Positions 1-36,084 of a stretch of 36,084 nt of DNA are shown here, one piece after another. This DNA is from Acidobacteriota bacterium (lineage in GTDB: Bacteria; Acidobacteriota; UBA6911; RPQK01; JAJDTT01): NCBI GenBank assembly GCA_022827025.1, contig JAJDTT010000290.1, positions 1 through 36,084 on the forward strand, in the 5' to 3' direction. How positions within the stretch are numbered: the first letter of the stretch is position 1; each line of letters opens with the position of its first letter. Below the pieces are notes generated by a model. It was not told where the DNA came from. It ran no database searches and saw only the letters and a list, made by a program, of their open reading frames with translations. The translations under genes were made by a program, and so were the position numbers.

Positions 1-1074
1 AATCTGCTTGGGAAGGCGGTTGTGCTGATCCCAGCCCCGGTGAAAGAGCTGGATGAACCGGACGCCTCGCTCGGCCAGGCGCCGGGCCAACAGGCAGTTG
101 GCCGCGAAGGTTCCCGGTTTTCGGGATTCCGGACCGTACAGTTCGAATATCCGCTCCGGCTCGTCCGAGAGATCGGTCAGCTCGGGTACCGACGCCTGCA
201 TTCGATACGCCATCTCGTACTGAGAGATCCGGGTGTTGATCTCGGGGTCCTGGTATTCCTGGGCCTTGAGCTGGTTGAGGCGGCCCAGGTCGTCCAGAAA
301 ACGCCGCCGGCTGGCCCGATTCAGGCCGGGTGGATTGGAGAGGTACAGGACCGGGTCTCCCACGGACCGGAACTTCACTCCCTGGTAGCGCGTGGGAAGA
401 AAGCCGCTGCCCCAGAGCCGGTCGTAAAGCGGCTGACCGCCGGGCGCGCCCGTTCCCATGGAGACCATGACCACGAACGACGGCAGGTCCTCGGAGTCGC
501 TGCCCAGGCCGTAGGAGACCCAGGAGCCGATGCTGGGCCGGCCGGCCAACTGGGCTCCGGTCTGGAAGAAGGTGACCGCCGGGTCGTGGTTGATGGCTTC
601 GGTGTGCATGGACTTCACGAAACTGATGTCGTCGACGATTCGGGCGGTGTGCGGCATGAGTTCGCTGACCCAGGCCCCCGACTGGCCGTGCTGGCTGAAC
701 TTGAACAGCGTGGGCGCCACCGGGAAGCTGGTCTGGGTCGCCGTCATACCGGTCAGGCGCTGCCCCTTGCGGATGGAATCGGGAAGCTCCGTTCCCCGCA
801 GGTCCTGCAGTCCCGGCTTGTAGTCGAAGATTTCCATCTGCGAGGGAGCCCCCGACTGGAACAGGTAGATGACCCGCTTGGCGGTCGGGGCGTAATTGGG
901 AAAGCCGGGTAAACCGCGGGCCGTGTCCGCGGAGGACAGGGGTCGTTCCAGACCCGCAGCTCCCAGGTCCCGATTCAGGAGCGTTGCCAGAGCCGCCGTC
1001 CCGATCCCTGTGCTGCCCAGTCCGAAGAAATGACGCCGGGTCAGGAGCAGGCCCGATTCAGGTCGTGGATCCAT
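1..1074 (-). CDS. DUF1501 domain protein, Tat-exported, 3' end cut by window edge
   Basis: An open frame of 358 codons runs from the ATG at 1074 to the first base of the window with no stop, so the C-terminus lies outside. The N-terminus has a twin-arginine motif (TRRHFFG, residues 12-18) followed by a small-residue hydrophobic stretch, which predicts export by the Tat pathway. Residues 67-87 carry the DUF1501 signature (VIYLFQSGAPSQMEIFDYKP), the first metal-site region of this alkaline-phosphatase/sulfatase-like fold; residues 122-170 continue with the conserved SWVSYGLGS-type segment. The gene starts 3 bp after the stop of the PSD1 gene, so the two are surely one operon. The family has no assigned reaction; a hydrolase acting outside the cytoplasm is inferred from the fold. 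It resembles the protein at 26098-27528, which occupies the same place behind the other PSD1 gene. Confidence 0.9.
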   Translation of the reverse strand, partial: MDPRPESGLLLTRRHFFGLGSTGIGTAALATLLNRDLGAAGLERPLSSADTARGLPGFPNYAPTAKRVIYLFQSGAPSQMEIFDYKPGLQDLRGTELPDSIRKGQRLTGMTATQTSFPVAPTLFKFSQHGQSGAWVSELMPHTARIVDDISFVKSMHTEAINHDPAVTFFQTGAQLAGRPSIGSWVSYGLGSDSEDLPSFVVMVSMGTGAPGGQPLYDRLWGSGFLPTRYQGVKFRSVGDPVLYLSNPPGLNRASRRRFLDDLGRLNQLKAQEYQDPEINTRISQYEMAYRMQASVPELTDLSDEPERIFELYGPESRKPGTFAANCLLARRLAERGVRFIQLFHRGWDQHNRLPKQI

Positions 1075-1077
1075 TTC

Positions 1078-4000
1078 TTATTCCTTGGAGATGGTCTCGT
1101 CCAGGTTCAGAATCAGGCTGGCCACCGTCGTGTATGAGGCCAGCTCCGCCAGGTCCAACTCCGGATTTCGAGGTCTCTCACCCTGGCTCACCAGTTGGAG
1201 CGCCGCCTTTCGATCCTCTTCGTAGTTGGCCAGATGGTGGCGATAGCTTTCCAGGAGGATCGCCTCTCTCCGGGGATCGGGCGGCTGGCCCGTGGCCAGC
1301 CGGTAGGCGAATCCGATTCGTTCCTGGGGTGAGGCGCCCCCCTCCATCATCATCCGCTGACCCAGGAAACGGGCGGCCTCCACGTAGGTCACGTCGTTCA
1401 TCAGGTTCAAGGCCTGCAACGGCGTGTTGGTCCGTGTCTCCAGCACCTCGCAGGCCTCCCTCCCCGAAGAATCGAAGGTGAGCATGAACGGCGGAGCGAT
1501 CGTCCGCTTCCAGTAGGTGTAGAGGCTTCGCCGATAGAGGTCCTCGCCCTCGCTCTGGTTGTAGTACTGCCCGCTGGTGAGTTCTTCCCACAGCCCGTCC
1601 GGCTGATAGGGCTTCACGGACGGGCCCCCTTGCTTTTCCACCATCAGGCCGGCCAGGAACAACGCCTGGTCCCGAATCACTTCGGCCGGAAGCCGGAAGC
1701 GGGGACCCCGGCCCAGCAGACGGTTCTGCGGGTCCCGGGACTGGAGTTCGGGAGTGGATTGGGAGGACTGCCGATAGGTGGCGCTCAGGACGATGGCCCG
1801 TTGGAACGCCTTCATGTCCCAGCCGGAATCCATGAACTCGGTGGCCAGCCAGTCCAGCAGGAGAGGATGGGTGGGCCACTCGCCCTGGGAACCGAAATTC
1901 TCCGCCGTCCCGACCAGGCCCTGCCCGAAATACATCTGCCAGAAACGGTTGACGGTGACCCGCGCCGTCAACGGGTTGGACGGGTCCACCAGCCAGCGGG
2001 CGAATCCCAGCCGGTCGCCGGGCGCGCCGTTCCGGACTCCCGGAAACAGGGCGGGGACGGCGGGCGCGACCCTCTCCGTCGGGCTGTCGTAGGCTCCCCG
2101 GTCCAGGATGAAGGTCTCCCTGGGGTCGGTGCGCTCCTGCATCACCATGACCGTGGGGAAGCTCTGGGTCAGACGCTTCCGCTCGGCCTCCAGGTCCAGG
2201 ACGCGCCGCCAACTGTCGCGGATTTCCACCGGCGCGTACTGATCCAGGAAGCCGAGGCGCAGCTTTTCGGTCTGTCCCGGGGTCCTCTCGGCCCGTGGAA
2301 TCCTGGCGATCTGGTCCAGGCTCCGGTTGGTGGCGAGGACGGCGATGCGCTCCGGGGGAAGGACGCCGCGGTAGAGGCGGACGTCGTCGATCTGACCTTG
2401 GAAGCGCTCCTTGGGTCCGGCCGCGCCGAGCCGCAACGGATCCTTGACGTAGAAGTTCTGGTTCATGAAGTCCAGCAGAACCCGGATCGGCGCCGGCTTG
2501 CCGTCGATGTAGATCCGGATGCCCTTGGCCTGGAACGAGGCGTCGTAGGTGGCGGCCACGTGGCGCCACTCGCCGGGCTTCAGCGCCTCGACCGTCTGGA
2601 CGCGGAGGGAATCGTCCAGCCAGCGCACCACCAGATTCAACTGGAGCTTCCCGTCCCGCAGAAAGAGGCCGTAGCCGCGGGAGCCCTGACCCTCTCCCTC
2701 GAACTCACTCTGGGTCTTGGAGAGAATGGCGCCCTCGGTGGTCTCGGGCCGGACCCAAGCCGCCAGGGTGAAGCGGTCGGTGACGCCGAAGGCGGCCACC
2801 GCGCCGGCGTCCACGTACCTCTTGCCGTCGAAGCTGGCCGCGGTCCCGACGGGGCCCGGAACGAAGTGAGGCGCTCCGTCCAGCAGCCGGGCCGCGGGCG
2901 GCTTCACTCCCGGCGTCTCGGCCGTCAGGTGCCCGTCCAGGGAGTAGGCGACTTCCAGGTCGTCGTACAGGGACCAGTTCACCAGGTGAGAGTCGGTGAG
3001 CGCCTGTTCCCACGAACTCCGGAGCCGGTCCAGCTCGGCTTCGTGTTCTTCGAATTTCCGCTTCGCCTCAGCCAGTTCCGCCTCCAGCTCCTTCAACCGG
3101 CGTTTCTGGGCATCCGTCGGCGCCGGGATGTAGGGGGGAGAGTTCCCGTACTTGAACGCTCTTCCTTTTTCCGGAACGTTGTTGAAGTAGGCGAACATCT
3201 CGTAGAACTCGCGCTGGGAGAGCGGGTCGTACTTGTGGTCGTGACACCGGGCGCAACCCATGGTCAGGCCCAGCCAGACGGTGGATGTGGTCTCGACCCG
3301 ATCGACCACGTATTCCACCCGGTATTCCTCGGGAATGATCCCGCCCTCGCCGTTTCCCCGGTGGTTGCGGTTGAAGGCGCTGGCGATCCGCTGATCCAGC
3401 GTGGCGTCCGGCAGCATGTCGCCGGCGACCTGCTCGACGGTGAACTCGTCGAAGGGAAGATTCCGGTTGAAGGCGTCGATCACCCAGTCGCGCCAGGGCC
3501 ACATGGTGCGCTCGGCGTCGGTCTGGTAGCCGTTGGTGTCGGCGTAGCGGGCGGCGTCCAGCCAGCGAATGGCCATGCGCTCGCCGTAACGGGGGGAGTT
3601 GAGCAACCGGTCGACGGCCTTCTCGTACGCGTCCTCGGCGGGGTCGTTCAGAAAGCCGTCCATGACCTCGGGCTCGGGAGGAAAGCCGGTCAGGTCGAGC
3701 GAGACCCGGCGGAGGAGCGTGGCCGGATCGGCCTCGGGAGACGGCTCCAGCCCGGCTGCCTCCAGACGGGCCAGGACGAAGCGGTCGATGGGGTTCCGGA
3801 TCCACGCCGGGTCGCTCACCGGCGGCGGATCGGGGCGTGCGGGAGGACGGAACGACCAGTGGCCCTGCCATTCGGCCCCCTGCTCGATCCAGTTCCGCAG
3901 GAGTTCTCTCTCATGATCCGAGAGGGTCTTTCCCGAGTAGCTCGGAGGCATCCTGGTCAGGCTGTCCGCCGAGTTCACCCGGTTGATGAGGCCGCTCTCT

Positions 4001-4260
4001 TCCGGGTCTCCCGGAACGATGGCGTAGCGGCCACCGAGATCGGCCAGAGCGCCGTCCCGCGTGTCCAGACGCAAGGGGCTCATACGCTTGTTCTCGTCGG
4101 GTCCGTGACAGGCGAAGCACTTGTCCGACAGGATCGGCCGGATGTCCCGGCTGAACTCGACGGCCGGGTCCGGGCGCCTGGCGGTCGAGCCGGCCGCTTC
4201 TGAAGCCGAAACGGTCGCCAGGATGATGAAGAGCGAAAATGCAGATTTGGAAAAGGTCAT
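1078..4260 (-). CDS. PSCyt1-PSCyt2-PSD1 protein with LamG-like insert
   Basis: A secreted multidomain protein of 1060 residues. The start is placed at the ATG at 4260, because the following 24 residues form a signal peptide (MTFSKSAFSLFIILATVSAS); an in-frame start 22 codons upstream would bury it. Residues 40-130 are a PSCyt1 domain with a heme-c motif CFACH at 48-52. Residues 136-375 are PSCyt2 (DUF1549), including WLDAARYADTNGY and a second CxxCH in CARCHDHKYDP (336-340). A coiled-coil-like charged stretch at about 380-420 is followed by a LamG/concanavalin-like domain at about 440-630 (FTLAAWVRPE, GEWRHVAATYD). Residues 730-1030 are PSD1 (DUF1553), with NPLTARVTVNRFW and THPLLLDWLA. The family is of unknown function; heme binding and glycan binding are inferred from the motifs. 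The downstream partner is DUF1501, 3 bp away. Confidence 0.93.
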   Translation of the reverse strand: MTFSKSAFSLFIILATVSASEAAGSTARRPDPAVEFSRDIRPILSDKCFACHGPDENKRMSPLRLDTRDGALADLGGRYAIVPGDPEESGLINRVNSADSLTRMPPSYSGKTLSDHERELLRNWIEQGAEWQGHWSFRPPARPDPPPVSDPAWIRNPIDRFVLARLEAAGLEPSPEADPATLLRRVSLDLTGFPPEPEVMDGFLNDPAEDAYEKAVDRLLNSPRYGERMAIRWLDAARYADTNGYQTDAERTMWPWRDWVIDAFNRNLPFDEFTVEQVAGDMLPDATLDQRIASAFNRNHRGNGEGGIIPEEYRVEYVVDRVETTSTVWLGLTMGCARCHDHKYDPLSQREFYEMFAYFNNVPEKGRAFKYGNSPPYIPAPTDAQKRRLKELEAELAEAKRKFEEHEAELDRLRSSWEQALTDSHLVNWSLYDDLEVAYSLDGHLTAETPGVKPPAARLLDGAPHFVPGPVGTAASFDGKRYVDAGAVAAFGVTDRFTLAAWVRPETTEGAILSKTQSEFEGEGQGSRGYGLFLRDGKLQLNLVVRWLDDSLRVQTVEALKPGEWRHVAATYDASFQAKGIRIYIDGKPAPIRVLLDFMNQNFYVKDPLRLGAAGPKERFQGQIDDVRLYRGVLPPERIAVLATNRSLDQIARIPRAERTPGQTEKLRLGFLDQYAPVEIRDSWRRVLDLEAERKRLTQSFPTVMVMQERTDPRETFILDRGAYDSPTERVAPAVPALFPGVRNGAPGDRLGFARWLVDPSNPLTARVTVNRFWQMYFGQGLVGTAENFGSQGEWPTHPLLLDWLATEFMDSGWDMKAFQRAIVLSATYRQSSQSTPELQSRDPQNRLLGRGPRFRLPAEVIRDQALFLAGLMVEKQGGPSVKPYQPDGLWEELTSGQYYNQSEGEDLYRRSLYTYWKRTIAPPFMLTFDSSGREACEVLETRTNTPLQALNLMNDVTYVEAARFLGQRMMMEGGASPQERIGFAYRLATGQPPDPRREAILLESYRHHLANYEEDRKAALQLVSQGERPRNPELDLAELASYTTVASLILNLDETISKE

Positions 4261-4398
4261 CGTCTCGTGTGCCCGCGCTGAGCGTCCATGCGGATTCGCC
4301 ACATACAGGTGGACGAGTTGAATCAAGAATACGCCTGCGGGGGCTTTTCTCGCAACATCGCGATCTTAAACGACACCTCCGAAAGAGGAGGAGCGTCT

Positions 4399-4534
4399 GG
4401 AGCGGCGTGTTTTACGCGCCGACTGGGAACGGCGTCTTTTAGGCGCCCCGTGTTCTTTCGCCCTATTGCCACTCCGCGTGAGCCGGCGCCCGGAAGGACG
4501 CCGGTCCCAGTCGGCGCCTGAAAGACGCCGCTCC
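4399..4534. repeat. Long imperfect inverted repeat (38-bp arms)
   Basis: Arms at 4399-4436 and 4497-4534 match as inverted copies, with about four mismatches by eye, separated by 60 bases. Each arm opens with GGAGCGGCGT and contains GCGCCGACTGGGA. Further partial copies of the same unit lie just inside (the GGCGTCTTTTAGGCGCC segment at 4431-4447). It sits between the 3' end of the glutamate dehydrogenase gene and the 5' end of the PSD1 gene, both on the minus strand. It could act as a transcript-end structure or be a REP-like mobile repeat. The open frames across it are products of the repeat. Confidence 0.8.
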
Positions 4535-4562
4535 TCCGCCGCTCCGCCGCCGCTCCTTTCAA

Positions 4563-5825
4563 CTACGGGTAGATGCCGCGGAGTTGGGTGGCTCGGGCGA
4601 CTCGTTGGATGGCCAGGACGTAGGCGGCCTGGCGATGATTGATCCGGGGTCCGTGGAGACCTTGGAGCCGGGCCAGCTCGGCGGACATGTCGCGGTACGC
4701 GGCGGTCATGACGCGCTTCAACTCACGGTAGACGCGTTCCTCGTCCCAGAAGAACGACCCCAGGTCCTGAACCCATTCGAAGTACGACACCGTCACGCCG
4801 CCGGCATTGGCCAGCACGTCGGGAAGCACAGTCACCCCCCGTTCGTTCAGAATCCGGTCCGCCTCGGGTGTGGTGGGACCGTTGGCGGCTTCCACCACGA
4901 TACGGGCCTGAATCCGATCGGCGTTGGCCTCGGTGATCTGGTCCTCGACGGCGGCCGGGATCAGGATGTCGCAGGGTTGTTCCAGGAGCTGCTTGGGGTC
5001 CACCCGGTCTCCGTCCGGGTATTCGGCCATGGTCGTGGATTCCTGCTTGAGCCGCATCAGGCGGTCCACGTCCAGACCGGACGAGTTGTAGACGCCTCCT
5101 TGGGAGTCGCAGACCGCCACCACTCGGGCGCCGGCCCGGGCGAAGAGGGAAGCGGCGAAGCTGCCGGCATTTCCAAAACCCTGGATGGCCACGGTCTTGC
5201 CCTCCAGAGTCTCCCCGCGCTCCCTGAGGGCCTCTTCGGCGACGTAGAGGCAGCCCCGCGACGTGGCGTCCAGGCGCCCCAGGGAGCCCCCGATCTCGAC
5301 GGGTTTGCCCGTGACCACGCCGGTATCGGAAAAACCGCTTCGCATGGAAAGCGTGTCCATGAACCAGGCCATGATCTGGGGATTGGTGTTGACGTCCGGA
5401 GCCGGGATGTCCTTCTCCCGGCCCACGATGATGGAGATCTCGGTGGCGTACCGCCGGGTCAGGTTCTCCAACTCGCCCAAGCTCATGTTGTGCGGGTCAC
5501 AGATGACGCCCCCCTTGGCCCCGCCATATGGAATCTTCACAACGGCAGTCTTCCACGTCATCCACATGGCCAGGGCCCGCACCTCGTCGAGGGTCACTTC
5601 AGGCGAGAACCGGATGCCACCCTTGGTGGGTCCCCGGGCCTGGTTGTGCTGAACCCGGTAGCCTTCGAAGACCCGGATGGAGCCGTCGTCCATGCAGACC
5701 GGGAACCGGACGGTCAGGTCGCGGTTGCACTGGCTCAGGATCTCCTTCAGATCGTCGTCCAGATCGGTCAGCTCGGCCGCTTCGAAGAACTGCTGGCGCG
5801 CCACGTCCCAGATGGTTCTTTCCAT
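4563..5825 (-). CDS. gdhA: Glu/Leu/Phe/Val-family dehydrogenase (glutamate dehydrogenase)
   Basis: A 420-residue cytoplasmic enzyme with the usual length of hexameric bacterial glutamate dehydrogenase, catalysing reversible oxidative deamination of glutamate to 2-oxoglutarate. The N-terminal dimerisation/catalytic domain carries GPTKGGIRF (Lys68), WKTAVVKIPYGGAKGG with Lys92 and the catalytic Lys104, and PAPDVNT with Asp144. The C-terminal Rossmann domain shows VAIQGFGNAG at 212-221. The start ATG at 5825 is preceded by a strong ribosome binding site (AGGAGGAAT, 5834-5842). The gene stands alone on the minus strand, with the long inverted repeat just past its stop. The amino-acid specificity (Glu against Leu/Phe/Val) is not certain from sequence alone; glutamate is favoured by overall similarity. 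Cofactor preference cannot be read with confidence. Confidence 0.93.
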   Translation of the reverse strand: MERTIWDVARQQFFEAAELTDLDDDLKEILSQCNRDLTVRFPVCMDDGSIRVFEGYRVQHNQARGPTKGGIRFSPEVTLDEVRALAMWMTWKTAVVKIPYGGAKGGVICDPHNMSLGELENLTRRYATEISIIVGREKDIPAPDVNTNPQIMAWFMDTLSMRSGFSDTGVVTGKPVEIGGSLGRLDATSRGCLYVAEEALRERGETLEGKTVAIQGFGNAGSFAASLFARAGARVVAVCDSQGGVYNSSGLDVDRLMRLKQESTTMAEYPDGDRVDPKQLLEQPCDILIPAAVEDQITEANADRIQARIVVEAANGPTTPEADRILNERGVTVLPDVLANAGGVTVSYFEWVQDLGSFFWDEERVYRELKRVMTAAYRDMSAELARLQGLHGPRINHRQAAYVLAIQRVARATQLRGIYP

Positions 5826-6338
5826 GGTGTGGGATTCCTCCTGTTCCAGCCCGAATTTCTGATCCGGTCGCTGAGCACTCGACGAGTCAACGAGAAAGCA
5901 TTTGTCATTCTGTACCTATTCTATCGACAATGGAGCGCTGGGAGTCTGCGCGATAGAAATGATCGTAGCGAGAAAGTGGAGAATCGAGGCCAGATTTTCA
6001 CGATTTAGAGGCGCATAGTTGTTCTATTCGCCGAGAAATCGCACGAATATGGACCGATTATAAGCTTTCGCAGCAGATCAATTTCTGCCGCGCAGGCTCC
6101 TGGACGTGTGAGGGTTCGCCACTCGACTGTCGAAGGCGACCCGCGCTTGGGACGAAACGTCATCGGCATCCGACACTTCCGTGGTCTATTGTCCCAACGT
6201 TGTTCGGACGCTGTTTCCGAGGCTGCGTACAGGGATGAATTGAACTCCCCGGTCCGGACCGCCGTCTTGTCAAGTATCGTGGATGTGGCGGCACTGACCA
6301 TTTGAGTCCCCGATCATCCCGGAAGAACAGGTGCAACC
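5826..6338. other. Divergent intergenic region between gdhA and the subtilase
   Basis: This 513-bp stretch separates two divergently transcribed genes and is clearly more AT-rich than the genes around it, especially 5880-6070. It contains the gdhA ribosome binding site at 5834-5842 and a purine-rich stretch (GGAAGAACAGG, 6321-6331) ahead of the protease start at 6339. Promoters for both genes should lie here, but I see no well-matched -35/-10 pair. Short open frames in it have no recognisable product. No RNA gene was identified. Confidence 0.5.
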
Positions 6339-9300
6339 ATGTATTCAGCAAGAAATAGATCCTTTCGAGTCCTGATATTTTTGGCGGTTGCCGGGAGCTT
6401 GGCGGGATGGGTCTTGTACCATGCCTCCCCCGGCGAAGAGCGAGAGCCGAACTGGTCAGGAGAGTCGGCGGTGACTCGCGCCGCCAGGGCCCGGATCGCC
6501 GCCGAAGGGCGGGGGGACGTCCACGAACCCCCGATTCAGGCCGCGCCCCGATCCTCCGAAAAGCGGCACGCCGGCGATTCGGGGGAGGAGGACGCCGTTC
6601 CGGCGCCGCCGGACGGGTATTCCTTCGTCTCCTACCACGGGGAGATGTCCCGGGCCGGAATCGAGGGCGAGGTCGACTCCGGAGACGAGCCTTGGGGTCC
6701 GAACCCGGACTGGCTCGACTCGACCACCTCCATCGAGAGGCTCGCCGATCAGGCCTCAGCCGCCGGACGGGACTGGACCTTCGGCTGGGTCCGGCTGGCC
6801 GGCGACGCGAGGGTGGACGACCTGGCGCCGTCGCTCCCGGACCTGGGCGCCACCATCCTCGGTTCCTCGGGAAACCTGGTGCGGGTCCAACTGCCGGCCG
6901 ACCCCGTTCTTCTGCAGGAGATCGCGGCATTGCCGGAGGTCGCCGGGCTGGGGCCCGTCCCGCCGGAGAGGAAGCTCTCCGAGCGGTTCGCCCGCGAATC
7001 GCTGAAGCTTCCTGGTCAGGACCAGGTTCCGGTGTTCGTCACGCTGATGACGGACGATCCCGACGGCCGCTGGCGGCGGGCGCTGGAGGATCTGGGAGCG
7101 GTGGTGGGCCGGTACGATCCGGACCTTCGGGTCTACCCGGCCAACGTGGCCTACGGTCAGTTGCAGACCCTCGCCGCTACGGATTACGTGTTGGCGGTCG
7201 AGCCGGTCGGCATCGTGAGAGCGGCTCACGATACGGCGGTTCCCGCCATGGGTGCGGACGTCCTGCGAGTCTACGACGGCTCCCCGGGGATCTTTTCGGG
7301 GGTGGGCGGCGCATCCGTCCCCATCGGCGTCATGGACACGGGGCTCAACCTCAATCACCTGGACATCGAGTCGAACCGGGAGAGCATCTGCGGCGTCGAT
7401 TTCACTGGGAGTGCCCTCTCGCTGCTTCCGCCCTCCGACAGGTCCGAGGATCTGTGGGTCGATCAAGATGGCCACGGGACTCACGTCACCGGGACCATGG
7501 TCGGAAACGGTACCGTCCAACGGCGGTTCGCCGGCATGGCGCCCTCGGTGAGAGACATCCGTTTCGCAAAGGTACTCGACGGGTTCGGTGTCGGAGATTC
7601 GGGCGGCACGCTTCGAGGGATGGATTTTCTGGCGAAAGCGACGGAGTGTGCCGACGCGGTCCAGGCGCCGGAGCCCGTCAAGCCCCTGATCGTCAACATG
7701 AGTCTGTCCGGTTCCTCCCGGTGGTTCGAGGGCAAGGGGCTCGGCGAACGGAAACTCGACTCCATCGTCTGGGGGTACCGCCAGCTCTACGTGGTTGCGC
7801 AATCGAACGAGGGCGTCGAGGGCTTTTCCAACTTCGCGTCCGCCAAGAGCTCGCTCTCTGTCGGCGCCACTCTGGACAGTGGTGACGTCGCCGTGTTCAG
7901 CAGCCACGGACCGACCGCGGACGGACGCCTGGCGCCTCAGGTCGTGGCGCCCGGCGTCCGAGTCCACTCGGCCGCCGGGGGAGGAAGCCGCGGAGGGTAC
8001 CACGCACAGAGCGGCACCAGCATGTCCTCCCCTGCGGTGGCGGGGGTGGCTGCGCTGCTGATGGATGCGGTCCCGGAGCACCGGGAACAGCCGGCGCTGG
8101 CCCGGGCCAGACTGATGGCCGGCGCCCTCCGGCCCGACCCCTGGCTGGAGGTTCCGGGCGCCTTCCCCACGACCAACAGCGACGGGCCGGGATCCCTGCA
8201 GGCGCAGTATGGACTGGGCAAGGCGTCGGCGCGCACCAGTGTGCTCAACCGGGACGAGGCCGACGGCTGGATCGGCGGCGGCGCGGTCTCTGAACTGCAG
8301 GAGGGGGAATATGCCTATCAGGACATCGAGGTGCCGGAGGGCGCCAGCCGCCTCGACCTGGTGATGACCTGGGACGAACCGCCGGCGGACGCCATCGTCG
8401 ACACGGTCCTGAACGATCTGGATCTGTGGCTGGACCGGGACGGCGACTGCGAAACCGGCGCCTGCGGGGAGCAGGTCTCGGCGTCCCGCGTGGACAACGT
8501 GGAATGGATCATCGTCCGCAATCCCGAGCCGGGCGTCTATCGGGCGAAGGTGGTGGCGCGGCGGGTCTACACCGCCGCGCCCAGGGCGGCGCTGGCATGG
8601 ACGGTGATCCGGGGCGCATCCACCCCGAACCTGATGATCGAAGCCGATCAGGCATTCCTGGCGCACGGGGGAGAGCAGGAACTGACACTGACCGTGACGG
8701 TGGACGAGTACGTGGCGGCCGGAAGCCGGCTGCACGTGGACTGCCGGGATGCGGACGGCGCGTCCGGGTGCGACGGGATTCAGATCCACACCGTGTCCGC
8801 CACTCGCGAGGACGGGATCCCGGTGGACCTGTCGGAGGAGACCGGAACGCCGCTCCCCTCCGACGAAGAGGACAAATTGACGGCGCCGGGCCTGCTGGGT
8901 TCATCGATCCCGCTGGGGGAGATCGCCGCCGGCGAGACCCAGGAAGTCAAGTTCATCGTTTCGTCTGCGGCGGAAGGGGACTCGGTTCGCCTCTACTTCA
9001 CCGCGAGCTCGTGGAACTCCAAGGGGGCATCCGTCTCGGTGGGAGTGGGCGCCGGATCAACCGACCGATCCGGGGCGGCTCAACTTCCCGACAATGACGA
9101 CTTCGCGGCGGCGGCCGTCCTCGAAGGCGAGCAGGGTTCCCACACGGTGGATCTGCTGCCGGCGACGCCGGAGCCGGAGGAGCCGTTGTTCACTGCCCGT
9201 CAAGGCCGACCCTACGGTTCGGTCTGGTACCGGTGGACGGCGCCGGCCAACGGGGCGATCCGTTTCAGCCTCCACCCGTCCGGAGATCTCAGGACCAGGA

Positions 9301-12164
9301 GAGGCGATCGCATCGGCGTCTTCCGAGGCGATGCCATTGCCGGGTTGGAGCCAGTCGTATCCGATCTCGGGGGAGTCCTGTTCTTTGCCCAGGAGGGGGC
9401 CTCGTATCGAGTCCGGGTGAGTCACTTGGGTCGAGGGACTGTCGTCGACCTCCATTGGTCTCAGGGATCGCGACCGGTCAATGACGACTTCGACCGGGCC
9501 GCCGTGCTGGAGGGCGCTCGGGGCACCGTCCTGGGCAACAGTGAGGGGGCCACCCTGGAAGCCGGCGAATGGTTCGCGACGGCGGCGGGCACCACCTGGT
9601 ACCGGTGGATGGGGACCAGCGCCGGCTGGTGGGAATTCTCGACCGAATCGCCGGGGCGCGTGTTCGTGTTCGAGGGCGACAGCATCCCGGCACTTCGGCT
9701 GGTGTCCGGCCTTCCCGGGCAATCCGTTCTCTTCCCCGCCGCCTCCGGTAAGGAGTATCGCATCGCCGTTGCCGAACCCGACCTCGATGTTTCCGGAGGT
9801 CCCTATGAACTGAAGTGGAAGTCCGCGATGACTCCGCCGGGCAATGACCATATCGCGCGTGCGGAGTCCATTGAGAGCGTCCCCTCCTCCCAGGTGAGAA
9901 TGGGCGTCGGCTCCGGCTCGACAGTCGAGCCCGGGGAACCACCGCAGACCGGCGTCCGGACCCGATGGTGGGTGTGGGAAGCCCCGGAGGACGGACGCTA
10001 CACTTGGCGGATCGAGGACGCTTCCGTCGGTCGGAGTTTGCGGGTGGCCGTGTTCGCCGGCCCCTCTGCGGACGATCTGCACCTGGTGGCCCGGACCAGC
10101 ACCCACGTCGTGCCGTCTGATTTCGTGTTGCCGGCCACCGGCGGACAACAGTATTGGATGGCCGCCGGCTTTCCGCCGGGGGACCCCGCCGCATATACGT
10201 TGCCTGAGGTTTCCACCAACGTGATCTGGGGACCGACCCCGGACAACGACGATCTGGCAAGCGCCAAGGTGTTGGAGGAAGCGGCCGGTTCCGTCTCCCA
10301 ATCGACTCGTTTCGCCACCGTCGAACGGGGCGAGCGGATCTCTCTCCTGGGTCACTCGTCTCTCTGGTGGACCTACGAAGCGCCTGATTCCGGTTGGTAC
10401 CGCTTCTGGCTGGAAGACCCCGACAGTCCCTGGGTGGTGGCCGTCTACAGGGAGGAAGGAGACGGGTTCGGAGGGCTTGATTTCATCAGGAGCAGCCATC
10501 CGCCGGAGGGGATCGAACCCGACGCCGTCGAGGTTGTCTTCCAGGCCGAGGAAGGGACCCGCTACACGATCCGGACGGGATCTCGCAATCGTGCAGGTTG
10601 GGGTCCACCCGGGGGTGTCTTCCCGGGCCCACTCTTGCCGGTCGATGAGCCTACCCCGGGCCCTCCGAGCTCCGGCGGCGCTCCCGACGTCGAATTCACC
10701 TTGAACTGGGGTGAGACGGAAGCGCCGGTATGGCTCCGGTACGCCGGGCGCCTGGTTGACGGGGACCGGGACGCCAATGGAACCTCGGTGCCGCTCCGAA
10801 GCCCGTCCAGCTTGACTTTGAATGACCGTGGAACCGCTCTGTATGCGGCGTCGAAGCTGGGGCTGCAAGTCTTCGGACGGGATCCGAAAACCGGAAATCT
10901 GACCTTGAGTCAGTTTCTGGAAGGTGGCGCAGTGGAAGGCAGTTCTCTGATCTGGGATCCGTATCGAGACGAACTCTACGCCCATCTGTGCGGGACGTGG
11001 CGCAGGTTCGTACCCGTCGATGCCACCCAGCGAGAGTTGGAGGACGAGGGGGCCATGACGGTCACAGGTGATTTTCCGGATGCCGCCGAGTGCGACTCCG
11101 GCGTTTTCGGGGACATGTTCCTGCACGATGAAGGCCCGTTCCTGACCGCAGTCGTGCCCGGTGCGGGTCGGCTCCAGGTTCTGGCCCTCGAGACGCCGGG
11201 CGAAATGCGGCATGTCCAGACTTTGAGCATCCCCGAATTGAAGCGCGCCCTGATCTCCAACGGGGGCCGCCACGTCTATGTGGGAACGGATAGTTCGTTG
11301 CTCGTCTTCGAACGCGACGCCGTCACGGGCCGGATCACCAGGTCAACGAACGGTGGAGAGCACTTGTTCGTGGACTTGACGGCGTTGGCGATCAGCGGCG
11401 ATGACCGGTACCTGTTCGTCTTTCACGGCGACGGAGAGATCACGACCGCGTTCCAACTGGAAGAGGATCCTTCCGAACCGCAACATCTCGAAACACTCTC
11501 GCCGTCCTGGACGAGGATTGTGCGGGGGTTTCCGTTCCCGACTCCGCCGGGCTCGGAGAACCGGGGCGGACTCGCCGCCGCCCGGAGGGGAGCGCCCGCA
11601 GTGGACGTATTCTGCTGCGACAGGACATTCGGAATACGGTGGCGGCCTGAACCCGGCGAGCTCGGACTGACGGACCACGTGTCGCTATGGCAACCGGACC
11701 GTTTCAACAACCCGCTGCCCGAATTCGGTGCCGCTCGGAGCCTCGCGGCCAGTCCTGACGGCCGGCACGCCTACGTCGATACGGAGAACGACGGGATTCT
11801 GGTTTTCGAGCGCGTCGGAATCGGATCCGGCGGGGAGGTCGAATGGGACGACGGCAACTACGCAAGGCTGGAGTTGCTCTCGGTTTTTCCCGGCGAGGTG
11901 ACGTTCGGCGGGATTTCGACTGCCGGCTGTATCGAAGCGGCAGACATCGTCATCGAAGAGGTTCACTACTCCGTCTCCCAATCGAAGTGGCAGGCCCGGG
12001 CGACCTCGGACGCCGAATGGACGGACGTCGAAGGAACCGGGGCCGACTGGCGATTCTGTGCCTACACGCCATCGGACCCCGGTGAGTACCGGCTGGTCGC
12101 CAAGATCCGGATCGACGGTGAGCCCGATGTGTATTCGAGCGATACCTGCAACTACGTGGAGTAA
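6339..12164 (+). CDS. Giant S8 subtilisin-like protease with tandem repeats and probable beta-propeller
   Basis: A 1941-residue extracytoplasmic serine protease. A basic N-terminus and a hydrophobic segment (about residues 9-28) form a signal peptide or membrane anchor. An acidic, low-complexity stretch and a propeptide-like region reach to about 300. The peptidase domain has a complete triad: Asp333 (VMDTG), His379 (DGHGTHV) and Ser561 (GTSMSSP), with the oxyanion Asn490 in an unusual AQSNEG setting instead of AAGN. A beta-sandwich (about 640-765) follows, then four tandem repeats beginning at about 919, 1048, 1169 and 1303 (NDDFxxAxVLEG ... WYRW). A region at about 1461-1830 has propeller-like repeats (SPDGRHAYV, GILVFER). 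The last 85 residues form a separate small domain with two or three Cys. It is not in an operon and ends facing the convergent hydroxyacid dehydrogenase. Substrates are unknown; a surface or secreted role is inferred. Confidence 0.92.
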   Translation: MYSARNRSFRVLIFLAVAGSLAGWVLYHASPGEEREPNWSGESAVTRAARARIAAEGRGDVHEPPIQAAPRSSEKRHAGDSGEEDAVPAPPDGYSFVSYHGEMSRAGIEGEVDSGDEPWGPNPDWLDSTTSIERLADQASAAGRDWTFGWVRLAGDARVDDLAPSLPDLGATILGSSGNLVRVQLPADPVLLQEIAALPEVAGLGPVPPERKLSERFARESLKLPGQDQVPVFVTLMTDDPDGRWRRALEDLGAVVGRYDPDLRVYPANVAYGQLQTLAATDYVLAVEPVGIVRAAHDTAVPAMGADVLRVYDGSPGIFSGVGGASVPIGVMDTGLNLNHLDIESNRESICGVDFTGSALSLLPPSDRSEDLWVDQDGHGTHVTGTMVGNGTVQRRFAGMAPSVRDIRFAKVLDGFGVGDSGGTLRGMDFLAKATECADAVQAPEPVKPLIVNMSLSGSSRWFEGKGLGERKLDSIVWGYRQLYVVAQSNEGVEGFSNFASAKSSLSVGATLDSGDVAVFSSHGPTADGRLAPQVVAPGVRVHSAAGGGSRGGYHAQSGTSMSSPAVAGVAALLMDAVPEHREQPALARARLMAGALRPDPWLEVPGAFPTTNSDGPGSLQAQYGLGKASARTSVLNRDEADGWIGGGAVSELQEGEYAYQDIEVPEGASRLDLVMTWDEPPADAIVDTVLNDLDLWLDRDGDCETGACGEQVSASRVDNVEWIIVRNPEPGVYRAKVVARRVYTAAPRAALAWTVIRGASTPNLMIEADQAFLAHGGEQELTLTVTVDEYVAAGSRLHVDCRDADGASGCDGIQIHTVSATREDGIPVDLSEETGTPLPSDEEDKLTAPGLLGSSIPLGEIAAGETQEVKFIVSSAAEGDSVRLYFTASSWNSKGASVSVGVGAGSTDRSGAAQLPDNDDFAAAAVLEGEQGSHTVDLLPATPEPEEPLFTARQGRPYGSVWYRWTAPANGAIRFSLHPSGDLRTRRGDRIGVFRGDAIAGLEPVVSDLGGVLFFAQEGASYRVRVSHLGRGTVVDLHWSQGSRPVNDDFDRAAVLEGARGTVLGNSEGATLEAGEWFATAAGTTWYRWMGTSAGWWEFSTESPGRVFVFEGDSIPALRLVSGLPGQSVLFPAASGKEYRIAVAEPDLDVSGGPYELKWKSAMTPPGNDHIARAESIESVPSSQVRMGVGSGSTVEPGEPPQTGVRTRWWVWEAPEDGRYTWRIEDASVGRSLRVAVFAGPSADDLHLVARTSTHVVPSDFVLPATGGQQYWMAAGFPPGDPAAYTLPEVSTNVIWGPTPDNDDLASAKVLEEAAGSVSQSTRFATVERGERISLLGHSSLWWTYEAPDSGWYRFWLEDPDSPWVVAVYREEGDGFGGLDFIRSSHPPEGIEPDAVEVVFQAEEGTRYTIRTGSRNRAGWGPPGGVFPGPLLPVDEPTPGPPSSGGAPDVEFTLNWGETEAPVWLRYAGRLVDGDRDANGTSVPLRSPSSLTLNDRGTALYAASKLGLQVFGRDPKTGNLTLSQFLEGGAVEGSSLIWDPYRDELYAHLCGTWRRFVPVDATQRELEDEGAMTVTGDFPDAAECDSGVFGDMFLHDEGPFLTAVVPGAGRLQVLALETPGEMRHVQTLSIPELKRALISNGGRHVYVGTDSSLLVFERDAVTGRITRSTNGGEHLFVDLTALAISGDDRYLFVFHGDGEITTAFQLEEDPSEPQHLETLSPSWTRIVRGFPFPTPPGSENRGGLAAARRGAPAVDVFCCDRTFGIRWRPEPGELGLTDHVSLWQPDRFNNPLPEFGAARSLAASPDGRHAYVDTENDGILVFERVGIGSGGEVEWDDGNYARLELLSVFPGEVTFGGISTAGCIEAADIVIEEVHYSVSQSKWQARATSDAEWTDVEGTGADWRFCAYTPSDPGEYRLVAKIRIDGEPDVYSSDTCNYVE
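9093..10700 (+). repeat. Four tandem ~125-residue coding repeats inside the protease
   Basis: Within the protease, units begin at bases 9093, 9480, 9843 and 10245 (residues 919, 1048, 1169, 1303). Each starts with a variant of NDDFxxAxVLEG, has an aromatic core of the WYRW or WWVW type about 50-60 residues later followed by G-(W/R)-Y-x-F/W, and then a RxxVFxGD-type strand. Units 1 and 2 are most alike; units 3 and 4 are more diverged. The pattern resembles a beta-sandwich repeat common in secreted proteins of Acidobacteriota and Planctomycetota, probably for surface or carbohydrate attachment; that function is inferred. Confidence 0.7.
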
Positions 12165-12248
12165 AGGAGCCTGTGGCGAATGCCATGAAAGATCTCACAG
12201 GCGACACGACGACGCCTCCAACTTGGATTCTCCTTCCGAAGGTTTGGA

Positions 12249-12264
12249 CAGCACCCGCGTGCTG
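12249..12264. other. Small hairpin in the convergent gap 12165-12311
   Basis: A perfect 6-bp stem (CAGCAC/GTGCTG) with a 4-base loop lies in the 147-bp gap between the converging ends of the protease and the hydroxyacid dehydrogenase. There is no T-run on either side, so a role as a terminator is only possible. Nothing else is recognisable in the gap. Confidence 0.3.
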
Positions 12265-12311
12265 ACAGCGGGAACCCTGCGCGATCTTCGCCGCCCGATG
12301 AGAAATTCCGG

Positions 12312-13325
12312 CTACTGATCGATGGAGGCTCGGAGACCGGGCCGCCGGAGGACATCCGGATTCACGACCCAGTCCGGGACCTTGCCCGAGAGGACATCGG
12401 CAACTTGCTGAGCCGCCGTTGTTTGCAGTTCCAGGAGCGACTCCTGCGAGTAGAACGAAGCGTGCGGAGTGATGATGATCTTGGGGTGGAGCACCACCGG
12501 GTCGTTCGGGGCCGGCGGCTCCTGGGGAAGCACGTCCAATCCCGCGCCCGCGATCTCGCCCGCATCGAGAGCCTCCACCAGCGCGGCCGTGTCCACCACG
12601 GCGCCCCGGGAGGTGTTGATGAGGAAGGCCTCGGACCGCATCCGCCGAAAGGCGTCCCGGTTGAAGAGGTGATGGGTCTCATCGTTGAGGGGCACATGAA
12701 TGGAAATGTAGTCGCTGTCCGCCCACAGCCGATGCAGATCCATCGGTTCCGCGCCGTGTTCCCGCACGGCGGCATCATCCAGATAGGGGTCGAAGGCGGC
12801 GACCTTGAGACCGAAGGCCCGGGCCTTGCGGCCCAGGGTGCGGCCGATCTTTCCGAACCCCACGATTCCCAGGGTCCGCCCCCGAATCCGGAAGATGGGC
12901 CGGCCCGGCGCCATTCCGTAGCGGCCCGCCTTGGCCTCCCGGTCGAAGAGAACCACCTTGCGGGCCGAGGCCAGAAGCAGGGCCAGGGCCTGGTCGGTGA
13001 CCTCTTCCAGGCAGTAAGCGGGAACGTTGGTCACGACGACGCCCTGTTCCGTGGCGAACGGGATGTCGATGTTGTCCAGGCCGATTCCGTACCGGGAGAT
13101 GATCTGGCAGCGCGTGGCCTTGCGGATCGTCCGTGTCGACACCGCCTTCCAGCAGGTCAGGATGGCGTCGGCTTGGGGAGCCAGCTCCACCAATTCGTCC
13201 TCTTCCCCGGTGGAAGCCACCAACAGGGAGGCTCCGATCCGGCCCAGGATCTCCTTCTCCGGATCGAGTGTCGGCCAGGCATAGTCCGTGACCAGGACGC
13301 GCGGTCCCTGTCGTCCCTCGCTCAT
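12312..13325 (-). CDS. D-2-hydroxyacid dehydrogenase, CtBP-like
   Basis: A 337-residue NAD-dependent D-isomer-specific 2-hydroxyacid dehydrogenase, cytoplasmic. The substrate domain includes ISRYGIGLDNID (76-87) and the linker VPAYCLEEVTDQALALLL. The Rossmann domain has GFGKIG at 156-161 and DPY at 179-181, consistent with NAD use. The catalytic set is complete: Arg240 (NTSRG), Glu269 (PQEPP) and His288 (TPHASFYS). HASFYS is typical of the branch annotated as C-terminal-binding-protein-like dehydrogenases rather than of SerA, and there is no ACT domain. The ATG overlaps the stop of the upstream TlpA-like gene by 4 bp (ATGA), so translation is probably coupled. The substrate is unknown; a sugar-acid or glyoxylate/hydroxypyruvate-type acid is possible. 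Confidence 0.9.
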   Translation of the reverse strand: MSEGRQGPRVLVTDYAWPTLDPEKEILGRIGASLLVASTGEEDELVELAPQADAILTCWKAVSTRTIRKATRCQIISRYGIGLDNIDIPFATEQGVVVTNVPAYCLEEVTDQALALLLASARKVVLFDREAKAGRYGMAPGRPIFRIRGRTLGIVGFGKIGRTLGRKARAFGLKVAAFDPYLDDAAVREHGAEPMDLHRLWADSDYISIHVPLNDETHHLFNRDAFRRMRSEAFLINTSRGAVVDTAALVEALDAGEIAGAGLDVLPQEPPAPNDPVVLHPKIIITPHASFYSQESLLELQTTAAQQVADVLSGKVPDWVVNPDVLRRPGLRASIDQ

Positions 13326-13921
13326 GTGCTGTCTCCCTCCATGACCCCCTTATCCAACAGTTCGGTCAAAAAGTGGACGGACGATTCATCGTCCCAGGCG
13401 GCGCTCCCCACGTGGCGGAACACGATCCGGCCCGTCCGGTCCAGTATGAAGGTCGCCGGAATTCCTCGACTATCGAACGCGGAGGGCCTCTCCTCGTCCG
13501 AGACGTACAAGGGCAGTTTCCACCCCTTCTCATCCACGAACTTCTCGACCACGTCCGGCGGCTCGTCCGAGACCAGGAGGAACGCCACGTCCTCCCGCGG
13601 AAACTGTTCGTATAGGCGCTGAATGCCGGGCATTTCGACCACGCACGGGCCGCACCACGTGGCCCAGAGGTTGACGAATAGCACCTTCCCCTCGAACGCG
13701 GACAGCGAAGTCTCCTCCCCGTCCAAACTCCTGAGCTTCCACTCCGTGCCGGTAAGCGATTCCTGTTGGGGAAACGGCGGCGGGGACAGGCCTGCGTCCA
13801 GGCCGTCCATCGGCGGTCCGGGCTGGAGCATGAACAGGAGGGCGACGGCAGGGATCACAGTGAACCCGAGTACCACACCCACGGCCAGACCAGCGAAGAA
13901 GTTCCGGTTGAAGAAACTCAT
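13322..13921 (-). CDS. TlpA-family membrane-anchored thioredoxin
   Basis: A 199-residue protein with an N-terminal membrane anchor (about residues 8-31) and a periplasmic thioredoxin fold. The redox motif is WCGPC with Cys90 and Cys93, and the cis-proline is in GIPATF (Pro155), as in TlpA/ResA-type thiol-disulfide oxidoreductases. Many members serve cytochrome c maturation or general disulfide reduction. Given the heme-c motif proteins in this window, a link to apocytochrome reduction is possible, but no Ccm genes are seen here. The start at 13921 is supported by a strong ribosome binding site (AAGGAGGAAA, about 8 bp upstream). It overlaps the hydroxyacid dehydrogenase by 4 bp, an unexplained pairing. 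Confidence 0.93.
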   Translation of the reverse strand: MSFFNRNFFAGLAVGVVLGFTVIPAVALLFMLQPGPPMDGLDAGLSPPPFPQQESLTGTEWKLRSLDGEETSLSAFEGKVLFVNLWATWCGPCVVEMPGIQRLYEQFPREDVAFLLVSDEPPDVVEKFVDEKGWKLPLYVSDEERPSAFDSRGIPATFILDRTGRIVFRHVGSAAWDDESSVHFLTELLDKGVMEGDST

Positions 13922-13950
13922 GGGTTTCCTCCTTCTCGGTCAGCATAACA

Positions 13951-13981
13951 AATGCCGGTGGGAGCGACGGCATTCTTGCCG
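13951..13981. repeat. Overlapping alternative hairpins ahead of the TlpA gene
   Basis: Two mutually exclusive stems share one arm: AATGCCG (13951-13957) with CGGCATT (13968-13974), and CGGCA (13968-13972) with TGCCG (13977-13981). They lie 30-60 bp upstream of the TlpA start, within the 139-bp gap after the chlorite-dismutase-like gene. The layout GTGGGAGCGACGG plus hairpin resembles REP-type intergenic repeats. A regulatory leader is the alternative. Only the pairing itself is seen. Confidence 0.45.
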
Positions 13982-14060
13982 ACGAACTCCCAGGTGGCCG
14001 TCGTCTTTTTTCGTTCCTGAGAACTGGTGGGTCGGGGTGGGGCCGCGATGGCGACTGCCG

Positions 14061-14798
14061 TTAGCCCACGGGGCTCCGCCACCGCGTCCGCCCCACGAAG
14101 AACGGACCCATCTGCTGCATGAACTCGGAGGTCTGCCGGGTCCGGCGCATCCTCTGGACCAGATGGGAGAGCGGATGCAGTTCCTTGCCCACCAGGCCGA
14201 TGACGAACTCGTTGTCGTTGGTGTCGATCCCGTGGCAGGCCAGCCGGATGTCGTGGGCCAGATCCTGTTGTCCGTAGAGCCGGCCGACGCCCCCGTGTTC
14301 CCTCAGAATGCTCTGCTGCACGTTCTGCGGCTGGGCGTTGAAGGCCCCGGTGCGGCGCAGGGGGTACCAGACGGCCCAGGGCCAATCCGGATTCAGTGCG
14401 GTCCGCTGGGGACGCCCGATGAGCCAGTCCTCGACATCGGGCTCGTAGCCGCTGGCATAGCTTCGGCCCAGCATGGTGAACTCGGGCCGCAGCGTGAGGG
14501 AGCCGAAAGACCCGCGATTGAGGAAGGGCCGCACCAGGTTGACGAAGTCGGCCGGGTCCTCGGACATGGTCAGAAGCCCGACTCCTCGGGGATGATTCAG
14601 ATCCTGGTAGAGCACGGCCGGCTTCAATCTGCTGGCCTTGAGCTGTTGGATCAGCGGCCCGGTGTCGCGGCAGCCGCTGAAGACATGAAGCTGCATGAAG
14701 AGCCGCCGGTCGGTCGCATATTCGTTCCCGTCCCGGTCCCGGCCGTGCTCCAGGACGTCAACCCGATGTTGTGGTTTCTGAGTGTGCATGTGCGTCAT
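14061..14798 (-). CDS. Chlorite dismutase-family (Cld/HemQ-like) heme protein
   Basis: A protein of 245 residues from the ATG at 14798. Longer in-frame starts would run into the PIN gene, and the N-terminus before MTHMHTQ has no family character. The C-terminal half shows the family pattern: WYPLRRTGAFNAQ, ILREHGGVGRLYG, then RLACHGIDTNDNEFVIGLVG, where the His of CHGID aligns with the axial heme His of chlorite dismutase (YHSTGLDDTDF), and ends with MQQMGPFFVGR. HemQ proteins (coproheme decarboxylases of Gram-positive bacteria) share this fold, as do true chlorite dismutases. I cannot decide which activity, if any, applies, and no heme-synthesis or perchlorate genes are nearby. It begins one base after the PIN toxin stop, so it is probably co-transcribed with the toxin-antitoxin pair. 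Confidence 0.82.
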   Translation of the reverse strand: MTHMHTQKPQHRVDVLEHGRDRDGNEYATDRRLFMQLHVFSGCRDTGPLIQQLKASRLKPAVLYQDLNHPRGVGLLTMSEDPADFVNLVRPFLNRGSFGSLTLRPEFTMLGRSYASGYEPDVEDWLIGRPQRTALNPDWPWAVWYPLRRTGAFNAQPQNVQQSILREHGGVGRLYGQQDLAHDIRLACHGIDTNDNEFVIGLVGKELHPLSHLVQRMRRTRQTSEFMQQMGPFFVGRTRWRSPVG

Positions 14799-14799
14799 T

Positions 14800-15249
14800 C
14801 TACTCGATCGGCGAATTCTCACCGATCCCGAGTCCCGGGACGAAAGAGCCTCCAAGTGCTGAGAGAAACCGGGGAGCGTTGACGATCTTGGTGCCGCGGT
14901 GTTCTCCGAGCGGTAGCAGATGCCGCCGGTCACCCGTTACCAGGTAATCGGCAGCGGATTCGATCGCGCACGCAAGGATCTGGTTGTCGGCTTCGTTATT
15001 CGCGATTACGTCTGGCAACTGCCGGGGATCGATGATGGTTGCCGAATCGCCCAGCATCGCAATCGCACGGTCCGAAACGGTTTCCCACCAACGGAACTTC
15101 CGCACCAATACTCCACGAACCTCATCCACAATCAACGGGGAGAGGACCAACGCATAACGCCCCCGGCGGGCCAGATCGAGAACGAGACGCTCGTTTCCAG
15201 GAAAGTTCAGGCCGGAGACAATGACGTTGGTGTCCAGAACGAGCCTCAT
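14800..15249 (-). CDS. PIN-domain toxin (putative ribonuclease), type II TA system
   Basis: A 149-residue PIN-domain protein of the COG1569-like group. The acidic residues expected for Mg-dependent RNase activity are present: Asp6 (LDTNV), Glu43 (VDEV), Asp88 (NEADNQIL) and Asp107 (VTGDRRHL). The conserved NEADNQILACAIESAADYLVTGDRRHLL block is almost canonical. It starts within the stop of the upstream ribbon-helix-helix gene (4-bp overlap, 15246-15249), the typical antitoxin-first order. The chlorite-dismutase-like gene follows after a single base. Expected role: growth control or plasmid/genome stabilisation by RNA cleavage when the antitoxin is lost; the RNA target is unknown. Confidence 0.9.
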   Translation of the reverse strand: MRLVLDTNVIVSGLNFPGNERLVLDLARRGRYALVLSPLIVDEVRGVLVRKFRWWETVSDRAIAMLGDSATIIDPRQLPDVIANNEADNQILACAIESAADYLVTGDRRHLLPLGEHRGTKIVNAPRFLSALGGSFVPGLGIGENSPIE

Positions 15250-15503
15250 GAGCGAGAAGCGGCTGTCTCGGCCCGAAACTCCTCAACCAGGAGCCCCACA
15301 TCCTCCGGACCAATGCCCTTCTCTCTCGTCCGCCGTTCCCCATACTGGAGCAACTGCCTCCATTCGCACTCCTCGATGTATCGGAGCAGTGCCGTTCGCA
15401 GAAGTGCGCTCCTGGTGCGGCCTTCCTGTTTCAAGATTTCGTCCACCCTGTCCGCCAGCTCGGGCGGCAGTGAGAACGTAATGGTCCTGCTGGTTCTGGC
15501 CAT
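15246..15503 (-). CDS. Ribbon-helix-helix (CopG-type) antitoxin
   Basis: An 85-residue protein with an N-terminal ribbon-helix-helix DNA-binding domain (RTITFSLPPELADRVDEIL, then RTRSALLRTALLRYIEE, residues 6-45) and a charged C-terminal tail that would wrap the toxin. This matches the VapB/CopG-type antitoxins that pair with PIN toxins. It precedes and overlaps the toxin gene by 4 bp. Such proteins repress their own promoter; a 10-bp direct repeat lies 14-33 bases upstream of the start (15517-15536). A weak ribosome binding site (AGAGG) precedes the ATG. Confidence 0.9.
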   Translation of the reverse strand: MARTSRTITFSLPPELADRVDEILKQEGRTRSALLRTALLRYIEECEWRQLLQYGERRTREKGIGPEDVGLLVEEFRAETAASRS

Positions 15504-15516
15504 ATTGCCTCTGGCT

Positions 15517-15536
15517 GAGTGTTACCGAGTCTTACT
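15517..15536 (-). promoter_or_regulatory. Tandem 10-bp direct repeat, candidate antitoxin operator
   Basis: GAGTGTTACC and GAGTCTTACT stand head to tail (8 of 10 identical), with a 10-bp period, just upstream of the antitoxin start. Ribbon-helix-helix repressors commonly bind short repeats one helical turn apart. No clear -35/-10 pair was found around it, so the assignment rests on position and spacing only. The rest of the 192-bp gap to the hicB stop (15504-15695) has no other strong feature beyond a loose 7-bp inverted repeat at 15661-15694. Confidence 0.4.
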
Positions 15537-15695
15537 CAAATCTCCCATCCGACTCAGACGATTGTCGAACGGTTGAACCTTTTTTTGCGGCTGGCTTGGC
15601 GATTGAAACCAAAAGTTGAAGTTCGAAACGGCAGGTTGGAGTCCTCTTGTCAAAATGCAACCAGAAGCCGGGCGTGGTCGGATGCGTCTTCTGGA

Positions 15696-15932
15696 TTATG
15701 GCAGACGGAGATTCGGTGTCGCTTCCTCTACCGTTACCTGGATGGACATGGCGCGGGGTTCGGGAGTCGGGTCGCCATCGTCTCGGAGCATTTCCAAGTG
15801 GTAGACGATGCCTTTACTAATCAGATCCGCGGTTTCGGCAAGAGTATCTCCAGCAGCTACACAACCCGGCAGGTCCGGCACATATGCTGAATAACCGTTG
15901 CCGGACTTCTCGATGACAGCGGTGTACTTCAT
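15696..15932 (-). CDS. hicB: HicB-family antitoxin (short form)
   Basis: A 78-residue protein with the HicB partial RNase-H fold pattern: MKYTAVIEKSGNGYSAYVPDLPGCVAAGDT (1-30), then an AETADLISKGIVYHLEMLRDDG helix. It has no C-terminal DNA-binding domain that I can identify, in contrast to the longer HicB at 30594-31022. It overlaps the hicA stop by 4 bp (15929-15932), so toxin comes before antitoxin and the two are probably translationally coupled. Its job is to bind and neutralise the HicA toxin. Confidence 0.9.
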   Translation of the reverse strand: MKYTAVIEKSGNGYSAYVPDLPGCVAAGDTLAETADLISKGIVYHLEMLRDDGDPTPEPRAMSIQVTVEEATPNLRLP

Positions 15933-16132
15933 GACGATTCGCCCTGATCGAGCCTAGCCTGCTTCAAAATACTATTCCAAGTACCTGGGGCCAAGTCCTT
16001 GCTCATACTCCCTGCAATGGTAACGGTTCCAAGCTTTTCAGGATGTTTGTAGTGGCGATGGCTGCCCCGAGTTCGTACCCATAGCCAACCATCGCGTTTA
16101 AGGAGACGGATCGCGTCTCGAACTTTGGGCAT
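15929..16132 (-). CDS. hicA: HicA-family mRNA interferase toxin
   Basis: A 67-residue protein with the double-stranded-RNA-binding-like HicA fold. It starts with VRDAIRLLKRDGWLWVRTRGSHRHYKHP, where the catalytic His is His25 in RGSH, and ends with DLAPGTWNSILKQA. HicA toxins cleave mRNA independently of translation. Its length is typical. No good ribosome binding site is visible ahead of the ATG at 16132, which may keep toxin levels low. It forms an operon with the overlapping hicB. Confidence 0.92.
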   Translation of the reverse strand: MPKVRDAIRLLKRDGWLWVRTRGSHRHYKHPEKLGTVTIAGSMSKDLAPGTWNSILKQARLDQGESS

Positions 16133-16561
16133 AGTTGAGCGGAAGGATCCACCTTTCTTTCTCGGCTCCCGCCCAACGTCGAATTGTCAGATCCATCGGG
16201 CGGTCCGGGTCCATGTGGCAATTTCACCCAACCCAGATACGTTTTCTTCACCTGACATAACGCTTGCTCCCCGAAATCCGCCAAAAAAATCGGCGGGATT
16301 CACCGTTACACAGGGGCGTTGGGCCATCTCTTACTTCTCGTGTGCGAGCGTGGGCGTTGGCACCGGAACCAACTTTTGGATATATCGTTCAGATTGTTGG
16401 CGGAGTGGTCGTGCTCTGACTGAAGGCCGGCATCTGGACCTCGTTCATGTTGGATATGGAACTGGGAGGGTACAGTCTTGTGCCCCCTTTTCATCGGCTT
16501 CTGGGAACCGTAGGCGGGAAGCCTTCCGTTTCCACGCCCCTTTCCCAGATCCATGCCAAAC
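16133..16561. other. Intergenic region without a recognised gene
   Basis: In this 429-bp stretch, short open frames exist on both strands, but none has a recognisable domain, conserved start or ribosome binding site. A hairpin with 8-bp arms (AATCCGCC/GGCGGGATT, one bulge) and an A-rich loop lies at 16275-16300; it has no T-run. The hicA promoter should be near 16133-16200, but I could not place it. The composition is more AT-rich than the flanking transporter genes, as expected next to an acquired toxin-antitoxin module. Confidence 0.5.
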
Positions 16562-17851
16562 CTAAGCCATCGCCTCGTCCAGCTTCCGTGCCCGGTCGAC
16601 CTGGGCGGGACGAACCAGCGGGAGCAGCAGGATGGGCACGATGATCATCAGGCCCGAGACCATGAACGAGTGCTCGAATGAGAAGACCTCGCGGACCGGT
16701 CCGGCCATCCAGTTCCCGATCACGTGACCCACGTTGGAAAGGGTCATGTAGGTGGTGAAGATGGTGGCCGCGGAACGGGTCCAGGTGATTCGCATGGAGA
16801 ACGAAAGGAAACTGACGCCAACCACGGCCCACAGGGCGGGCGCCAGCACCAGGTAGAGGGTGGTAAACCAGGTGGTCGACCAGAGTTCGGGCAATGCCCC
16901 GAAGAGCAGGGCCAGGAGGGCCGATGCCCCCATGCTGACGCCCATGACGCGGCGGCGGCCGAAGCGGTCGGCCAGGAACCCGGCCCCGATGGCTCCCGCG
17001 AACTCGGGAACCACGGCGTAGGACGACACGAGCGAGACATCCACGAAGCTCCACCCCAGTTTTTGCGTGTAGAGCGTCTTGGATATGATCTCGGTCACGC
17101 CGTAGCCGATGGTCTTGATGGTTCCGAGGATGGCGAAGATGTACATGGAAGTCAGGGCGAAGCCGTAGCGCATGTCCCGCAGCACTTCCATGGGGTTTCG
17201 GACGCTGGGGGCCTTCACCTCGTCGGAGGCCCGGCCCCGGCTCCAGGGAAAGCGCTTCTCCCCGGACCTCTCCAGCAGCAGCAGGGGAAGCAGCATGATC
17301 AACAGCATGAAGGCGAACTGCACCAGGACCGCAGCCGGGATCCCCCAGTGGCTCATCACCACGGCCATGAGACCGGCGCCGATTCCTTTGCCCACCAGCT
17401 TGGAGCCCCACATAAAGCCGTTGACCTGCCCATATTCGTTCCGGGGCAGGATGTCCACCGCCAGGGCGTCGGTGGAGACGTCCTGCAGCGAGGCGAAGCA
17501 GTTGTGCAGAAAGAACATCCATCCCAGGAACTGGAGATCGCCCTCCAGGTTTCCCATGAGCAGGAGCCCCAGCAGGGTGACCGCCATCATCAGTTCCGCT
17601 CCGATGATCCAGGGGCGCCGCCGCCCCATGGAGCGGATGGTCACGGTGTCGATCAGGGGAGCCCAGATCAGCTTGAAGGTCCAGGGAACCAGGACGATGG
17701 CGGCCAGTTCGCCGGCCTGAGTCTCGTTGACGCCCTTGGCGGTCAGGTACGAGATCAGGGCGATGGTCATGAACCCCCAGGGGAGCCCCTGGGCGGCATA
17801 GAGGCCGCACAAGGTTGCGATACGTTGCCAGCGGCTGTCGGCCATGGACAT
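16562..17851 (-). CDS. MFS permease, AmpG-like
   Basis: A 429-residue inner-membrane transporter with about 12 hydrophobic segments. The chosen start (ATG at 17851) shares one base with the upstream MFS stop (TGATG) and gives MSMADSRWQRIATLCGLYAAQGLPWGFM; a longer in-frame start would overlap the neighbour by 79 bases. AQGLPWGF near residue 20, the loop DTVTIRSMGRRRPWI after TM2, and DVSTDALAVDIL in the fourth segment region are typical of AmpG-like permeases, which import muropeptides in Proteobacteria. ADRFGRRRVMG is the second-half MFS loop. Substrate is not predictable; a peptidoglycan fragment or glycoside is plausible by family. It is the last gene of the 16562-21254 cluster. Confidence 0.88.
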   Translation of the reverse strand: MSMADSRWQRIATLCGLYAAQGLPWGFMTIALISYLTAKGVNETQAGELAAIVLVPWTFKLIWAPLIDTVTIRSMGRRRPWIIGAELMMAVTLLGLLLMGNLEGDLQFLGWMFFLHNCFASLQDVSTDALAVDILPRNEYGQVNGFMWGSKLVGKGIGAGLMAVVMSHWGIPAAVLVQFAFMLLIMLLPLLLLERSGEKRFPWSRGRASDEVKAPSVRNPMEVLRDMRYGFALTSMYIFAILGTIKTIGYGVTEIISKTLYTQKLGWSFVDVSLVSSYAVVPEFAGAIGAGFLADRFGRRRVMGVSMGASALLALLFGALPELWSTTWFTTLYLVLAPALWAVVGVSFLSFSMRITWTRSAATIFTTYMTLSNVGHVIGNWMAGPVREVFSFEHSFMVSGLMIIVPILLLPLVRPAQVDRARKLDEAMA

Positions 17852-19098
17852 CAGCGATGGTTCTCCTTCGGCTTCAGGATCGAATAATGAGCGATCAACA
17901 ACAACACTGCGCCGGTCAGTCCGATGCACCCTCCCACGTAGAAGGGAAGGGAGGAGGAAAAATCAGGACTGTCCGGCGACTGCAGGTTTCTCATCACCGT
18001 GGCGAACAGAGTGGAGGCGAGCCCGCTCAGGGTGGAGGAGAACCCGATGGCGGGGCCTCGCAACTCGATGGGCATGTGCTCCGTGATGTAGCCGGTCTGG
18101 GACCAGCGCATGAGTTGTCTCAGGAACTCGAACAGTGCTGTGAACAGCACCACGCCGTAGACATTGGGGGACAAACCGATGCCCAGACTACTGGCGGCGT
18201 AAACTCCCAGCACCGCCGCGGCCATGAGGGCGCCGGCCTTTTTCCCGGCGATGAGGATGATGAAAAGCCCGCCCAGGAACTGCATGCCGTAGCCGACGGT
18301 GAGGAGCGTGGACCAGCCCTGGTCCACGGCGCCCACCTTCAGCGCGATTTCCTCGGCTTCGGCCCGGTACGGCAGGTAGATATTGACGGTCTGGAATACG
18401 GGCCCGCCCATGAGGCTCAGGGGGATGACCATGGCCAGGTACCGGGGCATGCGCAACAGGGAGAAGTTGGTCTTCCAGTCTTCCTCCACGAGCTGGCGCC
18501 GAACCGGCCCCGGGTGTCTCGCCACGGCCCGGATCAGCATGGCGCCCGCCAGGCAGAGTGCGGTGTGGAACCACAAGAGGGGTACGAAGTCCCCGGCGAC
18601 AGGTTCGCCGTTGGACGTCCACTTCAGAAGCGCCGCGCCCAAGGGGGCTCCCAGGAAGCTGCCGCCGCCGAGTGCGATCATCAGCAGCGCGTTGGCCCAT
18701 CCCCGCTTGCCCGAGGCCGCGGTCTGGACGAAGGCCATGGCCCCGACCCATTGCGCGGCGGCGGTGATCCCGTAAAGCAGTCCGGCGAAGGGGACCACCC
18801 AGTAGCCGGGGATGAAGATCAGCAGCAGACCCAGCCCGGCAAACCCGGCGACGCCGCTGGACCAGACGTCGCGCTCGTCGACTCGGGACGCCAGCAGACC
18901 GGAGAGGGTGGAGCCGGCGATGAAGGCGACGAGCCAGTAGAAGCTGAAGGTCTCGTAGGCGTCTTTGGGATATTCGAGAGCGCTGAAGTACAACGGAGTG
19001 CTGTAGCGGATGAGCGCGTGGGACAGGTAGTTGGACAGCGCGATGCCGAACACCAGACCGAGTCGCGGAGTGCCTGCTCTGGCGTCGCCTGACTGCAT
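17851..19098 (-). CDS. MFS permease
   Basis: A 415-residue inner-membrane protein with about 12 transmembrane segments beginning at residue 14. The loops ASRVDERDVW (between TM2 and TM3) and IAGKKAGAL (second half) are degenerate MFS cytoplasmic loops. It does not closely resemble the downstream AmpG-like permease, so the pair is not a recent tandem duplication. It is coupled to that gene by a one-base stop/start overlap, and lies 8 bp after the small membrane protein gene. The substrate is unknown. Paired MFS genes of different subtype with such tight overlap may form a heteromeric or two-step uptake/export unit, which is inference. Confidence 0.87.
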   Translation of the reverse strand: MQSGDARAGTPRLGLVFGIALSNYLSHALIRYSTPLYFSALEYPKDAYETFSFYWLVAFIAGSTLSGLLASRVDERDVWSSGVAGFAGLGLLLIFIPGYWVVPFAGLLYGITAAAQWVGAMAFVQTAASGKRGWANALLMIALGGGSFLGAPLGAALLKWTSNGEPVAGDFVPLLWFHTALCLAGAMLIRAVARHPGPVRRQLVEEDWKTNFSLLRMPRYLAMVIPLSLMGGPVFQTVNIYLPYRAEAEEIALKVGAVDQGWSTLLTVGYGMQFLGGLFIILIAGKKAGALMAAAVLGVYAASSLGIGLSPNVYGVVLFTALFEFLRQLMRWSQTGYITEHMPIELRGPAIGFSSTLSGLASTLFATVMRNLQSPDSPDFSSSLPFYVGGCIGLTGAVLLLIAHYSILKPKENHR

Positions 19099-19106
19099 GG
19101 CTCAGC

Positions 19107-19478
19107 TCACGACACGGAGTAGAGAAGCAGCACTCCCAGCAGGGCGGTCGCCAGCGAGAAGACCCGGATGACCCGCTCCGAGGTCCCCATCCACCAGTCG
19201 ATAAGACGACTCACACGCCGGTGCCCCAGGAGAAGGATGAGAACGGCAGTCCCCACCAGCAGCCAACCGAAGATCCAGAGTACCTGGGGAAGGCGGGATT
19301 CGGGGGCGGCCTGAATCGAGGCGATTCCGACCACCAGCCGGATCCCGGAGGCCAGATAGAGATTCGAGCGAGCCTTCCGGAACGAGTCCGTCATCTCGAT
19401 CAGGATGCCGGGACGCGCCAGTCCCACGGCTCCCACCACGGCCATGAGGGTGCCTGTCAGCGCCACGATTGCGGGCAT
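19107..19478 (-). CDS. Small four-helix membrane protein, unknown function
   Basis: A protein of 123 residues from the ATG at 19478 (GTG and TTG starts lie 2 and 3 codons further upstream). Hydrophobic segments at about 2-22, 40-55, 65-85 and 104-121 are separated by short basic loops (FRKARSN, GHRRVSR). I do not recognise the family. It lies 18 bp after the ABC exporter gene and 8 bp before the first MFS gene on the same strand, so it is almost certainly part of the transport operon. Possibilities are an accessory subunit or a permease-stabilising protein. Confidence 0.72.
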   Translation of the reverse strand: MPAIVALTGTLMAVVGAVGLARPGILIEMTDSFRKARSNLYLASGIRLVVGIASIQAAPESRLPQVLWIFGWLLVGTAVLILLLGHRRVSRLIDWWMGTSERVIRVFSLATALLGVLLLYSVS

Positions 19479-19496
19479 GGGCACCAATAGTACCCA

Positions 19497-21254
19497 TCAG
19501 ATTCGCGCCTGGTAAGTGTAGAGTTGGTAGTAGCGGCCCTGCTGCCGGATCAACTCCTCGTGGCCGCCCCGTTCCACGATCTCGCCCGCCTCCACCACCA
19601 GGATCTGGTGAGCCTGGCGAATGGTGCTGAGACGATGGGCGATGACGAAGGTGGTGCGTCCCCGCATCAGCCCGGCCAGACTCTGCTGGATGTAGAGTTC
19701 GCTCTCCGTGTCCAGGTTGGAAGTGGCCTCGTCCAGGATCAGAATCCTGGGATCGGCCAGGAGGGCCCGGGCGATGGAGACCCGCTGGCGCTGGCCTCCC
19801 GAGAGCTTCACGCCGCGCTCCCCGATGAGGGTCTCGAGTCCCTGGTCGAAGTGGTCCGTGAACTCCTTGACATGGGACGCCCGCACCGCTTCCAGCACCT
19901 CCTCCTCGCTGGCCCGGGGCCGGCCGAAGAGGATGTTTTCGCGGATCGTGCCCTCGTACAGGAAGTCGTCCTGCAGCACGACCCCCAGCCGCGAGCGGTA
20001 CGATTGCAGGGTCACCGTGGACAGGTCGCGGCCGTCGACCAGGACCCGGCCCCGGTCCGGCTTCAGGAAGGAGGCGGCCAGGCCGGCCAGGGTGGTCTTG
20101 CCCGATCCGGAGCTCCCCACCAGCGCCGTCACGCTCCCGGCGGGAGCGTCGAAGCTCACTTTCTTCAACACCGGGTTCCCCGGATCGTAGGAGAAGGTCA
20201 CGTCTTGGAAGACGACATGGCCATCCACGTCGTCCAGGACCACGGTCCGGCCCGGGTCGTCGTCCTCCCGCGCCGTCGTCAGGATCTCTTCGCTCCGGTC
20301 GAGCCCGGCGAAGGCCTCGGTGATCTGGCTCCCGATGTTGCCCATCTGGACGATGGGTGCGATGAGGAATCCCAGGAAGAGGGTGAAGGAGACGAAGTCG
20401 CCCACCGTCATCTCGCCCTCCAGGATCATGGTGCTCCCCAGCCCCATGATCCCCACGCTGGCCAGTCCCAGCAGCAGCGTCGACCCGCTGGTGACCAGGC
20501 TGGTGGCGGTGAGGGACTTCCGGACGTTGTTGAAGATCCTCGCCACGCCTCTTTCGAAGACGCTGATCTCCTGGCGCTCGGCGCTGAACCCCTTGATGAC
20601 CCGGATGCCGCCCAGGGATTCGGCGAGCCGGCCGGTGACGTCGGCGTTGATCTTGCCCCGCTCGCGGAAGATGGGCCGGATGTAACCGAAGGCCTTCAGC
20701 GAGATCAGCCCCAGGATGGTGAGGGGAACCAGGGTGTAGAGCGTCATCAAGACGCTGATCCTGAAGAGGAAGAAGAGAGATCCGATGGCGGTCAGGACTC
20801 CGCCGAAGAGGTGGACGAGTCCCGTGCCGACCAGGTTCCGGACCCCCTCCACGTCGGTCATGATCCGGGAGACCAGCTCCCCCGACTTGGTGTTGTCGAA
20901 GAACCGGATGGGCAGATAGATGATGTGGCGCTGGACCTGCGACCGGAGCAGGGAAATCAGGTGTTGGGCCTCCACGCTCAGGAGCTTGGTCAGGAAGAAG
21001 GAGCTGAAAGACTGAACCGCGATGGCAACCGTCACGCCGGCCAGCAGCAGGCGGAGCAACTCGGTGTCGCCTTTGCCGATGACGTCGTCGACGAGGAACT
21101 TGCTCGCGGCCGGCAGGGCGAGACCCGCCAACCGGTTCAGCAGAATCAGGGCCAATCCCAGCAAGAGCAGCTTGCGGCGCGGCCAGATGATCTTCCTGAA
21201 GGCATAGCGGACGGTGGTGAGAGAGGGCTTCTTCCTGCTCTTTCGTGATCGCAT
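19497..21254 (-). CDS. ABC exporter, fused permease-ATPase (MsbA/LmrA type)
   Basis: A 585-residue half-transporter. Residues 20-310 hold six transmembrane helices of the type I exporter fold (ABC_membrane). The nucleotide-binding domain has Walker A GSSGSGKT (380-387), LSGGQ (484-488), Walker B ILILDEAT with Asp508 and Glu509, and the H-loop His540 (IAHR). FFDNTKSGELVSRIMTDV is the coupling-helix region typical of MsbA-like lipid or drug exporters. The ATG at 21254 is preferred; the only longer start is a TTG 23 codons upstream with no ribosome binding site. It begins the minus-strand transport cluster. The exported compound is unknown; lipid-linked or amphipathic molecules are typical. Confidence 0.92.
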   Translation of the reverse strand: MRSRKSRKKPSLTTVRYAFRKIIWPRRKLLLLGLALILLNRLAGLALPAASKFLVDDVIGKGDTELLRLLLAGVTVAIAVQSFSSFFLTKLLSVEAQHLISLLRSQVQRHIIYLPIRFFDNTKSGELVSRIMTDVEGVRNLVGTGLVHLFGGVLTAIGSLFFLFRISVLMTLYTLVPLTILGLISLKAFGYIRPIFRERGKINADVTGRLAESLGGIRVIKGFSAERQEISVFERGVARIFNNVRKSLTATSLVTSGSTLLLGLASVGIMGLGSTMILEGEMTVGDFVSFTLFLGFLIAPIVQMGNIGSQITEAFAGLDRSEEILTTAREDDDPGRTVVLDDVDGHVVFQDVTFSYDPGNPVLKKVSFDAPAGSVTALVGSSGSGKTTLAGLAASFLKPDRGRVLVDGRDLSTVTLQSYRSRLGVVLQDDFLYEGTIRENILFGRPRASEEEVLEAVRASHVKEFTDHFDQGLETLIGERGVKLSGGQRQRVSIARALLADPRILILDEATSNLDTESELYIQQSLAGLMRGRTTFVIAHRLSTIRQAHQILVVEAGEIVERGGHEELIRQQGRYYQLYTYQARI

Positions 21255-21338
21255 AGGGAGTCCGGAGGGGGAGACGGTGCGTCCCCAAGAGGCGGCCTCA
21301 TTCTTACCGATTCGGGAAACCAATTCCAGAAAAGCTCA

Positions 21339-21366
21339 GGAGGGGGACTTTCCTGTCCCCCCCTCC
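21339..21366. repeat. G-rich hairpin, copy 1
   Basis: A GGAGGGGGAC arm, loop TTTCCT, and arm GTCCCCCCCTCC. This is one of three copies of the same hairpin in the window (the others are at 28501-28524 and 35925-35949), all with ACTTTC in the loop region and the same orientation. Here it lies upstream of both the ABC exporter and the sigma factor rather than at a gene end, which argues for a REP-like element over a dedicated terminator. Confidence 0.75.
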
Positions 21367-21391
21367 TTCCCGCGAGCACCATTGGGAGTTC

Positions 21392-21423
21392 GTCAGAATT
21401 TACTATCGATAGTAAATTCTGAC
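21392..21423. promoter_or_regulatory. Perfect 32-bp palindrome between ABC exporter and sigma factor
   Basis: The half-site GTCAGAATTTACTATC is followed directly by its exact reverse complement, without a spacer. It is AT-rich, unlike its surroundings, and sits in the 319-bp divergent gap (21255-21573), about 150 bp upstream of the sigma factor start and 26 bp after the G-rich hairpin. A smaller inverted repeat (TTTTCC/GGAAAA) follows at about 21429-21447. It could be an operator for a dimeric regulator, a recombination/attachment site, or a palindromic repeat element. The symmetry is certain; the function is not. Confidence 0.7.
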
Positions 21424-21573
21424 CGACTTTTCCCATTTATGGAAAACACTGTTCCTTTTCGGAGGTTGGAAAATCAGAAGAAAAGGGCTGACGGCGAGGT
21501 TTTCAAGGTGGTTCGTGATCCACCACTGAAGATCATGTGTAAGAAATCCGCGTTCTTGGCGACTATCTCTAAT

Positions 21574-22116
21574 ATGCGCTGCCGTGAGCACAAGGGGGAT
21601 GCCAAACCGAGCCGGGAAGAGCTCTACCGGGAGATCGCCGGTTCGTTCGAAGCCCCACTTCAACGTCTGGCCCGCGCGTATGAGGCGAATGCGGAAAACC
21701 GGAAAGACCTCCTGCAGGAAATTCACCTTGCCCTCTGGCGCAGTCTCAAGGGATACGACCGAAGGTGCTCGGTGCGAACCTGGGTCTATCGTGTGGCCCA
21801 CAACACCGCCACGTCGCATGTCCTGCGGCAGCGCCGTGTTGCCCGGAAATTCGTGACCCTTGAAGAGATTGAATCCGCCCCCGACGAAAGCTCAGGCGAA
21901 GACGCGGCGATCCGGAGGGACGCGCTACAGCGACTCCTGGCGCTGATTCGGCGCCTCAAGCCCATCGACCGGCAGATCATGCTTTCGTACCTTGAAGGCA
22001 TGGACGGCGCATCGATCGGGGAGATCACGGGCATAACGCCGGGGAATGCTGCCACGAGAGTTCATCGCATCAAGAAAATCCTGGCTCGCCGTTTCCAAGA
22101 TGGGTGTTCGTCATGA
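21574..22116 (+). CDS. ECF-like sigma-70 family RNA polymerase sigma factor
   Basis: 180 residues from the ATG at 21574. An in-frame ATG at 21535 is the other reasonable choice; neither has a clear ribosome binding site, and the frame stays open upstream to 21214 without family character. Region 2 spans about 17-88 (DLLQEIHLALWRSLKGYD, RTWVYRVAHNTATSHV), and region 4 about 118-172 (RLKPIDRQIMLSYLEGM, ASIGEITGITPGNAATRVHRIKKIL). There is no region 1.1 or 3, as in ECF sigma factors. It overlaps the downstream membrane protein gene by 4 bp (22113-22116), the arrangement used by sigma/anti-sigma pairs. It probably directs RNA polymerase to a small regulon in response to an envelope signal. Confidence 0.88.
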   Translation: MRCREHKGDAKPSREELYREIAGSFEAPLQRLARAYEANAENRKDLLQEIHLALWRSLKGYDRRCSVRTWVYRVAHNTATSHVLRQRRVARKFVTLEEIESAPDESSGEDAAIRRDALQRLLALIRRLKPIDRQIMLSYLEGMDGASIGEITGITPGNAATRVHRIKKILARRFQDGCSS

Positions 22117-22688
22117 TCCATGATTTCCCCGAGAACGATTTGAGAAGAACCTGGCAAGAGCAGACTGTTTTCGAAGCTCCCATAGATATTGACAAGATCA
22201 CACAGCAAGCTCGCCGGTTTCAGCGAAGGATCCGATGGCGAAATCGCTTGGAATACGCTGCTGCCGTAATCGGGGCGGTTGTCTATTTCGTATACATATG
22301 GGTGTTTGAAAGCCCGTGGATACGGGCAGGGTCACTGCTATTTGTGTTCGGCGGTCTTTCAATTATCTATCAGCTCCACAAGAGAGGATCCTCCAGGACG
22401 GTGCCGACAGGCGCTAATTGTGCGGAATTCCACCGGAGCGAGTTGCAGCGTCAGCGAGATGCGTTGCTTAGCATCATGCGGTGGTACGTGGGGCCGCTGA
22501 TCCCGGGAGCGGTCGTCTTCAATATCGGTATAGCCGCGGTTCACCCCTGGGGTCCCTGGCTTGTGTTGAGTCTTGCAGCTGCGGGTTGGGTCGCTCTAGG
22601 CCTAATGGTCTACATGTTAAATCAACGGGGAGCACGGAAACTTCAGCGCGAGATCGACGAACTGCAGGAACTGCTCCAAGGGCGGTGA
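22113..22688 (+). CDS. Four-helix membrane protein, possible anti-sigma partner
   Basis: 191 residues from the ATG at 22113, inside the TGA of the sigma gene (ATGA overlap). The cytoplasmic N-terminus is charged (residues 1-46, with RFQRRIRWRNR before the first helix). Four hydrophobic segments follow, at about 47-65, 71-87, 125-143 and 148-168, and a helical C-terminal tail with acidic and basic residues (KLQREIDELQELLQ). I do not recognise the family, and it has no HxxxCxxC zinc anti-sigma motif. Position and topology suggest it holds or senses for the sigma factor. The role is inferred from the gene order alone. Confidence 0.75.
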   Translation: MIHDFPENDLRRTWQEQTVFEAPIDIDKITQQARRFQRRIRWRNRLEYAAAVIGAVVYFVYIWVFESPWIRAGSLLFVFGGLSIIYQLHKRGSSRTVPTGANCAEFHRSELQRQRDALLSIMRWYVGPLIPGAVVFNIGIAAVHPWGPWLVLSLAAAGWVALGLMVYMLNQRGARKLQREIDELQELLQGR

Positions 22689-22767
22689 TCACGCTTGGCG
22701 GCTGAATTTCTCAGACTCGGAATGTTAGAATCGAATGGCTTCTACTCTCACGTCCGGGGAGGACTCG

Positions 22768-25700
22768 ATGGAGTTGGGAAACTGGAGATTTCCGGCGCCG
22801 TGGCTGCTTGCGGTGTTGCTTTCCCAGCCTCTCATCGCGGGTTCGGCGGACGACGCCGAGTATTTCGAGAAGAAGATCCGGCCGCTCCTGGCCGAGCATT
22901 GCTACGCCTGTCACTCCAGCACCAGCCAGCCGGTCATGGGCGGGCTGATCCTGGACCAGGAGGAGGGCTTCCGCAAGGGGGGCAGCCGCGGCTCTCCCGT
23001 CGTTACCGGCGATCCCGAGTCGAGCCTGCTGATTCGCGCCGTCACCCACCAGGACGAAAAGCTGCGCATGCCGTTGGCGGGCCGGCTTCCGGATGAGGAG
23101 ATCGCCCTGCTCACCGATTGGGTCCGCATGGGCGCCCCCTGGGGCGTCACCGCCGATCCGGACCCTTCGGCTTCCGAGGCGGAGGGCTTCTGGGCCTTCG
23201 AGCCCCCGGTGGAGCCATCGTGGCCGCAGGTCCGGGACGCCGGTTGGGTTCGTACCCCCGTCGACCGATTCATCCTGGCCCGCCTGGAAGCCGAAGGACT
23301 GGAGCCGGCGCCGGCGGCTGACCGGCGGACCCTCATCCGGAGGGCCACCTTCGACCTGACCGGCCTTCCGCCCACCATCGAGGAGATCCGGAATTTCCTC
23401 CAGGATCGCTCGCCGGGAGCCTATGCCCGGTTGATCGAGCGCCTCCTGTCCTCGCCGCGCTACGGAGAGCGCTGGGGCCGCCACTGGCTGGACGTGGCCC
23501 GTTACGCCGATTCCAACGGACTGGACGAGAACATGGCGTATACGACGGCCTTCCGCTACCGGGACTACGTGGTCCAGGCCTTCAACCGGGACAAGCCCTA
23601 CGATCAGTTCGTGCGGGAGCAGTTGGCGGGAGATCTCCTGCCCGATACGGGTGACCTGGAAACCACGCTGGAGCGCCGGACGGCCACCGGATTCCTCTCC
23701 CTGGGTCCCAAGATGCTGGCCGAAGACGACCCCGTGAAGATGCGGATGGACATCATCGACGAACAGCTCGACACCAGCTTCCGGGCGTTCCTGGGGCTGA
23801 CCATGGGCTGCGCCCGTTGCCACGACCACAAGTTCGATCCCATCTCGATCAACGATTACTACTCGCTGGCCGGAATCTTCAGGAGCTCCAAGACCATGGT
23901 GCATCACGACGTGGTGGCCGAGTGGCATGAGCATGTCCTGGCGCCGGAGGACGACCGCCTCCGGCTGCGGCAACAGCGGGAGCAGGTCGAAGCCAAGACC
24001 AAGGCCGTCGAAGCCGTCACCAAGCGGGAGAACCGGAAGCTGGTGGAAGAGGGCCGCGCGCGGGCGGGGGACTATCTGCTGGCCGCGCAGGAGTTGGCCG
24101 ACTCCGAAAAGGTCCGGCTCAAGAGCGTGTTCGAAGGACGGAGTCCCGACCCCGGATCCCTGACCATGCGGAAGGCGGGGCGCTGGGACCGGGGAAACGT
24201 CGAGCGGCAACTGGAGAAGGGAAAGACGAACGTTCCCGAAGCCGGGAGTTCCGACGCGCCTCCCGACGCCTATTTCGCCGAATATGACCTGCAGGTCCCC
24301 GCGGCCGGTCCCTACCAGTTGGAGTTTCTGGAAGCCGAGACCGGTGCCGGCACCGCCGATATCGTCCTCAACGGGACATTGGTCAAGCGGGGGATCGAGG
24401 CCATCGAGAACCGCACCGCCTCGCCTGATGCGGGCGGTTGGATGGTGGCCGGGGTCTTCGACCTGAAGGCCGGACACAACGTACTTCGCCTAGAGCACAA
24501 GAATCGCTATCCCTATTTCGAGAAGTTCCTCTTGGCTCCCAATCCGCTGCCGGACGGTGCCCCCATTCCCAGGACCCTGATCCAGGTGGCCCATCGGGAC
24601 GATCTGAACCCGGTCTTTCTGAAGCAGTGGATCGACCGCCTGCGCCGGAGCCGCGGGGCGCCCTATTCGGTGCTCTACGCCTGGCACGCCCGGGCCGGGG
24701 GCAAGTCGCGGGAGGGTTGGGTCTCTCCGGCAGCCAGGCTTTTCGAGGGCCATGAGGCGGCCGATCTGGGGGAGCTGGCCGCCCACTACCAGGAGCAGTT
24801 CGGGCGGGCCGAGGAGGCTTGGCGGGTGCTGGTTGGCGACCGGGAAATCGCCCGCCGGAAATTCAGCACCGTCCGGACCGACGAGGAGACCGAAGAGACC
24901 AAGCTGGAGGATCCGGCCCTGGAAGCCATGAGGGCGATCCTCTACGAGAAGTGGGGGCCCTTCCGGCCGCCCGAAAAGACCACGGAGTACTTTCCCGAGG
25001 CCGCTCTCCGGGAGCTGGAAGTCCTGGAAGAGGAACGGAAGAAGCTGGAGGAGGGGCTGCCGAAGCTTCCCACGGCCATGGGAATCACCGAAGGCCAGCA
25101 GATCGACGACCTGGCCATCCATCTGCGCGGCAGCCATTGGGACCTGGGAGAGAAAGTCTCCCGCGGCTTTCCGGGGCTGGGCCGCAAGTCGCTGGAACAG
25201 TTGCGCGACCCGGCCAGCAGCGGACGTCTGGAGCTGGCGGATTGGATGACCCGCGACGACAACCCCCTGGCGGCCCGGGTCATGGCCAACCGGATCTGGC
25301 GCTGGCACATGGGGCGGGGCCTCGTCTCCTCCACCGACAACTTCGGCCGGCTGGGCAACGCTCCCACTCACCCCGGTCTGCTCGACTGGCTGGCGATCCG
25401 GTTCGTGGAAGGGAACTGGTCCGTGAAGCGGATGCACCGCCTCATCATGCTTTCGGCCACGTATCGGATGAGCAGCCGCTACTCCCCGCAGGGGTCCGAA
25501 AAGGATCCTGAGAATCGCCTGTTCTGGCGGATGAATCGGCGCCGGCTGGAAGCGGAGGCGATTCGCGACTCCATCCTGGCCGTTTCCGCCAACCTGGACC
25601 TGGAACTGGGAGGATCGCTGTTGGGTCAGAGCGGCCGGGGTTACATCCGCCCGGGGGTCCGTTACGATTGGAATCGAAGGTCGGTCTATCTTCCGGTGGT

Positions 25701-26085
25701 GCGCAGTTCCATGTACGATTTCCTGCGGGCCTTCGATTTTGCCGATCCGTCGGTGACGAACGGGGACCGGGGCGCCAGCGTCGTGGCTCCCCAGGCGCTC
25801 TTCATCATGAACGATTCCGTCGTGCTGGAGAACTCCCGCCGGATGGCCTCCCGGTTGCTGGCCCGGGAAGAACTGGGCGAGACCGGGAGGGTCCGGGTGG
25901 CCTACGAAAGCGCCCTGGGCCGATTGCCCGACGAGAGGGAATCCCGGCAGGCCCTGGAGTTCGTGGCCCGCATGGATGCGGCCTGGAAAGAGCGGGTAGC
26001 GGATCCCGGCGAACGCCGACTCCGATCCTGGCAGGGATTCTGCCAGGCGTTGATGGCCTCGAGCGAATTCGTGTATCTGAATTAG
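22768..26085 (+). CDS. PSCyt1-PSCyt2-PSD1 protein with CBM6/35-like insert
   Basis: 1105 residues. The start at 22768 is chosen for its ribosome binding site (GGGGAGGA, 6 bp upstream) and because it places a signal peptide (WLLAVLLSQPLIAG) at the N-terminus. PSCyt1 covers about 28-125, with the heme-c motif CYACH at 45-49. PSCyt2 covers about 140-370, with WLDVARYADSNG and a second CxxCH in CARCHDHKFDP (348-352). A charged helical linker leads to a beta-rich insert at about 499-590 (AEYDLQVPAAGPYQLEFLEAE, DIVLNGTLV, HNVLRLEH), which looks like a CBM6/35-type sugar-binding module. PSD1 spans about 780-1040 (NPLAARVMANRIWRWHMG, THPGLLDWLA). The reaction is unknown. It is followed 12 bp later by a DUF1501 gene, as in the 1-4260 pair. 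Confidence 0.93.
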   Translation: MELGNWRFPAPWLLAVLLSQPLIAGSADDAEYFEKKIRPLLAEHCYACHSSTSQPVMGGLILDQEEGFRKGGSRGSPVVTGDPESSLLIRAVTHQDEKLRMPLAGRLPDEEIALLTDWVRMGAPWGVTADPDPSASEAEGFWAFEPPVEPSWPQVRDAGWVRTPVDRFILARLEAEGLEPAPAADRRTLIRRATFDLTGLPPTIEEIRNFLQDRSPGAYARLIERLLSSPRYGERWGRHWLDVARYADSNGLDENMAYTTAFRYRDYVVQAFNRDKPYDQFVREQLAGDLLPDTGDLETTLERRTATGFLSLGPKMLAEDDPVKMRMDIIDEQLDTSFRAFLGLTMGCARCHDHKFDPISINDYYSLAGIFRSSKTMVHHDVVAEWHEHVLAPEDDRLRLRQQREQVEAKTKAVEAVTKRENRKLVEEGRARAGDYLLAAQELADSEKVRLKSVFEGRSPDPGSLTMRKAGRWDRGNVERQLEKGKTNVPEAGSSDAPPDAYFAEYDLQVPAAGPYQLEFLEAETGAGTADIVLNGTLVKRGIEAIENRTASPDAGGWMVAGVFDLKAGHNVLRLEHKNRYPYFEKFLLAPNPLPDGAPIPRTLIQVAHRDDLNPVFLKQWIDRLRRSRGAPYSVLYAWHARAGGKSREGWVSPAARLFEGHEAADLGELAAHYQEQFGRAEEAWRVLVGDREIARRKFSTVRTDEETEETKLEDPALEAMRAILYEKWGPFRPPEKTTEYFPEAALRELEVLEEERKKLEEGLPKLPTAMGITEGQQIDDLAIHLRGSHWDLGEKVSRGFPGLGRKSLEQLRDPASSGRLELADWMTRDDNPLAARVMANRIWRWHMGRGLVSSTDNFGRLGNAPTHPGLLDWLAIRFVEGNWSVKRMHRLIMLSATYRMSSRYSPQGSEKDPENRLFWRMNRRRLEAEAIRDSILAVSANLDLELGGSLLGQSGRGYIRPGVRYDWNRRSVYLPVVRSSMYDFLRAFDFADPSVTNGDRGASVVAPQALFIMNDSVVLENSRRMASRLLAREELGETGRVRVAYESALGRLPDERESRQALEFVARMDAAWKERVADPGERRLRSWQGFCQALMASSEFVYLN

Positions 26086-26097
26086 AGGTTTCGAACC

Positions 26098-27528
26098 ATG
26101 AACTCACACTGGAACAGTCTGATGGGGAACCGGATCTCCCGGCGCGAGATGCTGCAGATCAGCAGTTGCGGGTTCGGCTCTCTGGCGCTGGCAGGCCTGT
26201 TGGCGGAAGAGGCCGTGGCGCGGGTCGCGGTGGACTCCGGCAACCCTCTGACCCAGAAGGTGCCCCACTTCTCCCCCCGGGCCAAGCGGATTATCTTTCT
26301 CTTCATGCACGGCGGTCCCTCCCAGGTCGATACCTTCGACTACAAGCCGCTGCTCCAACGCGACCACGGCAAGCCGTTCCCCTACGAGCGTCCCCGGGTG
26401 GTCTCCAGCGAGACCTTCAACCTGCTCAAGTCCCCCTGGGCGTTCAAGCGGTACGGCGAGAGCGGGCAATGGGTGAGCGAGCTCTTTCCCAACGTGGCCG
26501 AGCACGTGGACGACCTCTGCTTCATCAAGTCCATGCATGCCTCCAACTCCCGCCACGGAGCGGCCCTTCTGGAGCTGCACACCGGCAGCGACACCTTCGT
26601 GCGGCCCAGCATCGGTTCCTGGATCACCTATGGCCTGGGAAGCGAGAACCAGGACATGCCGGGGTTCATCACCATCTGTCCCACCCAGGGGCACGGGGGA
26701 GCCAACAACTACAACTCGGCGTTCCTTCCCGCTCCCTACACCGGCACCGCCATCGGCACCAGCAAGATCGAGGCGAAGAACGCCAAGATTCCGTTCATCA
26801 CCAACGACCAGGTCCCTCGGGACGTCCAGCGCCGGCATCTGGATTTCATCCGGGAGATGAACCAGCAGCAGTTGGCCCGCACGGGTCCCGACCCGAATCT
26901 GGAAGGGCGGATCCAGGCCTTCGAGCTGGCGTTCCGGATGCAGGCCCAGGCGCCCGGGTTGCAGGACCTCTCACGGGAATCCGACGCCACGCGGAAGCTC
27001 TACGGCCTGGACGACCGGATGACCGAGGATTTCGGCCGCCAGTGCCTGATGGCGCGGCGCCTGGCCGAGGCCGGTGTCCGCTTCGTCCAGGTGAGTCACA
27101 GCTACAAGTGGGACCAGCACCGGCGGCTGCGCCGGGACCACACCCAGAACGCCCGGGAAGTGGACAAGCCCATCGCCGGCCTGCTCCGGGACCTCAAGGG
27201 GAGAGGCCTGTTGCAGGACACCCTCGTCCTCTGGGGAGGCGAGTTCGGACGCACCCCGGTGGCTCAGGGATCCGACGGACGGGACCACAACCCCCAGGGG
27301 TTCACCATGTGGATGGCCGGCGGCGGCGTGAAGCCCGGCTTCTCCTACGGCGCCACCGACGACTACGGCTACTACGCCATGGAGAACAAGGTCCACATCC
27401 ACGACCTGCACGCCACGATCCTGCACCTCATGGGACTGGACCACACGCGGCTGACCTACCGCTACGCGGGCCGGGATTTCCGCCTCACCGACATCCACGG
27501 CAACGTGATCACCGACATCATGGCCTGA
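26098..27528 (+). CDS. DUF1501 domain protein, Tat-exported
   Basis: A complete 476-residue protein. The twin-arginine motif ISRREMLQI (RR at 15-16) followed by a hydrophobic stretch predicts Tat export, usual for folded metalloenzymes. MHGGPSQVDTFDYKP (70-84) is the DUF1501 N-terminal metal-site motif; WGGEFGRTP (about 378-386) and RDHNPQGFTMWMAGGGVKPG (about 396-415) are the C-terminal part of the alkaline-phosphatase-superfamily core. The start has a modest ribosome binding site (AGAGG). It is tied to the PSD1 gene by a 12-bp gap. The reaction is not established for the family; a sulfatase- or phosphatase-like hydrolysis outside the cytoplasm is the likeliest guess from the fold. The aldolase gene lies 75 bp downstream. 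Confidence 0.92.
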   Translation: MNSHWNSLMGNRISRREMLQISSCGFGSLALAGLLAEEAVARVAVDSGNPLTQKVPHFSPRAKRIIFLFMHGGPSQVDTFDYKPLLQRDHGKPFPYERPRVVSSETFNLLKSPWAFKRYGESGQWVSELFPNVAEHVDDLCFIKSMHASNSRHGAALLELHTGSDTFVRPSIGSWITYGLGSENQDMPGFITICPTQGHGGANNYNSAFLPAPYTGTAIGTSKIEAKNAKIPFITNDQVPRDVQRRHLDFIREMNQQQLARTGPDPNLEGRIQAFELAFRMQAQAPGLQDLSRESDATRKLYGLDDRMTEDFGRQCLMARRLAEAGVRFVQVSHSYKWDQHRRLRRDHTQNAREVDKPIAGLLRDLKGRGLLQDTLVLWGGEFGRTPVAQGSDGRDHNPQGFTMWMAGGGVKPGFSYGATDDYGYYAMENKVHIHDLHATILHLMGLDHTRLTYRYAGRDFRLTDIHGNVITDIMA

Positions 27529-27603
27529 ATCTCCAGCGGAGCGGACCGCCGCGCCCATCTCCACCCAGGATTCCAGGATTCATCCAGCAACGAAAGGACC
27601 CAG

Positions 27604-28491
27604 ATGACCAGTTTCAGAGGGCTCTATCCGGCCGTTATCACTCCCATGGACCGGGACGACCGGCTCAACGAGGAGGCGTTTCGGCAGGTTCTGGAATTCA
27701 ACATTCGGGCCGGGGTCCACGGTTTCTGGGTGGCCGGCGGCAGCGGCGAGAGCGTGCTGCTCCAGCCGGACGAGAACCGGCGGGTCGCCGAGATCGCCGC
27801 GGACCAGTGCCGGGGCCGCGCGCGGACCATCATGCACGTCGGCGCGGCGACCACGTCGGCCGCCGCCGGGATGGCCGAGCAGGCCGCCCGCGCCGGCGTC
27901 GACGCCGTCTGCGCCTTGCCCGGATCCTTCTACGGAGCGGGCGCGGACGAATCGATCGGCTACTACCAGGCCATCGGCAAGGCCGCCGGACTGCCCCTGT
28001 TCGTCTACAACCTGCCCGACGCCACGGGCCTGGAGTTCACCCCCGAGCTGATGAAGAGGCTCCAGGACGAGGTGCCTCAACTGGCCGGTCTCAAGCACTC
28101 GGCGGCCAACTTCAAGAACGTCTGGATCTTCGCCCGCATGGGTCTGGCCTGTTTCAAGGGTTTCAGCTGCCTGATGCTGCCGGCCCTGGTCGAGGGGGCC
28201 GTGGGGTGTGTGGACGGACCGCCCGGCGTGGCTCCCGAAGCCTTCCTCCAAGTCTGGGACGCGTACCAGGAAGGGGACTGGGCGCGGGCCCGGAAGGCCC
28301 AGGACACGGCGACCGAGATCTTCGGCCTGTTCGACGGAGAGTACGGACCCTACGTCGCCGTCCTCAAGGAACTCATGGGAAGGCGTCTCGGAATCGACTG
28401 CGGCGTCCCCCGGCCGCCGGGCATTCCGTTGACCCGCGAGCAGGCGGATCGCGTCTGGAACCGGTTCCAAGAGCTGATGCCTGACGCCTGA
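27604..28491 (+). CDS. DapA/NanA-superfamily aldolase
   Basis: A 295-residue cytoplasmic class I aldolase of the dihydrodipicolinate synthase/N-acetylneuraminate lyase superfamily. The TIM barrel shows GGSGES at 45-50 (the pyruvate-carboxylate-binding loop, usually GTTGE), Tyr135 (FVYNLP) and the Schiff-base Lys164 (LAGLKHS). GGSGE and the absence of other lysine genes argue for a sugar-acid lyase or related activity rather than lysine synthesis. A ribosome binding site (AAAGGA) precedes the ATG. It follows the PSD1/DUF1501 pair by 75 bp and is followed by G-rich hairpin copy 2, so it may be the last gene of that operon. It would release pyruvate from a 2-keto-3-deoxy or sialic-like acid, which is inference. 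Confidence 0.9.
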   Translation: MTSFRGLYPAVITPMDRDDRLNEEAFRQVLEFNIRAGVHGFWVAGGSGESVLLQPDENRRVAEIAADQCRGRARTIMHVGAATTSAAAGMAEQAARAGVDAVCALPGSFYGAGADESIGYYQAIGKAAGLPLFVYNLPDATGLEFTPELMKRLQDEVPQLAGLKHSAANFKNVWIFARMGLACFKGFSCLMLPALVEGAVGCVDGPPGVAPEAFLQVWDAYQEGDWARARKAQDTATEIFGLFDGEYGPYVAVLKELMGRRLGIDCGVPRPPGIPLTREQADRVWNRFQELMPDA

Positions 28492-28500
28492 GCACGCTGC

Positions 28501-28524
28501 GAGGGGGGGACTTTCAGTCCCCCT
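28501..28524. repeat. G-rich hairpin, copy 2, after the aldolase gene
   Basis: GAGGGGGGGAC, loop TTTCA, GTCCCCCTC. It begins 9 bp after the aldolase stop, where a transcription terminator would be expected, though the downstream run is CTTC rather than Ts. It is the same element as at 21339-21366 and 35925-35949, with a shorter loop. Confidence 0.75.
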
Positions 28525-28623
28525 CTTCATCACTCCCCAAGCTGGTCGCGCCTTACGATCAAGGACCGTTCGTATCCGAGACGATTCCGGTCGGCACCAA
28601 CCTGTGGTTGTCCGAGTGTGCCG

Positions 28624-28854
28624 TCAGCCGCCCTTATTCAACGACCGACAAGTTCGTTCAGCCTTGTCGTCTTTGGCCGCTCGGGTCACCTTTTCGAAAT
28701 CTTCAGGCGTACTGAGGGGCTTCACCGACCCGTAGGCTGACTCCAAGCTGAAAGGATCCGATGCCGAACGGACCACAGCGTCTTCCCGGGACCTCCGGAC
28801 GTCCCGGCCCTTGCGATTCGAAGTTCGATTCGGGCGCGAATTGCAAGTCTTCAT
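28624..28854 (-). CDS. Hypothetical small protein, possibly a broken antitoxin remnant
   Basis: A 76-residue open frame starting 6 bp after the stop of the 28861-30429 gene on the same strand. Its second half (SLESAYGSVKPLSTPEDFEKVTRAAKDDKAER) resembles the toxin-binding tail of some VapB/AbrB-type antitoxins. The first half is arginine-rich and shows no DNA-binding fold, so the original N-terminus may have been lost. No intact toxin gene follows in the 28492-28623 gap. There is no convincing ribosome binding site. It may be a pseudogene fragment or not translated at all. Confidence 0.35.
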   Translation of the reverse strand: MKTCNSRPNRTSNRKGRDVRRSREDAVVRSASDPFSLESAYGSVKPLSTPEDFEKVTRAAKDDKAERTCRSLNKGG

Positions 28855-28860
28855 CGTGAT

Positions 28861-30429
28861 CTACTTGAACTGAAACGAGAACAGACTCGCGTTCCGGATC
28901 CAGAAGCGGAGCTGGACGGGTCGGCCCTCCAATGAACTCACGTCACTCTTGCCCTGCCAACTGGCCTGGGCGGCACCCCGGACGGCCATGGGGTCCGACT
29001 CCTTCAGCGAGAAGCCGGGCAGCGGCTTGGTCTGGTGGTCCAGGATCTCCACCTTGATCTGGGGAATCCCGGCGCCGTCGTTGTTCCGGGCGGCCTCCAT
29101 TTGCACGTGCAGGCCCGAGCCCTTGAAGCTGAAGGTCTGGGTGAGCAGGATCCCGGGCTTGAGCTTGCCGGCGTCGACGGAGACGAACCCGTCCTCCGGC
29201 AAGGTCGCCAGCCCGGGCGCCCGCAGCGGCGCATCGCCCTCGGCCTCCTGCCTGAGATAGAGCTGTTCGGGTCCCCGCCAGTTGGCGCCCGTGTAGTAGA
29301 TCCAGATCTTCCCGCCCTGCATGATCGGCGCCTGGGAGTAGACGCTGACCGAATCGAAACTCCCCTCGGCTCCGGGCCGAACCAGCGGCTCGCGGAATTT
29401 CCGTTCGTAGTTCACGCCGTCGCGGCTGAAGGCCAGCGTCGGGTAGTGGAGGGTCCGGGTGGTTCGATAGATCCAGGGCAGGGCAATGTAGGTGCCCTCG
29501 TACGCCACCACCGGAAAGAGGTAGAACTCGGCGTCCGGATAGTCGTCATCATCCGGCAGCAGGATGTTCTGGGGGAGGCTCCAATTCCTGAAGTCGGGGC
29601 TCTCGGCCCGCCCCACGATCCTCTTGCCCGTGGGGCACGCGCGGTGCAGGCAGTTCTCGATGTGGGCGGCGTAGACCTTCCTGATCGGGTCCCATCCCAT
29701 GTAGTGCGTGGGGCCCCAGCGACCGGGCTCCGGAGTCGTGTCCATCACCGGATTGGTCGGTTCGGGGGTCCAGTTGAAGCCATCCGGGGAATAGTAGACG
29801 TGCAACTGCATGCCGGGGGGATTCTTGGTCCGCGTCATTGCAATGGACTTGTACCGCTTGGCGGGATCGGTCTCGTTGGGGTCCTCGAAGGTCGGCGCCC
29901 GGCCGCCGTCCGGTAGCAGGTTGTTGTTTCGGCTGCCGTCGAACTCCACCTTGCCCAGGTTTGGTTTTTCCCAGTGGACTCCGTCCTTGGACGTGGCGTA
30001 GCAGAGCCGGTAATTGTAATTGCCGTAGATTCCCACGTACCGGTAGGGCGCATCGACTAGCTCCCGAACGGTGCCGGTGTCGGTCCACTGGAATTCCACG
30101 AGCTGTCCGCCCGGCTCCGCGCGCCAGTCCCCGCTGGTGGAGTACCACATCTTGAAGAGCTTCTTCACCGGATCGTAAATGACCTTGCTCACGGGCGAGA
30201 AACGCCCCTCCCAGGGCCGGTCCGGGCGGAGGACCGGGTTGCTGGGCTCCTTGACCGCGGTGTTGAGCACCTGTTTGGCGTCGGTCAGGCTCTGGATCAT
30301 GTAGTCGTCGATGAACAACTGCTTGCGATTGCCGATTTCCACCAGGCTCGCCACCTCGGAAGCGGCGTGGGCGGTGAAGGTGGACAGTACGAGAAGGCAG
30401 AGCGTTCGCGTCCAGAAATGGGTTTTCAT
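28861..30429 (-). CDS. Secreted propeller-like protein (glycosidase-like), unknown function
   Basis: 522 residues with a clear signal peptide (TRTLCLLVLSTFTAHAAS, residues 7-24) and a ribosome binding site (GAGAGGAG) before the ATG. Repeated blade-like segments, such as KVIYDPVKKLFKMWYST, YATSKDGVHWEKP, VYYSPDGFNWTPEP, MGWDPIRKVYAAH, AFSRDGVNYER and GGKIWIYYTGANW, are characteristic of the five-bladed beta-propeller of GH32/43/68-like and related proteins. QLFIDDYMIQ near residue 38 is a recurrent start of such proteins in Planctomycetota-type genomes. The last ~120 residues form a separate beta-sandwich. I see no certain catalytic triad, so hydrolase activity is unproved. It probably handles extracellular glycans alongside the PSD1/DUF1501 proteins. 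Confidence 0.85.
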   Translation of the reverse strand: MKTHFWTRTLCLLVLSTFTAHAASEVASLVEIGNRKQLFIDDYMIQSLTDAKQVLNTAVKEPSNPVLRPDRPWEGRFSPVSKVIYDPVKKLFKMWYSTSGDWRAEPGGQLVEFQWTDTGTVRELVDAPYRYVGIYGNYNYRLCYATSKDGVHWEKPNLGKVEFDGSRNNNLLPDGGRAPTFEDPNETDPAKRYKSIAMTRTKNPPGMQLHVYYSPDGFNWTPEPTNPVMDTTPEPGRWGPTHYMGWDPIRKVYAAHIENCLHRACPTGKRIVGRAESPDFRNWSLPQNILLPDDDDYPDAEFYLFPVVAYEGTYIALPWIYRTTRTLHYPTLAFSRDGVNYERKFREPLVRPGAEGSFDSVSVYSQAPIMQGGKIWIYYTGANWRGPEQLYLRQEAEGDAPLRAPGLATLPEDGFVSVDAGKLKPGILLTQTFSFKGSGLHVQMEAARNNDGAGIPQIKVEILDHQTKPLPGFSLKESDPMAVRGAAQASWQGKSDVSSLEGRPVQLRFWIRNASLFSFQFK

Positions 30430-30551
30430 GGGCTCCTCTCGGGGTGCGGATCAACGGGTTGACCTTATCGCCAGGGAACACCGAAAACTACCACACCGGC
30501 GTTGGCTGTTCACGTCCGGTAGGTGGAGCAGTCTTCGGGTTTGGCTCCGGG

Positions 30552-30577
30552 CCCGCAGCGTGGCCTAAACCTGCGGG
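30552..30577. other. Hairpin downstream of the second hicB
   Basis: CCCGCAG (30552-30558) and CTGCGGG (30571-30577) form a 7-bp stem with a 12-base loop in the 164-bp gap between the hicB stop (30594) and the start of the secreted propeller gene (30429). There is no T-run in either direction. It may help end the hicAB transcript. Confidence 0.35.
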
Positions 30578-30593
30578 GGACATCAACTCGGCT

Positions 30594-31022
30594 TCAGGCG
30601 ACTCTGTCTTCGACAACCAGATAGCGCCCAACGATCCGGAGCGCTCTCTCGACCAGGTTGATGTGGGATCGATGATCCAGGTTCAGGAGTTTTCGGACAG
30701 CAGCCTCGCTCACACCCAGGTGCTTGGCAAGCGCAACCTTGGTGATTCCCTGCTTGCGCATGCACCTGTAGAGGGCCAGCTTGGCGGCCACGACGGGCGG
30801 AACGGCGATCATTTCTTGCCCGTTGGCGGCTGTGCTCGGCGTTGGAATCTCCCACCGCTCCTGAACGTATCCCGCCAAGGCTGTCGCCAGAGCATCTTCA
30901 GCCATGGCCAAGGCTTCAGTCCGGTCGCTTCCGCCAGTCAGTGCCTCAGGAACGTCCGGAAAGGAGACAGAGAATCCTCCCTCTTCTTCGGGGACCAGGA
31001 CACAAGGGTAGGCGTATCGCAC
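30594..31022 (-). CDS. hicB: HicB-family antitoxin with C-terminal HTH (long form)
   Basis: 142 residues starting at a GTG (31022), supported by a strong ribosome binding site (AAGGAGG) within the last codons of hicA, 9 bp upstream. The N-terminal HicB fold (YPCVLVPEEEGGFSVSFPDVPEALTGGS) binds the toxin. Residues 80-130 form an XRE-like helix-turn-helix (KQGITKVALAKHLGVSEAAVRKLL), which would let it repress its own promoter. The reading frame begins 2 bases after the hicA stop-codon start region (31024), so the genes are tightly coupled. It neutralises HicA. This architecture differs from the short hicB at 15696-15932, so the two systems are not recent duplicates. Confidence 0.92.
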   Translation of the reverse strand: MRYAYPCVLVPEEEGGFSVSFPDVPEALTGGSDRTEALAMAEDALATALAGYVQERWEIPTPSTAANGQEMIAVPPVVAAKLALYRCMRKQGITKVALAKHLGVSEAAVRKLLNLDHRSHINLVERALRIVGRYLVVEDRVA

Positions 31023-31023
31023 C

Positions 31024-31230
31024 TCAGAAATCCTCCTTGCAGATGTCCAACTGTTTCAACATTCCGAGAAGGGCTCCCCGCGGCAATTCACCCCGCTTCA
31101 CCGTCGTGAAACGCCCGCCGATCCATAAGCGGGCGTGGCTGCCCTTGCCGCGACTGGGCTCCAACCGGTAATTCTGTCCGGTTCGTCTCGCATAGCGCCT
31201 CACGCGGCGGATGAACTCGACTCCAGTCAT
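31024..31230 (-). CDS. hicA: HicA-family mRNA interferase toxin
   Basis: 68 residues with the HicA pattern: GVEFIRRVRRYARRTG, RLEPSRGKGSHARLWIGG with catalytic His32 in KGSH, and ELPRGALLGMLKQLDI. It has little similarity to the first HicA beyond the fold. There is almost no leader: the candidate -10 element ends 6 bases before the ATG, so the mRNA may be leaderless. Followed directly by the long-form hicB. Confidence 0.9.
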   Translation of the reverse strand: MTGVEFIRRVRRYARRTGQNYRLEPSRGKGSHARLWIGGRFTTVKRGELPRGALLGMLKQLDICKEDF

Positions 31231-31264
31231 AGTCTATTTTCGTACCGAAAGGTACGAAGTTCAA
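31231..31264 (-). promoter_or_regulatory. Candidate hicAB promoter with palindromic operator in the spacer
   Basis: On the minus strand, TTGAAC (31264-31259) and GAAAAT (31241-31236) stand 17 bp apart, each matching the sigma-70 consensus at 4 of 6 positions. A perfect inverted repeat, TTCGTACC-loop-GGTACGAA (31239-31258), covers the whole spacer. The HTH-bearing HicB would be the natural ligand, blocking RNA polymerase. The start point would fall at or next to the hicA ATG. The palindrome is certain; promoter and operator roles are inferred. Confidence 0.6.
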
Positions 31265-31504
31265 TACGTGTTTCCCTATATTTTGCCGGCTGCCATAGTC
31301 CAGAACCGAATACGCGAACGTGCGCCGGACAATGGATCAAGAGGCGAGAACCTTAAGGACATGATCAACGAACGGACAGCCTCTTCTTTCTTAATAACGT
31401 AGCGCCGGACGAGTAACATGACGGATTTTTCTTCATGGTGACTACGGCGTAAAATTCCAAGCTTCTGATGCAAGCGTGGAAGTTACTTATTTGAGGAGAC
31501 GGCC

Positions 31505-32275
31505 GTGACTCGACTCGAGACTGAACTCCATCGGCGAAGCCAGGCACATCGGGCTGCCAACCGGAGCACGAGGGAAAACTGGCACTCCTTCACTCGGCAC
31601 CGGAACCGGGTCATGGAGTTGTTGGGCGACGAGAGTCGGCGTCAGGGCAAGGTCGCCATTCTGGGGGCAGGGAACTGCAACGACCTGGACCTGGTCCAGT
31701 TGGCTTCCGAGTGCGGTGAGATCCATCTCTTCGATCTGGACCGGGAGGCCATGGAGGACGCGCTTCTCCGCCAGGGAGTGTCGGAGCGGCCCAACATCCG
31801 TCTGCGGGACGACCTGGATCTCTCCGGCCTCTCCGATTCGGAACCTGGAAAGGTGGGAAAACCGGCTCCGGACTTCGACTTGGTGGTTTCCACCTGCGTC
31901 GTGAGCCAGCTTTTGGAGACGGTGAGCCGGGTCCTTCCACCCGGGCTGCACCGCGACCGGATCATGTTGCAGGTCCGCGACGCCCACGTTCGCCTGGTGA
32001 CCGGTCTGATGGCTGAAGGCGGGACCGGGATCGTGGTGACGGACATGGCCGAGGCCGATTCGGACCTCGACTCTTCCGCGCCGCCGGAGCCGGCGTCGGC
32101 CACGGAGTTGGCACGAAAAGGAAGCTACTTTCTCGGTCTGGATCCGAAAGGGATTCAGCAGGCACTCGGGGCGGTTCGGAATCTGCAGCAGTCGGAGCCA
32201 TGGATCTGGCAGTTGGACCCGATCCGCCGCTACCTGGTCCAAGCCGTCCGTTTCACCAAGTCTGCCGGCGGCTGA
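31505..32275 (+). CDS. Class I SAM-dependent methyltransferase-like protein
   Basis: 256 residues from a GTG at 31505, preceded by a good ribosome binding site (TGAGGAGA). Residues 49-60 (KVAILGAGNCND) are the glycine-rich motif I of Rossmann methyltransferases, and HLFDLDRE (74-81) supplies the acidic residue that binds the SAM ribose. FDLVVSTCVVSQLLETV is the motif IV region. The N-terminal 48 residues are helical and basic (RNRSTRENWHSF). Substrate and partners are unknown. The 274-bp AT-rich gap upstream (31231-31504), shared with hicA, has a possible -10 (TAAAAT, 31450-31455) without a good -35. It converges on the Asp-box gene with 20 bp between stops. Confidence 0.75.
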   Translation: MTRLETELHRRSQAHRAANRSTRENWHSFTRHRNRVMELLGDESRRQGKVAILGAGNCNDLDLVQLASECGEIHLFDLDREAMEDALLRQGVSERPNIRLRDDLDLSGLSDSEPGKVGKPAPDFDLVVSTCVVSQLLETVSRVLPPGLHRDRIMLQVRDAHVRLVTGLMAEGGTGIVVTDMAEADSDLDSSAPPEPASATELARKGSYFLGLDPKGIQQALGAVRNLQQSEPWIWQLDPIRRYLVQAVRFTKSAGG

Positions 32276-32295
32276 GGTTCCGTTGCCGCGGCGTC

Positions 32296-33348
32296 CTACC
32301 AGTCGACCCTGAGCCGGGTCCAGCGCACCCCGAACCGGCCCCCTTCCCGGGACCAGTGGGTGGCCAGAAAATCGCCGTCCTGGAGGCGGATGGCCGTGGG
32401 GAACCCGAACTGGAAGCCGCCGTACTCCTCGACACCCCGGCCGGTCGGCCCTTCCTGGCGGGTTCCAGGGTCGTACATCAGCCCCTCGTACTGAATCTCC
32501 CATCCTTCAGGAGAGAAGGTGACCAGGTTCATGACGATCCCCTGGTCCCCGTACCGCCGGTTGTAGAGGACCATCAGCCGGTCGCCGCCCAAGGGGACCG
32601 GCGTCATGGTCTGGCCCCGGATGCCGGTGCTGCGGGGCGCGGTCCAGGTGAGGCCGTCGTCCCGCGAGAGCACGTAGGAGTCCTCCTGGTCGACCACATC
32701 CCCCAAGGTCACGGTCCAACTCGTGGCAATGAGCAGGCCGTCATCCGCCTGGGCCAGCTTCTGCTCCAGGTAACCCAGCTTCCCCTCCGGGTCTTCGAAC
32801 ACGACGGCGTGGCGCGGCCACGTCTCTCCGCCGTCGTCGGAAACGGCCGCCAGGACCTGCTTGCCCAGCGTGTCCGCCGAAACCAGCGTGGCGGCCGGCG
32901 CCAGCAGGCGTCCGGACCGCAGCGGGAGGATGCCGTGAGAGACCTCCAGCTTTCTGTGCCCCTGCATGGGGACGAAACGGGGCGCGGACCAGCTCCGTCC
33001 TCCGTCCGTGGAGCGGAGAAACACGGCCTCGTTTTCCGAATCACCGAACACCTTGGTGGCCCGGGCGAAGTGACGGGATCCGTAGGCGTAGACGGTCCGG
33101 CCGTCCGCCGAAAGGCTCAGCTTCAGCGCGTTGGTGGAGCCTCCGACCCGAGGAAGGAGGGTGCCTTCCACCTCCCAGGTTTCCCCTCCGTCTGTGGACC
33201 GGGCCCAGTCGGAGCCGCCGGTGACGTGAGCGCCGCCGCCCACGTTGAAGGAGCAGAGGATGTCGCCGCCGGGCAGTTGGACGGCCTGGGGAAACGCCGA
33301 CTCCCGCTCGTCGATCCGGCCCGTGCCCACAATCTCGATGGATGCCAT
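32296..33348 (-). CDS. Asp-box (BNR) sialidase-like propeller protein
   Basis: A 350-residue protein with four Asp boxes (SxDxGxTW) at 51-58, 113-120, 170-177 and 228-235, marking a six-bladed sialidase-type propeller. Early residues (ESAFPQAVQLPGGDILCSF) are typical of bacterial exo-sialidase-like proteins of unknown specificity. No signal peptide is visible, so unlike secreted sialidases it appears cytoplasmic. The Arg triad of true sialidases cannot be assigned with confidence. A good ribosome binding site (AAGGAGAA) precedes the ATG. It lies downstream of the Gfo/Idh/MocA gene on the same strand, but a terminator hairpin separates them. Confidence 0.83.
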   Translation of the reverse strand: MASIEIVGTGRIDERESAFPQAVQLPGGDILCSFNVGGGAHVTGGSDWARSTDGGETWEVEGTLLPRVGGSTNALKLSLSADGRTVYAYGSRHFARATKVFGDSENEAVFLRSTDGGRSWSAPRFVPMQGHRKLEVSHGILPLRSGRLLAPAATLVSADTLGKQVLAAVSDDGGETWPRHAVVFEDPEGKLGYLEQKLAQADDGLLIATSWTVTLGDVVDQEDSYVLSRDDGLTWTAPRSTGIRGQTMTPVPLGGDRLMVLYNRRYGDQGIVMNLVTFSPEGWEIQYEGLMYDPGTRQEGPTGRGVEEYGGFQFGFPTAIRLQDGDFLATHWSREGGRFGVRWTRLRVDW

Positions 33349-33440
33349 GGAATTCTCCTTGAATCAGCGTCTCGCGGAGCCCCGTACTGTGGGACGCTCG
33401 ATCACACGCAATCGGCGTCCGGGGCTTACGCGGCGGCCGC

Positions 33441-33479
33441 AGAAAAGAAAAGGCCTGCACCTCCAGGGATGCAGGCCTT
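33441..33479 (-). terminator. Rho-independent terminator after the Gfo/Idh/MocA gene
   Basis: A perfect 10-bp stem (AAGGCCTGCA/TGCAGGCCTT, 33450-33459 and 33470-33479) with a 10-base loop is followed, on the minus strand, by TTTTCTTTTCT (33441-33450). It lies 16 bp past the oxidoreductase stop. It is the only textbook terminator I find in the window. Confidence 0.9.
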
Positions 33480-33495
33480 ATCGAGACAATCGGGT

Positions 33496-34824
33496 TCAGC
33501 CGGCCTGAATCGTCCGCTTGACGGGATCGAAGGTCATGCGCCGGCCGCTCCAATAGGAATCGGTGGACATGATGCAGGCGACGGAATGTCCGTACCCGGC
33601 CTCCACGGGACAGTGCAGCCGCTTGCTGTCACGGGAGCGAACGGCGTCCAGCCAGTTGGCAACGTGGCTTCGCTCTCCCTCAGCATCCGGAATGGGGACC
33701 TGGTCCTCGACCCTGCCCTCGGCCTTGACTCCGCGGCCCGAGAAGTGCCAGGGCACATTAGGATTGGCGCTGGGCTCGGCCCGGCCCTTGCTCCAGTCCT
33801 CCCTGTTGTTGGAACCGCCGGCCTCGAAGCTGCCCAGGGTTCCGTGCACCTGGGTCGCCTTGCCGTACCCGTTGGCCAGGTTGGTGGAGTAGACCATCAG
33901 GAACTTGCGGCCTTCTTTCTCGTACTCCAGAGAGACTTCGATGGTGTCGGCGTTCTCCCGCCAGTCCTTCCAGGCGTAGATGCCGCCGTGCGCCACGGCG
34001 TTCAGAGGATAGGAGGTGCCGGTGAGCATGTGGGCCATGTCGATGCCATGGGTCATCCACTGGTCGATGATGCCGCTGGAGAAGTCCTTCCAGAGACGGA
34101 AGCAGCGGAACACCCTGGGGTCGAAGGGACGGTGCGGCTTCCCCATGAGCCACGTGTTCCAATCCACGTCGCTCTCCTTGATCTTCGCCAGGTCCTGGTC
34201 CGACTTGGCCCAGCGATAGGCGCTGTACCAGCTCCAGTGGAGGTCGACCTTGACCACGTCTCCGATGATCCCGTCGGCGATCATCTTGGCGGCCTGCCGG
34301 TACTTGGGGGAACTTCGCCGCTGGGTCCCGATCTGGACGATGCTGCCCGATTTCTTCACCGCGTCCAGCGCCGCGTTGGTCTCCGAAAGGACGTTGCCCA
34401 TGGGCTTCTCGCAATAGGCGTCCTTGCCCGCGTTGGCGGCCATTTCGAGGATCTGGGCGTGGGCGTGGTCCGGAGTGGCGATGATGAGAGCGTCGATTTC
34501 GGGGTCGTTCACGATCTGCTCGTGATGCTTGTAGACCTTGGGGGTCGTCCCCTGCCGTTCCTCGGTCAGCGCCTTCGCCTGGTTCCGGGCGTCGCTCCAG
34601 ACGTCGCAAACCGCCGTGAGGCGGGCGTTGAAACGCTGGTTATCCTCGAAGAACTCCCTCATGATTCCCCGGCCGCGCCCGCCGGGACCGACGATGCCGA
34701 CCCGGATCTGGCCGTTCGCGTCCCGGGATTTGGCGATGGCGGGAAATCCGGCCAGTGCGAGACCGGCTCCGGCGCCGGCCGAACGGGACAGGAAGGAACG
34801 CCTGTTGATGGAAGATTGACTCAT
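33496..34824 (-). CDS. Gfo/Idh/MocA-family oxidoreductase, Tat-exported
   Basis: 442 residues with a Tat signal (NRRSFLSRSAGAGAGLALAG, RR at 8-9), so it is predicted to fold with its cofactor before export. Residues 40-51 (IRVGIVGPGGRG) are the NAD(P)-binding loop and CEKPMG (138-143) carries the family's conserved Lys140. The C-terminal domain contains IDQWMTHGIDMAHMLTG, with the His region near the sugar site. Members oxidise or epimerise sugars and sugar derivatives; exported ones are abundant in Planctomycetota, Verrucomicrobiota and Acidobacteriota, and some act as redox hydrolases of glycosides with tightly held NAD. Substrate is unknown here. It is divergent from the hydroxyacid dehydrogenase at 34962 and closed by a terminator. 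Confidence 0.93.
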   Translation of the reverse strand: MSQSSINRRSFLSRSAGAGAGLALAGFPAIAKSRDANGQIRVGIVGPGGRGRGIMREFFEDNQRFNARLTAVCDVWSDARNQAKALTEERQGTTPKVYKHHEQIVNDPEIDALIIATPDHAHAQILEMAANAGKDAYCEKPMGNVLSETNAALDAVKKSGSIVQIGTQRRSSPKYRQAAKMIADGIIGDVVKVDLHWSWYSAYRWAKSDQDLAKIKESDVDWNTWLMGKPHRPFDPRVFRCFRLWKDFSSGIIDQWMTHGIDMAHMLTGTSYPLNAVAHGGIYAWKDWRENADTIEVSLEYEKEGRKFLMVYSTNLANGYGKATQVHGTLGSFEAGGSNNREDWSKGRAEPSANPNVPWHFSGRGVKAEGRVEDQVPIPDAEGERSHVANWLDAVRSRDSKRLHCPVEAGYGHSVACIMSTDSYWSGRRMTFDPVKRTIQAG

Positions 34825-34853
34825 GGCTCATACTCCGTCAGGTTTGATCGGCG

Positions 34854-34872
34854 GGTTCCGGTTGTCGGAACC
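34854..34872. promoter_or_regulatory. Inverted repeat in the divergent gap, candidate operator
   Basis: GGTTCCG and CGGAACC (7-bp arms, 5-base gap) lie 30 bp upstream of the oxidoreductase start in the 137-bp gap shared with the divergent hydroxyacid dehydrogenase (34825-34961). A regulator binding here could control both genes. No regulator gene is adjacent, and no clear promoter boxes were found. Confidence 0.4.
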
Positions 34873-34961
34873 GATGGGACAATGTTAGCGAAGCGGGTAG
34901 ACCCCGACAAGGTTCCAACGAACCCAAGACACAGACACTGACCAAGGAATAGGAAACCCCC

Positions 34962-35924
34962 ATGACTCAGAAGAGATTCCTGATCACAGCCCCGGTGGAA
35001 GATGTCGTGATCGAGTTGCTGGAGGCCCATGCTCCGACGGTGACGTCGCCCAGCACCGGCCAGGAGACGTTGTCGGGTCTGCTCCCGGGGACGATCGGGA
35101 TCGTCGCCCGGGGCGAGGCCCGGATCACCCCCGAGCTGGTGGAGGCCGCCCCCGACCTCAGGGTCGTGGGCAGGACCGGCGTCGGTTACGACAACGTGGA
35201 CGTGCCGGCCCTGACCCGCCGGTCGATTCCGCTGATCATCGCCCCGGTCGGTGGATTCTCCGTGGCCGAAGGGGCGCTGGGCATGCTGCTCTGTCTGATC
35301 AAGAACATGCGCGCCATGGACACCGCGGTCCGGGAAGGCAACTGGGACATCCGTTACGACGAACTGGTCGGGGACGTGGCCGGCCACACGGTGGGCATCG
35401 TGGGGATGGGCCGGATCGGTTCCTACCTGGCCAGGTTGCTGCAGCCCTTCGAAGTGGCTGTCCTGGGTTACGATCCCTACGTGGACGCCGAACGGATGGC
35501 CGAGATCGGAGTCCGAAAGGTTGAGCTGAAGGCACTCTTGGCCGAGTCCGACTATGTCTCCTTGCACATGCTCCTGAATGACGAGACCCGGGGCATGATC
35601 GACCGGGACGCGGTCGCCGGCATGAAACGGGGGGCGGTTTTTCTGAACCTGGCCCGCGGCGGCATCACCGACGGTCTCGATACCCTGGCCGACGCCTTGG
35701 ACGATGGACAACTGAGCTATGTGGGGCTGGACGTTTTCCCCACCGAACCTCCCGACGTCTCCCACCGGATTTTCAAACATCCCCGGTGCCTCTTCGCACC
35801 CCACTCCCTGGGCATGAGCGAACTGGCCATGGACCGGGTCGGCCGTTCCTTGGCCAACGACATGCTGGCCGTGTTGGAGGGTAAACGACCCCAGCACTGC
35901 GTCAATCCGGAAGTCTTCGAATAG
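34962..35924 (+). CDS. D-2-hydroxyacid dehydrogenase (phosphoglycerate dehydrogenase-like)
   Basis: 320 residues, cytoplasmic, NAD-dependent. The substrate domain has VVGRTGVGYDNVDVPAL (68-84); the Rossmann domain has GMGRIG at 148-153 and GYDPY at 169-173. Catalytic residues are Arg232 (NLARGG), Glu262 (PTEPP) and His281 (PHSLGMS). It lacks the ACT domain of SerA-type enzymes, so serine synthesis is not implied. It shares only family-level similarity with the dehydrogenase at 12312-13325. A purine-rich AGGAATAGGAAA precedes the ATG. It is divergent from the Gfo/Idh/MocA gene and is followed directly by G-rich hairpin copy 3. An acidic sugar-derived substrate would suit the neighbourhood, but that is inference. 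Confidence 0.92.
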   Translation: MTQKRFLITAPVEDVVIELLEAHAPTVTSPSTGQETLSGLLPGTIGIVARGEARITPELVEAAPDLRVVGRTGVGYDNVDVPALTRRSIPLIIAPVGGFSVAEGALGMLLCLIKNMRAMDTAVREGNWDIRYDELVGDVAGHTVGIVGMGRIGSYLARLLQPFEVAVLGYDPYVDAERMAEIGVRKVELKALLAESDYVSLHMLLNDETRGMIDRDAVAGMKRGAVFLNLARGGITDGLDTLADALDDGQLSYVGLDVFPTEPPDVSHRIFKHPRCLFAPHSLGMSELAMDRVGRSLANDMLAVLEGKRPQHCVNPEVFE

Positions 35925-35949
35925 GAGGGGGGACTTTCCTGTCCCCCCT
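35925..35949. repeat. G-rich hairpin, copy 3
   Basis: GAGGGGGGAC, loop TTTCCT, GTCCCCCCTT, starting at the base after the hydroxyacid dehydrogenase stop. The sequence is nearly identical to copy 1 (21339-21366). The CTTCTTAG that follows is pyrimidine-rich but has no long T-run, so terminator function is possible but weak. Confidence 0.75.
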
Positions 35950-35977
35950 TCTTAGTAACTTCAATTCCCGATGACCG

Positions 35978-36003
35978 TAGGGACACCCCTTGTGGGTGCC
36001 CTC
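35978..36003. repeat. Second palindrome type near the right edge
   Basis: TAGGGACACCC, loop CTTGT, GGGTGCCCTC form a hairpin with one bulge. Its layout is that of short dispersed palindromic repeats. It lies 28 bp after G-rich hairpin copy 3. The last 81 bases of the window (36004-36084) show nothing I can identify. Confidence 0.5.
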
Positions 36004-36084
36004 CGGGGTCGCATCGTTCCCCGGCCGAGCCGTCGCGCCACCCCCCGGCCCAGTAGGGACCGAGTCGTTGGACAGCGGCAACGC

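Follow-up and report, generated by a model that had tools for sequence, protein, structure and literature searches.

Paired palindromes in an uncultured acidobacterial genus as predicted operators, with an XRE-like protein as candidate regulator

Results and discussion

A perfect palindrome between an exporter gene and a sigma factor gene

The window analysed here is a stretch of 36,084 nucleotides from the draft genome of an Acidobacteriota bacterium, and its features around the palindrome of interest (P1) are listed in Table 1. For comparison we used four genomes of the genus, namely the window's own (G000) and three congeners (G001, G002 and G003), all of them drafts that are 90-99% complete. 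P1 lies between two divergent genes, one for an ABC exporter and one for an ECF sigma factor. The start of the sigma gene was placed at the ATG given in the table because another ATG, at 21439, falls inside the second palindrome, P2. By sequence, the product of the gene that follows the sigma gene looks like a membrane protein, and its two NCBIfam matches are far below the cut-off. A promoter scan of the gap region, 21200-21620, gave no promoter-like site.

Table 1 Features of the window around the paired palindromes (positions in the window).
Feature	Position	Strand	Remarks
ABC exporter (ABC_membrane + ABC_tran)	19500..21254	-	Distance from ATG to pair 144 bp (G001, 151 bp)
1331-bp stretch with the pair, the sigma gene and the membrane-protein-like gene	21362..22692	.	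Equivalent gap in G001 is 170 bp
P1, perfect 32-bp palindrome	21392..21423	.	Family core TTTACTATCGATAGTAAA at 21399-21416
Spacer between the P1 and P2 cores, TTCTGACCGACT	21417..21428	.	
P2, weaker palindrome TTTCCCATTTATGGAAAA	21429..21446	.	Centre 30 bp from the P1 centre
ECF sigma factor	21574..22116	+	TIGR02937, 3.7e-21; start codon inferred, ATG 21574, 127 bp from the pair
Gene after sigma, read from sequence as membrane protein	22104..22688	+	No Pfam match
PSCyt1/PSCyt2/PSD1 cytochrome-type gene	22735..26085	+	

The original prediction described P1 as an exact, spacerless 32-bp palindrome that is AT-rich in a high-GC background and too symmetric to be a product of chance, and all of this is borne out. 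Immediately after a 16-bp arm (GTCAGAATTTACTATC, 21392-21407) comes its exact reverse complement (21408-21423). The next longest perfect arm in the whole window measures 7 bp, and the longest across 100 Markov-1 simulations of the window is 11 bp, confirming that the palindrome is real and exceeds chance. GC content is 0.42-0.47 in the 100-bp steps around P1 (21350-21549), as against 0.57-0.76 in the steps covering 20000-21299. Searching the 5.33-Mb assembly with the P1 core (22-24-mers, up to three mismatches) gave no second occurrence.

The common unit is a pair of 18-bp palindromes

Degenerate relatives of P1 and P2 recur as fixed-spacing pairs in G000 and its congeners. In the family unit, two palindromes of 18 bp, TTNNCTATNNATAGNNAA, have their centres 30-31 bp apart (three helical turns), and the half-site derived from 26 aligned pairs is TTNNCTAT. 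In those 26 pairs, the base three positions outside the C is a T in all 104 halves, and a T also stands four bases outside in 98 of the 104. Across the 52 palindromes, symmetry is strong within the 18-bp core, with the exception of its centre pair (0.13), and falls to near chance farther out. Counting outwards from the centre, symmetry runs without a break for 16 bp in the window's P1 and for 6 in the next of the 52 palindromes measured. The spacerless, perfect 32-bp palindrome is not what defines the family, and the common core is 18 bp. We suspect that the perfection of the outer arms of P1 came late, for example via template switching. Many spacers of the other pairs, judged by eye from those listed, carry a GAGTCA/GGYCA-like sequence.

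The arms of the palindromes covary, with a score of 0.194 as against 0.135 after shuffling and none of 500 shuffles as high, in an alignment whose rows are related and with a tool that counts G-T as a pair. Arm pairs changed on both sides are not clearly raised in number (7 versus 5.3 in shuffles; 43/500), and when orthologous pairs are compared, two Watson-Crick types appear at just 6 of 112 arm positions. Against a covariance model of the unit, the window pair (21399-21446) scores 50.6 bits (E 6.3e-6), being itself one of the model's 26 training pairs.

Pairs recur at fixed spacing in four genomes

With at most one mismatch, the TTNNCTATNNATAGNNAA pattern has 5 sites in G000, 10 in G002, 10 in G003 and 21 in G001, compared with 0, 1, 2 and 1 sites, in the same order, for a reversed-pattern control. 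Most of the sites are paired. Starting from 45 anchors, a scan with a symmetric weight matrix made from these anchors (score of at least 8, range 9-120 bp) located partners at offsets of 31 bp (34 cases), 30 bp (7), 21 bp (2) and 35 bp (1) only, at a background of about 8e-6 per position; these counts run from anchor to partner, so that a pair is counted twice when both of its members are anchors, and they come from loci chosen for containing anchors. The covariance model, built from the 26 pairs, matches 27 places (five in G000, ten in G001, six in G002 and six in G003), one of which, G000:C88, is outside the training set. The same search found pairs in none of 56 other relatives, under strict filters and with at most 100 candidates scored per genome, settings under which weak pairs may be missed. 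Several of the G000 copies are degenerate. Two further pairs have centres 21 bp, or two helical turns, apart (L057 3881-3919 in G000 and L072 4229-4267 in G003).

Among the matches listed by literature searches there was no description of this paired-palindrome site family. In viral contigs, the full pattern with 31-bp spacing has no match and the bare core pair occurs in at least 120 stretches; of 80 core-pair loci among the matches listed, none has the outer TT in three or more of its four halves and three have ACA in two or more. This geometry scan of viral contigs says little.

The original prediction had proposed that copy number would tell an operator (few copies) from a repeat (many copies). 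The counts do not separate the two cases, because the P1 core is unique in its genome and yet 27 degenerate pairs are spread over four genomes. Degenerate pairs at fixed spacing are what a regulon would show.

Shared places and neighbouring genes

Seven of 13 places are common to two to four species. Pairs lie at a DUF1501 gene and at an XRE gene in all four genomes (the former identified by Pfam in two of its four copies and by similarity in the others), at cytochrome c, NfeD and TauD genes in three genomes each, and at RhaT/SBP genes and in the exporter gap in two genomes each. The other six places, three in G001 and three in G002, are each seen in a single genome. The genes that adjoin the pairs are mixed and comprise the exporter, cytochromes, TauD, NfeD, RhaT/SBP, a pectate lyase, a P450 and an LRR protein, with no obvious common pathway. 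By rough gene calls, most pairs lie upstream of at least one of their flanking genes. A scan of one copy of the DUF1501 gene detected no promoter-like site upstream. The sequence, pairing and spacing of the sites, the places that they share and the single-copy HTH gene beside one of them are direct results of computation.

The NfeD frame of G001 (L081 2615-3103) spans only 162 aa, whereas G000 and G003 have full-length copies, and is possibly a broken gene or an assembly error. Its start is about 1 kb from the pair, which makes the G001 NfeD case weaker.

The pair in the exporter gap may predate the sigma gene

In the three congeners the exporter is 94-97% identical, and the next conserved block is the start region of the PSCyt gene. 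The gap between these two genes in G001 holds two degenerate relatives of the palindromes 31 bp apart, without a sigma gene; no pair was found in the exporter gap of G002 and G003. The closest relatives of the sigma factor in the three congeners are 22-36% identical, and GC3 is 0.70 for the sigma gene and 0.60 for the membrane-like gene, as against 0.84-0.91 for four neighbours. Among plasmids, 11 records have ECF-type matches to the sigma factor. The sigma and membrane-like genes are missing from the matching gap of all three congeners.

From these comparisons, the sigma and membrane-like genes look like a later insertion, and we conclude that the pair was probably present in the exporter gap before the sigma gene arrived; loss of the sigma gene from the three congeners, instead of gain in G000, is a possible alternative. 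Because a congener has the pair there without the sigma gene, and because the sigma and membrane-like genes look inserted later, the window pair more likely serves the ABC exporter than the sigma factor. The original prediction of an operator for either the sigma operon or the exporter is thus partly supported: an operator is the better reading, but we rejected one private to the sigma factor as the principal interpretation, because in G001 the pair occupies a gap that lacks the gene. Lying between divergent genes, the pair would most likely control the exporter, and the newly arrived sigma gene may now also be under its influence.

A candidate regulator encoded next to one of the pairs

The XRE gene at one of the shared places encodes a protein of 122-132 aa that is present as a single copy in each of the four genomes. 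Its match to HTH_3 (E 2e-4, 21.8 bits, from a scan of the sequence without residue 1) is just under the Pfam cut-off of 23. The copies are 84-86% identical to that of G002, with an almost invariant HTH. The structure model is poor overall (mean pLDDT 66.6) and predicts a helix at 88-118, mostly of high confidence, along with four short helices of middling confidence; we read the protein as an HTH followed by a C-terminal coiled-coil helix. A fold search with this model gave no confident match, the top one being an XRE protein at an unusable E of 4.1, and a profile of the protein matched no solved structure. The same profile has one match in each of the four genus genomes and none in 56 others at E 1e-6, and a wider scan of genome contigs returned two relatives, at positions equal to those of the G002:C605 and G001:C23 copies. 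A viral origin of the protein was rejected, with no relative found in viral contigs and none in phages. On plasmids, the nearest relative is the HTH from an S24 peptidase of Thioclava (36% over 57 aa).

A conserved site directly upstream of a regulator's own gene is what would be expected of an autoregulatory operator, and in all four genomes the pair ends 24 bp before the ATG of the XRE gene. Mean identity upstream of this gene rises from 0.23-0.27 at -160 to -121 to 1.00 at -40 to -31, inside P2; the P1 member is less conserved (0.47-0.60 in an ungapped comparison in which one copy is shifted by a base). A promoter scan, run for the XRE gene at L063 only, gave a promoter-like TGGACA-16-TACTAT whose -35 falls in P1 and whose -10 falls in P2; just downstream (1700-1728) there is another promoter-like match, and shuffles average 0.2. 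Upstream of the G000 XRE gene, beyond the pair, lies a gene with a PIN domain (PF01850, 9.1e-16; L121 9889-10275).

The protein and its site resemble autoregulated proteins of the XRE or phage-repressor type (HTH_3) and their operators, in which paired palindromes also lie just upstream of the regulator's own gene and the protein is likewise small, HTH_3-like and equipped with a long C-terminal helix. They differ in that the genus protein, at 122-132 aa in every copy, lacks a second domain of the peptidase-like kind and scores just under the Pfam cut-off, and in that the genus sites are also found at many distant genes. With some 14 contexts, it would not be unusual for chance to place a DNA-binding gene beside one of them. 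The restriction of the XRE gene and the pairs to the same four of 60 genomes is weak evidence, because any genus-specific gene would show it. We put the chance that the XRE-like protein is the binder of the pairs at roughly even.

A model of the paired sites

We consider it probable, on the sequence comparisons above, that the pairs are operators of one dimeric regulator, for which an autoregulated XRE-like protein is the most likely candidate. P1 would be one half of a bipartite operator in which one dimer probably binds each 18-bp palindrome with its two half-sites. Because the palindrome centres are three turns apart, the two dimers would lie along one face of the helix and could touch each other. 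We infer both the binding by a protein and the direction of control. The XRE-like protein probably represses its own gene through the pair 24 bp before the start codon, and a regulator occupying the TGGACA-16-TACTAT site of L063 would block RNA polymerase. The site family would then represent the binding repertoire of one regulator in the genus. What began as an isolated palindrome thus becomes a predicted regulon of an uncultured lineage, for which a candidate regulator can be named.

Alternative readings of the pairs

An obvious question is whether the pairs are NrdR boxes, the paired palindromes bound by the repressor of ribonucleotide reductase (RNR). In published work on NrdR, the Streptomyces coelicolor boxes have GC pairs at 9/18 and 40/49 and are 31 bp apart (PMC9110341), binding is best at integer-turn spacing (PMC12051234), and a tetramer binds both boxes (PMC9110341, PMC12051234). 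The geometry is the same as in our pairs: two AT-rich palindromes with a C-N8-G core, C and G being nine positions apart in each box, and centres an integer number of turns (31 bp) apart. Against this, the NrdR model TIGR00244 has no match in the four genus genomes (9 of 14 controls were positive), and the NrdR zinc ribbon PF22811 stays below the cut-off in all four (best 16.9 versus 27.2 bits; 9 of 14 controls above). RNR genes were located in all four genomes, and the best site within the 1026 or more bases upstream of each frame scores 3.7, when a true pair scored alongside reaches 19.6 and 14.6. In the NrdR consensus the outer bases are ACA/TGT, from which the outer TT/AA of the genus sites differ, as do their mixed targets and the two cases of 21-bp spacing. 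We therefore rejected NrdR, the gene not being found in the four genomes and no pair lying upstream of the RNR genes, and regard this reading as extremely improbable. By these gene and RNR-upstream tests, the family appears NrdR-box-like in layout without consisting of NrdR boxes. All four genomes have RNR, although NrdR was not found in them. We would suggest, tentatively and as somewhat less than an even prospect, that an unrelated HTH coiled-coil protein has converged on the geometry of NrdR boxes and runs a genus-specific global regulon in genomes without NrdR. If the HTH protein does bind the pairs, the spacing rule of NrdR boxes would be common to two unrelated DNA-binding folds, and genome scans that call NrdR boxes solely by their geometry would also have to look for the nrdR gene.

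The alternative that deserves most attention keeps the same kind of operator and assigns it to another regulator, encoded beside none of the sites. Many regulators are encoded away from their own sites, a regulator gene adjoins just one of about 14 contexts in all species, and the adjoining genes are functionally mixed; the invariant 24 bp between site and start codon of the XRE gene in all four genomes, and the overlap of the L063 site with promoter-like sequence, argue for the XRE-like protein instead, and we regard an unlinked regulator as unlikely, if a serious contender. A chromosome-organising site of the ParB or Noc kind would fit some 5-10 scattered sites per genome next to mixed genes, but less well the position of most contexts 5' of a gene (by rough gene calls) and of the XRE copy just before a start codon, and is very unlikely. 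We give marginally less credence still to a mobile palindromic element of the MITE or REP type, scattered by insertion between genes; the original prediction had offered a palindromic repeat as an alternative, and an operator is the better reading of the two. The copies are indeed palindromic, intergenic and scattered, other hairpin repeats are present in gaps, the exporter gap of G002 and G003 has no copy, and six places occur in one genome only. Unlike REP/MITE-type repeats, however, the copies are non-clonal rather than near-identical (within-genome identity has a median of 65% and a best value of 82% over 49 positions), their likeness is limited to half-sites, spacing and a weak spacer motif, the spacing is almost invariant at 30-31 (two cases of 21), and the same places, seven of 13, are shared across species. 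An RNA hairpin or cruciform, acting in a transcript or in supercoiled DNA, is suggested by the window stem, which folds well (-22.7 kcal/mol, z -6.41), and by arms that vary together. Three other members folded are less stable, though, and P1 pairs with P2 in two of the four folded; G-T mismatches are in no clear excess over A-C (27 versus 18 of 416 cells), neither an Rfam match in the window nor a terminator-like site in 21200-21620 was found, and it is not obvious what helical spacing would do in an RNA, all of which makes this reading more improbable than a mobile repeat. An operator for one dimeric regulator is hence the reading that we prefer.

Hairpins close to the pairs

A different hairpin, GGGGGACTTTCCTGTCCCCC, lies at 21342-21361 and recurs identically at 35928-35947 of the window. 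It looks like a dispersed repeat unrelated to P1. Similar GGGAC...GTCCC hairpins adjoin pairs in G001 and G003.
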